From NCBI GenBank assembly GCA_025936205.1, contig JAICTU010000005.1:1-47371 (forward strand): a stretch of DNA of 47,371 nt, in the 5' to 3' direction. This stretch comes from Polyangiaceae bacterium. Lineage in GTDB: Bacteria; Myxococcota; Polyangia; Polyangiales; Polyangiaceae. The position numbers and the translations under genes were made by a program. Position 1 is the first letter of the stretch. Each line of letters starts with the position of its first letter. Below the pieces are notes generated by a model. The model made no database searches and had not been told where the DNA came from. It saw only the letters and a program-made list of their open reading frames with translations. This document shows, one piece after another, positions 1 through 47,371 of this stretch.

Positions 1-264
1 CTCCATGCTGGCGCCGTGGCAGTTCGTACAGGTGAAGTCGCCGTACATTTTCGGGTTGTACTCGCTGAACAGCTTCTGCATGCGCGGGTGCACCTGCGAA
101 GCCATGAAGCCGAAGCGCTGCTCGGTGTTCTTTGCGGCCCAGCTGATGCCGGGGGCGCCGAGTGGGATGCCGGGGGTTTCGGCGTCGCGCGGCACGGTGC
201 ACGCGGCAAGCGCTGCAGCGGCGCAGACAGTCAGGGCCAGAGAAAACTTAGGGAGGCAACGCAT
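1..264 (-). CDS. Haem-motif lipoprotein, 3' end outside window
   Basis: The gene runs off the left edge, so only the first 88 residues are visible. It starts with a lipoprotein signal peptide whose lipobox ends LAAC (Cys22). A c-type haem attachment motif CTNCH lies at Cys79, Cys82 and His83. This suggests an exported, lipid-anchored c-type cytochrome or a cytochrome-like subunit; the electron partner cannot be told. Its ATG overlaps the end of the penicillin-binding protein gene by 17 nt, so it is probably the third gene of the kinase-PBP operon and translationally coupled. The family is not recognised further. Confidence 0.75.
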   Translation of the reverse strand, partial: MRCLPKFSLALTVCAAAALAACTVPRDAETPGIPLGAPGISWAAKNTEQRFGFMASQVHPRMQKLFSEYNPKMYGDFTCTNCHGASME

Positions 265-2629
265 CGAGTTCACCGGGCTGGGGCTTATAGGGCATTTTCG
301 CGGCCATGTCAGGCCTTGGTTCAGCGGCCGGTGGCGCGGAGGTCTCCGGTTGGGTGCCGTCGAGGAATTCTTCCTCGACGGTGTGGGTCGAGGTCAAACT
401 GGGTAGATAGCCGGTCGTCGGATCGATGGTGGCCGTGACGATGCCCGCGGGCCGCGGGAACTCGGTGCGCGGCTTGTCCGCGGTGGCCGCCTTCATGAAT
501 TCGACGAAGGCCGGCAGCGCGGTGCGCGCGCCCTCTTCCTGGTTGCCCCTGCCGAGCGGCAGCGCGTCGTCGAAGCCGACCCAGACCGCTGCCACGAGCT
601 CCGTCGAATAGCCGATGAACCAGGTGTCCTTCGATTCATTCGAGGTGCCCGTCTTGCCTGCCACGGGGTGGCCGATCGCGAGCGCGCGCTGCCCGGTGCC
701 CCGTTGCACCACACTCTCCAGCAGGCTCGTGACGAGATAGGCCTCCTCGGGCGTCAGCACGCGCCGCGGCTCCGGGCGATCCGGCAGCGGCAACTGCTCG
801 CCGTTCGGGCCGCGCAGCTCCGCGAGCAAGCGCGGCGGCTGCACCAGGCCGCCGCTGGCGAAGGTGGCATAGGTGTTCGCCATCTCCAGCGGAGTGACCT
901 CATAGGAGCCGAGCGCCAGGGACAGATCCGCGCCCAGCTTCGATTCGATGCCCAGCTCGTGGGCGAAGGCCACGACGGCTTGGGGCGTGGCCTGACGCAG
1001 CAAGATCTCGGAGGCCTCGTTGTTGCTGTGGGCGAGCGCGTCGCGGACGCTCAGAGGATAGGGCGGCTCGTCCGGCAAGCCCTTGCCCGGCTCCGGCAAG
1101 CCGTGGCCCGGCTTTTCGAGCTCGAGCACGGTCCCCAGCGTGATCAGCCGCGAGCGCAGCGCATAGGCATACACGAGCGGCTTGAACGACGAGCCCGGCT
1201 GGCGGCGCGCACGGCGCGCGCGATCGAGTCCACCGGGCAACGCCTCCTCGCTGCCGACCAGCGCCACCACGTCGCGCGTGCGCACGTCGATCGCGACCAG
1301 CGCCGCTTCGGGCCCGAGCTCGAGCCGCAGCTTGGGCCCCTGCTCGGTGTCGGCCGGTTCAGCGAGCCGCACGCGCAGCAGCGCGCCCACGTTCGCGAAC
1401 TGACTGGGCGGCAGGTGCTTGGGGTTGTAGCGCGGCTCCTCCGCCAGCACGACGTGCCCGGTGAGGTCCCCCAGCTTCACGTCCAGCTTGCCGCTGACGT
1501 CGTCCGCGGCGCTGACCTCGCCCACGTACACCTTGTTCGGCTTGGGCGTGCCGCTGAACGGCTTGCCCCACGCCTTCACCTTGGTCTGCGTGTAGGGCGG
1601 CTTCAGCGCGTGGCGATCGGCGTAATCGCTCAGCGCCTTGCGCACGGCGCTGCGCGCGGCCAGCTGCAGATCGGGATGGATGGTCGTGGTGGCGGTGAAG
1701 CCGCCCTGGCTCGGGTGCTCCTTGCGCGCCTTCGCGATCGCATCCTTGGCGACCTCGACGGCCTCCGGAGCGAGCGTGCTCTGCGCGTCGGGCTCATCGC
1801 CGAGCACCAGCTCCGCTTTGACCACCTGCTCGTAGTACTCGGGGGTGATGAAGCCCTTGTCGCGCATCTGATCGAGCACGAACTTGCGGCGCACGAGCGC
1901 CTTGGCGAGCGAACGGCGCGGCGAGTAGTTCTCGGGCGATGCGACCAGCCCGGCGAGCAGCGCCGACTGCGCCACGTCCAGCTTGGACGCCGGCACGTTG
2001 AAGTAATAGCGGGCCGCCTCCTCGATCCCGTAGCGGCCGTGCCCCAGGTAGATATGGTTCAGGTACAGGCCGAAGATCTCGTCCTTGGTCAGCGACTGCT
2101 CCAGCCGGTGCGCCAGGATCCCCTCGCGCAGCTTGCGGGAGAGACTGCGACTGGAATCGAGCAGGATGTTCTTGACCACCTGCTGGGTGATGGTGCTGCC
2201 GCCCTGTACGGCGTGGCCCGCGCGCAAGTTGGCATAGACGGCACGCAGCAGGCCCCAGTAGTTGAGCCCCTCGTGCTCGTAGAAATGAGCGTCTTCCGCG
2301 GCCAGGAACGCCAGCTTGGTGTGGCTGGGAATGTCGGCGAAAGGAATGACCGTGCGCCGCTCGCTGAACACGCTTTGCAGCAGCGTGCCGTCGGCGGCCA
2401 CGATGCGCGTGACCTGCGGCGGATCGTAGCCGGACTTCAGCTTCTCGACGCTGGGCAGGCCCTCGGAGTAGCGCGAAATCACCATCAGCCCGGCGCCGAT
2501 CGCGAGGCACACGCACACCGCGCCGATCGCCGCGCACCACAGCGCCACGCGCCGGAGCTTGCGCCAGCGCTCAGGCCAGGGCCCGGGCTCAGTTGTATCC
2601 CGGCCGACGCCCTCCGACGGCAACAACAT
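248..2629 (-). CDS. mrcA: Class A penicillin-binding protein (PBP1A type)
   Basis: Bifunctional peptidoglycan synthase of 793 aa: glycan-strand polymerisation plus peptide cross-linking at the outer face of the inner membrane. A single N-terminal membrane anchor spans about residues 28-50. The GT51 glycosyltransferase domain (about 70-250) has the catalytic EDAHFYEHEG box (Glu112) and the GGSTITQQ box. A linker/OB-like segment covers about 310-440. The transpeptidase domain has SSFK (Ser480, Lys483), SNN (535-537) and KTGT (659-662), so all penicillin-binding motifs are intact. The ATG sits 4 nt after the kinase stop, with GAGG just upstream inside the kinase gene, which indicates one operon. 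The tail after about 725 is Pro/Ala-rich. The symbol follows the family; the organism's own paralogue name is unknown. Confidence 0.95.
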   Translation of the reverse strand: MLLPSEGVGRDTTEPGPWPERWRKLRRVALWCAAIGAVCVCLAIGAGLMVISRYSEGLPSVEKLKSGYDPPQVTRIVAADGTLLQSVFSERRTVIPFADIPSHTKLAFLAAEDAHFYEHEGLNYWGLLRAVYANLRAGHAVQGGSTITQQVVKNILLDSSRSLSRKLREGILAHRLEQSLTKDEIFGLYLNHIYLGHGRYGIEEAARYYFNVPASKLDVAQSALLAGLVASPENYSPRRSLAKALVRRKFVLDQMRDKGFITPEYYEQVVKAELVLGDEPDAQSTLAPEAVEVAKDAIAKARKEHPSQGGFTATTTIHPDLQLAARSAVRKALSDYADRHALKPPYTQTKVKAWGKPFSGTPKPNKVYVGEVSAADDVSGKLDVKLGDLTGHVVLAEEPRYNPKHLPPSQFANVGALLRVRLAEPADTEQGPKLRLELGPEAALVAIDVRTRDVVALVGSEEALPGGLDRARRARRQPGSSFKPLVYAYALRSRLITLGTVLELEKPGHGLPEPGKGLPDEPPYPLSVRDALAHSNNEASEILLRQATPQAVVAFAHELGIESKLGADLSLALGSYEVTPLEMANTYATFASGGLVQPPRLLAELRGPNGEQLPLPDRPEPRRVLTPEEAYLVTSLLESVVQRGTGQRALAIGHPVAGKTGTSNESKDTWFIGYSTELVAAVWVGFDDALPLGRGNQEEGARTALPAFVEFMKAATADKPRTEFPRPAGIVTATIDPTTGYLPSLTSTHTVEEEFLDGTQPETSAPPAAEPRPDMAAKMPYKPQPGELDALPP

Positions 2630-2633
2630 GTCG

Positions 2634-3695
2634 CTACCTCACCACGTACTTCAGCGCGACGGCAGTCAGCACCACACCCATCAGCAGAAATACGGCAGCC
2701 ACGACCGCAAACTCCAGGAAGCGGCTCTTCGGCGGGGCCGGCTGCAGGGGCGCCAGCAGCGGCGGAGCCGTGGTGCGCTGGTGAGAGGGCGGCTGGCTCG
2801 GTTGCCGTTGCTGGTACAGCTCCAGATAGGGGCGCAACGCCTCACCGAAGTCGTGCGCCGAGGCGTAGCGAGCCTCCCGCTGCTTGGCGAGCGCGCGCTC
2901 GAGCACCTGCCCGAGCCCAGGCGGGAAGACCAGGCTGGGCACGCGCTGATCGAGCGGGATGGGCGCCTCCATCACATGCTTCTGCAAGTAGTCCATCGGC
3001 GTCTGAGCGCGGAAGGGCAGCTTGGTGGTGAGCGCTTCGTACAGGATGATGGCGAGCGAATAGATATCGCTGCGATGGTCCAAAATCTTGCCCTGCGCCT
3101 GCTCGGGCGACATGAACTCGGGCGTGCCGAAGACCATGCCCTCCTGGGTGAGCTGAATCGACCCCGGCCGCAGCTCCGTCTCCGTGATCTTGGCCAGGCC
3201 GAAGTCCAGCACCTTGGGGAAATCCTGCAGACCCCCGTTGCGGCACAGGAAGATGTTCTCCGGTTTCAGGTCTCGATGCACGATGCCCTTCTCGTGCGCT
3301 TCCTGAAGCGCGCCGCAGACCTGAATCAGGATGCCGATCGCGCGCGGCACGGCGAGCGGGCCCTCCCGCTTCACCAGCCGGCTCAGATTCTGCCCCTCGA
3401 GGTGCTCCATCACGATGTAGAGCGAGTTGTCTCCCTCGAGCTGCCCGTACATGAACACCTTGACGGTGTTCGGATGAGTGAGCTGGCTCATCGCGCGCGC
3501 TTCGCGCCGAAAGCGCGAGATCAGATCTTTACGGATGGCGAGCTGCGGATGAAGAATCTTGATCGCGACGGTGCGCGACATCGCCGGCTGCGCTGCGCGG
3601 TAGACCGAGCCCATGCCCCCGGTACCGATCTTGTCCAGAATGCGAAACTCCCCGCCGAGGATTTCACGCTGGAGGAATGGGTCCGGTGCCTGCAT
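2634..3695 (-). CDS. Membrane-anchored Ser/Thr protein kinase
   Basis: Hanks-type kinase of 353 aa in the PknB-like bacterial group. Visible motifs are the glycine loop GTGGMGSVYRA (about 24-34), the ATP-binding Lys46 in VAIK, the catalytic HRDLKPEN (Asp142), DFG (164-166) and the activation-segment end TPEFMSPEQ. A Pro/Gln-rich linker (about 290-325) leads to one hydrophobic helix at the C-terminus, with almost nothing after it. It therefore has no PASTA or other outer sensor domain, unlike PknB/Stk1. I chose the ATG at 3695 because the kinase fold begins about 16 residues later; an in-frame start at 3773 would add 26 uncharacteristic residues. The downstream PBP makes cell-wall synthesis a plausible target (inference). 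Confidence 0.93.
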   Translation of the reverse strand: MQAPDPFLQREILGGEFRILDKIGTGGMGSVYRAAQPAMSRTVAIKILHPQLAIRKDLISRFRREARAMSQLTHPNTVKVFMYGQLEGDNSLYIVMEHLEGQNLSRLVKREGPLAVPRAIGILIQVCGALQEAHEKGIVHRDLKPENIFLCRNGGLQDFPKVLDFGLAKITETELRPGSIQLTQEGMVFGTPEFMSPEQAQGKILDHRSDIYSLAIILYEALTTKLPFRAQTPMDYLQKHVMEAPIPLDQRVPSLVFPPGLGQVLERALAKQREARYASAHDFGEALRPYLELYQQRQPSQPPSHQRTTAPPLLAPLQPAPPKSRFLEFAVVAAVFLLMGVVLTAVALKYVVR

Positions 3696-3810
3696 GCGGT
3701 GCCCTGACGGTCTGACCTGAATAGCAGAACTCACCCTGCGGGGACACCCCTGCGCCCGGACGCCCCGCCGCAACCGAGATCCAGCTAAATCTTGCCAAGG
3801 AAAGCCCTCG

Positions 3811-4599
3811 ATGGACCCCGTCCCCTACCTCGCCAGCGGCTTGCTCGCGCGCGCCGGCTTCACGCATGCATTTTTCACGCGCCGAGGCGGCGTGTCGGAA
3901 GGGCCGTTTGCGACCCTGAACCTGTCGCCGCAGGTCGGCGATCGCGAGGAGCACGTACGAGAAAACCTCGGCCGGGCCGCCCGCAGCCTGGCCTTGTCGC
4001 CCGAGCGCATCTATGTAGCCGCGCAAACGCACGGTCGCGATGTGGTCGTGCTCGACGGCAGCGAGCGCGTGGACGCGGTCGCTCGGACGGCCGCGGATGC
4101 GATCTCATCGAGCGCACCCGGCATCGGCTGCGGCGTGCGCACCGCGGACTGCGTCCCGATCCTGCTGGCAGATCCCGAGACGGGTCGTGTTGCCGCGGTG
4201 CATGCCGGCTGGCGTGGCCTCGTGCGTCACGTGATCGCGAGCGCAATCGATCGCATGAATGCGCTCGGCAGCCGGCGCTCGGCGCTGCTCGCGGCGTTCG
4301 GTCCGCACATCGGGCCCGACGCGTTCGAGGTCGGTGACGACGTGGGCGAAGAGATCGCGAACGCGAGCACGGCCCGGGACGCCGTACAGCGCGCGGCGAC
4401 GGGCAAAGCGCTGGTGTCGCTCGCGCGCGTCGTGCGGGCTCAGTTGATCGCAGCGGGGCTCGACGCTGCGTGCATCGAGCAGGTCCCGGGCTGTACCTAC
4501 CGGGATGCGTCGCAGTTCTATTCTTATCGGCGCGACGGACAACGCAGCGGCCGCATGCTCGCCATCATCGTGCCACGCGCTGTGCAGGGCGCACTGTGA
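3811..4599 (+). CDS. pgeF: Peptidoglycan editing factor PgeF (YfiH/laccase-domain family)
   Basis: A 262-aa member of the YfiH family (formerly 'polyphenol oxidase/laccase domain'). E. coli YfiH removes wrongly incorporated L-Ser from UDP-MurNAc precursors; relatives also act as purine nucleoside phosphorylase/adenosine deaminase. The family His-Cys-His metal site is present: His74 in QTHG, Cys114 in RTADC and His131 in VHAGWRG. The C-terminal block YRDASQFYSYRRDG is typical, and the length is normal. It is divergent from the kinase-PBP operon across 115 bp. Its TGA overlaps the GTG of the next gene by 4 nt, so the two are coupled. The context supports a peptidoglycan role. Confidence 0.9.
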   Translation: MDPVPYLASGLLARAGFTHAFFTRRGGVSEGPFATLNLSPQVGDREEHVRENLGRAARSLALSPERIYVAAQTHGRDVVVLDGSERVDAVARTAADAISSSAPGIGCGVRTADCVPILLADPETGRVAAVHAGWRGLVRHVIASAIDRMNALGSRRSALLAAFGPHIGPDAFEVGDDVGEEIANASTARDAVQRAATGKALVSLARVVRAQLIAAGLDAACIEQVPGCTYRDASQFYSYRRDGQRSGRMLAIIVPRAVQGAL

Positions 4600-5186
4600 A
4601 GGCGCGCTGCGGATCGTTACCGCGGCGCAACGCGCGGCTGCGAGTTGCACGGTTGTGCTCCGTTGTCTTCGCGGCACTCGTGAGCTGCTGCGGCTCCGAC
4701 GCGCGCGCGGCATCTGGACAGTGGCAAGCGGGCGGACGGCTGGGGGCCGCCTGGCTCTCTGGTGGCGGCGTGGGACCTTCACTGGAGGCTTACCTGCGCA
4801 GCGGACTCAGCGAATCCCTGGATTTTGACCTACAGATTTTGACCTCCATTCATCCTTTCCAGGCTGACTCCAACTCGGATCTGGCCCCGACGAAGGCAAC
4901 GACGCCGTGGGCGCTCGGTATCGCTCCGGGACTGATTTACCGCTGGGATGTGTTCCAGTTCGTGCCGTACGCAGGTTTCGGACTGGGTTTTTATTCTTGG
5001 AACAACGCCGTAACTGAGAGCGCGGGCGGTCAATTTGGCGCGTCGGGCCGTGTCGGATTAGACTACCTGCTCAGCCGCAGTGTGATCCTGAGTGTGCAGG
5101 CCAGCGTCCACGTAGTGGTCTCGGACGGGCTGCAGGTTCCCTGGCTCCAACTCGGAGTTGGGGCGGCCCACGCTTGGGGCTGGTAA
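4596..5186 (+). CDS. Predicted outer-membrane beta-barrel protein
   Basis: A 196-aa exported protein of unknown family. The GTG start at 4596 overlaps the pgeF stop (GTGA), and no other start fits the signal peptide better. A basic N-terminus is followed by a hydrophobic stretch and a probable cleavage site near ARAASG (about residue 40). The rest is alternating Gly/aromatic/hydrophobic beta-strand sequence with short turns, for example VPYAGFGLGFYSW, and it ends in Trp. This matches small 8-strand OmpW/OmpX-like barrels in style, but I cannot assign a family. Translational coupling to pgeF suggests co-expression; the role is unknown. Confidence 0.7.
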   Translation: MKARCGSLPRRNARLRVARLCSVVFAALVSCCGSDARAASGQWQAGGRLGAAWLSGGGVGPSLEAYLRSGLSESLDFDLQILTSIHPFQADSNSDLAPTKATTPWALGIAPGLIYRWDVFQFVPYAGFGLGFYSWNNAVTESAGGQFGASGRVGLDYLLSRSVILSVQASVHVVVSDGLQVPWLQLGVGAAHAWGW

Positions 5187-5230
5187 GCTCGAGAGATTAG
5201 GTTTTTTTTGAGTCCCGCGAGGAACGCTCG

Positions 5231-7891
5231 ATGAAGCGCTCGAGGCGAAACGACAAGACTGACAAACCGTTGAGCAAGCGGCGCGGTCGCTCGCTCTGGA
5301 AGCGGCTGGAACGGCAGTCGCTGTGGGTCGTGTTCGGCCTTTTGGGCGGTGCTTCCGCTGGTGTCATGAGCCTCGAGCCCCAGGCGGTGCAGCGGCTTTC
5401 GAGCGCCCTGCCCGGTTGGTCGTGGCGCACGCCGAGCGCGGCGGGGCCGTCGGCTATGTCGGAGGCCCTTTCGGTGACAGCTCAACCGAGTGTTGCACCC
5501 GCGCTCACCCCGCCCCCCGCCCAGCCCGCTCGCCCGGCGGCAGCCAAGCCGCCCGCCGCGCCCGCTCCGGAAGCCAAGGCCAGCGATGACGAGGCCCAGG
5601 CAGCAGATCCCAACGCGGGTGACGCCGTCGACGACGAAGATGGGCCTCTCTGGGACCCTTCGCTCGTCCCTTCCGGAGCCTCTACGGGAGCCGAGGCCTG
5701 GTCGCTCGGGGCACGCCCCACCGTGCCGGGCCAGACCTGGCAAGACGCGGCCAACATCGCCGACTGGCCCAACGTGGCGCAGCTGATCGATGCGCTGCCG
5801 GTGGAACAACGGGCAGCGCCGGGCGCGCGCTACGCGCGGGCCGTGGCCGCGCGCGAGCTCGGCAACTGCAAGGTGGCGCTCGCCAACCTGCAGGAGCTGG
5901 AGAGCAAGCTGCCGCTGCTGGAGAACGAGATTCAGGCGGCGCGCGCGGCGTGCCAGCTGGAAGTGGGGCCCTATCAAGAGGCCTTCGACTACTACACGCG
6001 CGACGCCTCGCCCTCGCCGGAGAACCTGATTCAGGCGGCCAAGGCCAGCCTGAACGCTGGCGACTTCGCGCGTGCGCAGCTCACGATCGAGCGCGCCTTC
6101 CAGAAGATCCGGCGCCAGGGCAGCGAGACGCGCGTGGGCCGCCGCAACGAGATCGCCGCGCGCGTGCTGCGCGCGCGCATCAACGAAGCGCGCCAGCAGC
6201 CGAAGATCGCGGCCCGCGACTGGCTGTGGCTCGCCACCGAGGCGCCCACGGACGAGCATGCGCGGCTCGCCGACGATGCTTACGAACGCCTGAGCGGCGA
6301 CCACTTCACCAAGCAGCAACGCATGGAGCGGCTGCGCGCCTTCGGCAATGCCGGCCGCGTCGAGCAGGCGCTGCGCGAGACCCGGCTGCTGGCTGCAGCA
6401 CCCGGCGCGGAGCCTCCCGCGAGCGATGTCACCGGCTACCTCGGCTGGGCTTACTATCATTCGCGCAGCGACTACGGCAAAGCGGTCGCGCTGTTCCAGA
6501 GCGCCGCGGAAAAATCCGAGGACTCGCGCGTCAAGTACCTGTTCTTTGCGGCGCGCGCCCTGTCGCGAGACAACCACGACGCGCAGGCCATCGAGGCCTT
6601 TCAAGCCCTGGCCCGGCGCTTCCCGACGCACCCCTTCGCGGAACAAGCCTACTACCGCATCGCGCGGCTCTACTACGGCCTCGGGCAATGGGACAAGGCC
6701 GAGCACGCCTACAACGAGTACCTCGATCGCTACGGCAGGAACTCCAACGGTGAGCGCGCCAGCACCTGCCGCTTCGAGCTGGCGGTGACGCGGCTCGCAG
6801 CGAAGCAGCGCACCGACGAGGCGGCGCGCACCTTTGGAGCGCTCGCGCGCAAGGAGCGCAACGCCCAGCGCCGCGCCTTCTACTCGCACCTCGAGGCCGT
6901 CGCGCTGGAGACCACGCAAGACCCGCGCAAGGTCGCCGAGGCGAGCGAGCGCTATCGTGCCATCATCGACGAGCTGCCGCTCTCCTTCGCGGCCATGGCC
7001 AGCGCCGCGCGGCTGCGCGAGCTGGGCAAGCCCGAAGCGCATCGCGTGCGCCTGCCGATGGCGTTCAACAGCGACTTCGCCGACTCCTCGCTCCCCACCC
7101 TGCCGGACAAGGCACGCTTCCTCGCGCAGATCGGCCTGCACACGGACGCCGAGCGCGCGCTGTTCGACCAGCGCGGCGACGTGAAGCGCCGCTACTCCGA
7201 TCGCGAGCGCGAGACGCTGTGCCAGATGTTCGGTTCGCTCGATCGCGGCTATGGCAGCTACGCGCTGGCCGATCGCTGGCTCAAGAGCGACGAGCTGCGG
7301 CGGCCGCCCAGCTCCGAGACGCTGTGGGCCTGGCGCTGCGCGTATCCGAAGCCATACAGCAGCATCGTGAGCTCGGTCGAGCGCCGCTATCAGCTGCCCG
7401 AGTCGCTGGTCTACGCGGTGATGCGGCAAGAGAGTAACTTCCGCCCCAACGTGGTCTCGCCTGCCGGGGCCGTGGGCTTGATGCAGCTGATGCCGTCCAC
7501 CGCGCGCCGCGCTGCCGACGAGCTCACGCAGCAACCAGGGGCGCCCTGGGTGCCCGATCCGCACCGCCCCACCAACGTGCTGAACAACGTGGAGCTGGGC
7601 GGCTTCTACCTGAACAAGCTGCTCACCCTGCTCGGCCGGCAAATGCCGGTGGCGATCGCGGCCTACAACGCCGGACCGCAGTCAGTGTCTCACTGGCTGG
7701 AGCAAGCGGAAGAGCTACCCGTCGACGTCTGGGTGGCGCACATCCCCTTCGAAGAGACGCGCGACTACGTGGCGTTCGTGTTGAGCAACTGGCTCGCTTA
7801 TCGCTACCTCGGCAACCCCACCGATTTGCCGGAGCTCACGCTCGCCTTGAAACACGATACGCTGCCGCAGGCTCTCGCCGAGGCGTACTGA
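5231..7891 (+). CDS. Soluble-lytic-transglycosylase-like protein (Slt family)
   Basis: An 886-aa murein lytic transglycosylase that cleaves the MurNAc-GlcNAc bond of peptidoglycan in the periplasm. The N-terminus is basic (about 1-30) with one membrane segment (about 34-50), then a long Pro/Ala/Glu low-complexity stretch (about 75-160). Helical TPR-like repeats run from about 170 to 690; the segment around 430-520 is the clearest, with repeated YYRIARLYYGLGQWDKAEHAY-style units. The C-terminal SLT domain (about 710-860) has catalytic Glu734 in MRQESNF, plus GLMQLMPSTA and AAYNAGP. The ATG at 5231 is preceded by GAGGAA. It looks like a membrane-tethered Slt70 relative that turns over wall made by the neighbouring PBP. 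Confidence 0.92.
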   Translation: MKRSRRNDKTDKPLSKRRGRSLWKRLERQSLWVVFGLLGGASAGVMSLEPQAVQRLSSALPGWSWRTPSAAGPSAMSEALSVTAQPSVAPALTPPPAQPARPAAAKPPAAPAPEAKASDDEAQAADPNAGDAVDDEDGPLWDPSLVPSGASTGAEAWSLGARPTVPGQTWQDAANIADWPNVAQLIDALPVEQRAAPGARYARAVAARELGNCKVALANLQELESKLPLLENEIQAARAACQLEVGPYQEAFDYYTRDASPSPENLIQAAKASLNAGDFARAQLTIERAFQKIRRQGSETRVGRRNEIAARVLRARINEARQQPKIAARDWLWLATEAPTDEHARLADDAYERLSGDHFTKQQRMERLRAFGNAGRVEQALRETRLLAAAPGAEPPASDVTGYLGWAYYHSRSDYGKAVALFQSAAEKSEDSRVKYLFFAARALSRDNHDAQAIEAFQALARRFPTHPFAEQAYYRIARLYYGLGQWDKAEHAYNEYLDRYGRNSNGERASTCRFELAVTRLAAKQRTDEAARTFGALARKERNAQRRAFYSHLEAVALETTQDPRKVAEASERYRAIIDELPLSFAAMASAARLRELGKPEAHRVRLPMAFNSDFADSSLPTLPDKARFLAQIGLHTDAERALFDQRGDVKRRYSDRERETLCQMFGSLDRGYGSYALADRWLKSDELRRPPSSETLWAWRCAYPKPYSSIVSSVERRYQLPESLVYAVMRQESNFRPNVVSPAGAVGLMQLMPSTARRAADELTQQPGAPWVPDPHRPTNVLNNVELGGFYLNKLLTLLGRQMPVAIAAYNAGPQSVSHWLEQAEELPVDVWVAHIPFEETRDYVAFVLSNWLAYRYLGNPTDLPELTLALKHDTLPQALAEAY

Positions 7892-7986
7892 ATGGTCCAG
7901 GGCCGTCGGGTGGCCGGATTAGGCTGACACCCTTGCAAGATGGCCTGGCCTGTGCCAGGTTCCGCGCGGCCGCGGGCTACAAAAAC

Positions 7987-8211
7987 ATGAGTAAAGGTGA
8001 TCTGTTGGAGATGGAGGGCGTAATTCAAGACGCTCTCGGTGGGGGTCAGTACACCATCAAGGTGGACCAGGGCGGCGCGATGGTGCGCGCACAGCTCTCT
8101 GGCCGCATGCGCCGGCACCACATCCGCGTGTTGCCCGGTGACAAGGTCCGCGTCGCGGTCTCGCCCTACGATCTGAGCCACGGCTTGATCGTCTATCGCG
8201 GGCGATCTTGA
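7987..8211 (+). CDS. infA: Translation initiation factor IF-1
   Basis: A 74-aa single S1-like OB-fold protein that occupies the ribosomal A site during initiation. It aligns by eye along its whole length with E. coli IF-1: MEGVIQDAL, the GRMRRHHIRVLPGDKV block and the SPYDLSHGLIVYR end. The ATG at 7987 gives the normal family length; an in-frame start at 7933 would add 18 residues not found in IF-1. The gene stands alone here, not in a ribosomal-protein operon, and a hairpin lies directly after the stop. Confidence 0.96.
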   Translation: MSKGDLLEMEGVIQDALGGGQYTIKVDQGGAMVRAQLSGRMRRHHIRVLPGDKVRVAVSPYDLSHGLIVYRGRS

Positions 8212-8212
8212 T

Positions 8213-8233
8213 CTGGGTCTGAAGCAGACCCAG
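8213..8233 (+). terminator. Hairpin after infA
   Basis: CTGGGTCT and AGACCCAG form a perfect 8-bp stem with a 5-nt loop, starting 1 nt after the infA stop. No T-run follows, so this may be a GC-rich terminator of weaker type or a 3'-end stabilising stem. Confidence 0.5.
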
Positions 8234-8348
8234 CCCTCGCCTGCGCTGCAGGGGACTTCCCCCACTTCGCGTGCGCGCGCGGGCTCGTTTGGGCCGAACC
8301 TCGAGCTGCTTCCAATCCGCAGCCGGGCGCCCCTCCGTCGTGCGGTTT

Positions 8349-8368
8349 GAGGTTTCCATGGAAACCTC
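8349..8368. promoter_or_regulatory. Perfect 20-bp palindrome, possible protein-binding site
   Basis: GAGGTTTCCATGGAAACCTC equals its own reverse complement. The core GTTTCCATGGAAAC has the half-site layout of ParB/Noc-family targets (parS core CACGTG; Noc site core CCCGGG) but a different centre, CCATGG. A degenerate second copy follows at 8393-8406. Binding by a ParB/Noc relative is only an inference; any dimeric regulator would fit. Confidence 0.4.
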
Positions 8369-8522
8369 GTCCTGGCGCGCGCAAGGGGGCTAGTTCCATC
8401 GGAAACCTCGTTCTCGATTCCGCGAAGCGTCGTACGGCGGGCAGTCCTGGTGGGCTCGCCGCCGTGCGGCACCGAGCCCTCTAGAATGTGCCCGCTCGGC
8501 GGCGGTGCTTCAGGGCGGTGCT

Positions 8523-9680
8523 TCAGCGGCGCAGGCGGAGGTTGCGTTCGACGCGGTAGCCTTGCGGGGATGCGGCCACGCGCAGGCGGGCGAGCTGAGC
8601 GGCGACGCAGCGTTCGACGGCGGGCGCGAGCGGGGGCTCGAAGTCGGCGCTGAGCAGCGTGCCGTCAGGCTCGACCCCGAGCGCGAGCGTGGTGGAGACC
8701 TCGATGCCGACTTCGCTCGAGCCCTGCAGCTCCTGGCGGAAGCAGTCCTGCACCTGCTCGGTCACCGCTTGCAGCGCTTGTTCGACGGAAGCAGGCGGCG
8801 TTGCGGCGGCAGACGTGACCGGCGTGCGAGCTTTCGCTGGAGGCTCGAGCGACCGACTCGCGGGAGCCGGATGGCGTGCGGCCGCGGAAGGGGCCGGCGG
8901 CGCCGGTTTGCCGTGCGGCGGCGCCGGGAGCTCGGGTTCCGGCGCGGCGTGCTCGGGCAGCGCCGGTGGCGGGATCGGCGCGGCTGCCGGCTCCGGCAGG
9001 CCTGCCCAGAAGTCTGCCTGTGCGCCCGCCGCCAGCGAGGTGCCGGCGGCACGCATGGTTGCCGCGCTGAGCGGCCGCACCTGCACCAGGCCCTGGCTGA
9101 CGGAAACGCGCACGTGCTCGCCCTCGAGTAGCGCCACGCGGAAGCGCGTGCCGTGCACCGCCACTTCCGTGCCCGCGGCGATCACGATGAACGATTCCGA
9201 GACTGCGCTGGGCTGAACCTCGGCATCGAGGCTGCCCTGCTCGAGCGAGATGCGCAGGATGTTGCCGGCGTTCGAGGCCACGCGCGCGCGCGAGCCCGGC
9301 GCGAGCTGCCAGCTCGCCCGCCCGCGATGCTCGACGCGCCGCGGATGATCGGTCGCGACCACCAGCGCCCCCAGCGCGAGCGGCTGCCCATCGAGCTGCG
9401 CGAGCGGTGCCGCATCCGTCGTGGCCGGCACGACCAGCGGCTCCGTGCGCAGGAACAGCAGCGCCAGCGCCGCCGCCGGCACCAACGCCAGCGCCGGCCA
9501 CCAGCGCCGCGCTGCGAAGCGTGGTCGCGTCCACCGGCGCGCGGGTGCCAGCGCGCGCTGGGCGCTCAGATGACGAAACTCGTCGCGCAGCTTCGCCGGC
9601 AGGCCTTCTACGGCGGGAGCGGGAGGCTCTTGCTCGCGCAGCTCCGCCAGGATGCGATCGAGCGGCGACCGGGAGCTCAC
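8523..9680 (-). CDS. FecR-like membrane protein with AgmX/PglI-type C-terminal domain
   Basis: A 385-aa predicted partner (anti-sigma-like or effector) of the upstream sigma factor. The cytoplasmic N-terminus (about 1-58) leads to one membrane helix (about 60-78). A FecR-like beta domain (about 85-215) has the typical PGSRARVASN and GTRFRV elements. A long Pro/Ala-rich spacer (about 225-295) precedes a C-terminal domain with two Cys (CFRQEL and ERCVAAQ), like the C-terminal domain in myxobacterial AgmX/PglI gliding proteins. ATGA overlap with the sigma gene (9677-9680) shows translational coupling. The FecR part may sense an envelope signal; the tail family and its role are inferred from pattern only. 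Confidence 0.75.
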   Translation of the reverse strand: MSSRSPLDRILAELREQEPPAPAVEGLPAKLRDEFRHLSAQRALAPARRWTRPRFAARRWWPALALVPAAALALLFLRTEPLVVPATTDAAPLAQLDGQPLALGALVVATDHPRRVEHRGRASWQLAPGSRARVASNAGNILRISLEQGSLDAEVQPSAVSESFIVIAAGTEVAVHGTRFRVALLEGEHVRVSVSQGLVQVRPLSAATMRAAGTSLAAGAQADFWAGLPEPAAAPIPPPALPEHAAPEPELPAPPHGKPAPPAPSAAARHPAPASRSLEPPAKARTPVTSAAATPPASVEQALQAVTEQVQDCFRQELQGSSEVGIEVSTTLALGVEPDGTLLSADFEPPLAPAVERCVAAQLARLRVAASPQGYRVERNLRLRR

Positions 9681-10453
9681 GGCGCTTCCTCCTCGGACTC
9701 GGAGCCCTCGCCCGACGCCTGCGCAAAGCCCGCCAGCGAGGGTTCCTCCGCGATCCAGCGCTCGAGCTCGCGCCGCGCATAAAATAAGCGCGTGCGCACG
9801 GTGAGCACCGGGGCCCCCACGATCTCGCTGATGCGCACCGGGGTCAGCCCCTCCAGCTCGTGCAACACGAACACGGTGCGCTTCTTCTCGCTCAGGCGCG
9901 CGAGCAGCGCGTGGAACGCTGCGACGCGCCGCCGCGTCTCCAGCGCCTCATGCGCCGAGGGCGCGCGATCGACGGCGGGTTCTCCCTTGGCCTCGTCCAC
10001 CAGGCGCGGCCGACGCCCGCTCGCCCGCCGGTGCATCAGCACGACGTTGAGCGCTACCCGGTAGAGCCAGGTGGAGAAGCGCGCCTCGTCGCGAAAACCG
10101 TGCAGGCTGCGCAGCACCTGCAGGAAGACCTCCTGCACCAGGTCCTCGAGCTCGGCGCTCGGCCCCAGCATGCGGTGGACGAGCCGCGTCACCGATCCGC
10201 GATGCCGCTGGAACAGCCGTTCGAACGCCCGCTCGTCGCCGGCCTGGCAGCGGCGGACGAGCTCGCTGTCTTCGCGCTGGTTGGCCTCGACGGCCGCCGC
10301 CTGAGCGTCGGCCGCCTCGGCTCGTTCATCTGCGTCGAGGACCCGCTTCACGATGACGGCGAAACCCCGCGTGCCCACATTGGCACCCCACAGTGGCCGC
10401 GCGGAACCGCCACCGGCGAACGATCCAGCGACATGGGCGAACTCCAGCAGCAT
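9677..10453 (-). CDS. ECF-type RNA polymerase sigma factor
   Basis: A 258-aa sigma-70 family protein of the two-domain ECF type. Region 2 spans about residues 62-135 (LEDLVQEVFLQVLRSLHGF, FSTWLYRVALN). Region 4 spans about 180-235 (LEGLTPVRISEIVG, TVRTRLFYARREL). The N-terminus is longer than usual: residues 1-36 look unlike coding sequence of the family, so a GTG around residue 33-35 may be the true start. An acidic tail ends EGSESEEEAP. It overlaps by 4 nt the FecR-like gene, which is likely its regulator. The target regulon is unknown. Confidence 0.9.
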   Translation of the reverse strand: MLLEFAHVAGSFAGGGSARPLWGANVGTRGFAVIVKRVLDADERAEAADAQAAAVEANQREDSELVRRCQAGDERAFERLFQRHRGSVTRLVHRMLGPSAELEDLVQEVFLQVLRSLHGFRDEARFSTWLYRVALNVVLMHRRASGRRPRLVDEAKGEPAVDRAPSAHEALETRRRVAAFHALLARLSEKKRTVFVLHELEGLTPVRISEIVGAPVLTVRTRLFYARRELERWIAEEPSLAGFAQASGEGSESEEEAP

Positions 10454-10514
10454 CCCTCCCTGAGATGCCGGAGCCTGCGATTTCTTTCAGACTGAGCTGA
10501 TCCGGGTCAAAAAA

Positions 10515-10853
10515 TCAGAACAGCTTGCGCAGGTCGACGGGATCCTTCTTCTTCTGGCCGAGCAGATGATTGACGGCGCGCAGCAGACGCGTCTTCTGCG
10601 GACCCGGAAGGGCGGCGCCGCTGCTGGCCAGCTGGACCACGCGATCCGTCACGGGACGACCCGAGCGCGGCTTCTTCGGCGGCGTCACGGCGGCACCTTC
10701 GGCCGGAGGGGCAGCTTCCTTGCCCTTGTTCTGGCGCCTCTGGAGCTGGATCGCTCGGTCCTCGGGGCGCAGCCGCTCGAGCTGACGCGAAGCAGCGGGG
10801 ATGCGGCGGGGGTCGATCTTCTCGGTGGTCAGGAACTCGGCGAATCGGCTCAT
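10515..10853 (-). CDS. Small basic protein of unknown function
   Basis: A 112-aa protein without a signal peptide or membrane segment. It opens MSRFAEFLTTEKIDPRRIPA, followed by a charged helix (RQLERLRPEDRAIQLQRR), a Pro/Lys-rich middle and a basic C-terminus rich in Lys/Arg (GQKKKDPVDLRKLF). I chose the ATG at 10853; an in-frame start at 10928 would run into the pnp promoter region. It lies 61 bp upstream of the sigma gene on the same strand and could share its transcript. I do not recognise the family; the composition would suit nucleic-acid or ribosome contact, but that is a guess. Confidence 0.65.
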   Translation of the reverse strand: MSRFAEFLTTEKIDPRRIPAASRQLERLRPEDRAIQLQRRQNKGKEAAPPAEGAAVTPPKKPRSGRPVTDRVVQLASSGAALPGPQKTRLLRAVNHLLGQKKKDPVDLRKLF

Positions 10854-10908
10854 GACCCGCGGAGTAGCGCTCCTCGAGCCGCGTCGCAATCCGTTTTCGT
10901 CTTCCGGT

Positions 10909-10924
10909 GGCACGGGCGCGTGCC
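10909..10924. promoter_or_regulatory. Inverted repeat ahead of pnp
   Basis: GGCACG and CGTGCC form a perfect 6-bp inverted repeat with a 4-nt spacer, 12 nt before the pnp ATG in the gap between divergent genes. It could be an operator. Preceded by T, it also partly resembles a sigma-54 -24/-12 element (TGGCACG-N4-CGTGC), but the -12 half is imperfect. Confidence 0.25.
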
Positions 10925-10936
10925 GCAATATCCGGC

Positions 10937-11824
10937 ATGACTCGAAACCCCGACGGCAGCGACCGAGACACGCGCCCCGTGGATCCCGTGGATGTCGCAG
11001 CGGCGCATCTGCAGCGTGAACGTCCGGAGCCGCCCCGGGTGGGCGTGGTGCTGGGTTCGGGGCTCGGCGCCTGGGCCACCCGCCTGGAGCAGAGCGAATC
11101 CCTGCCCTACGGCAGCATCCCGCACATGCCGACGCCGACCGTGGCCGGGCATTCCGGAAAGCTCTGGCTGGGCAGGCTGGGGAGCACCCGCGTCGCTTGT
11201 CTGGAAGGACGCGTCCACGCCTACGAGGGCCATGCGGTGGAGCGGGTCGTCTTCGGGGTCCGGCTGCTCGGCGCCCTGGGCTGCCGCTCGGTGCTGCTCA
11301 CCAACGCGGCCGGCGGCATCCGCGCCGACCTCACGCCGGGCACGCTGATGCTGATCACCGACCACCTGAACCTGAGCGGCCGCAATCCGCTCGTCGGCTG
11401 GAGCCCGGACGGACACGCGACCTTCGTCGACCTCACGCACGCCTACGATACCGAGCTCGCCGCCCGCGCTCGAGCCGCCGCGCGCGAGCTCGGACAGACG
11501 CTCGCCGAAGGCGTGTACGCGGGCCTGCTCGGGCCCAGCTACGAGACCCCCGCCGAGATCCGCATGCTGCGCACGCTGGGTGCGGACGCGGTCGGCATGA
11601 GCACGGTGCTCGAAGCGATCGCCCTGCGCGAACGCGGCGTGCGCGTCGGCGCCATCAGCTGCATCACCAACATCGCGGCAGGCCTGTCGCCCAGCACGCT
11701 GAACCACGAGGAGGTCCAGCAGACCGCCGCCGCTGCGCGCGAGCGCTTCACGGCCCTGCTCGACGCCTGGGTGCAACGCGCGGCCGCGCTCGACGCATCA
11801 GCATCAGAAGCCCGCGCTCTGTGA
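10937..11824 (+). CDS. Purine nucleoside phosphorylase (trimeric class)
   Basis: A 295-aa enzyme that splits purine (deoxy)nucleosides with phosphate in purine salvage. Phosphate and substrate motifs of the PNP/MTAP low-molecular-mass class are present: GSGLG (40-44), GHSG (His72), EGRVHAYEG (90-98), TNAAGG, GPSYETPAEIRML, GADAVGMSTVLE (Met221) and the base-binding Asn245 in CITNIAAG. An Asn at this site indicates 6-oxopurine (inosine/guanosine) preference rather than MTA. The start ATG at 10937 is preferred over a GTG at 10907. The gene is divergent from the small basic protein gene and convergent with the helicase gene, 10 bp apart. Confidence 0.93.
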   Translation: MTRNPDGSDRDTRPVDPVDVAAAHLQRERPEPPRVGVVLGSGLGAWATRLEQSESLPYGSIPHMPTPTVAGHSGKLWLGRLGSTRVACLEGRVHAYEGHAVERVVFGVRLLGALGCRSVLLTNAAGGIRADLTPGTLMLITDHLNLSGRNPLVGWSPDGHATFVDLTHAYDTELAARARAAARELGQTLAEGVYAGLLGPSYETPAEIRMLRTLGADAVGMSTVLEAIALRERGVRVGAISCITNIAAGLSPSTLNHEEVQQTAAAARERFTALLDAWVQRAAALDASASEARAL

Positions 11825-11828
11825 TCTT

Positions 11829-11846
11829 TCGGGCTCAGAAGCCCGA
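11829..11846. terminator. Hairpin between convergent pnp and helicase genes
   Basis: TCGGGCT and AGCCCGA form a 7-bp stem with a 4-nt loop, spanning the gap and the last codons of the helicase gene. It has no T-run on either side and may end both transcripts weakly. Confidence 0.35.
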
Positions 11847-14800
11847 GACATGCTGGCTCTCCGAGACCAGCAGCCGCGTGTGTTGGCCGGCGCGCAGCGT
11901 GGGCTCGTGACCGATCACGAGCAGGTGCTCCCGCGCGCGCGAGACAGCCACGTTGAGCAGGTTCACGCGCTCATCGACGAAGCGCAGGTTGCTGGTGCGG
12001 GTGAGCGTGCTGGAGAACAGGATGATGCTGCGCTCGCCACCCTGGAAGCGATGCACCGTGCCGACGGCGACGCCGCTGCCCCGCGATTCGCGCGCGCCGA
12101 ACAGCTCCAGGTTGGCGTCGGCCTCTTCCTCGTCGTAGGCGCGCGCCAGCGGGATGCGCGCCGCCCCCAGCCGCCGCACCAGCGCCTCCGCCTGGCTGCG
12201 GAACGGCGTGATCACCCCGATCTCGCTCGCAGCGATGCCCTGCCCCAGCAGATACCCGAGCCAGCTCACGACCTGCTCGCTCTCGGCCGGGTTGACCCAG
12301 CTGCCGGCGAAGCGCTCCTGCTCCCCGGTGCAGTCCTGAAACAGCGCCGCCGCGCTGAGCCGCGGTGCCTGCGCGCCGCGCGAGCGCGGCGGGGTGCGCA
12401 CGATCATGCCGTAGTCGCACCAGGCCTCCGGCAAGGCGATGATCGCGGGCTGACAGCGGAAGTGGTCGCGCAAGCTGGGTCGCAGCGGTACGGCGCGGTC
12501 GGCAACGCTCTGCGCGGAGTTGCCGGATTCATCGAACATCCGATACGGCGCCAGGCGCTCGACAGGCAGCTTCAGCCCCAGCCCGCGCAGGATGCGGCGC
12601 TCGTCTTCCCGGCTCAACCCCACCACGGGTTCGAGCTGGTGCGTATCGCCGATCACCAGCGCCGAGTGCGCGCGGAGCAGCGCGGACACCGCATACGCCG
12701 ACGGGCACTGCCCGGCCTCGTCGATCACCACCTGACGGCAGCTCGGCTGATCGGAACGGAACGCGTTGCCCAGCGACAGCAGCGTGCAACCGAAGCTGGG
12801 AAACACCTGCCGCAGCCAGGTGCCGGTGGCCTTCGGCGAGTCGAGCAGCGCCCGCAGCGAGCGCAGGTTGCGCGCCTGCGTGGCGGCGGCCTGCAGGCTC
12901 TTGGAGATGGCGGCGCGGTTCTCGCGCAACCAGGCGCGCCGCAGCTCGAGCGCTCGCTGAAACAACACCTGGAACTCGGCGCTCTCCTCGGGCGCCTCGC
13001 CCTCCGGGCCGTCGCTGGCTTCCGGCTCCGCGGGCAGCTCGGCGCTCTCGCGCGCGAGCCCCGCGATGCGCTCGTCGAGCGCGCGCAGCCGCTCGCCCGC
13101 GTCCTCCGTCTCGGCCAGCCCCTGCAAGCTCTGCTCGAGCAGGGCCAGCGGAGCCAGCTCGGCCACGATCGCGTCCTCCCACTGCTCGAGCCTCGCTGGC
13201 GGCTGCTGCTCGGACAGGCCTTGCAGCTGCAAGAGCTCGATGGGTGCCCCGAGCGCGCCGCTCAGCGTCGCCAGCTGGTGCTGCTTCAAGCGCGCGAAGC
13301 CCGACGTGACACGCCGCAGTGCGGTCGGCCCTTCCTGCTCGCAGTGCTCGGAGAGCTGATCGAGCGCGCGGATCACGCTGGTGGTGCTCATCAGCGCGGC
13401 CTTGGGTGCGGAACGCCAGGGCTGCTTGCCGGCGGCGGGGACCTTCGGCAACACCCGCTGCACGCTCTCCAGCGCGCGCGCGGCCGCCGCGCGGCGCCCC
13501 TCTTCCGAACCGAGCCGCACCAGCTCGGCGCGAGCTTCCTGCAGCGTGCCGAGCAGCGCCTGACGCTCATACGCCGCCTCGGCCGCGCGCGTGCGCGCTT
13601 CCACCCGGCCGAGCGCCGTGCTGAAGGCTTGCTTTGCGGCGCTCAGCTCGCCTGGATCGGGGCGCTCCGGCTGGCGCTCGAGCCACTCGTACAGGCGCTC
13701 GAGCGCGCGCGACGTCACCTTCTCGGTCAGCGCGCGGTGCCCCAGCCGCAGACACAGCGGCAGGTCGGCGTGCTCCTCGCTCGAGAGAGGCTCGACCACG
13801 TTGTCCACGGCACGATTGTTGGTGCTCGTGACCAGCACGAAGTCATCGCCCATCACCCCGCTCTGCACCAGCGCACGCGCCTTCTGGATCAGCTGATGAG
13901 CCACCAGATTCAAGATCACGCTGGTCTTGCCCGTGCCGGGCGGCCCCTGCACGGCGGCAAACGGCGCGCCCAGCGCATGCTCCAGAGCCGCGCGCTGGCT
14001 GCCGGTGAGCGGCGCGCGCGGCCAGCGCCCGAGGCACACTCGCTCGCGCCCCGCGGGCGCGCGCCCGCCCAGGTACGCTCCGAACGCAGTCCCCGGGCGC
14101 AGCCCGCTGTCTTCGAGCAACTCCTGCGCTTGCTCCAGGTCGCGCTGCACGTGCCAGGTCGTGCGGCTGCGCTCGCTGGCCACGATCAGCGCGACCGGAA
14201 ACGCGCGATGCCCCGAGCCGATCTGGCGCAGCCGCCGCACCAGCAGACGCTGCAGCCGATCGAGCCAGGCGGCGGTATCGCCCGGTGGCGCGCCCGCCTC
14301 CACGGCTTCGCCCTCGCTGACGATGCTGGCCTCCAGCAACTTGCACAGCGCGCTCACCTGCTCCGGTCCCGTGAGCGCGGGCTGACGCTGCAGCAAGGCA
14401 CAGAACGTGTCCAGCTCGTCACCACCCACGCGCAGCGTCTCGCGCAACAGCTTCAAGTCCACGAAGAACGGCGGCGAGCCGTCCGCTCGCTGCCCCGGCT
14501 CGCGGATCTCGATCTCCGTCGGCAAAGCGGGCATGGAAGGGCCACGACGCTTGTCCGGCTCGGGCACCTCGAAACGCTGCTCGGCGCTCCACCAGCGCAG
14601 CTCGACCGGAAAACGCAGTAGCCCCAGCAGCTCTTCGCGCGGAGAATGCAGGATGGGAAAAAGCGCCAGGTGCGTGGTCCGGGATTCGTCCTCCTTCTGC
14701 CGGTACTTGGCGGCGAGCCAGTGCTCGAAGAATGCCAGCCGCTCGCCGTCCAGCGGCAGACGCAGCTGGCCGTGTTGCTCGACCAGAAAGCGCTCGGCCC

Positions 14801-15011
14801 CGCCGAACGGCACCTTCATGTAGTCCTGTCCCGGCACTGGTGACGCCAGATCGGTGGGCGCGGGCGCGCTCGCCGCGGGCCGCCGCGCGCGGGGACGCGA
14901 CGACAACGCCTCTTCGTAGCGCAGCAGCGCCTGCCAGTAGCGCAGCACCTCCGCCGCTTCCTTACTCGACAGGCCGGCGGCCTCGCCAGCGCTCGAATCC
15001 TGCAGCGTCAC
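11835..15011 (-). CDS. Superfamily 1 DNA/RNA helicase, DNA2/NAM7 (Upf1-like) type
   Basis: A 1058-aa ATPase. Motifs run in order: Walker A GPPGTGKT (356-363), motif Ia around LVTSTNNRAVDNV, motif II DEAGQ (764-768), motif III GDTHQLE (788-794), FRCQP, the GTVHRFQGGE block (about 984-993) and VAVSRAREHLL (1021-1031). About 330 residues of charged helical sequence (about 430-755) separate motif Ia from motif II, probably a coiled-coil arm such as seen in large NAM7-like helicases. The N-terminal 340 residues have no family I recognise. The start is GTG at 15011; no ATG occurs until residue 65. No nuclease domain is visible. It stands alone between other transcription units; repair, R-loop or defence roles are all possible. 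Confidence 0.9.
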   Translation of the reverse strand: MTLQDSSAGEAAGLSSKEAAEVLRYWQALLRYEEALSSRPRARRPAASAPAPTDLASPVPGQDYMKVPFGGAERFLVEQHGQLRLPLDGERLAFFEHWLAAKYRQKEDESRTTHLALFPILHSPREELLGLLRFPVELRWWSAEQRFEVPEPDKRRGPSMPALPTEIEIREPGQRADGSPPFFVDLKLLRETLRVGGDELDTFCALLQRQPALTGPEQVSALCKLLEASIVSEGEAVEAGAPPGDTAAWLDRLQRLLVRRLRQIGSGHRAFPVALIVASERSRTTWHVQRDLEQAQELLEDSGLRPGTAFGAYLGGRAPAGRERVCLGRWPRAPLTGSQRAALEHALGAPFAAVQGPPGTGKTSVILNLVAHQLIQKARALVQSGVMGDDFVLVTSTNNRAVDNVVEPLSSEEHADLPLCLRLGHRALTEKVTSRALERLYEWLERQPERPDPGELSAAKQAFSTALGRVEARTRAAEAAYERQALLGTLQEARAELVRLGSEEGRRAAAARALESVQRVLPKVPAAGKQPWRSAPKAALMSTTSVIRALDQLSEHCEQEGPTALRRVTSGFARLKQHQLATLSGALGAPIELLQLQGLSEQQPPARLEQWEDAIVAELAPLALLEQSLQGLAETEDAGERLRALDERIAGLARESAELPAEPEASDGPEGEAPEESAEFQVLFQRALELRRAWLRENRAAISKSLQAAATQARNLRSLRALLDSPKATGTWLRQVFPSFGCTLLSLGNAFRSDQPSCRQVVIDEAGQCPSAYAVSALLRAHSALVIGDTHQLEPVVGLSREDERRILRGLGLKLPVERLAPYRMFDESGNSAQSVADRAVPLRPSLRDHFRCQPAIIALPEAWCDYGMIVRTPPRSRGAQAPRLSAAALFQDCTGEQERFAGSWVNPAESEQVVSWLGYLLGQGIAASEIGVITPFRSQAEALVRRLGAARIPLARAYDEEEADANLELFGARESRGSGVAVGTVHRFQGGERSIILFSSTLTRTSNLRFVDERVNLLNVAVSRAREHLLVIGHEPTLRAGQHTRLLVSESQHVSGF

Positions 15012-15722
15012 CGGTGCGTTGTAGTGCGCGGTTCGGGGCGTTCTCTAGGGAAAGTTCTCTGGTTGGACCCTGCTGGGGCGGAAACGCCGTTCGTGGATGT
15101 CGTCCAGCAGCGGCACGACGGGTGAGGTTGCCCGGACCTCATGATTCATCACGTCGCGCGGCGCCCCGAGGTTTCGGGAAGCGCCATGCAGAAGAGGTCC
15201 GGCCCAAATCAAGGCGCGGAGGCCAGCGCTGCCGGCACGCGCGAGAGACGACGAAGTGAGGGGGCCATGAGAATCCCCGCGAAAAAAGGCACCGGGCACG
15301 GCACTGCGGCAACGATCCGCGCTGCGGGGGATACGCGTTCGACGAAACAGCACAACGCCAGCGGACTGCCGCGAGTGGTGGGAATCAGACGGGGCTCGGC
15401 CCCACAGGTCCACGCGCGTCGCCAGGATATGCCCGCTGGGAGTCCTCTCCGGCAGGCCGAGCCGCGATTCCTGCTCGCAAGGCGAGGTGCTCCTGATTTT
15501 TGCGCGAGTGAAGTTCCACATGGAACCTGACGCCTCACACGAAAAGGGCACTGCCGGAGTCGGGAAAACTCAGCGCAGCGAGTCCTGGGAGATCGCCGGC
15601 TCTTTCGCGACCAGTTGGTTGACCGTGTCGGGGCACTCTGGTAGCGCCGCCAGAGGTGAATTTGCTCGCTCGCGCGAGTAGCTCTTGCGCGACCCCGCGA
15701 GAAGCCATCTAGTTCCGACCCC
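15012..15722. other. 711-bp gap without a credible gene
   Basis: Open frames exist on both strands, but none has a recognisable domain, a ribosome-binding site or the third-position G/C bias of the neighbours. The gap separates the divergent helicase and AI-2E-family genes, so it should carry both promoters. It contains a parS-like inverted repeat at 15513-15526. I see no tRNA or small-RNA signature, and a decayed gene cannot be excluded. Confidence 0.6.
15513..15526. promoter_or_regulatory. parS-like inverted repeat
   Basis: GTTCCACATGGAAC has perfect 6-bp arms around CA. It differs by one central base from the palindrome GTTCCACGTGGAAC, which fits the ParB-site pattern GTTnCACGTGnAAC. It shares half-sites with the palindrome at 8349-8368. 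ParB binding is an inference from the pattern. Confidence 0.35.
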
Positions 15723-16811
15723 GTGGAGAGCGATCCCCCGACTCCGAGCGATCCCGAGCCACGCGTGGTTTCCACCGCGAGCCAGAAGCGCGCGCTGGGG
15801 ATCTGCGCCGCCGCAGCCGCGGTGGCGCTGATCTGGCTATCGCTGCCCGTGGCATCGGGGCTGTTCCTGGGCACGTTCCTCGCGTTCTCACTGCTCGGCA
15901 CTCATGATCGACTGACGAGGCGCACAGGCCGCCCGGGGCTGTCCGCGATCCTGCTGGCGCTGAGCTCCGGGCTGTCGAGCATCGGTGGCGTGCTGTTGTT
16001 GCTCTACTTCGTGATTCAGCGCGCCATCGGCGCGGCGCAGGATCTGACCCACGGCTTCGGCCCGCACGGCACGTTGCAGGGGAGCCTGGAGCGACTGCAA
16101 CGCGCGACAGCGAAGGTGCCGTTTGGTCCGTACGACATCGAGGGCCGCATCCGCCAGACGGCGGAGCAAGCCATCGCACGGCTGACGAGCACGGTCGCGC
16201 TGGTCGCCGGCACGACGTTCAGCGCGCTTCTGATGCTCTTCTTCACCGTGATGACGACGTTCTTCGTGCTCCGGAACTGGACGGCGATCCTCGATTGGGC
16301 GGAGCGGGTCTTGCCGCTGAATCCGGCGCACACGCGCGTGGTGCTCGCGGAGTTCCAGCAGGTCGGCAAAGAGGTCTTCGTCGGCACGGTGCTCACCGGG
16401 GTCATCCAGGGCGTGCTCGCCGGAGTCGGCTATGTGATCGGCGGAGCGCCCGAAGCAGTGTTGCTCGCGGCGCTCACGGCGCTGTGCTCGCTCGTACCCG
16501 CCGTGGGCACCTTGCTGGTCTGGGTGCCGCTCGGGGTCGGGCTCATGATCGCGGGTCGGGTCGGTGCCGGCATCTTTGAGCTGCTCTGGGGCGCGCTCAT
16601 CATCGGCGTGCTGTCCGATTATGTGATCCGGCCGCGCTTCGTCGGCCGCGGAGAGCACGTGCCGGCGTTGATGACGTTCATCTCACTGTTCGGAGGGGTC
16701 GAGGTGTTCGGCGTGATCGGCATCATCCTGGGACCTGTCGTGGCCGCCGTGGCCCTCGCTGTGCTGCGCACGTACGACCGCGAAGTGTGTACTCCCACCA
16801 CGGATCAGTGA
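15723..16811 (+). CDS. AI-2E transporter family (PerM/TqsA-like) membrane protein
   Basis: A 362-aa inner-membrane protein of the PF01594 family, whose members include TqsA (AI-2 export) and Na+/H+ antiporter-like or permease-like proteins. It has two N-terminal membrane segments (about 24-62), one at about 75-98, an extramembrane helical stretch (about 100-155), and a C-terminal block of about five segments. The family signature TGVIQGVLAGVGYVIGG and the SLVPAVGTLLVWVPLG loop are intact. The start is GTG at 15723 with no clear Shine-Dalgarno. The substrate cannot be read from sequence; nothing nearby makes or senses AI-2. It converges with the FrzS/AglZ-like gene. Confidence 0.88.
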   Translation: MESDPPTPSDPEPRVVSTASQKRALGICAAAAAVALIWLSLPVASGLFLGTFLAFSLLGTHDRLTRRTGRPGLSAILLALSSGLSSIGGVLLLLYFVIQRAIGAAQDLTHGFGPHGTLQGSLERLQRATAKVPFGPYDIEGRIRQTAEQAIARLTSTVALVAGTTFSALLMLFFTVMTTFFVLRNWTAILDWAERVLPLNPAHTRVVLAEFQQVGKEVFVGTVLTGVIQGVLAGVGYVIGGAPEAVLLAALTALCSLVPAVGTLLVWVPLGVGLMIAGRVGAGIFELLWGALIIGVLSDYVIRPRFVGRGEHVPALMTFISLFGGVEVFGVIGIILGPVVAAVALAVLRTYDREVCTPTTDQ

Positions 16812-16819
16812 GAGCTCAC

Positions 16820-16843
16820 GAGGCTCCTCGCTTGGGGAGCCTC
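16820..16843. terminator. Bidirectional hairpin between convergent genes
   Basis: GAGGCTCC and GGAGCCTC form a perfect 8-bp stem with an 8-nt loop, in the 30-bp gap between the AI-2E-family stop and the stop of the FrzS/AglZ-like gene. It is well placed to end both transcripts, but no T-run follows. Confidence 0.55.
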
Positions 16844-19703
16844 AGTTCAGCGGCCGGCTCTCGATCTGCGTCAGCTGCTCCAGCGCAGCCTGCAGAGCTT
16901 CACGGCCCTTGTGGATCGCGTCGCGGTCCTGCTCCCACTTGCTGAGTGCCGCGCTTGCAGTGGCCTGCACGCGCGTGAACTCCCCCTGCAACTGCGCCGT
17001 GTCAGCCCGCGCGGTCGCCAGCTCGGCGCTGAGCTCTCCCAGCTCGCCCTCCAGCTGCGTGATCTTCTGGCGAGCGACCCCGAGCTCGCGCTCGGTGGTG
17101 CCGTGATCGGCGCGCGAGCGCGAGAGCTCCCCGCGCGTCTGCTCCAGGTCTTGCTGCAGCGTTTCCAGATCTTGCCGCAGCGTCATCAGCTCGCTCTGCA
17201 CGCTGCTCAGCTCGCGCTTGGTTGACGCCAGCTGCTCGCCGCGCGCGCTCAGCTCCTTGTTGGCCGTGGCCAGGTCCGCCTGCTCGTGCTCGAGTTCGAA
17301 GCGCGTCGCCTCCAGCTGTTCGCGGATGTCGGCCAGCTCCTGCTGCGCGCTCGCCAGCTGCGCTCGCTCCTGCGCCAGAGCGTCGCGCTCCTGCGCCAAG
17401 GCGCCGCGCGTCTGCTCCAGGCCGTCGCGCGCTTCCGCCAGGTCATTGCGAGCGCTCGCCAGCTCGGCTTGCACTTCGCGCGTGAGCGCGCGCGAAGCCT
17501 GGATGTCGTGCTCGGCGCGCGCCAGCGCGGCGTCTCGTTCGCTTTCGAGGTTGCGGTACTGAACCGCTCTTTCCTCGCTCAGGGTGGCCAGCGCCTGCTC
17601 GTATTCACTGCGCAGCCGCGCTTCTTGGTGCTCCAGCTGCTCACTGTGCTCACGGGCGCCGCGAGCGCGCTCGGCTTCGACCGCGTCCGACAGCTCCTTG
17701 GCGCTGGCCGTGCGCGTGGTCTCCAGCGCGCGAGCCAGCAACTCTTCCGCGTCCGCAGATGCTTCGGCCAGAGCCTCTTCCTTGCTCTGCTCGGCCGCCG
17801 CCAGCGCCGCGTCCATCCGCTGCGCAGCTTCCGCGAGCGCGTGCGCGTTGCTCTGCTCCGCCGCCGCCAGCGCCGCATCCATCCGCTGCGCGGCTTCCGC
17901 GAGCGCGTGCGCTTTGCCCTGCTCCGCCACCGCCAGCGCCGCATCCATTCGCTGCGCGGCTTCCGCGAGCGCGTCTGCCTTGCTCTGCTCCGCCGCCGCC
18001 AGCGCTTGCTCCATGCGCTCCGCCGCCGCGGCCAGCTCCGCTTGCTTGGCTTGCTCGGCCGCCGCCAGCGCCTGATCGACACGCTCGGCGGCTTCTGCCA
18101 GCTCGGCCTGCTGCTTCTGCTCGGCCTGAGCCAGCTGCTCGCGGAGCGCGCTCAGCGCCTGTTCCTTCTCCTGCGCATCGCCCGCGAGCTTCTCCGCGCG
18201 CCGCTTGAAATCCTCCGCGCGCTTGGCAGCTTGCTCTTTGTCGGCCTTGGCGGCGGCGTGCTCGCGCGTCAGCTCGTGCAGCTCCCGCTCCATCTGCAGC
18301 ACGCGATCGACGGCTTCGGTCTTCTCGCGCTCGAACTCCAGGCTGGAGTCCTTGACCGCCAGCAGCTCCTTCGACTTCTGGCTCAGCTGACTGCGCAGGT
18401 CGAGATTCTCCTTGTCCTTCTTGTTCAGCGCCTCGCGCAGCGCCAGGAACTCCTGCGGGCTCGGGCCGCCCGGGGCCGGCGCCGGCCCGCTCTGACGAGC
18501 CTCGCGTGCCGCGGTGAGGTTCCGTTCCAGCTCCGCCCGGCGCTGCTCGAGCTCCGTACGCTGGTGTGTCAGCTGCTCCACTTCGGCGCGCTGCTGCTCC
18601 AGGAGCTCCTGCTGCCGCGCCGCCATGTCTCTCTGCTGCTGCAGCTCGGCCTTGTGCTGCTCCAGCTCCGTCTGTGACGCTGCCAGCAACTCCTGCAGCT
18701 CCAGGATGGCGTCGTCGCGCTCCGCCAGCGCGCGCGGATCGAGCGCAGCCAGCGCCTCGCTCTCCGAAAGCCGCGTCGCCGCCAGCTCCGAGCTGCGCGA
18801 ACGCACGGGCCGCGAAGAAGGCCCGCGCGAAGCGGGCATGGAAGGGACGCGCGACGATACCGGCAGCTGCGAGACAGGCCGCGCTACCGGGCGCTGCGAA
18901 ACCGCCGGCTGGGAAACTGGCCTTTGCGGCACGGGGATGCTGGAGACGGGGCGCTCCGTCGCGCCCGGCGGCGGCGAGTCCACCGGCAGCAAGCTGCGCG
19001 TCGCGTCGACCTTGGTATCCGGATCCTCGCCATCGGGATCTTCCACCGCGCGCGCCGCCAGCTCCTCCTCGTCCAGCAGCGCATCGAAGGCATTCTCGGT
19101 GAACTCGTCTACCTCCGAGTCCACGCCGGACTCGGGGGGGACCGACTCCACGTCCTGCAGCTCCGCCTCGATCTCGGTGTCGAACTGCGTGTCTTCCGCC
19201 GAGTCGGGATCGATCTCCACGTAGGCATCCATCGGCGCCCCCTCCTCCCCGATGTGCACCACCTCGTCTGCGGAATCGAGCTCCGCCGGCTCGAGCTCCT
19301 CCTCCGCTTCCAGCTCGACCCCCGCCTCATCCAGAGGCATCAGAACCCGGATGCGCGGCAGCAGGTCGGTGAACGAGATCGGCTTGTGCACGTAGTCCTG
19401 CGCCTGCGAGTGCTTCAGGCGGCGATGTTGCGCGAACGTGTCCTCGTTCGAGTCGCTGCTCATGATGATGAGCGGCACGCTCTTCAGGCTCGGATCGCGC
19501 TTGAGCTTGTTGCAGACCGAGAAGCCGTTGATGCGCGGCAGCTCGACCGTCAGCAGGATCAGGTCCGGTCGGTTGTTGGCCGCGAGCTGCAGCCCCTCTG
19601 TCGCATCGCCGACCACCGTGACCGCACAAGCATGCTGCTCGAGCCCTCTCTTCAACTCGTCGGCAAAGCGCGCATCAGACTCGAAAATCAGGACTTTGGG
19701 CAT
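16842..19703 (-). CDS. FrzS/AglZ-like protein: pseudo-receiver plus long coiled coil
   Basis: A 953-aa protein. Residues 1-125 are a receiver fold, but the phospho-acceptor position holds Thr52 (LLTVELP) instead of Asp, while the conserved Lys107 (HKP) remains, so it is a pseudo-receiver. The stretch FAQHRRLKHSQAQDYVHKP closely matches the M. xanthus motility protein FrzS. An acidic region (about 125-225) and a Ser/Pro-rich linker (about 230-310) lead to a coiled coil from about 320 to the end, with six 22-residue repeats. FrzS (about 555 aa) and AglZ (about 1400 aa) share this layout and work at cell poles or motility complexes; this protein is between them in size. A gliding/polarity role is inferred. 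It is a single-gene unit. Confidence 0.85.
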   Translation of the reverse strand: MPKVLIFESDARFADELKRGLEQHACAVTVVGDATEGLQLAANNRPDLILLTVELPRINGFSVCNKLKRDPSLKSVPLIIMSSDSNEDTFAQHRRLKHSQAQDYVHKPISFTDLLPRIRVLMPLDEAGVELEAEEELEPAELDSADEVVHIGEEGAPMDAYVEIDPDSAEDTQFDTEIEAELQDVESVPPESGVDSEVDEFTENAFDALLDEEELAARAVEDPDGEDPDTKVDATRSLLPVDSPPPGATERPVSSIPVPQRPVSQPAVSQRPVARPVSQLPVSSRVPSMPASRGPSSRPVRSRSSELAATRLSESEALAALDPRALAERDDAILELQELLAASQTELEQHKAELQQQRDMAARQQELLEQQRAEVEQLTHQRTELEQRRAELERNLTAAREARQSGPAPAPGGPSPQEFLALREALNKKDKENLDLRSQLSQKSKELLAVKDSSLEFEREKTEAVDRVLQMERELHELTREHAAAKADKEQAAKRAEDFKRRAEKLAGDAQEKEQALSALREQLAQAEQKQQAELAEAAERVDQALAAAEQAKQAELAAAAERMEQALAAAEQSKADALAEAAQRMDAALAVAEQGKAHALAEAAQRMDAALAAAEQSNAHALAEAAQRMDAALAAAEQSKEEALAEASADAEELLARALETTRTASAKELSDAVEAERARGAREHSEQLEHQEARLRSEYEQALATLSEERAVQYRNLESERDAALARAEHDIQASRALTREVQAELASARNDLAEARDGLEQTRGALAQERDALAQERAQLASAQQELADIREQLEATRFELEHEQADLATANKELSARGEQLASTKRELSSVQSELMTLRQDLETLQQDLEQTRGELSRSRADHGTTERELGVARQKITQLEGELGELSAELATARADTAQLQGEFTRVQATASAALSKWEQDRDAIHKGREALQAALEQLTQIESRPLN
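17748..18143 (-). repeat. Six tandem 66-bp repeats in the coiled-coil gene
   Basis: Six units of exactly 66 bp begin at 17748, 17814, 17880, 17946, 18012 and 18078. They encode 22-residue units of the form AEAAQRMDAALAAAEQSKA plus three residues. The units at 17814, 17880 and 17946 are nearly identical; the outer ones have diverged. Twenty-two residues equal two hendecads, which suits a straight or slightly right-handed coiled coil. Confidence 0.85.
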
Positions 19704-19838
19704 GGAGCATGGGTGCGGGTCAGCCCCGCAGGGATGAGTGAAGGTCTCGCCAGAGAGTACGGCCAGAGTACCCCCTCAGAACAGACTTTCGAGGCCCGGC
19801 TGCCGGAAAGCCCCTTCCTGGAAGCGCGGCGCGCTCGC

Positions 19839-20504
19839 TCATGGTTTCGCGCGGCTCGCCTTCTCGGCGTGGCCGCTCTGGCCCGCCCGCGCGGCCAGGG
19901 CTTCGATAACGCGGCGCCAATCCAGGCCACGAGCGCGCAATCCCACCAGCGTATGGTAGAGCACGTCGGCCGCTTCGCTGATCACGCGTTCGTCGCTTTC
20001 CGACTGCAGCGCCTGACTCAGCTCGCCCGCTTCTTCCGTCACTTTTCCAGCAATGCGAGCCGGCCCACCGTCGAGCAAATGGCGCGTGTAGCTTTTGGCG
20101 GCCGTGCTGCTGGCGCGTTGACGGATTTCCTCTTCCAGGGACAGCAGAAACGGTCCCGCATCTCGCTCCTCCGGAGCGGTCCCGCCGATCGACTTGTCGA
20201 TGCGCCGAAAAAAGCAAGTGGCCCGCCCCGTGTGACAACTCGGACCTTGCGGGTCGACGAGCAAGAGCAAACTGTCTCCGTCGCAGTCCGCCACCACCTC
20301 GTGCACGCGCAGGACGTGGCCGCTGGTCTCGCCCTTCCGCCACAGCTTGCCGCGCGAGCGGCTGAAGAACGTGGCCTCGCCGCTGTCGAGCGTCGCCCGT
20401 AGGGCTTCGCGATTCATCCACGCCAGCATGCGCACCTGGCCCGTCAGGCGATCCTGCGCGACGGCAGCGATCAGGCCCTGGGCATCCCACTTCAAATCAT
20501 CCAC
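19839..20504 (-). CDS. hisI: Bifunctional phosphoribosyl-AMP cyclohydrolase / phosphoribosyl-ATP pyrophosphatase
   Basis: A 221-aa HisIE fusion for steps 2 and 3 of histidine synthesis. The cyclohydrolase domain is about residues 1-102: SRSRGKLWRKGETSGH, the metal site DCDGD (73-77), Cys90-His91 in SCHTG, and Cys97. The pyrophosphohydrolase domain is about 118-205, with the KVTEEAGELSQAL and EAADVLYHTLVGL helices that bind Mg2+. I placed the start at GTG 20504, because homologues begin at the matching LKWDAQGL. The frame is open further upstream and encodes a CPFCG motif, but that is probably untranslated. No other his gene is in the window. Confidence 0.92.
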   Translation of the reverse strand: MDDLKWDAQGLIAAVAQDRLTGQVRMLAWMNREALRATLDSGEATFFSRSRGKLWRKGETSGHVLRVHEVVADCDGDSLLLLVDPQGPSCHTGRATCFFRRIDKSIGGTAPEERDAGPFLLSLEEEIRQRASSTAAKSYTRHLLDGGPARIAGKVTEEAGELSQALQSESDERVISEAADVLYHTLVGLRARGLDWRRVIEALAARAGQSGHAEKASRAKP

Positions 20505-20795
20505 GCCCGCATTGTAGACGAGACTCCCACAAAAGGGGCAGGCGCCGCGGTGTTTGTCGCGCGCGCGATGGGGCGATCCGGATCGACGCGGCGGCTCCGC
20601 AGGAGCTGGGGGTGCCGACCCCCTGCCGGGGTCTGAGAATGGGGGGTCCGCCCACCAGCCGCGCGCGAAGAAGCGCGAAAAACCCGCAGGATTTGCCTGG
20701 CCCGCGCCGTGCAACAGCAGGGGTTACCAGCGCCCTCCGCCCCTCGGCAGCGAGCATCGGCGGCTCAGGCAGAACCACAGAGGATCCGAGAGCCC
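20505..20795. promoter_or_regulatory. Divergent gap with competing hairpins ahead of the HzsA-like operon
   Basis: The 291-bp gap lies between hisI (leftward) and the HzsA-like gene (rightward). GGGGGT at 20608-20613 can pair with ACCCCC at 20618-20623 (6-bp stem, 4-nt loop). Alternatively GACCCC at 20617-20622 can pair with GGGGTC at 20628-20633. The two stems share bases and exclude each other, as in an attenuator. Chance pairing of G/C runs is also possible. No gene is seen. Confidence 0.3.
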
Positions 20796-23120
20796 ATGAA
20801 CATCCAGAGACCGCGCACCTCCCTGTCCCTGCTCCCCCTGCTCCTCACCAGCGCGGCGCTCGGCACGGCCTGCTCGGGCGACACCACGAGCCCGACCGAC
20901 TCCGCGAACGGCGGAGTGGACGAAATCGTCTACGCCGTGCGCCAGCACACCACCGTCGACGAAGAGGGCAAGGTACAGGTCGACGTGGCCGGCGGCATGG
21001 GCCAGGTGATGGACTATCGCCGCTACGTGCCGGGTGCCCGCATCGAGGTGCGCAACCTCGCCACCGGCGCGACCCGCAACATCATCGCGGGCGACGAATA
21101 CGCGCTCGCCGACGTGGTCGGCATCGACGTCAGCTTCGACGCCAAGGAGCTGGTCTTCTCCATGCGGCGCGGCGGCGACGACCAGCACTACCACGTGTAC
21201 GTCGCCAACCTCGAGCCCCAGGACGGCGATTACAAAATTCGCCAGCTCACCTTCGGCGATCGCGACGACATGCAGCCGCTGTGGCTGGCGGGGGGCAAGA
21301 TCGCGTTCGTCACCAACCAGGCGTACACGGACATGGGCACCCGCGCCGACGAATACGAGCACGGCCGTGACGTGACGCAACTGGCCACGATCACTCGCGA
21401 CGGCGGCGACGCCGATCGCAAGGTCTGCTCGCAGAACCTGTCACACACAGTGAACTTGTTCAGCCTGCAGAGCGGCAAGATCGGCTACTCGCGCTGGGAG
21501 CACCTGGAGAACGTCAACGACCTCAAGGTCATGGCGGTCAACCCCGACTGCACGAAGATGGTCGCTGTCGCGACCCAGCACGAAAAGTACTGGAACTCCA
21601 TGGTGCAGGTGCAGGAGACGAAGGACCCGAACGTCTTCGTGGGCATCGCCACCAACCGCGAAGGCACCATCCAGGCCGGCGCGCTGATGAAGATTGACGC
21701 GCGCGCCGAGGCGGCGCCTGACGTGCTGGACGAAGAGACCGCGCACTACGAGCTGCTCACGCCGGGCGTACCCGTCGACAACTCGCCCTCGCCGGTCAAC
21801 GTCGGCCGCTACCGTACACCCTACGTGATGCCGGACGGGCGCATCCTGGTCAGCTGGGCCAAGGGCTTCGTCAACGACCTCGACGAGATGTCGCTCAGCC
21901 CGCCCGACTTCGGCCTGTACATCTACAACACCGAGAACCACACCAACGAGCTGGTCGTGAACTACGAGGACTCGTGGGAGCTCGACGCGCGCCCCGTGCT
22001 GCCCCGCACGGAGCCCCCGATCCTGAGCTCGGTGCAGACCTCGGACGACGCGAGCCTCGCGGCGCGCATCGGCTCGATCGACATCAAGACCACCTCACTC
22101 TTCAGCCTGCACGGCAACACCGTCTCCGGCGCGCAGTTCAACGACACCCCGCTAGATGACGCCCTGCGGTCGGCGACGCGCGTGCGCATCATCGAAGGCT
22201 TCTCCTCCGAGGGCGCGCCCGGCGTGACGATGTTCGGCCTGACCATGGCCGAAGGCGCGGCGCTGATCGGCGAGGCCACGGTGCGCGAGGACGGCTCCTG
22301 GCTCGCGGAAGTGCCGCCCTACGTGCCGGTGCATCTGCAGCCGATCGACGAGTTCGATCTGATGATCCGCAGCCAGACCACCTGGATTCAATCGATGCCG
22401 GGCGAGTCGCGCGTGTGCGGCGGCTGCCACGAGCGGCGCACCGAGGCCTTCAAGCCCTCGCAGGGCGCGCTCACGCTGGCGGCGGCGGATCCGCAGAACT
22501 TCATGCAGCCCGTCTCCGAGCGCCAGGAGTATCCCTGGGACAAGGCCAACGCCGGCAAGGAAGCCAACGAGATCCAGGCGCTGCTCACGAACAAGTGCTC
22601 CAACTGCCACAACGAGACGACCAACGGCAGTGGCCCGCAGGAGACCTACACGGTGACCATGACGGACCAGGAGACGGGCACCCAGACTCCGTACACGCTG
22701 CCTCGCCTCGACCTGAGCGATCGCCCCATCACGGTCACCTACGACCGCAAGGTCGCCAGCTGGCCCGCCTCGTACGTGTCGCTCTTCTACCCCGCGACGC
22801 TGCAGATGGACATGGCGATGGGCGCCCAGCTCACCGCCGGTACGGCGCCGCCTGCCTGGGCCCGCCCCAGCGACGCGCGCAACAGCGCCCTGATCGAGAA
22901 GCTCAACATCACCGACTGGCATGACGAGAGCCGCACGGCCTGGCCGCTCGGCGCTGCCTTCAGCGACAAGGGAATCAAGGGCGCCACGCGCACCCTGCAC
23001 CCCGAAGACGTGGGTGTGACCTTGACCCGCGACGAGCGCGTCAAGCTGATCCGCGCCATCGACATGGGTGGCCAGTACTACTCGCGGCAGAACACCACGT
23101 TCCAGCCGATGGGGCGCTGA
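20796..23120 (+). CDS. Dihaem lipoprotein related to hydrazine synthase alpha subunit family
   Basis: A 774-aa exported protein with a lipobox ending GTAC (Cys26). The N-terminal half (about 35-440) reads as a TolB/PD40-like beta-propeller (SFDAKELVFSMRR, IRQLTFGDRDDMQPLWLAGG). A middle domain follows (about 460-540: DGSWLAEVPPYVPVHLQPID, MPGESRVCGGCHE), which matches the pattern of the HzsA middle domain. Haem sites CxxCH are at Cys541/Cys544/His545 and Cys601/Cys604/His605. True HzsA is a propeller-middle-haem protein too, but no HzsB or HzsC is present, so hydrazine synthesis is not implied. The ATG at 20796 directly precedes the signal peptide. It is first gene of an operon with the HEAT-repeat protein (40-bp gap). 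Substrate and electron partner are unknown. Confidence 0.8.
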   Translation: MNIQRPRTSLSLLPLLLTSAALGTACSGDTTSPTDSANGGVDEIVYAVRQHTTVDEEGKVQVDVAGGMGQVMDYRRYVPGARIEVRNLATGATRNIIAGDEYALADVVGIDVSFDAKELVFSMRRGGDDQHYHVYVANLEPQDGDYKIRQLTFGDRDDMQPLWLAGGKIAFVTNQAYTDMGTRADEYEHGRDVTQLATITRDGGDADRKVCSQNLSHTVNLFSLQSGKIGYSRWEHLENVNDLKVMAVNPDCTKMVAVATQHEKYWNSMVQVQETKDPNVFVGIATNREGTIQAGALMKIDARAEAAPDVLDEETAHYELLTPGVPVDNSPSPVNVGRYRTPYVMPDGRILVSWAKGFVNDLDEMSLSPPDFGLYIYNTENHTNELVVNYEDSWELDARPVLPRTEPPILSSVQTSDDASLAARIGSIDIKTTSLFSLHGNTVSGAQFNDTPLDDALRSATRVRIIEGFSSEGAPGVTMFGLTMAEGAALIGEATVREDGSWLAEVPPYVPVHLQPIDEFDLMIRSQTTWIQSMPGESRVCGGCHERRTEAFKPSQGALTLAAADPQNFMQPVSERQEYPWDKANAGKEANEIQALLTNKCSNCHNETTNGSGPQETYTVTMTDQETGTQTPYTLPRLDLSDRPITVTYDRKVASWPASYVSLFYPATLQMDMAMGAQLTAGTAPPAWARPSDARNSALIEKLNITDWHDESRTAWPLGAAFSDKGIKGATRTLHPEDVGVTLTRDERVKLIRAIDMGGQYYSRQNTTFQPMGR

Positions 23121-23160
23121 CCGGGAACTCCGAGCAGAAAGTCTAACGAGGAACACGCAG

Positions 23161-24111
23161 ATGACACACCGTTCACTGGTCCGCGCCGCCTTCACCTTCC
23201 TGGCCGCCCTCGCGGCCTCCCCGCTGAGCTCGGCTCAGGATGGGAGCAGCGATGCCGCGAGCATCGAGGCCCGCAACACCGCCGGCCGTGCCACCGTCTA
23301 CCAGCAGATGGATCAGGCGTCGCTGGAGACGCTGTCCACGCCCAACCGGCTGCGCAACATCGCCAAGGGCGGCTTCGCCCCGACCGAGATCTGGCGCACC
23401 CTGGAGCACGGCGAGAAGGTCGAGTGCCTCGACTGCATCCCTGCCATCTCCAAGCTGCTCTACGACGGCGACGCTCGCACCCGCGAGATCAGCGCCTGGT
23501 GGCTGCGCCGCCGCATCTTCGGCGTGTTCGGCCCGGGCCAGGTGTACGAGCGCACCATCAGCACGCTCGACGACAAGACCAAGTCGGAGAAGCAGCGCGC
23601 CTATGCCGCCGAAGCGCTGGGTGAGTTCCTGTCCTCCGCCGGCACGCCGCACGTGGCGCGCGCGCTCGTGGAAGATTCCTCGCCCCTGGTGCGGCTGAGC
23701 GCGGTACACGCGCTGCAGCGCCTGAACACCGCGGGCCCGAACACCGAGCTCAGCGTCGCACTGGCCGATCCGGACGAGAAGGTGCGCGTCGCCGCGCTCC
23801 ACGCGAGCACTCGCATCAACGCCTTCAACGATATCGCCGCCGTCGCCGGACTGGTGGACGACAGCTCCTCCACGGTGCGCACCCGCGCGCTGGAGGCGCT
23901 CGGCACCCTGAAGGCCAGAGACGCGGTGGTCGCGATCGCGGCCAAGCTCTCGCCCGCCAACGAGAGCAGCGCCAGCGTGCGTGCCGCGGCTGCAACCGCG
24001 CTCGGCCAGATCGGTGACGCCTCGGTGCGCCAGGCCGTGCAAGACGCCCGCGACAACGACCCCGACCACTTCGTGCGCGACGCCGCCGCCGTGGCCTTGC
24101 GCCAGCTGTAA
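23161..24111 (+). CDS. Secreted HEAT-repeat protein
   Basis: A 316-aa protein with a signal peptide (cleavage near SSAQDG, about residue 25) and no membrane anchor. A non-repeat part (about 26-110) contains CLDC (two Cys, no following His, so not a haem site). From about 130 to 316 come HEAT/PBS-lyase-type repeats of about 30 residues (VRLSAVHALQRL, VRVAALHASTRI, VRTRALEALGTL, VRAAAATALGQI, VRDAAAVALRQL). Such repeats usually form a scaffold for protein contacts. AGGA precedes the ATG at 23161. Lying between two HzsA-like haem proteins, it is probably their periplasmic or surface partner (inference). Confidence 0.88.
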   Translation: MTHRSLVRAAFTFLAALAASPLSSAQDGSSDAASIEARNTAGRATVYQQMDQASLETLSTPNRLRNIAKGGFAPTEIWRTLEHGEKVECLDCIPAISKLLYDGDARTREISAWWLRRRIFGVFGPGQVYERTISTLDDKTKSEKQRAYAAEALGEFLSSAGTPHVARALVEDSSPLVRLSAVHALQRLNTAGPNTELSVALADPDEKVRVAALHASTRINAFNDIAAVAGLVDDSSSTVRTRALEALGTLKARDAVVAIAAKLSPANESSASVRAAAATALGQIGDASVRQAVQDARDNDPDHFVRDAAAVALRQL

Positions 24112-24142
24112 GCGGAAGGGGGCAAAGCGCAGCCCCCAAATC

Positions 24143-24189
24143 GCCTGCCCCTGCCCCTGGCCCGGACCTCCGCCGCGCCGGGGGCAGGC
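24143..24189 (+). terminator. Possible hairpin between HEAT-repeat gene and next haem gene
   Basis: GCCTGCCCC (24143-24151) and GGGGCAGGC (24181-24189) can form a 9-bp stem with a 29-nt loop in the 128-bp gap. No T-run follows. It may be a partial terminator or processing stem that sets expression of the third gene apart. Confidence 0.3.
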
Positions 24190-24239
24190 CATTTCGGCCT
24201 CAGGTTCCCGAGCCGTATTCCTGCTTCGTGGGAGTCCGC

Positions 24240-27200
24240 ATGATGAAGCTCTCTGCCGTTTTCTCAGGCCCGCGGCTGCCCAGCGCGCTGCTGGCGCTGC
24301 TCGCCGGGTCCTGCGCGCAGCAACAACCCGACCCGGGCGAAACCTACTACACGCGCAAGATCTATCCGATCTTGCACGCGGGTTGCGTCACCAGCCCGAA
24401 CGGCTCTCAGTGCCACCTGATCCAGGACACGCGCGGGAACGCCTTCGGCAACGTGAGCTTCGACAGCTACGACGCCATCAACAAGCGTCGCGATCTGCTG
24501 GCGCCGTACGGCCCGTACGCGATGCCCAACCTGCTGCTCAAGACGCTGCCGCCCTTTCAGCTGGGCCTGAGCAACTGGAAAGGCGACGACCCGGAGTACA
24601 TCACGACCGACGTCGCGCATGCCGGCGGCCGCCTGCTGGACGTGACCAGCGTCACCTTCACCGAGCTCTCGCGCTGGATCTCGCGCGGCGCCACCGAGAA
24701 CAACACGCTCGCGCCGGAGGAGCAGCGCGTGCTCAGCGACTGCAGCGACGCGATCGGCTCGGATCCGGCGTTCGATCCGCGCCGCGATCCGAGCAATGCC
24801 GACTTCGCCGCCTTCCGCGACTCGGTGAACCCGGTGCTCGGCCAGCGCTGCGCGGCCGGCAACTGCCACGGCTCGCCCGGCAACTCGATGTACCTGACCT
24901 GCGGCAACAGCGACGAGCAGATCCGCTGGAACTACTTCGAGGTCGGTGACTACGTCTCGCACAGCCCGCGCACCAGCGAGATCCTGCGCCGCGCGCTCGA
25001 TCCCGCAGCGGGCGGCACCTTCCACGAAGGCGGCACCGTCTTCAGCACCTCCGATGATCCGGACTGGCAGAAGCTGCTGGCCTGGGCGGAGGAGAAGGGC
25101 GCCCCCAACCGCGACTCTGACGATCCGGGCTTCGTCTTCTTCACCGATCGCGTCCAGCCCATGCTGGTCAAGAAGGGCTGCATGCAGCTCGGCTGCCACT
25201 CGCCAGGCATGGGGCACGAATACCGGCTGCACGGCGGCAGCGCCGGCCACTTCAGCTTGCCGGCGACGCGGCGCAACTACGAGCTGTCGCTGGAGCAGAT
25301 CTCGCTCGAATCGAACGATCCGAACGCGAGCCGCATCGTGCGCAAGAACCTGCCGCCACAGCGCAACGGTATCATCCACCGCGGCGGCTCGCTGTTCTCG
25401 GACGCGGGCAACCCCGCGAGCTGCGACCTGAATGCCGCCGCCACGGGACCGCTGGACGCTCAGAACCCGTACTGCGTGATCGCTGCCTGGATCGGGCTCG
25501 AGCGCCAGCAGCGCATGCCCAGCGATCCCGGCATGACGGACATCGTGTACGTCAGCTCGCCTGCCGGCACGGGCCCCGCGAGCCCACAAGACTTCGAGCA
25601 CTTCGCGCCGGGCGCGGATCTGCTGCGCGTGCGCGCCTCGATCGGCGCCGACGGCTGGCCGACGCTGAATGGCAGTCCGGAGAGTTTGCTCGCCAGCTGC
25701 GGGCTCGGCGCCGGCGTCGACGTGCGGCGACCTGCCGCTTCCTGGGACGGCAAGCGCATCGCCTTCTCGGCGCGCACGGCCGCTAGCGCTCCCTGGCGCA
25801 TCTACGTGCTGGAGGGCTCGGCCTGCGCCCTCGAAGCCGCGATCGACGCGCGCCCGGTGGACGACAAGGGCAAGGCCCTGCCGGACAACGGCGAGCTCGT
25901 GCACAACTTCGATCCCACCTTCAGCGCCGACGGCCGGATCGTGTTTGCGTCCACGCGCGGCAACGTGACCAACGCCGAGGCCTTCGACTACAGCGGGCCC
26001 CAGCGTTCGCCCGCCGACCCCAGCCGGCTCAACTCCAACCTGTACGTGAGCGAGCCGGGCGGCATCCGCCAGCTCACTTACCTGCTCGATCAAGAGCTCT
26101 CGCCCTCGTTCATGGTCGACGGGCGGCTGATCTTCTCGACCGAGAAGCGCAGCCCCGGCTTCTACCAGATCGCCGGGCGGCGCATGAACCTGGACGGCGG
26201 CGACTACCATCCGCTGTTCGGACAGCGCTCGACGGTCGGCTTCGACCAGTTCACCGAAGTGGTGGAGCTCAGCGATCGCAACCTGGCGGCGATCTTCAGC
26301 CAGCGCGGCGCCGCGCGCGGCGCCGGCACGCTCGCGATCATCAACCGCAGCCTGGGCATCGACCAGCGCAGCGACAACCCGGAAGACTATCTGCTCGATC
26401 CGAACGCGATCGAGTGGGCCAACACCGACTTCTACCAGCACTCCATCCGCGTCCCGGATGCGGCGGCCACCGGCACCCTGGACGCAACCCGCGGCGCATA
26501 CCTGAGCCCCTCGCCGTTGCCGAACGGCCGCGTGCTGCTGAGCTACGCCGCCGGCGCGACGAACCTGCATAGCATCGGCGGTAGCTTTGCGCTGGCCGTG
26601 CTCGATCCCGTGAGCGGCGAACGCCGCGAGCTATCGAGCGGCGCTGACGACCGGCTCTGGCCCATCGCGGTCTATGCGCACGGCACGCGCCCCATCTTCC
26701 GCTCCAAGATCGACGAGCCCAACGGTGCGACCCGCGTCGACAGCGGCGGCAACTTCTCGGACGTCACCTATCTCGATCTGCCGCTGCTCTCCAGCTTGCT
26801 CTTCCAGAACACCCGGAGCGGCCGCCCCTTCGCCGAGAAATCGGGTGACGTGCAGTTCTGGGAGCAGCTGCCCCCGACCCGCGGCGTCACCAGCTTTGCC
26901 AACGCCGGCGCGTTCGCCACCAGCGACGCCTTTGGCCCGCTCTACGTGCGCCGGCGCCCGCTCGGCGCCGTTGCCCCTGACGCCAAGGACGGCTCTGCGC
27001 ACGTCCGCTTGCCGGGCGGCGTCCCTTTCAACCTGGCCATGAACATCCAGCTCGAGGGCGAGAACAGCCCTACCCTGCATCATCAGCGCGAGGCCATGCA
27101 GTTCTACCCCGGCGAGTCCGCCCGCCAGTCCTTCCCACGCACGCTCTTCAACGGGGTGTGCGCCAGTTGCCACGGCTCCGTCAGCGGCTACGAAGACGAC

Positions 27201-27311
27201 ATCGCGACCAACCCCGACATTCTCACCCGCGCATCGGCCGTGGCCGCGCGCAATCAGGATGCCGCGGACCTGACCGGCCGCGGCGATGCCGAGGGGCCCG
27301 AGTTTCCCTGA
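24240..27311 (+). CDS. Large multihaem-motif lipoprotein, HzsA-like C-terminal half
   Basis: A 1023-aa lipoprotein with a lipobox ending AGSC (Cys25). The N-terminal third carries cytochrome-like sites: Cys49...Cys58-His59 (CX8CH), Cys204-Cys209-His210 (CAAGNCH) and Cys314-Cys319-His320 (CMQLGCH). A PD40/TolB-like propeller follows (about 435-880; ASWDGKRIAFSAR, FDPTFSADGRIVFASTRG, SPSFMVDGRLIFSTEKR). A domain ending in LPGGVPFNLAMNIQLEG, YPGES and haem site CASCH (Cys974, Cys977, His978) closes it. The last part parallels the middle/haem part of the first gene of this operon. GGGAG precedes the ATG at 24240. Whether the CX4CH and CX8CH sites carry haem is uncertain. Probably an extracytoplasmic redox protein. 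Confidence 0.8.
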   Translation: MMKLSAVFSGPRLPSALLALLAGSCAQQQPDPGETYYTRKIYPILHAGCVTSPNGSQCHLIQDTRGNAFGNVSFDSYDAINKRRDLLAPYGPYAMPNLLLKTLPPFQLGLSNWKGDDPEYITTDVAHAGGRLLDVTSVTFTELSRWISRGATENNTLAPEEQRVLSDCSDAIGSDPAFDPRRDPSNADFAAFRDSVNPVLGQRCAAGNCHGSPGNSMYLTCGNSDEQIRWNYFEVGDYVSHSPRTSEILRRALDPAAGGTFHEGGTVFSTSDDPDWQKLLAWAEEKGAPNRDSDDPGFVFFTDRVQPMLVKKGCMQLGCHSPGMGHEYRLHGGSAGHFSLPATRRNYELSLEQISLESNDPNASRIVRKNLPPQRNGIIHRGGSLFSDAGNPASCDLNAAATGPLDAQNPYCVIAAWIGLERQQRMPSDPGMTDIVYVSSPAGTGPASPQDFEHFAPGADLLRVRASIGADGWPTLNGSPESLLASCGLGAGVDVRRPAASWDGKRIAFSARTAASAPWRIYVLEGSACALEAAIDARPVDDKGKALPDNGELVHNFDPTFSADGRIVFASTRGNVTNAEAFDYSGPQRSPADPSRLNSNLYVSEPGGIRQLTYLLDQELSPSFMVDGRLIFSTEKRSPGFYQIAGRRMNLDGGDYHPLFGQRSTVGFDQFTEVVELSDRNLAAIFSQRGAARGAGTLAIINRSLGIDQRSDNPEDYLLDPNAIEWANTDFYQHSIRVPDAAATGTLDATRGAYLSPSPLPNGRVLLSYAAGATNLHSIGGSFALAVLDPVSGERRELSSGADDRLWPIAVYAHGTRPIFRSKIDEPNGATRVDSGGNFSDVTYLDLPLLSSLLFQNTRSGRPFAEKSGDVQFWEQLPPTRGVTSFANAGAFATSDAFGPLYVRRRPLGAVAPDAKDGSAHVRLPGGVPFNLAMNIQLEGENSPTLHHQREAMQFYPGESARQSFPRTLFNGVCASCHGSVSGYEDDIATNPDILTRASAVAARNQDAADLTGRGDAEGPEFP

Positions 27312-27315
27312 TCGG

Positions 27316-28017
27316 TCAGGCGTCGGATTGCCGGCGCCCACCGAGCAGGCCCGCGCGCATCAGAAAGTAGAGCAACTGCAGGACCGCGGTGAGCGCGGCC
27401 GCGACGTACGTCCACGCGGCAGCATCGAGCACGGCCTTGGCGCCGTTCGACTCCTCTGCCGTCACCATGCCCAGCTCGCGCAGCGCGATCACCGCGCGCC
27501 GCGAGGCGTCGAACTCGACGGGCAGAGTGACGAGGGTGAACAACACGGCCGCCGAGAACAGCAGGATGCCGATCAGGGTCAGCGAGCTCGCCTGCAACAT
27601 GAGGCCGACGCCGGTCAGGATCACGCCCAGGTTCGAGCCGAGGTTGGCGGGGCGCACCAGCAGCGAACGAAACTTCAGCGGCCCGTACGCCTGGGCATGC
27701 TGGATCGCATGACCCGCCTCGTGAGCTGCCACACCGAGCGCGGCCAGCGAGCGGCCCGCGTACACGTCCTGTGACAGACGCAGCACCTTGTGGAACGGAT
27801 CGTAGTGGTCAGACAGGGTGCCGGGCGTCGCTTCGACACTGACCCCTTCGATGCCACGCCGGCGGATCAGCTCGCGCGCCGCCTCGGCGCCTGACATTCC
27901 GCTCTGCGCCGGGACCTGGGAATAGCGACCGAACGTGCTCTTCACCTTGAATTGCGCCCACAGGCTCAATGCCAGGCCGGGGAGTGCGAACAGAAAATAG
28001 ATCGGATCGAAGAACAT
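27316..28017 (-). CDS. YugP-type zinc metallopeptidase, membrane protein
   Basis: A 233-aa protein of the neutral zinc metallopeptidase 2 family (B. subtilis YugP). One N-terminal membrane segment (about 5-22) is followed by a soluble part with SDHYDPFHKVLRLSQDVY and the zinc motif HEAGH (about 99-103). Three hydrophobic segments follow (about 130-170 and 200-222). The distal acidic residue expected in the family lies in LPVEFDASRRA. The physiological substrate is unknown for the family. It converges with the multihaem gene, with only 4 bp between the stops. Confidence 0.9.
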   Translation of the reverse strand: MFFDPIYFLFALPGLALSLWAQFKVKSTFGRYSQVPAQSGMSGAEAARELIRRRGIEGVSVEATPGTLSDHYDPFHKVLRLSQDVYAGRSLAALGVAAHEAGHAIQHAQAYGPLKFRSLLVRPANLGSNLGVILTGVGLMLQASSLTLIGILLFSAAVLFTLVTLPVEFDASRRAVIALRELGMVTAEESNGAKAVLDAAAWTYVAAALTAVLQLLYFLMRAGLLGGRRQSDA

Positions 28018-28138
28018 GGCTCCATCTCAACCATAAGTATTCACAGCCGCGTCGCAAGACCCGGTCTGGAACGTTCCCGGCGGGAAAGCGGGGCACGCGG
28101 GGTTTGCGGTGTCGGCGGCAAACTGCTAGCGGTCGGCC

Positions 28139-29134
28139 ATGAAGCTCGCTCGCAGCCGCTCCGGCGCAGTCACACCCGCCACCCGTCCAGCGGCTCGCCG
28201 GACCTACCGGGCGCTGCGCTGGGCGCCGCTCTGTTCGGGCTTGTTCGCATGCGCGGGCGCGCATCCTCCCGCGGCGCAAGAGCCCCGCGCTCCGCTGCCG
28301 GCCGACATCGTGGCCAAGTCGGCAGCGCCACTGTACGCCTTGCGCACCGACGATCCCAAGGCGGAGAAGCTGACCGCTCCCGCGATGTGGGATGAAATGG
28401 CCAAGGCACGCGTGGTGTGCTTCGGCGAACAACACGATCTGCCGGCCCACCACTTCGCCCAGCGCCGTGCGTTGGAAGAGGTCGCGGCGCGCGCGATCTC
28501 CGAGCACGGCGTCTTCGCCGTGGGCTTCGAGATGTTTCAGCGACCCTACCAGGCGGCGCTGAGCGGCTTCGTCGGTGGAACACTGCCCGAAGCTCAGTTC
28601 CTGGCCGAGACCGAATACAAGGAGCGCTGGGGTTTCGACTTCGCCCTGTATCGGCCGCTGCTGCTCGCCGCGCGCGAGTACAATCTGGAGGCGCTCGCGC
28701 TGAATGCGCCCAAGGAGCTGACGCGCAAGATCGGCCATTCCGGCCTGGCCTCCCTGGACGCCGGAGAGAAGCAGCAGCTCCCCGAGCTCGACCTCGACAA
28801 CCTGGATCACAAATCCTACTTCGACGCCGCGATGTCGGAGCATCCGATGCCGGCGGGGAGCCCGAAGATGGCAGACATGTACGCGGCGCAGGTCGTGTGG
28901 GACGAGACGATGGCCGAGACCGCTTCCAACTGGCTCTCCCACGCCGGCGAGAACGCCCGCTTCATGGTGTTCGCGGGCAGCGGCCACTGCCACAAGGCGG
29001 CGATTCCCGCGCGCATCACGCGCCGCGTGCACATCCCCGTACTCAGCTCGAGTGCCGTCCTGGCCTCTGAGCTGCCCACGTTCAAGGACCGGAACCGCTA
29101 CGATTGGCTCGTGGTGGTGCAGGACACCAAGTGA
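28139..29134 (+). CDS. ChaN-like haem-binding lipoprotein (TIKI/EreA superfamily)
   Basis: A 331-aa protein with a long basic N-terminus and lipobox ending LFAC (Cys38). The conserved ChaN/PF04187 blocks are GEQHDLPAHHFAQ, VGFEMFQRPYQ and the C-terminal FAGSGHCHKAAIPARI. ChaN of Campylobacter binds two cofacial haems; other superfamily members are proteases (TIKI) or esterases (EreA). The Glu-His pairs that define the superfamily site are kept, so either haem binding or hydrolysis is possible. The location just after a haem-protein operon favours haem handling, but the strand switch at 27316-28017 argues against one transcript. Confidence 0.82.
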   Translation: MKLARSRSGAVTPATRPAARRTYRALRWAPLCSGLFACAGAHPPAAQEPRAPLPADIVAKSAAPLYALRTDDPKAEKLTAPAMWDEMAKARVVCFGEQHDLPAHHFAQRRALEEVAARAISEHGVFAVGFEMFQRPYQAALSGFVGGTLPEAQFLAETEYKERWGFDFALYRPLLLAAREYNLEALALNAPKELTRKIGHSGLASLDAGEKQQLPELDLDNLDHKSYFDAAMSEHPMPAGSPKMADMYAAQVVWDETMAETASNWLSHAGENARFMVFAGSGHCHKAAIPARITRRVHIPVLSSSAVLASELPTFKDRNRYDWLVVVQDTK

Positions 29135-29140
29135 GCGGCG

Positions 29141-29165
29141 GGCGCTCACCCGGGCCGTGAGCGCC
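29141..29165 (+). terminator. Hairpin after the ChaN-like gene
   Basis: GGCGCTCAC and GTGAGCGCC form a perfect 9-bp stem with a 7-nt loop, 6 nt after the stop codon. There is no T-run, so it is a GC-rich terminator candidate. Confidence 0.45.
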
Positions 29166-29238
29166 GCGGGCGCGGCACTGGACGGGTTGCGGGCGGCAAG
29201 CTACAGTCTCGTTCCTCGGCGCTGCTTTTGCAGCGGCA

Positions 29239-30279
29239 ATGTCCACGATGAACGGGCTGCACCCATCGGCGGTAGCGCTGGGTTGCTTGCTCGCCTGCTG
29301 GTGCGGGCGAGCGGCGGCGAGCGATCTGAGCTGGTCGGGGCCGCCCGAGTGCAGAGAGAGCGAGCAGCTCTCCTTCCAGGTGCAGCGGGCGCTCGGGGCT
29401 CCCCTCGCCGACACGGGGCACGTCCATCTGCAGGTGCACATCGAGCGCGTGATTCCCGACGCACGGGCGCTGTTGCGCATCGCGAGCGACGGCTCCGCCG
29501 CGCAGGAGGTGCGCTTGAAGGAGCGCCTGCTGGTCGCGCCCGACTGCGCCACGCTGGTCGACACCCTGGCGGTCGCGATCGCGCTGGCGGTCGAGGCCGC
29601 AGCCCCCGTGAACACCGAGCAGGCTCGCGCGCCCGTCGCGCCCGGGCCCAGCGTGCCTGCAGTGCGCGAGTCCCCGCCGGCCGCGGGGGGCGCTGCGCCG
29701 CTCGTCAGCGATGCCGTCAGCGCCGCGCCGGGCGCGGACGAACGTTCGGAGCTGGTACCGAGCGTCGCAGCACTGCTGGTCGCGGACGCGGGCTCCCTGC
29801 CCCACGCCGCCTTCGGTCCCGCGCTCGGCTTGCAGCTGGGCGGGTCCAGCTGGCGGCTGGAGCTGCTGGGCACGTTCTGGCTCCAGCAACACGGCGGGCT
29901 CGGCGCGGGCAGCCTTGCGGGCGCGGGCGCGGAGGTGAGTCTGGCCACCGGGGCCTTGCTCGGATGCGCCGATCCGCTGGGCTCGGGCGCGCGGGCGCTG
30001 CGGCTCTCGCTGTGCGCGGGCGGTGAGCTGGGGCGCTTGTCCGCCACTGGGACAGGGGTGAATCGTCCGCGCAACGCCAGCGCCCTGTGGGTCGCGCCCA
30101 GCTTGCAGGCCCTGCTGTCGTATCGGCTGCCCGCCACCCGCCTCAGCCTGGAGGCGCGTGCCGGCGGCGCGCTGCCGCTGCAACGGGACGAGTTCGTACT
30201 CGACGGTCTCGGAACGGTACACCAGCCCGCGAGCCTGGTGGCTCGGGCTGGCGTGGGCATCGCGGTCGCCTTCGAATGA
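29239..30279 (+). CDS. Exported envelope protein, first gene of a sigma-factor operon
   Basis: A 346-aa protein with a signal peptide (cleavage near RAAASD, about residue 27). An N-terminal domain (about 28-130) has paired Cys (PPECRESEQLSF ... APDCATL) and an amphipathic helix rich in Ala. A Pro/Ala linker (about 130-175) leads to a C-terminal half with Gly-rich beta-strand patterns (about 180-346) ending in a hydrophobic strand plus Glu, which suggests an outer-membrane barrel-like domain. The family is not recognised. ATGA overlap with the sigma gene couples their translation, so the protein may sense or report envelope state (inference). Confidence 0.7.
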   Translation: MSTMNGLHPSAVALGCLLACWCGRAAASDLSWSGPPECRESEQLSFQVQRALGAPLADTGHVHLQVHIERVIPDARALLRIASDGSAAQEVRLKERLLVAPDCATLVDTLAVAIALAVEAAAPVNTEQARAPVAPGPSVPAVRESPPAAGGAAPLVSDAVSAAPGADERSELVPSVAALLVADAGSLPHAAFGPALGLQLGGSSWRLELLGTFWLQQHGGLGAGSLAGAGAEVSLATGALLGCADPLGSGARALRLSLCAGGELGRLSATGTGVNRPRNASALWVAPSLQALLSYRLPATRLSLEARAGGALPLQRDEFVLDGLGTVHQPASLVARAGVGIAVAFE

Positions 30280-30959
30280 CAAAAGGCGGCGACCCCGGAC
30301 ACCAGTCGCCGGGTTCCTCGACTTTGCCTATCTCCCGACCCAACGCCCCTCTCCAGCTCGCGCGCCGAGAGGACCGGCCTGCCGCCGGCGGCGCGCGCCA
30401 GGGCGCGCCGGCGACCCCCGAGTCCGCGCGCGAGCCGCCGCTCTCCTTCGAGGAAGTGTATGAACGATATTTCGAGTTCGTCTGGCGCTCCCTGCGCATG
30501 CTCGGCGTGGCGCGCGCCTCGCTCGACGACGCGGTGCAAGACGTGTTCGGCGTGATCTCGCGCCAGCTAGCGCGCTTCGAGGGGCGCTCATCACTGCGCA
30601 CCTGGGTGTTTGGCATCGCGCAATACACCGCCGCCAATCACCGCCGCGGCGAGCGGCGCAAGAGCGCGCCGCTCAGCCCGTTGCAGGACGACCTGGCAAG
30701 CCGCGAGCCCGGCCCTCAGCTGCAGGCGGAAGCCAGCCAGCTCGCCAGCGTGATTCAGGCTTTCTGCGCCGAGCTGGAGGAGAGCCGGCGCGCCGTGTTC
30801 GTGCTGGGCCTGCTGGAAGAGGTGCCGCCGGCGGAGATCGCCGAGCTGCTCGAGCTGCCGGTCAACACCGTGTACTCGCGGCTGCGCGCGCTGCGCCAGG
30901 CGCTGCGCGAGCGGCTGGAACGGCGGGAGCCGGGCACGCTGCAGGAGACCCAACGATGA
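30276..30959 (+). CDS. ECF-type RNA polymerase sigma factor
   Basis: A 227-aa sigma factor. After about 50 residues of low-complexity N-terminus, region 2 (about 60-130) shows FEEVYERYFEFVWRSLRML, DDAVQDVFGVISRQL and LRTWVFGIAQYTA. Region 4 (about 165-215) shows RRAVFVLGLLEEVPPAEIAE and VNTVYSRLRALRQAL. I chose the ATG at 30276 because it overlaps the upstream stop (ATGA); a further in-frame start at 30087 lies inside the preceding gene. Its own stop overlaps the next ATG, again as ATGA, so three genes are tightly coupled. Confidence 0.9.
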   Translation: MTKGGDPGHQSPGSSTLPISRPNAPLQLARREDRPAAGGARQGAPATPESAREPPLSFEEVYERYFEFVWRSLRMLGVARASLDDAVQDVFGVISRQLARFEGRSSLRTWVFGIAQYTAANHRRGERRKSAPLSPLQDDLASREPGPQLQAEASQLASVIQAFCAELEESRRAVFVLGLLEEVPPAEIAELLELPVNTVYSRLRALRQALRERLERREPGTLQETQR

Positions 30960-31723
30960 TCGACCTCGATCCTGCAGACGCGGCGACGGCGCAGGCGCTC
31001 GCGGCGACGCGCGCCGAGCTGTCGCCTACGAGCGCCGACAAGGCGCGACTGCGCGCGGCACTGCGCTTGCCGCCGGCGCCACCGCGGGCGCAGCCGCGCG
31101 AAGCGACCGGGCCGATGGCGCGGCTCGCGGGGTTGCAAGCATCGGGGCAGCTGGGCATGGCGCTCGGCGCGCTGCTGTTCGCTGCGGGCGTCGTGACGGG
31201 CTGGCAATTGCGGCCTGTCGCGCGCACGACGGAGCGAATTGCCACCGCACCGTTCGCCGCGGCACCGGTGATCGCGGCCCCCGCAGCGGCGCCAGCGCTC
31301 GTGCCCGTCGCGCCGGCGGGCGCAGGCAAGGACACCGCCGATGACGCGGCAACGCCGGCCGCGGCGGCACCCGGCGAGCGCAGCAAGCCGCGCCCCCGGC
31401 ACTCGCCGGCGACGCGAACCCACGATACGCTCGAGCCGCTGGATGCGGAACTCGCGCTGCTGAGGCGCGTGGAGCGCGCGCTGCGCAACGACGATCCGGC
31501 GCTGGCACTGGCCCTGCTTGCCGAGCTCGATCAGCGCTTCCCCCAAACCCGCCTGGCCGAGGAACGGCTCGCCGCGCGCACCATGGCCGAGTGCCGGCAG
31601 CACGCGCCGGGCGCCGTGCTGCACGCACAGGCGTTTCTGCGCGAGCGTCCGGCTAGCGTTTACTCGGAGCGCGTGCAGAGCGCCTGCGCGCTCGAAACGA
31701 CGGCGATCCGCTCGACGCGTTGA
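30956..31723 (+). CDS. Putative membrane anti-sigma/regulator with TPR-like end
   Basis: A 255-aa protein. The cytoplasmic N-terminus (about 1-64) contains no zinc-binding HxxxCxxC motif. One membrane helix follows (about 66-86, LGMALGALLFAAGVVTGWQL), then a long Pro/Ala spacer, then a helical C-terminal part (about 160-250; LLRRVERALRNDDPALALAL, LDQRFPQTRLAEERLAARTM) like one or two TPR repeats, with two Cys. It directly follows the sigma gene (ATGA), which is the usual place for an anti-sigma factor. The role is inferred from gene order only. Confidence 0.7.
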   Translation: MIDLDPADAATAQALAATRAELSPTSADKARLRAALRLPPAPPRAQPREATGPMARLAGLQASGQLGMALGALLFAAGVVTGWQLRPVARTTERIATAPFAAAPVIAAPAAAPALVPVAPAGAGKDTADDAATPAAAAPGERSKPRPRHSPATRTHDTLEPLDAELALLRRVERALRNDDPALALALLAELDQRFPQTRLAEERLAARTMAECRQHAPGAVLHAQAFLRERPASVYSERVQSACALETTAIRSTR

Positions 31724-31772
31724 CAAACGCCGAATGCGGCGGACACCCATGCTCGCTGAAGGAGAACGGATC

Positions 31773-33074
31773 GTGACCTCAAACACTCTACCTCTCAGCT
31801 CCACACTGTCCTGGCTGCTGTCCTGCGCGGCTCTGCTGTCCGCTTGCGGTGGGCGGCAGCTGAGCGTAGGCGACAACGACGGGAGCGGCGCCGCCGGGTC
31901 AGACCTGTGCAACGGCGGCACGTGGAACGGGGACGTCTCCACCTTTCGACAGACAGAGATCGACAAGCTCGCTGGCTGTGAGCGGATCAACGGCAATTTG
32001 CAGATCCGCAGCTTTCCCGAAGAAGGGCTCAGCCTCGCAGCGCTGTCTTCCCTGCGCGAGGTGCACGGCAATGTACTGATCGAGCGCGTGCCTTCCCTCG
32101 CCGGCCTCGAAGCGCTGGAGCAGGTCGGTAACCTGCAACTCTCCGAAATCGGTGACACGGATCTGAGCGCGCTCCACAGCCTTCGGCGCATAGAGTTTAC
32201 TGCCGCCGGGTGGAGCCCCGGAGGCACCATCAACATCCAGGGCAGCCACAACTTGAAGAGCCTGGCCGGCCTCGAGCAGCTCGAAGCCTGGAACAGTCTG
32301 TCGCTGATCGACAGCCCGGAGTTGGCTACGGTCGCCGGAATCGCGGGTCCGACCGTTCTGAGCAGCATCAACCTGGGGAACCTACCCGCCCTGCGCGATC
32401 TCGGAGGGCTCGACTTCGTCTTTCAGGTCGACACTCTGGATCTGCATGACACGGGCGTCACGAGCCTGGGCAGCGAGCTCGATCTGTATGACGCCGGATC
32501 CATCACCATCGATCACAATCCGGCGCTGACGAGCTTGGCGGGGTTCGGTTCGCTGAGCAGCGTCGAATCCTTGAGGCTGAATGACAATGACAGCCTGATC
32601 GCCGTCGATTTGCCCAGACTGCAGCAAGCGCAGACCATCTCCATCACCAACACCGACGTTCTGGAGCACATCCCGGCGTATCAGGGCGACGCCGTAGGCG
32701 GGCTGGCGTTTGGGGACGATTCCGCTTCCGGATTAAACTTCGTCTACCCGAGCCAGACGCTCTATGAAGTCGGCGGCAACGCGCGACTGCTGGACGTGGC
32801 CGCCCCCGACAGCTTCGGCCAGGTCCAGCAAATCTCGATCTGGGGCAACCCCGCGCTCAGCAACGTGAACCTGAACAATCTACAACAGGCCAATGGCCTG
32901 GAGGTGCGCGACAATCCTGTGCTCCGGCGCGTGATCGCTCCCGCCCTCACCCGCGTCGGAGACCTGGAGGTCGTGGACAACCCCGCACTCTCGACCGCCG
33001 ACTTCGTCAGCGTAAAGACCTTCAGCCGGACCATGTCCGGCAACGGAGATCCCCTGGCGCCGCCGGCTCCTTGA
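31773..33074 (+). CDS. Repeat-rich lipoprotein (receptor-L/leucine-rich-like)
   Basis: A 433-aa lipoprotein with lipobox LSAC (Cys25). The start is GTG at 31773, chosen because a perfect AAGGAG lies 8 nt upstream and it fits the signal peptide. From about residue 50 the protein is built of strand-turn units with regularly spaced Leu/Ile and Asn (INGNLQIRSF, VHGNVLIERV, VGNLQLSEI, ADNP-like turns such as WGNPALSNVNLNNL and VDNPALSTADF). This resembles receptor-L-domain or irregular leucine-rich solenoids common on myxobacterial surfaces. A role in surface recognition or adhesion is only a guess. It converges with the M16 operon. Confidence 0.75.
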   Translation: MTSNTLPLSSTLSWLLSCAALLSACGGRQLSVGDNDGSGAAGSDLCNGGTWNGDVSTFRQTEIDKLAGCERINGNLQIRSFPEEGLSLAALSSLREVHGNVLIERVPSLAGLEALEQVGNLQLSEIGDTDLSALHSLRRIEFTAAGWSPGGTINIQGSHNLKSLAGLEQLEAWNSLSLIDSPELATVAGIAGPTVLSSINLGNLPALRDLGGLDFVFQVDTLDLHDTGVTSLGSELDLYDAGSITIDHNPALTSLAGFGSLSSVESLRLNDNDSLIAVDLPRLQQAQTISITNTDVLEHIPAYQGDAVGGLAFGDDSASGLNFVYPSQTLYEVGGNARLLDVAAPDSFGQVQQISIWGNPALSNVNLNNLQQANGLEVRDNPVLRRVIAPALTRVGDLEVVDNPALSTADFVSVKTFSRTMSGNGDPLAPPAP

Positions 33075-33107
33075 GCCGCTGCTTTTCGCGCGCAGCCCCG
33101 GCCGGCC

Positions 33108-34637
33108 TCAGTGATGCAGCTTCCTCTGTTCCTGGAGCTGGTCGGTCCAGCGCGTTTGCCGGACCTCCGCGTCGAGAGCCAACCCGCGGATGAAGTTCGG
33201 CGTGTAGCCGGTGACGGCGATGGATGGGTTTGCGCTGCTCAGGTAGCGCTCTGCCACTTCGCGGAAGCGAGCCAGGTCGATCTGTTGCACCTCATCGAAT
33301 GCCTTCAGGACGTCACCGGGTTCGTGCCCGCTGCGCAGCGTCCACAGCAGCGCGCCCGCGAGCGCGTCGCCCCGCTGCCAGGAGTCGATCAGCTGGGTGC
33401 GCCAGCGACGCTTCACGGCGTCCAGCTCGGCGGCGTCGAGATGGCTCGCCAGGCCATGCATGTCGTCGATCAAGCTGCGCAGCGCGCCCTGCAACTGCTC
33501 CGGATCGATCTGCCCGCTGACCTCGAGCAAACTGAGGCGCGCGTAACGGTCGTAGGTCGACATGTGGATGCCGTAGGTGGCGCCCGCATGGCGCAGCGCC
33601 TTGGCAGAGCCCCCGGCATGCTCCTCCAGCAGCGTCGAGAGCAGCTCGAAGGGGTGGTAGTCGGGTGAGTCGATGGGAGGCCCGGGCACAGCCATCGCGA
33701 TCCGGGGGTCACCGCTCAATCCGTAGATGACGACCAGCAGCGGCCGATCCAGCCGCGCCTGCTCGGGGTGCTCCGGGGTTGCCGGCGTCAGCCACTCCGC
33801 GCAAGCCTCCGCCGTCGCGGCCGGGTCGGCGCGCCAGCTGCCAAACGCGCTCGCCGCCCAGGCCACCACCGAGTCGAACGCCACGGGACCGACCACGACC
33901 AGCTCGGCATTCGCCGGCTGCATCGTGCAGCGATGGATTTGCTGCAGCTTCTGCGGCGGCAGACGGAACATCTGGCGCGCGTCCCACTCGTACGAGGGCC
34001 GCTCCAGCCCCGGGATGCCGCTGCGCGCCAGCGGCTGCAGCTGATTCAGCGGCGCCGAGGCCAACTTGATCGAGGCCAGCTGTTGCTGCAGCTGCAGCTG
34101 TACCTCGTTTTGATCGAACAGCGGATCGCGGACATACGCGCTGAGCAGCGACAGCGCCTGCTGCGTCCCGCGCTGTGGGACTCGCCAGTAGAACGTGGTG
34201 CCCACGGCGTCGGTCCAGTCGCCGATGGGCGTCAGGGCTATCCTGGGGTTGTAAAAGGGGTCCTTCGTGCCGTCGCGCGTGCCGGCGCGCAGCGAATTGA
34301 CCATGGCCGTGACGGCGCCCTGACCGCGGTCACGCGCATTCGGCAGCCACAGCTGCAAGCTCGTGGCTTCACCTTCGGTGACGACCACCGTGACGCCCAC
34401 GCCGTTCGGCAGCTTTGCGCGCTGCACCTGCAGTTTCACATCCGACGCGCGCTCTTCCGGGGCCAGCGGCGGTGGATGAGCCCAGAGCTCGAGCTGCTCG
34501 GCGCTGATCGGGGGCGGCGCCGCCGACAGCGGCGGACGCGCCGGGGCGCAGCCAAGCGCCGCGCACAGCGCGATCATCCCGTATCCAAGACCGTGAGCGA
34601 CGCGCGCCACTGATTTCATTGCTGACATACCCTTCAT
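33108..34637 (-). CDS. M16-family lipoprotein lacking the zinc site
   Basis: A 509-aa lipoprotein (lipobox ALGC, Cys30) with two M16 repeat halves. No HxxEH motif occurs in the N-terminal half, so it should be inactive. M16B proteases of bacteria often work as an active/inactive pair, with the inactive subunit shaping the chamber. Typical M16C-type sequence includes HPFELLSTLLEEHAGG and the LSGDPRIAMAVPGPP strand. Its ATG overlaps the stop of the active partner gene by 4 nt (34634-34637). It is the last gene of a probable six-gene run. Confidence 0.87.
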   Translation of the reverse strand: MKGMSAMKSVARVAHGLGYGMIALCAALGCAPARPPLSAAPPPISAEQLELWAHPPPLAPEERASDVKLQVQRAKLPNGVGVTVVVTEGEATSLQLWLPNARDRGQGAVTAMVNSLRAGTRDGTKDPFYNPRIALTPIGDWTDAVGTTFYWRVPQRGTQQALSLLSAYVRDPLFDQNEVQLQLQQQLASIKLASAPLNQLQPLARSGIPGLERPSYEWDARQMFRLPPQKLQQIHRCTMQPANAELVVVGPVAFDSVVAWAASAFGSWRADPAATAEACAEWLTPATPEHPEQARLDRPLLVVIYGLSGDPRIAMAVPGPPIDSPDYHPFELLSTLLEEHAGGSAKALRHAGATYGIHMSTYDRYARLSLLEVSGQIDPEQLQGALRSLIDDMHGLASHLDAAELDAVKRRWRTQLIDSWQRGDALAGALLWTLRSGHEPGDVLKAFDEVQQIDLARFREVAERYLSSANPSIAVTGYTPNFIRGLALDAEVRQTRWTDQLQEQRKLHH

Positions 34638-36034
34638 GGCACCCGCTCCACATCACCGTCGGGCGAGGCCGATGGCGATGTCCGCTGCTCCACCCGCAAC
34701 GCCTTCGCGGGATCGAAGCGATCGAGACCGGCGATGCTATCGGGCGCATATCGCTCCGCCGGCGCCAGGCACCTGGACGGCACGCATTCGCGCTCCGACA
34801 GCAGGAGCGCGCGCGACAGCAGCGAGCGGTTCTCCGACTCCGCGAGCTCCAGCGCCTGACGCGCCGCGATCTGCTCGCCCGCATCCGGCGGCGACTTCTT
34901 CAGCTCGGCGAACACCTGCGCGACCAGCGGCTGCACGCGCTCGAACGGCTGCAGTGGCAGCAGGGCGACGCTCAGCACCCAGTAGTTCCCCAGCTCGTTG
35001 CGCACCAGGCGCACCGCGGCCCCGCTGGCGAGCTTGGCATCACGCGCGGCGTCGCCCACTCGCCGTGCAAACGCATCCAGCACACCGGACCAGCGCTCCG
35101 GGTCTTCCCCGCTCGGCTGCAGCCAGACGAACGAGATCCCCTCGTACTTGGCGCGGGTCGTGATCTGCACCGAGCCGTGCAACGGCGCTCCGGGTTGCTC
35201 GGCTCGCTTGCATTCCGCCGCGTCGGCAGCGGCCTCCGACGGAGCGGCTGCTCCCGGCGCTGGCGGCAGCTGCCGCGCCGCCAGCCCGGCAAAGTACTTG
35301 TCGATCAACGGGCGCACCGTGCCGGGGTCGAAGTCGCCGACCAGCGTCAACCGGATGCGATCCGGGCGGTAATAGCGAGCAAAGAACCAGCGCGCATCGG
35401 CCAGCGTCAGGGCCCCGACGCTCGACTCCGTCTGGCGCGCCAGGCCGTGATAGGGGTGCCCTTCGGGAAAGATCGCCTCCATCAACATCGGTTCCAGCTC
35501 GTCGATGCCCAGGCCGAAGCGCAGCTCGTATTCGCGCAGGACGACCTGGTGCTCCAGCTCAACCGGGCCGGGCGTCAACGTATCGAGCCCGATGGCGATG
35601 CGCCGCGCCTCGAGCCACAGGCCACGCTCCAGCTGAGCGCGCGGCAGCTGCGCGTAATATTCGGTCCGATCCAGACTGGTGGTGCCGTTCACGCCGGTGG
35701 CCCCGGCCTGCTTGTAAAGCTCGAGGCCGTGCGCCAGCGACTGCGCCTCCAGGTACGTCAGGTGCTCGACATAGTGGGCGAGCCCCTCGTAACCCGGCGG
35801 GTCATTGCGGGCGCCGGCGTGCACTGACGACACGATCGCCACGTTGGGCAGCCCGTGGTCGGGCCGCAGCACGACCTCCAGACCGTTCTTCAGGGTGTAG
35901 CGTTCGACTTGCTGCTCGCAGCTCGGCGAGCGAGCCAGGGCGGGGGCAGAATAGACGCACAGCCCTGCGTAGACGCCAGCGGCAAACCGGATGGCTGCAT
36001 GGCGAATTGCGGCACGCACACGCGCTGAGTTCAT
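34634..36034 (-). CDS. M16-family zinc metalloprotease (active subunit)
   Basis: A 466-aa exported protease. The N-terminal signal sequence (about 1-36) is cleaved near LARSPS. The inverted zinc motif HYVEH gives His87, Glu90 and His91, and the third ligand is probably Glu168, at the family's usual 76-residue spacing. The second M16 half (about 270-440) has the usual Arg/Tyr-poor fold but an odd Ala/Glu-rich insert (about 260-285). TAAGGAG precedes the ATG at 36034. Likely periplasmic peptide or protein degradation together with the following inactive homologue. The substrate is unknown; the upstream barrel and lipoprotein genes suggest an envelope target. Confidence 0.92.
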   Translation of the reverse strand: MNSARVRAAIRHAAIRFAAGVYAGLCVYSAPALARSPSCEQQVERYTLKNGLEVVLRPDHGLPNVAIVSSVHAGARNDPPGYEGLAHYVEHLTYLEAQSLAHGLELYKQAGATGVNGTTSLDRTEYYAQLPRAQLERGLWLEARRIAIGLDTLTPGPVELEHQVVLREYELRFGLGIDELEPMLMEAIFPEGHPYHGLARQTESSVGALTLADARWFFARYYRPDRIRLTLVGDFDPGTVRPLIDKYFAGLAARQLPPAPGAAAPSEAAADAAECKRAEQPGAPLHGSVQITTRAKYEGISFVWLQPSGEDPERWSGVLDAFARRVGDAARDAKLASGAAVRLVRNELGNYWVLSVALLPLQPFERVQPLVAQVFAELKKSPPDAGEQIAARQALELAESENRSLLSRALLLSERECVPSRCLAPAERYAPDSIAGLDRFDPAKALRVEQRTSPSASPDGDVERVP

Positions 36035-36191
36035 GCCTGCTCCTTACCAGCCTCGCGCGACCGGGGGCGCCCTTCTCGCGATCAGATGGCGTCCTTCCGT
36101 CAGAAAAGCAGCCATCGCCTGCCGGCCCCACCCCGGCGGCGCACGTCCCACGGGCACGGCGAAGCCCGGCACGAACTTGGGCCACGAGGTG

Positions 36192-37025
36192 CTAGAACGT
36201 CCAGTACATGTCGAACGTCGGGATCAGCGTGCGCTGCTTGATCATGAAGTTGACGCCCGGGATGTTGAAATTGCCGTAGCCCAGCCCGAGCTCCAGATTG
36301 AAGGTTTGCCACGACCAGGCGAAGGACGGCACGATCGAGAAGGCGCCGCGGAAATTGACGACCGAATCATCCCGGGCGTCCGCCACCACCTCCACGGTGG
36401 TGTAAGCGTCCGGGTGCGCGGTGAAGTGCGTGTTGGCGTCCAGCACCTGCGCGATCAGGTAGCGCCCGGTGAGCACAAAGGCCGTGCGCTGCGACAGGCG
36501 CAGCTCGTAGGCGCCCACGTACTGGATGTTGGTGAGCCCGGCGTCGCCCGCGCTGCGCAGCGTGTCTTGATCGACGGTGCCGCTGGCGCGCACGGCGGTG
36601 AACACCAGACCGTTGCTGAGCTGGTTGGCGGCGCTGATGCGCAGAGAGGAAAGCAGCGAGGCGCTGAACACCGTGAATACGGGCGGATCGGGTGCCCTCT
36701 TGTCGAAGGCCGCGCTGTCGAGCCGGAACAGCCCGCTCTGCACGGCCCAGTTGAAGGTGTCGCCGGCGTAGAAGCGCCACTTGAGATAGGCGTTCGGTGT
36801 GCGCCCCACCCACGGCCAGATGTAGGTGCCGATGGTCACGCGATCGCCGAGGCCGACCGCCGCCTTGAACAGGCCGATGCGCCAGGCCTTGTCGCCGGCG
36901 AGCGTCCAGGCGGTGTCGTCGGTCAGGTGCTCTTGCTCGGTGTGATACGCGCCGGCCTTGCGCGCGGTGGTCGCGAACGCCAGCCCGAGGGCAACGACGG
37001 CCGCTCGCCCCAGCTCAGTTCGCAC
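36192..37025 (-). CDS. Outer-membrane beta-barrel protein of unknown family
   Basis: A 277-aa exported protein. I chose the GTG at 37025, 11 nt inside the end of the lipoprotein gene, because the signal peptide (RAAVVALGLAFATTARKAGA) begins right after it. The mature part is made of alternating aromatic/polar strands (RVTIGTYIWPWVG, AYLKWRFYAGDTFNWAVQSG, FNLELGLGYGNFNIPG) and ends MYWTF with a C-terminal Phe, the classic Bam-complex insertion signal. It is about the size of a 10-12 strand barrel. It is translationally coupled to the lipoprotein gene; the two probably work together in the outer membrane. Confidence 0.8.
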   Translation of the reverse strand: MRTELGRAAVVALGLAFATTARKAGAYHTEQEHLTDDTAWTLAGDKAWRIGLFKAAVGLGDRVTIGTYIWPWVGRTPNAYLKWRFYAGDTFNWAVQSGLFRLDSAAFDKRAPDPPVFTVFSASLLSSLRISAANQLSNGLVFTAVRASGTVDQDTLRSAGDAGLTNIQYVGAYELRLSQRTAFVLTGRYLIAQVLDANTHFTAHPDAYTTVEVVADARDDSVVNFRGAFSIVPSFAWSWQTFNLELGLGYGNFNIPGVNFMIKQRTLIPTFDMYWTF

Positions 37026-37821
37026 TTCCAGACTCCAGTTCACAGTCGAAGCTGTCGTCGCACACAAAGTTGCCGCTCCGCGTGCGCAGCTGGAACGTGC
37101 CATCGTCGTTGGCGCGCGCGATCACCACGCCCGAAGCGACGGGCACGCGGTACTCGAGAGCGCCCTCCCCCAGCACGCGCAGGTCGACCGTGGCAGCCGC
37201 GCTCTCTCCGTCGATGTCCGCGCGCAAGTTGATGGAGAGCACCAGGTCCTGCGTGTCGAGCGTCTCCCGATCGACGCCTTCGCCCCAGTACACCCGCAGC
37301 GCGTCACCGTCTCCGCGCGGGGTGAGCTCGATGCGGCTGCTGCCGACGCGATACTGGCAGGCATCGACCGTACCCCAGACGACCGGATCCGGCCCGCGCT
37401 CGGAGAAGGTCGCGGTGGCGTGGATCGTGCCGTTCGCGGCGTCCACCCGCGGCGACGACGCCCAGCCCGGACAGATGCGCGTCGCCTCCAGGTAGCCGTT
37501 CGCTCTCAGATTCAGCGGGACGCCATTGTCGTGCGCGGCGTCGTTCGCGCCCTCGAAGTTCACCGGGTCGAGCAAATCGCCGAGCAGCTCGCGCACCCGC
37601 GGCAGGATCTCCGTGCTGTCGAGCAGCCCGCCCACGACGCCCACCGCGGCGGCGATGTCCGCCGTGTCTCGCGCATCCAGCTCACCCGTTGGCCGGTCGT
37701 AGCTCTCGACGAGCGCCGTCATGTCCGGCGCGTGCGGCTTGACAACGCCGGAGTTGGAACAACCGAGCAACACCCCCACCAGCCCGACCGCCGGCAAGGG
37801 CGCCAGCAGCGCCGACTTCAT
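37015..37821 (-). CDS. Lipoprotein of unknown family
   Basis: A 268-aa lipoprotein. The ATG at 37821 gives a compact signal peptide ending LLGC (Cys21); a start at 37860 would add 13 residues. The mature protein has an acidic helical N-terminal part (about 22-110) and a beta-rich C-terminal part (about 110-250; RIELTPRGDGDALRVYWGEG, LVLSINLRADIDGESA). The tail NFVCDDSFDCELESG has two Cys likely to form a disulphide. No known domain is recognised. It overlaps the barrel gene by 11 nt and follows the OmpA/MotB-like gene by 93 bp. Confidence 0.72.
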   Translation of the reverse strand: MKSALLAPLPAVGLVGVLLGCSNSGVVKPHAPDMTALVESYDRPTGELDARDTADIAAAVGVVGGLLDSTEILPRVRELLGDLLDPVNFEGANDAAHDNGVPLNLRANGYLEATRICPGWASSPRVDAANGTIHATATFSERGPDPVVWGTVDACQYRVGSSRIELTPRGDGDALRVYWGEGVDRETLDTQDLVLSINLRADIDGESAAATVDLRVLGEGALEYRVPVASGVVIARANDDGTFQLRTRSGNFVCDDSFDCELESGSAN

Positions 37822-37914
37822 ACCCGTACGCTTAGCCGCATCGCGCGGCGAACGCATCACTGAACGCTCAAAATGGCGCGACGTGTTGCATGCCGCTCGG
37901 CGACCCGAGGCTGC

Positions 37915-38889
37915 TCACGGAGCCGGCGGCCTGCCGGGCGGAGCCGTACCCGCGGGTGGGGGCGCGGCGCCCGGCGCCGAGGGAACAGCGCCGGGCTGTC
38001 GCTCGGCGTTCACGCTCTGCGTGTATTCGTCGATCACCCTGCGCACGTTGGCGTCCTTGAGCACCAGCGAGAGCTCGATGCGCCGGTTCTGCTCGTACGC
38101 CTCCTCCGTACTGGCGGGGTTCAGCGGGCGGAACTTGGAGTAGGCGCTGGCAGCAAAGAAGCTGCCGTACTTCTGCTCCAGGCGCGGGTTGGCCTCGAAC
38201 ATGTAGTTGAGCACGGCGTTGGCGCGCTTGGCGGACAGGTCGAAGTTGTACGCCGACGAACCGCGCGCGTCGGTGTGCCCCTGCACCACCATGGCGTCGA
38301 TGTTCTCGCGCACCCGCTCGTCGGCCAACACGTTCTCGAGCGCCGCGGCCAGCGTGGCGAGCAGCGCCTTGCCCTCGGGCTTGAGCGAGTAGCTGCTGGC
38401 GTCGAACACCAGCCCCTCGTTGATCACGATGTTGCCGTTGTCGCCGATGCGCACCAGCGGCGCACCCTGGCGCGTGACCGTCCCCAGCTCCGACTCCAGC
38501 GCGCGCTTGACCCGATCCAGCACATCCACGCGCAGCAGCGCGATGCCGCTCAGGCGCGAGCGCAGCGTCGCCAGCTCCAGCGAGCTCGCGCTGATCACTG
38601 CCTGCTGATCCGCAACGTCCTTCTCGGAGCGAGCCAGGCGCGCCTGACCGGCCTCGATCTCGAGCCGGGTGCGCGCGAGGTCCCCCTCCAGCAGGCGCAG
38701 CTTGCGCGCCGAGCTGTTGATCTGCTGCTCGTACGCGGCCAGGCGGCGACTGCTCACCAGATCACGCACATAACTGAGCAGCACCAGCGCAAAGAAGATC
38801 AGCGCGATGGTCGACGTGACGTCGGCAAACGAGGGCCAGATTTCTCCCAGGCCGGTCTCTTCGGCGACCAGACGGCGGCGCGTTCTCAT
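37915..38889 (-). CDS. MotB/ZorB-like OmpA-domain protein
   Basis: A 324-aa inner-membrane protein with a peptidoglycan-binding domain. The short cytoplasmic N-terminus leads to one membrane helix (about 22-41), with Asp23 at its cytoplasmic end (SFADVTSTIALIFFALV), the position of the proton-carrying Asp of MotB. A coiled coil follows (about 50-140), then an OmpA domain (about 150-285) with GHTD (204-207) and NRRIEL (268-273). A Pro/Ala tail ends the protein. It is 14 bp after the MotA/ExbB-like gene, so together they form a stator-like pair. MotB has a short plug helix; here a long coiled coil replaces it, as in ZorB-type proteins. Confidence 0.88.
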   Translation of the reverse strand: MRTRRRLVAEETGLGEIWPSFADVTSTIALIFFALVLLSYVRDLVSSRRLAAYEQQINSSARKLRLLEGDLARTRLEIEAGQARLARSEKDVADQQAVISASSLELATLRSRLSGIALLRVDVLDRVKRALESELGTVTRQGAPLVRIGDNGNIVINEGLVFDASSYSLKPEGKALLATLAAALENVLADERVRENIDAMVVQGHTDARGSSAYNFDLSAKRANAVLNYMFEANPRLEQKYGSFFAASAYSKFRPLNPASTEEAYEQNRRIELSLVLKDANVRRVIDEYTQSVNAERQPGAVPSAPGAAPPPAGTAPPGRPPAP

Positions 38890-38903
38890 GCTCCCTGCTC
38901 CCT

Positions 38904-39800
38904 TCAGGAACGTGTGCCGCCGCGCTGGCTCGTGGAGTGCTTCAAGACCTCGCTCAGGTCGGCAAAGCTCAGGCTCATGCGCTGCACGTTATCTTTGAGG
39001 TGCAGGTTGAACTCGCGAAAGTCGCGCGTGGTCGTCGCGAAGTTTTGCAGGGCGGACTCGAAGCGGGTCACCGTACCGTCGAGCTGCGCGACGGACTGGC
39101 CGAACACGTCGAGCGCCTGGGCGAGCGCGCGCGACTCGCGCAGCGCGCCTCCCTCCCCGGCCGGCAAGGGGGCGCCGGAGGCCTCTGCCGCCAGCAGCCG
39201 GTCCAGGTAGTTTTCGAGCTGCAGCATCAAGCCGGTGCGCGCGCTCGCGATGTTGAACAGCACGCCCAGCAGCGTGAGCACGATCGCCGTGGCGATGCCC
39301 GCCAGCGAGCTGGTGAAGGCCACCGACATGCCCGAGAGGGTGTCGGTCAATCCCACCGTGAGCGCCTGCGTGATGTCGACGGTGCCCGAATCGGCCGACA
39401 GCAGCCGCACCAGCTTGCCGATGGAAAGGCTCAAGCCGTAGAACGTGCCTACCAGCCCCAGGATGATGACCAGGCCGGTCGACGCACGCACGAAGCGCTC
39501 GCCGAGCAAGGCACCGCGCAGCTGCTGCTGAAAGTTGTGCTCGATGATCGCCTGCACGTTGGGCGCGCTGCCGGGTGTGGCGCGCGCGCGCTCCACCACC
39601 TCCTGCACGATCTGGCGCAGGACCTGGGACTCGAAGGGCACGACACCCGCCTTCTCCGCCAGATCGCCGGAGAGGCCCGCGTAGCGCGCGCGCACGGCAA
39701 ACGTGGTCAGCAGGCTGACCAGGAAGCACAACAGGATCGCCGTGACGATCACATAGCCGCGCACATCGAACGTCGACAGCTGTTCCAGGATTCCGCGCAT
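38904..39800 (-). CDS. MotA/TolQ/ExbB-type proton channel protein
   Basis: A 298-aa inner-membrane protein. Membrane segments lie at about 14-36, 106-126 and 158-183. The family signatures are GLVGTFYGLSLSIG and GMSVAFTSSLAGIATAI. The cytoplasmic loop between the first two segments holds an amphipathic helix (QIVQEVVERAR). A C-terminal helical tail (about 200-298) is longer than in ExbB/TolQ but shorter than in Zorya ZorA. GAGGAG precedes the ATG at 39800; an in-frame start at 39941 would add 47 residues of poor coding quality. It pairs with the following MotB/OmpA-like gene to make a proton-driven unit; what it drives is unknown. Confidence 0.88.
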   Translation of the reverse strand: MRGILEQLSTFDVRGYVIVTAILLCFLVSLLTTFAVRARYAGLSGDLAEKAGVVPFESQVLRQIVQEVVERARATPGSAPNVQAIIEHNFQQQLRGALLGERFVRASTGLVIILGLVGTFYGLSLSIGKLVRLLSADSGTVDITQALTVGLTDTLSGMSVAFTSSLAGIATAIVLTLLGVLFNIASARTGLMLQLENYLDRLLAAEASGAPLPAGEGGALRESRALAQALDVFGQSVAQLDGTVTRFESALQNFATTTRDFREFNLHLKDNVQRMSLSFADLSEVLKHSTSQRGGTRS

Positions 39801-39960
39801 CGAGCCAGCTCCTCGCGCCGCAGCGGCAAATGGGCGCGCGCGACGCTGCAACCACGTTTCCCGCATCCGGCGGCAAGACGCAACTTTCAGCGGCGAACTG
39901 TGCAAAAGCGCCGCCCAGAGCCCCGAAATGCCGCGCGGCATCGCCCAGGGAAGGCCCGGC

Positions 39961-40007
39961 CAAGAACAAAAGGGATGCGGCGCCGGGAGCCTTGCTCCCA
40001 GCGCCGC
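39961..40007 (-). terminator. Intrinsic terminator of the collagen-like gene
   Basis: Arms at 39977-39990 and 39994-40007 form a 14-bp GC-rich stem with one G-U mismatch and a 3-nt loop. On the minus strand it is followed by ATCCCTTTTGTTCTT, a real T-tract. It lies 40 bp past the collagen-like stop and also separates that gene from the proton-channel operon. Confidence 0.9.
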
Positions 40008-40046
40008 TGGTCTACGCGGCGCGCTTACGCGCTGCGCCGATTCTTC

Positions 40047-41300
40047 TCACTGGACGTGCATCAGCGTGATGCGCTGGCGGCGAGCACGCAACACCACGTT
40101 CGCGTTGGGCGAGGTGGACGACTGCGCGTACTCGAGCCGGTACGTCTGCGACGCGCCCGACAAGTTCACCACCATCGAGCCCGAGAAGGGCAGAATGTCT
40201 CCGGTGGCGAAGAAGTCGGTGTCGTTTGGCATCGCGCCCACGGCGCCGTTGTCGACGCCCGAGCCGTCGCGCAGGAAGCCGCGCGTCGAGTTCTCGGTCA
40301 CGTCGCGCAGGCGGGCCGCGAACATGGCGCCGGGCACCGTGGTGGTGCGCATGATCTCGGCGTACCAGCTGAGCAGGTACGTGCCGGGCTCGGGCGCCGT
40401 CACGGTCAGCGTGGCCGGCGTGGTCGGCGTGGGCTGATAGCTGCCGGCGATCAGCGTGCCGGGCATGCCGATGTCACCTTCGACCGCGACGTTGTACACA
40501 TCGATCACACCGGGCGGGCCATCGAGGCCGGGCTCGCCCGGAGGACCCATGGGGCCCGTCGGACCGGTGGCGCCTGGCTGCCCCGCAGGACCGGTCGGAC
40601 CCAGGGCGCCGTCGGTGCCGGGCGCTCCATCCGCGCCGGCGGGACCTTGCGCGCCGGTGGGGCCGGTGGGGCCGGCGGGACCTTGCGGACCCGCGGGGCC
40701 TTGCGCGCCCGGAGCGCCGTCAGCGCCGGGAATGCCCATCGGACCGATCGGGCCCTGTTCGCCTTGCGCGCCAGTTGCACCGGCGGGGCCTTGCGCGCCA
40801 GTTGCACCGGTCGCACCGGTCGCACCCGGGATACCCGCGGGCCCTTGCGGCCCCACAGGACCCGCGGGACCCACCGCACCTGCCGGGCCCTGCGCGCCCT
40901 GCGCGCCGGCAGGACCCATCGGGCCCATCGGACCCATCGGACCCATCGGACCCATCGGACCCATCGGACCCATTGCACCGGCGGGGCCCATCGCGCCCGT
41001 TGCACCCGGTGCACCAGCGGGACCCTGGGGACCTGCCGGACCCGTGGCGCCCCGCGCGCCGGCGGGGCCTTGGGCGCCCGTCGCGCCGCGCGGACCGGTG
41101 GGGCCCGTCGGACCCGTCGGGCCTTGCGTCCCCCCACCGGGACACCACGGATTGTAGAAGCTGCTCAGCGCCTCTTCGGTCTGCCCGTAGGACGCGGGCT
41201 CCTCCGACAGCGCCTGCGTCGTCGTTTCGATCTGACTCTCACAAGCAAACGTACCGAGCACGAACAGCGTCAGCAGACCTTGTACACTTCGCATTCTCAT
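40047..41300 (-). CDS. Collagen-like lipoprotein
   Basis: A 417-aa lipoprotein; the ATG at 41300 has GGAGA upstream, and the lipobox ends TFAC (Cys20). A Ser/Glu-rich stalk (about 21-56) leads to about 75 uninterrupted Gly-X-Y triplets (about 57-283), rich in GPA, GAT and GPM. A C-terminal globular domain of about 130 residues ([32 protein letters not shown]) looks beta-rich, like BclA/C1q-type trimerising heads. Gly-X-Y with Pro mainly in X and little hydroxylation context is typical of bacterial collagens (Scl, BclA). It likely forms a trimeric surface filament. A strong terminator follows; the upstream region is structured. Confidence 0.93.
40912..40974 (-). repeat. Seven tandem 9-bp repeats (Gly-Pro-Met codons)
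   Basis: Seven copies of GGACCCATC (one GGGCCCATC, one GGACCCATT) follow one another without gaps inside the collagen-like gene and encode repeated Gly-Pro-Met. Near-identical units of this size are prone to slip in register, so the length may vary between strains without shifting the reading frame. Confidence 0.9.
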
Positions 41301-41940
41301 CGATGTTCTCCGAATCATCGGTGGGGAGGGTTCGCGCTCAGGGGACACCACCCCCGCTGAAACGCAGGCACTCGCTCCTCACCGGCGCTCGCGCGGCTGC
41401 GAGGCATCCAGTCATCGTGCGGGCGTCGCGACCGGCGCGGCTCTCTGCCGGGTCACGAGCACCCGGGGTTTCGGAGTGCGCTCAGAAAACGTGGCTGACG
41501 GAACCACTTAATCAAGACAGGGAGGAAATTTACAATCTTGGTTAAGTGGGTCCGTATGCGGACCCGTAGCTTGCATGCACAGCGCGGCGCACTCCAATCT
41601 CGAGACATTTGTTAACCAGCCACTCTCGAGTGCGCGGCATGGACTGCGGACGCTGGTTCTTAACTCCGCGTCCTCGCCGGCACCGCGGCGCTGCGCTCGA
41701 TTGCACACTCACACCTACGCCGCGCCGCGTCTTAACGCAGGTGTTTCACAGTGTCCGCGCACGTCCTAACGCAGCTTCGAGGCACTCTTAACTCGCTGCC
41801 CGGCGAGTTGTGCTTCAGGCGTTCCGTGGTGACGCGGCCCTCCCCGGTGCGATGAAACAGCGCTGGAACAGCGACGCGCAGTTAGCGGATCGCGAGGCAC
41901 AGTCGTCGATGTGCGACTCGTGCGGCGCCGCAGGTCTGCA
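41301..41940. other. 640-bp structured intergenic region, unusually rich in TTAA
   Basis: There is no credible gene between the collagen-like and CDF genes. The sequence contains inverted repeats at 41500-41517/41536-41553, 41548-41565 and 41587-41594/41628-41635. TTAA occurs about six times (near 41509, 41542, 41612, 41660, 41732, 41788) although the neighbouring DNA is very GC-rich. Promoters for the collagen-like gene, and possibly a small RNA, should lie here. Confidence 0.6.
41500..41565 (-). promoter_or_regulatory. Two overlapping hairpins upstream of collagen-like gene
   Basis: GGAACCACTTAATCAAGA (41500-41517) pairs with TCTTGGTTAAGTGGGTCC (41536-41553) at 16 of 18 positions around an 18-nt loop. 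GGGTCCG (41548-41554) pairs with CGGACCC (41559-41565) with a 4-nt loop. Both stems need 41548-41553, so only one can form at a time. If transcription of the collagen-like gene starts upstream, this is an attenuator- or switch-like leader; it could also be a bound operator. Confidence 0.45.
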
Positions 41941-42906
41941 CTACAGCGCATCCGATCCAGCGCGCTGGCGCTGCCGGCCCAGCTGCACGAGAGCGGGCGG
42001 CGGCGCCTCGGGCTGCACGGTGACGTGACGGATACCGTGCAGCGCCTCCACCCGCTGCCCGACGCGCTGACTGACCTCGACGCCGTGGCAGTCGGGTGAC
42101 AGCACCACGTGCACCGTGACGGCGTCAAAACCGTCGGAAATGCGCCAGGCATGGAGATCGTGGAATGAGGCCACGCCCGGCGTTTCACGGATGGTCTGCG
42201 CAAGGGCGGTGGTATCCAGCTCGGAAGGCGCGGATTCCAGCAGCACCGCGCTCGTCTCGCTGAGGATGCGCCAGCCGCTATGCGCCACCAGCACGGTGAT
42301 GAGCAGCGAGAGCACCGTGTCCGCGCGGTACGCTTGCCAGAACACCACGGCGATGCCGGCCCCGACCGCGCCGATCGAGCCGAGCAAGTCGGCGATCACG
42401 TGAGCGAGCGCCGCGCGCACGTTGACGCTCTCTCCCTGGCTGCGGCTGAGCACCCAGGCGACGACCATGTTCAACACCAAGCCGGCGCTGGCGGTCTCCA
42501 GCAGTCCGTGGCCACGCAGCACTTGCGGCTGCCACCAGCGCCCGATCGCCTCCACAGCGATCCACACGCTGATCAGCGCCAGCGCGATGCCGTTGAGAAA
42601 CGCGGCCAGCACCTCGGCGCGCCGGTAACCGAACGTGGCGCGCGCGGTATGAGCCCGCGCCGCAAAGCTCTGCGCGACCAGGGCCAGCGCCAGCGCTCCC
42701 GCGTCGCTCAGCATGTGGCCCGCATCCGCGAGCAGCGCGAGCGAGCCGGTGTACCAGCCCATCCCCGCCTCGATCAGCAGAAAGCCGGCCGTCAGGACGA
42801 GGCTGATTCGCAGCGCGCTCCGCGGAGCCAGGCCACCGCCGTGGGCGTGCCCATGGTGGTGATCGTGGTGATGATGGCCGTGCTGGCCGTGGTGGGCGTG
42901 CGACAT
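41941..42906 (-). CDS. Cation diffusion facilitator (CDF) metal exporter
   Basis: A 321-aa inner-membrane proton/metal antiporter of the Zn-CDF group (CzcD/ZitB-like). Thirteen His lie within the first 22 residues, a metal-binding N-terminus. Six membrane segments span about 35-230. Metal-site motifs are HMLSD (His64, Asp68) and HVIAD (His169, Asp173). A cytoplasmic C-terminal domain (about 235-305) has HDLHAW and HVVLSPD. Zn2+ is the most likely substrate, with Cd2+ and Co2+ possible. It is divergent from transaldolase across 57 bp. No metal-responsive regulator is adjacent. Confidence 0.93.
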   Translation of the reverse strand: MSHAHHGQHGHHHHDHHHGHAHGGGLAPRSALRISLVLTAGFLLIEAGMGWYTGSLALLADAGHMLSDAGALALALVAQSFAARAHTARATFGYRRAEVLAAFLNGIALALISVWIAVEAIGRWWQPQVLRGHGLLETASAGLVLNMVVAWVLSRSQGESVNVRAALAHVIADLLGSIGAVGAGIAVVFWQAYRADTVLSLLITVLVAHSGWRILSETSAVLLESAPSELDTTALAQTIRETPGVASFHDLHAWRISDGFDAVTVHVVLSPDCHGVEVSQRVGQRVEALHGIRHVTVQPEAPPPALVQLGRQRQRAGSDAL

Positions 42907-42963
42907 GCCGATTTGGAGCGGCGCGGCGTGCTATAGGCCGACTCGAGCTGGAGAATAGACGAC

Positions 42964-44112
42964 ATGACGACGAATGCCGAGCGGGTTTATCGCGAGTTCG
43001 GACAGAGCCTTTGGTACGACAACCTGGAGCGTGGCCTGCTGCGCTCGGGGGCGTTTCGCGAGCTGGTGGCGGCCGGCGTTCGGGGGTGCACGAGCAACCC
43101 GACGATCTTCGAGAAGGCGATCCGGAGCTCGAGCGAATACGACAGCGCCCTGCAGCGGCTGGTGGCCGCGGGCCAGGGTGTCGAAGAAATCTACTACGAC
43201 CTGGTGGTCGCTGACATCCAGGCCGCCGCCGACCTACTGAAGCCCGTGTACGACGCCGCCGAGGCGCGCGACGGCTACATCAGCGTGGAAGTGCAGCCCC
43301 GCTTCGCCGGTGACACGAAGGCCACCGTGAAGGAAGCGCTGGATCTCGTGCAGCGTATCCAGCGGCCGAACCTGATGATCAAGGTGCCGGCGACGGAGCC
43401 CGGTCTGGAGGCGATCAGCACGCTGATCGGCCAGGGCGTGTCGGTCAACGTGACGTTGATCTTCGGCGTGGACCAATATCGCCAAGTGGCGGAGGCGTAT
43501 GTGGCCGGCCTGGAGCGTGCGCAGCGTGCCGGCCTGAACCTGTCGCGCATTGCCTCCGTGGCGAGCTTCTTTGTCAGCCGTCTGGACACGCTGATCGACG
43601 GCGAGCTGAAGGATCGTCTGAAGAAGAAGGCCACCAGCCCCGAGCAGGCAGCGGAGGCGCAGGGCTTGCTGGGCAAAGCGGCCATCGCCAACGCCAAGCG
43701 CGCTTACGTGGCCTTCGGCGAGATCTTCTCCAGCGCGCGCTTCAGCGCTCTGAAAGGTGCCCAGCGCCAGCGCGTGCTCTGGGCTTCCACCGGCACCAAG
43801 GATCCTGCGTACCCCGACACGCTGTACGTGGACGAGCTGATCGGTCCAGACACGGTGAACACGCTGCCGCCGGCCACGCTGGCGGCCTTCCAGGACCACG
43901 GCCATCCGGCGCGCACCGTCGATCGCGACGTGGCGGGCGCCGAGCAGGTGCTGAATGACCTCGAGCGGATCGGCGTCAGCGTGCCGGCCGCCTGCGAGAA
44001 GCTGCTGCAGGCAGGCGTCACCTCGTTTGCCACCTCGCTCGACGACCTGTTCGGTCTGCTCGGGGAGAAGCGCGCCGCGCTGCTCGCCGGGGGCAAGCCC
44101 AAGGCCAAGTGA
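42964..44112 (+). CDS. tal: Transaldolase
   Basis: A 382-aa enzyme of the non-oxidative pentose-phosphate pathway, moving a dihydroxyacetone unit from sedoheptulose-7-P to glyceraldehyde-3-P. The length and opening (SLWYDNLERGLL, GCTSNPTIFEKAI) match the longer transaldolase type found in actinobacteria and many myxobacteria. The Schiff-base Lys140 lies in NLMIKVPATEPG. Further conserved blocks are VNVTLIFGVDQYRQV, ASVASFFVSRLD and LWASTGTKDPAY. GGAGA precedes the ATG. It is followed after 41 bp by a lipoprotein gene on the same strand. Confidence 0.95.
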   Translation: MTTNAERVYREFGQSLWYDNLERGLLRSGAFRELVAAGVRGCTSNPTIFEKAIRSSSEYDSALQRLVAAGQGVEEIYYDLVVADIQAAADLLKPVYDAAEARDGYISVEVQPRFAGDTKATVKEALDLVQRIQRPNLMIKVPATEPGLEAISTLIGQGVSVNVTLIFGVDQYRQVAEAYVAGLERAQRAGLNLSRIASVASFFVSRLDTLIDGELKDRLKKKATSPEQAAEAQGLLGKAAIANAKRAYVAFGEIFSSARFSALKGAQRQRVLWASTGTKDPAYPDTLYVDELIGPDTVNTLPPATLAAFQDHGHPARTVDRDVAGAEQVLNDLERIGVSVPAACEKLLQAGVTSFATSLDDLFGLLGEKRAALLAGGKPKAK

Positions 44113-44153
44113 GGGGCGCACAGCGAGAGCTGAGCAGAAAGAGAGCGGTGAAG

Positions 44154-44828
44154 ATGCGACAGCCACACAGCAAGTACCTCGCGATGAGCGCCCTCGTTCT
44201 GGGCATCGCCATTCCGGAAGTCGTCGTTCTGGGCGGTGTCGCATTCGGTGCCGCCTGTCAGAGCTCGGCTCCCGCCGAGTCGAAGGAGCCGGCGGCGAGC
44301 AAGCCTGCGGCCGTTGCTCCCAGGGCCGAGGCGGCGCAACCACTGAAGGCGGCGGAAACGACGGAAAGCCCCGCTCCGAGCGTCGTGAAGCTGGCGGACG
44401 CCCCGAAGCAGGGCGACACGAAGGAAAAGGCGGGCGACAAGGCGCCCGCGGCTGCAGCTGCCGGCGAAAAGCAGGGCACGGTCGTGAGCGAGGAAGCGTT
44501 CTCTGCCTGGTTGCAGACCGCCTCCCCCGCCAAGGCCGGCGGCCCCGTGCAGCTCGAGGCGGTGCTCGTCGCCAAGCCTCCGTACCACTGCAATCCGGAG
44601 TATCCGCACAAGTTCAAGCTGAACCCCGCGCCCGCGGGCCTCGCGTACCCCGAAGAAACGGTGCGCGGCATGAAGGTCACCCCCGAGCGCAGCACGCTCG
44701 CGATCCCGGTGAACGCGCAGAGCGCGGGCAAGCCGACCATCTCGGGCACGCTCTCCTTCTCGGTGTGCACCGAGGAGCGCTGCATGGTCGAAAAGCGCGA
44801 CCTGAGCGTCGCGCTCGATGTGATGTGA
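44154..44828 (+). CDS. Lipoprotein with DsbD-alpha-like C-terminal domain
   Basis: A 224-aa lipoprotein; the lipobox ends GAAC (Cys35) after an unusually long hydrophobic stretch (about 10-34). A low-complexity Ala/Glu/Lys/Pro stalk (about 38-120) leads to a C-terminal beta domain (about 125-224) containing YHCNPEYPHKF and CTEERCMVEKRDLSV. The pair of Cys five apart near the end, and the overall strand pattern, resemble the N-terminal (alpha) domain of the disulphide reductase DsbD, which passes electrons to periplasmic thiols. That link is by eye only. An in-frame GTG two codons upstream is an alternative start. It follows tal on the same strand. Confidence 0.65.
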   Translation: MRQPHSKYLAMSALVLGIAIPEVVVLGGVAFGAACQSSAPAESKEPAASKPAAVAPRAEAAQPLKAAETTESPAPSVVKLADAPKQGDTKEKAGDKAPAAAAAGEKQGTVVSEEAFSAWLQTASPAKAGGPVQLEAVLVAKPPYHCNPEYPHKFKLNPAPAGLAYPEETVRGMKVTPERSTLAIPVNAQSAGKPTISGTLSFSVCTEERCMVEKRDLSVALDVM

Positions 44829-44848
44829 GCGATGCAGGAGCAGGTGCC

Positions 44849-45277
44849 ATGCAGCGGCGCTTGATCCTGCTGCGCCACGGGCATGCGGAGGAGGGCCGCG
44901 ACGACTTCGCGCGGCGCCTCACCGACGCGGGGCGCAGAGCTGCGCGCCAGGCGGGGCAAGCGCTGGCCCACGCCCACTTTCAGCCCCAGCTGGTGCTGAC
45001 CAGCCCCGCCCCCCGCGCCCAGGAGACGGCGGAGCTCGTGGCGGAAGGCTGCGGCTACGACGGCGCGCCGCGCGCCGATCGGGCGCTGTATCTCGGCGAG
45101 CCCCTGGCATACCTGACCGTGCTGCGCGCGCTGCCCGAGGCCCTCTCGCGCGTGCTGCTCGTCGGCCACAATCCAACGCTGAGCGCCCTGGCACGACAGC
45201 TCGGAGAAGCGGTCGATCTGCGCCCGGCGGAGTTCGTGAATCTCGCGCTGGAGCTCGACGGCTGGGGAGAGCTGTGA
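44849..45277 (+). CDS. sixA: SixA-type phosphohistidine phosphatase
   Basis: A 142-aa histidine phosphatase superfamily enzyme. The catalytic motif RHG (Arg9, His10, Gly11) lies at the very N-terminus, as in SixA, and the second catalytic His lies in VGHNPTLS (about 102). The family removes phosphate from histidine on phosphotransfer proteins (E. coli SixA acts on ArcB or NPr). The ATG at 44849 has CAGGAG upstream; a start further upstream would run through the lipoprotein and transaldolase genes in another frame. Its TGA overlaps the GTG of manA by 4 nt. Confidence 0.9.
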   Translation: MQRRLILLRHGHAEEGRDDFARRLTDAGRRAARQAGQALAHAHFQPQLVLTSPAPRAQETAELVAEGCGYDGAPRADRALYLGEPLAYLTVLRALPEALSRVLLVGHNPTLSALARQLGEAVDLRPAEFVNLALELDGWGEL

Positions 45278-46476
45278 GTCGCACCGAGGGGGCGGTGCTG
45301 CTCGACAACCCGATTCAGAACTACGCCTGGGGCTCACGCAGCGCGCTCGCCCAGCTGCTCGGGCGCCCCGTCGCGGATCGGCCCGAAGCCGAGCTCTGGA
45401 TCGGCGCGCACCCGGGCGGCCCCTCTCGAGACAGCAGCGGCCGCAGCCTGCTGGAGCTCATTCAGGCGGATCCCCGGGCCACGCTGGGCAGCGACGTCGA
45501 GCGGCGTTTCGGCGCGCGCTTGCCGTTCTTGCTCAAGGTGCTGGCGGTCGAGGCGCCCCTGTCCCTGCAAGCTCACCCGAATCTCCAGCAAGCGCAGGCC
45601 GGCTTCGCGCGCGAGCAGGCGGCGGGCATCGCGCTCGACGCGCGGGAGCGCACCTACAAAGACGACAACCACAAGCCCGAGCTGCTGTGCGCGCTGACGC
45701 CGTTCGAGGCCCTGTCCGGCTTTCGCGCTCCGCTCGACAGCGCGGCCCTGTTCGCGGAGCTCGGCCTCGGGGAGCTCTCGATCGTGCGCGCGCTGCGCTC
45801 CAGCGCGCCCGAGCCGCTGCGCGACGCCTTCTCCGCGCTGATGACGCTCGATGCGGACGCGGCGGCGAAGCTCACCGCCGACGTGCTCGCGCGCGCCGAA
45901 CGCGCCAGCGCGAGCAGCAGCCGCTTCCAGGCCTCGTTCGCCTGGGCGGCGAGGCTCGGTCGGGCCTATCCCGGCGACATCGGCGCGGTCGCTTGCCTGC
46001 TCTTGCATCATCTGCGGCTGGCTCCGCTGGAGGCCGTCTACCTCGAAGCCGGGCGCCTGCATGCGTACCTGTCCGGTACCGGGGTCGAGATCATGGCCAG
46101 CTCCGACAACGTGCTGCGCGGCGGGCTCACCCCCAAGCACATCGACGTGCCGGAGCTCTTGCGGGTGCTGGTGTTCGACTCCCCACCCGTGCGCCCCACA
46201 CCCACCACGCGCCGGAGCGCCGCGGAGCTCGCCTACGAGACCAGCGCTCCGGAATTTCAGCTGTCCCGGATCGATCTGGAGCCGGCGCGGGACTGCGCCT
46301 GGCAGCTGCGCGGACCGGAGCTGCTGCTGTGCGTGGGGGGGCTCGCGCGCGTCGCAGCGGGCAGCTCCAGGCAGGAACTCGCCTGCGGCCAGGCTTGCTT
46401 CCTGCCGGCGGCCGCGGGCAGCGCTCGCGTGACCGGGACGGCTCGGCTCTTCCGCGCTGCTGTCGGCGCGCTCTGA
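45274..46476 (+). CDS. manA: Mannose-6-phosphate isomerase, class I
   Basis: A 400-aa cupin enzyme interconverting mannose-6-P and fructose-6-P, feeding polysaccharide and glycan synthesis. The opening NPIQNYAWGS and the WIGAHP block are typical. Zinc ligands are visible as Gln/His in SLQAHPN, Glu in NHKPELLCAL and His within the later jelly-roll region (LSGTGVEIMASSDNVLRGG, KHIDVPELL). The start is GTG at 45274, overlapping the sixA stop (GTGA). Together with transaldolase this is a small sugar-phosphate group. Confidence 0.93.
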   Translation: MSRTEGAVLLDNPIQNYAWGSRSALAQLLGRPVADRPEAELWIGAHPGGPSRDSSGRSLLELIQADPRATLGSDVERRFGARLPFLLKVLAVEAPLSLQAHPNLQQAQAGFAREQAAGIALDARERTYKDDNHKPELLCALTPFEALSGFRAPLDSAALFAELGLGELSIVRALRSSAPEPLRDAFSALMTLDADAAAKLTADVLARAERASASSSRFQASFAWAARLGRAYPGDIGAVACLLLHHLRLAPLEAVYLEAGRLHAYLSGTGVEIMASSDNVLRGGLTPKHIDVPELLRVLVFDSPPVRPTPTTRRSAAELAYETSAPEFQLSRIDLEPARDCAWQLRGPELLLCVGGLARVAAGSSRQELACGQACFLPAAAGSARVTGTARLFRAAVGAL

Positions 46477-46499
46477 AGGCCAGGCGTTTGTGGGCTCGG

Positions 46500-46521
46500 C
46501 GCCGCGCGACAGCGCGCGGTG
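46500..46521 (+). terminator. Hairpin after manA
   Basis: CCGCGCG (46502-46508) and CGCGCGG (46513-46519) form a 7-bp stem with a 4-nt loop, extended by a G-U and a C-G pair, 24 bp past the manA stop. It has only a weak T/A-rich tail. Confidence 0.4.
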
Positions 46522-46604
46522 TCAGTATATTCCACCCATGCAACACTGAGCGCGCACCCGCGCTTCCTTGCTGCCTCCCGGGTATCCGCTAAATTTTTGT
46601 TGCC

Positions 46605-47297
46605 ATGCCTGCTTCGCAGCACCCCAGCACCCGATCCGCGGCCGTTCAAAGACGCTCCGTGCGGCCCTGTTCCTTGCCGCCCGAAGACGGGAGCACGCGC
46701 GACTGGGAGGAGCGCTCGGCGCTCTTCGAGCGCATGGATCTGGACAGCGTACCGCCGCCGCGGCGCGTGGCCGAGCTCGACGGCCCCGCGAGCCCCGCCC
46801 TGGGCGACGTCGGAGAGCTGTTCAACGCCTATCGCGGGTACGTGGCCAAGATCGGGCGGCGCATCCTGGGCTCGAACAGCGAGGTCGATGACCTGATCCA
46901 GGACGTCTTCCTCGCGACCGTGCGCGACGTGCACAAGCTCGAGGATCCGGCGCGGCTGGCGTCGTGGCTCGGCACGGTGACCACGCGCATGGCGAAGCGC
47001 CGCCGGTTTCGCAACTCGCTGCGCCCCGGCGCTGGCCCCGAGGATCCGGAGCCGTTCCTGGAGCGCGTCAGCGAAGATGGCCCAAGCCCGGAGTCGACCG
47101 CGGATCTGGCCGGCAACATCGAGCGCGTCATGAGCTTGCCCGACGAACTGAGGACGCCCTGGCTGCTCAAGCACGTGGAGGGCCGCACGCTGGAGGATGT
47201 GGCGCAGCAATGCGACTGCTCGCTGTCCACGGTACAGCGGCGGCTGCAGGCCGCCAACGGGCGCCTGCAAAAGGCTTCTGTCCCTCCGGAACGCTAG
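46605..47297 (+). CDS. ECF-type RNA polymerase sigma factor
   Basis: A 230-aa sigma factor. Region 2 (about 70-140) shows LFNAYRGYVAKIGRRILG, EVDDLIQDVFLATVRDVHKL and LASWLGTVTTRMAKRRR. Region 4 (about 175-225) shows LPDELRTPWLLKHVEGRTLE and CDCSLSTVQRRLQAANGRL. The first 65 residues are disordered and variable, so the ATG at 46734 (residue 44) is an alternative start. No anti-sigma gene is visible in the remaining 74 bp, so a partner could lie beyond the window. A GC-rich palindrome follows at 47322-47337. Confidence 0.87.
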   Translation: MPASQHPSTRSAAVQRRSVRPCSLPPEDGSTRDWEERSALFERMDLDSVPPPRRVAELDGPASPALGDVGELFNAYRGYVAKIGRRILGSNSEVDDLIQDVFLATVRDVHKLEDPARLASWLGTVTTRMAKRRRFRNSLRPGAGPEDPEPFLERVSEDGPSPESTADLAGNIERVMSLPDELRTPWLLKHVEGRTLEDVAQQCDCSLSTVQRRLQAANGRLQKASVPPER

Positions 47298-47321
47298 AGC
47301 GATCGGACGGTTTTGCCCCAA

Positions 47322-47337
47322 GCCGGGCCGGCCCGGC
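47322..47337 (+). terminator. GC palindrome after the sigma gene
   Basis: GCCGGGCCGGCCCGGC is a perfect 16-bp palindrome 25 bp past the stop. As RNA it could form a short stem, and TTGATTTTC follows 12 nt later. It is a weak terminator candidate. Confidence 0.3.
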
Positions 47338-47371
47338 GGCGTTCGCTTGATTTTCACGGGTGGACGCGACA

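Follow-up and report, generated by a model that had tools for sequence, protein, structure and literature searches.

Why would a myxobacterium encode two proteins resembling the alpha subunit of hydrazine synthase (HzsA) on either side of a secreted HEAT-repeat protein, and what might the three do together? The question arises from a window of 47,371 nucleotides, the whole stretch of DNA analysed (Polyangiaceae bacterium, GCA_025936205.1, contig JAICTU010000005.1). The original prediction described two large lipoproteins that end in a common DGS..VP..PGES..CxxCH pattern, separated by a secreted HEAT-repeat protein gene on one strand, and assigned both lipoproteins the propeller, middle domain and haem order of HzsA. 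A check of open reading frames and translations found all three genes (P1, HEAT and P3) on the plus strand, the closing pattern reading DGS..VP..PGES..CGGCH545 in P1 and DGS..VP..PGES..CASCH977 in P3:

20796..23120, plus strand: P1, an HzsA-like lipoprotein of 774 aa with two haem motifs (propeller at ~28-404, middle domain, CxxCH, and a C-terminal cytochrome part with CxxCH)
23161..24111, plus strand: HEAT, a secreted HEAT-repeat protein of 316 aa (N-terminal module, conserved CxxC; HEAT_2 at 1.5e-21)
24243..27311, plus strand: P3, an HzsA-like lipoprotein of 1022 aa (three cytochrome-c-like motifs in the N-terminal part, then propeller at ~430-813, middle-like domain and CxxCH)

Judged by eye, P1 and P3 begin with lipoprotein-like signals (..LGTAC26 and ..LAGSC24, respectively) and HEAT with a plain signal peptide. 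A loose lipobox pattern is present in 106/116 P1 rows (the window protein and 115 of the best 120 of 1280 matches) and in 106/119 P3 rows (the window protein and 118 of the best 120 of 757 matches).

The best fold match of both P1 and P3 is HzsA (5c2v, Kuenenia), a long structural match from a search that barely probed residues 1-346 of the P3 model. P1 also scores 54.6 bits against the Pfam family PF18582 (HZS_alpha), which has a curated cut-off of 26.6. The window P3 was not reported for this Pfam family at E 0.1, and its middle domain is assigned from the fold match, profile comparison and distant homologues. Two P3 homologues of one genome (G054), one in a trio and one stand-alone, exceed the PF18582 cut-off, and one of another genome (G097) falls just under it (26.2 of 26.6 bits). 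Profile-profile comparison of P1 with P3 aligned 444 columns (probability 99, E 7.7e-18). The predicted domain order was borne out for both proteins, including the HzsA-like middle domain on which the structure check was run. Their haem-type motifs are the following:

22416..22430, plus strand: P1 haem motif C541GGCH545, at the place of HzsA haem alpha-I (aligned to HzsA CSGCH)
22596..22610, plus strand: P1 haem motif C601SNCH605, at the HzsA haem alpha-II position (weak alignment with HzsA CAMCH)
24384..24416, plus strand: P3 motif 1, C48x8CH58 (best 120 of 757 matches: Cx8CH in 116/119 rows, Cx9CH in 1, gap in 2; fetched loci and window: 19 Cx8CH, 13 Cx6CH and 3 gaps in 35 rows)
24849..24869, plus strand: P3 motif 2, C203x4CH209 (119/119 rows from the best 120 of 757 matches; 35/35 locus and window rows)
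25179..25199, plus strand: P3 motif 3, C313x4CH319 (119/119 rows from the best 120 of 757 matches; 35/35 locus and window rows)
27159..27173, plus strand: P3 motif 4, C973ASCH977, at the place of haem alpha-I (119/119 rows from the best 120 of 757 matches; 34/35 locus and window rows, with one gap)

Both P1 CxxCH sites are kept in 116/116 rows (from the best 120 of 1280 matches), and in shuffled sequences CxxCH occurs on average 0.001 to 0.0025 times per protein. P1 H735, a putative match to HzsA His772, is kept in 24/25 rows, the remaining row being truncated. HzsA shares the propeller, middle domain and CxxCH with both proteins and a second, C-terminal CxxCH with P1, whereas P3 lacks the latter and carries extra haem-type motifs at its N-terminus.

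This resemblance raises the possibility of a nitrogen-converting enzyme closely akin to hydrazine synthase, favoured by the HzsA-like fold and by the presence of a haem motif at both the alpha-I and the alpha-II place. The zinc and the haem iron of HzsA are described as being bound by His587 of the CxxCH and by Tyr591, respectively (PMC12607021; PMC12758564). P1 and P3, however, lack a Tyr591 equivalent: tyrosine at this place (H+4) occurs in 0/116 P1 rows (best 120 of 1280 matches) and 0/119 P3 rows (best 120 of 757 matches). The same P1 rows have no tyrosine anywhere from H+1 to H+6, and in 116/116 cases their first CxxCH is followed by E and R at H+1 and H+3, respectively; the P1 of a more distant locus (L037) has S at H+1. 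Tyrosine is found at H+6 in 21 of the 119 P3 rows from the best 120 of 757 matches, including that of the window, so a different tyrosine ligand may serve in P3. No equivalent of HzsA Cys303 was seen either, P1 being devoid of cysteine between 253 and 540, the region where this residue would fall by numbering; Cys303 is itself reported not to be conserved across all anammox bacteria (PMC12758564). Against the NCBIfam equivalog NF052339, which has a cut-off of 800 bits, P1 scores 45 and P3 17.6 bits. Neither the window nor loci L020-L045 (flanks of ~5 kb) contained a gene pick other than P1 with at least two CxxCH. This speaks against an HzsC-like haem gene beside the trio, in agreement with the absence of HzsC originally claimed; HzsB carries no haem motif, and the screen bears on HzsC. 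The trio is most likely not a hydrazine synthase, and we regard a nitrogen-converting enzyme close to it as very improbable.

The hydrazine synthase complex was formerly held to be without homologues outside anammox bacteria; HzsA relatives have since been reported there, with function not shown for them in that account (PMC12758564). These HzsA-like clades I-IV include members with two haem motifs, like P1, and the two-residue gap at Ser590-Tyr591 reported for clades I-III is also present in the trio proteins. Genes of the four clades are accompanied by a fused beta-gamma homologue, to which clades I-III add an FG-GAP protein (PMC12758564), whereas in the trio HEAT and another HzsA-like protein take the partner positions. 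A locus of our Acidobacteriota sample (L083) resembles the clade I arrangement, unlike the trio loci, in that its HzsA-like gene lies near a 960-residue open reading frame with ten CxxCH. The main text of PMC12758564 has no occurrence of Myxococc- or Polyangi-. We found no published account of a P1-HEAT-P3 unit in the open-access literature, and the view that this gene order had not been described stands to that extent: as far as the literature searched goes, the trio is an unreported arrangement within the known HzsA superfamily.

To place the trio in its phylum, an even draw of 282 genomes, assigned to Myxococcota from named loci, was searched with P1, HEAT and P3 profiles; the best three P1, eight HEAT and two P3 candidates were scored per genome, to which absences refer, and five genomes were rescored in full for P3. 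The P1 profile matched 24/282 genomes at E 1e-40 or better. The HEAT profile matched 31/282 at 1e-15, starting from profile position 76 or earlier in the 24 P1 genomes and only from 118 on in the other seven, which is indicative of general repeats. The P3 profile matched 29/282 at 1e-40, the 24 P1 genomes at 2e-174 or better and the other five at 1e-41 to 1e-47 with the first part missing. P1, HEAT and a full-length P3-type protein are found in the same 24 genomes and, among the candidates scored, in 0/258 others, and this co-occurrence suggests that the three proteins probably work together. The genes are contiguous, in the order P1-HEAT-P3 and on one strand, in 19/24 genomes (with P3 cut by the contig end in G274). 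Two more (G133 and G097) fit a trio that contig ends have interrupted; G097 is counted here because its P1 match stops less than 110 bases short of a contig end, but its contig with HEAT and P3 contains no P1 piece at E 1e-4. The remaining three (G074, G283 and G035) have P1 and HEAT together and, with all P3 candidates scored, P3-type genes elsewhere only. In G074 and G283 the remaining full-length P3-type copies fall in stand-alone groups of the tree described below. G035 has its P3 on a different contig and its HEAT gene divided between two frames. Beyond the 282 genomes, G008 holds a trio (L085). All seven Polyangia/Myxococcales loci among the matches listed in the HEAT scan (L001-L007) have P1, HEAT and P3 in order, the P3 of L002 being cut and two of the genomes (G001 and G004) being also in the 282-genome sample. 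The trio is thus a real, conserved arrangement in one myxobacterial lineage. PF18582 was detected in 44/282 Myxococcota genomes and in 0/14 control genomes, so this phylum also has HzsA-like genes where the trio is absent.

HEAT adjoins P1 in 23 of the 24 sampled genomes with P1, the 24th being G097, in which it is on another contig. Since P1-HEAT occurs without an adjoining P3 in 3/24 genomes, HEAT is tied more tightly to P1. Conservation of HEAT beside a haem gene in relatives, on which the original prediction was staked, held for P1 within Myxococcota, and these three genomes speak against an equal tie of HEAT to both lipoproteins. Stand-alone P3-like genes without an adjoining HEAT also exist, and P3 need not act with P1.

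Outside the Myxococcota, the P1 profile found distant HzsA-like matches at 1e-12 in 22/194 genomes of the Verrucomicrobiota sample (that of G291, which we take to belong to this phylum from its genus) and in 1/199 genomes of the Acidobacteriota sample. Twenty loci were fetched: 16 from these two samples (14 from one and 2 from the other), three from Myxococcota genomes that are not among the 24 and that of G008. Among the 19 non-trio HzsA-like loci, a chosen subset of all P1-profile matches, none had a HEAT-profile match at E 1e-3 (flanks mostly ~5 kb or ending where the contig does), and the trio was not found in the Verrucomicrobiota and Acidobacteriota samples. A phylogenetic reconstruction of 80 HzsA-like proteins (FastTree, 571 columns, midpoint root) grouped all 25 P1 rows with support of 1.0, and likewise all 35 P3 and P3-like rows together with the L090 protein (support 1.0), so that P1 and P3 form distinct branches of old origin; P3 has undergone duplication since. 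Over 21 trios, pairwise distances are correlated between P1 and P3 (0.960), P1 and HEAT (0.896) and P3 and HEAT (0.921), with 0/2000 permutations reaching each value, which fits joint inheritance and may reflect shared descent alone.

The N-terminal motifs of P3, which like the CxxC of HEAT went unmentioned in the original prediction, are more widely spaced than CxxCH, and the relatives bear on how they should be read. At one aligned P1 site the motif is CGTNGCH in L041 and CVSCH in L042 and L044; given this exchange of Cx4CH for CxxCH, Cx4CH is likely a haem site here. The HzsA-like protein of L083 has one CxxCH and one Cx4CH. The L090 protein contains CAAGCH, CFLQSCH and two CxxCH; the P3 profile gives it a higher score than the P1 profile does, and in the tree it falls with L057 and L058, next to the remaining P3 rows. 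Haem loading of the P1 and P3 motifs, above all of the wide ones, is predicted from such patterns. This natural exchange offers a test of the haem-motif width that a maturation system accepts. Selenocysteine was considered for P3-like genes with in-frame TGA (L032, L033, L035 and L054) or TAG (L038) and rejected, these codons being read as normal stops since they are located a few residues from the C-terminal end of the match.

HEAT itself contains a single conserved cysteine pair:

23425..23436, plus strand: CxxC of HEAT (C89 and C92), the only cysteines of the window protein

The pair is present in 25/25 rows (loci and window) and in 119/120 homologues among the matches listed, the exception being a 195-aa protein; 23/25 rows have no further cysteine past residue 45. 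CcmH and CcmG provide an analogue for a CxxC that acts on apocytochrome cysteines, and HEAT could accordingly be a dedicated assembly factor that handles such cysteines, or haem, for P1 (and P3). A gene upstream of P1 in L031, L032, L033 and L036, presumably DsbD-like, together with the CxxC, would fit a role of HEAT in maturation, as would its export and its tie to P1. HEAT also has HEAT repeats in common with the tetrapyrrole lyases and degraders CpcE and NblB, a kinship far under the NCBIfam cut-offs for E/F-type bilin lyases (CpcE 33.2 of 330; NblB 30.9 of 300), and differs from them in being exported and in carrying a CxxC. Yet HEAT goes with P1, whose plain CxxCH should need no helper, it does not adjoin the stand-alone P3-like genes that carry wide motifs, and the CxxC may be a plain disulfide; we consider a dedicated assembly factor rather unlikely. 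A pairing of HEAT specifically with the wide motifs of P3 is disfavoured, as HEAT stays with P1 in G074, G283 and G035 and stand-alone P3-like loci (L046-L056 and L059) have no HEAT match. PVC-type proteins of the TIGR02603 and TIGR02604 families join a propeller, HEAT repeats and haem c in single long proteins, the same three domain kinds being distributed over three genes in the trio; no family of this type was listed for P1, HEAT or P3 at E up to 0.1.

On balance we lean towards the trio forming a cell-envelope multihaem c-type protein assembly in which HEAT holds or assembles P1 with P3 and electrons are transferred between haem sites. P1 (two CxxCH) and P3 (one CxxCH and three wide N-terminal sites) would be divergent lipoproteins of the HzsA superfamily, each with a haem positioned next to its propeller and middle domain in the manner of HzsA. 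Electrons could then pass between the N-terminal haems of P3 and the HzsA-like haem sites, while exported HEAT, tied above all to P1, would bring P1 and P3 together; complex formation, the redox role and the role of HEAT are all put forward here as proposals. The position of P3 away from P1-HEAT in 3/24 genomes speaks against assembly, and the missing PF18582 match of the window P3 also counts against this picture. Haem c need not mean electron transfer, as illustrated by TfcP of Myxococcus xanthus, a non-canonical cytochrome c that acts on PilY1 and is held unlikely to perform electron transfer (PMC8833165). By this precedent, the haems might be structural or sensory and P1, P3 and HEAT a non-redox envelope complex for adhesion, signalling or cofactor-dependent stability, in line with the lack of an oxidoreductase partner gene cluster common to trio loci. 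However, up to six haem-type sites in two proteins and an HzsA-like active-site place would better suit electron transfer, and we judge the non-redox alternative unlikely. In a bolder reading, exported HEAT would be a dedicated partner of a novel kind for cytochrome c assembly or gating, with its CxxC targeting either the haem or the cysteines of a protein from the HzsA superfamily. The trio would then represent a novel class of multihaem oxidoreductase in the envelope, having wide-spaced haem motifs, two HzsA-like subunits and no beta-gamma partner; taken as a whole, this seems quite unlikely. A co-occurring unit with two HzsA-like subunits nevertheless provides a non-anammox setting in which to study the HzsA fold without Tyr591 and without its usual partners.

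The surroundings of the trio vary by clade. In the window a minus-strand hisIE gene lies on one side and a minus-strand zinc peptidase gene on the other; hisIE-like and response-regulator-like genes flank the trio in close relatives, and what we take to be mutS-like and other genes do so in distant ones. No gene cluster is common to all trio loci and a wider operon was rejected. A ChaN-like gene at 28139 clusters with no gene of the other loci. Within the trio, P1 and HEAT are separated by 40 bases and HEAT and P3 by 131 bases, the latter gap containing the following feature:

24118..24205, plus strand: G+C-rich stem-loops in the HEAT-P3 gap, with no T run

The fold of 24108-24245 has a z of -2.52, equally good folds being obtained in 2/200 shuffles, and terminator prediction called none in the gap; the stem-loops are possibly a processing or attenuation element. 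In L039, L040 and L042 the P1 stop overlaps a possible GTG start of HEAT as GTGA, which would suit translational coupling of the two genes if this GTG is the true start.

The HEAT gene, which encodes the exported protein between the HzsA-like lipoproteins P1 and P3, is split over two frames in one relative (G035), by either a frameshift or an assembly error. This is also the sole genome of its clade to lack P3 at the locus.

L036:1544-2796, minus strand: HEAT gene of G035, adjoining P1, in two frames

Other layouts were found among the HzsA-like loci.

L083:1673-4552, minus strand: ORF of 960 residues in which CxxCH occurs ten times; an HzsA-like gene lies nearby
L090:1823-5149, minus strand: ORF of 1109 residues carrying wide motifs like those of P3, plus two CxxCH

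The latter possibly combines the P1 and P3 layouts in one protein. A P3-like gene stands alone in a neighbourhood common to L048, L049 and L050, among genes whose products resemble, judging by their sequences, SelD, a subtilase, a hemerythrin-type protein and a fusion of cytochrome b with ferredoxin. The ten-CxxCH ORF resembles the ten-haem beta-gamma partners that one report describes for clade I, an HzsA-like clade outside anammox bacteria (PMC12758564).

In and around the window's trio are:

16842-19703, minus strand: response regulator receiver domain protein (953 aa, domain match)
24118-24205: strong stem-loops without a T run, between HEAT and P3
28139-29134, plus strand: ChaN/Tiki-like haem-binding lipoprotein gene (PF04187, 1e-54)

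The ChaN/Tiki-like gene lies a short distance downstream of the trio and, in gene clustering across loci, grouped with no gene of the other loci. The receiver-domain protein also has a weak SMC-like coiled-coil match, and three collagen-like repeat stretches (PF01391) occur in the protein at 40047-41351 (minus strand).
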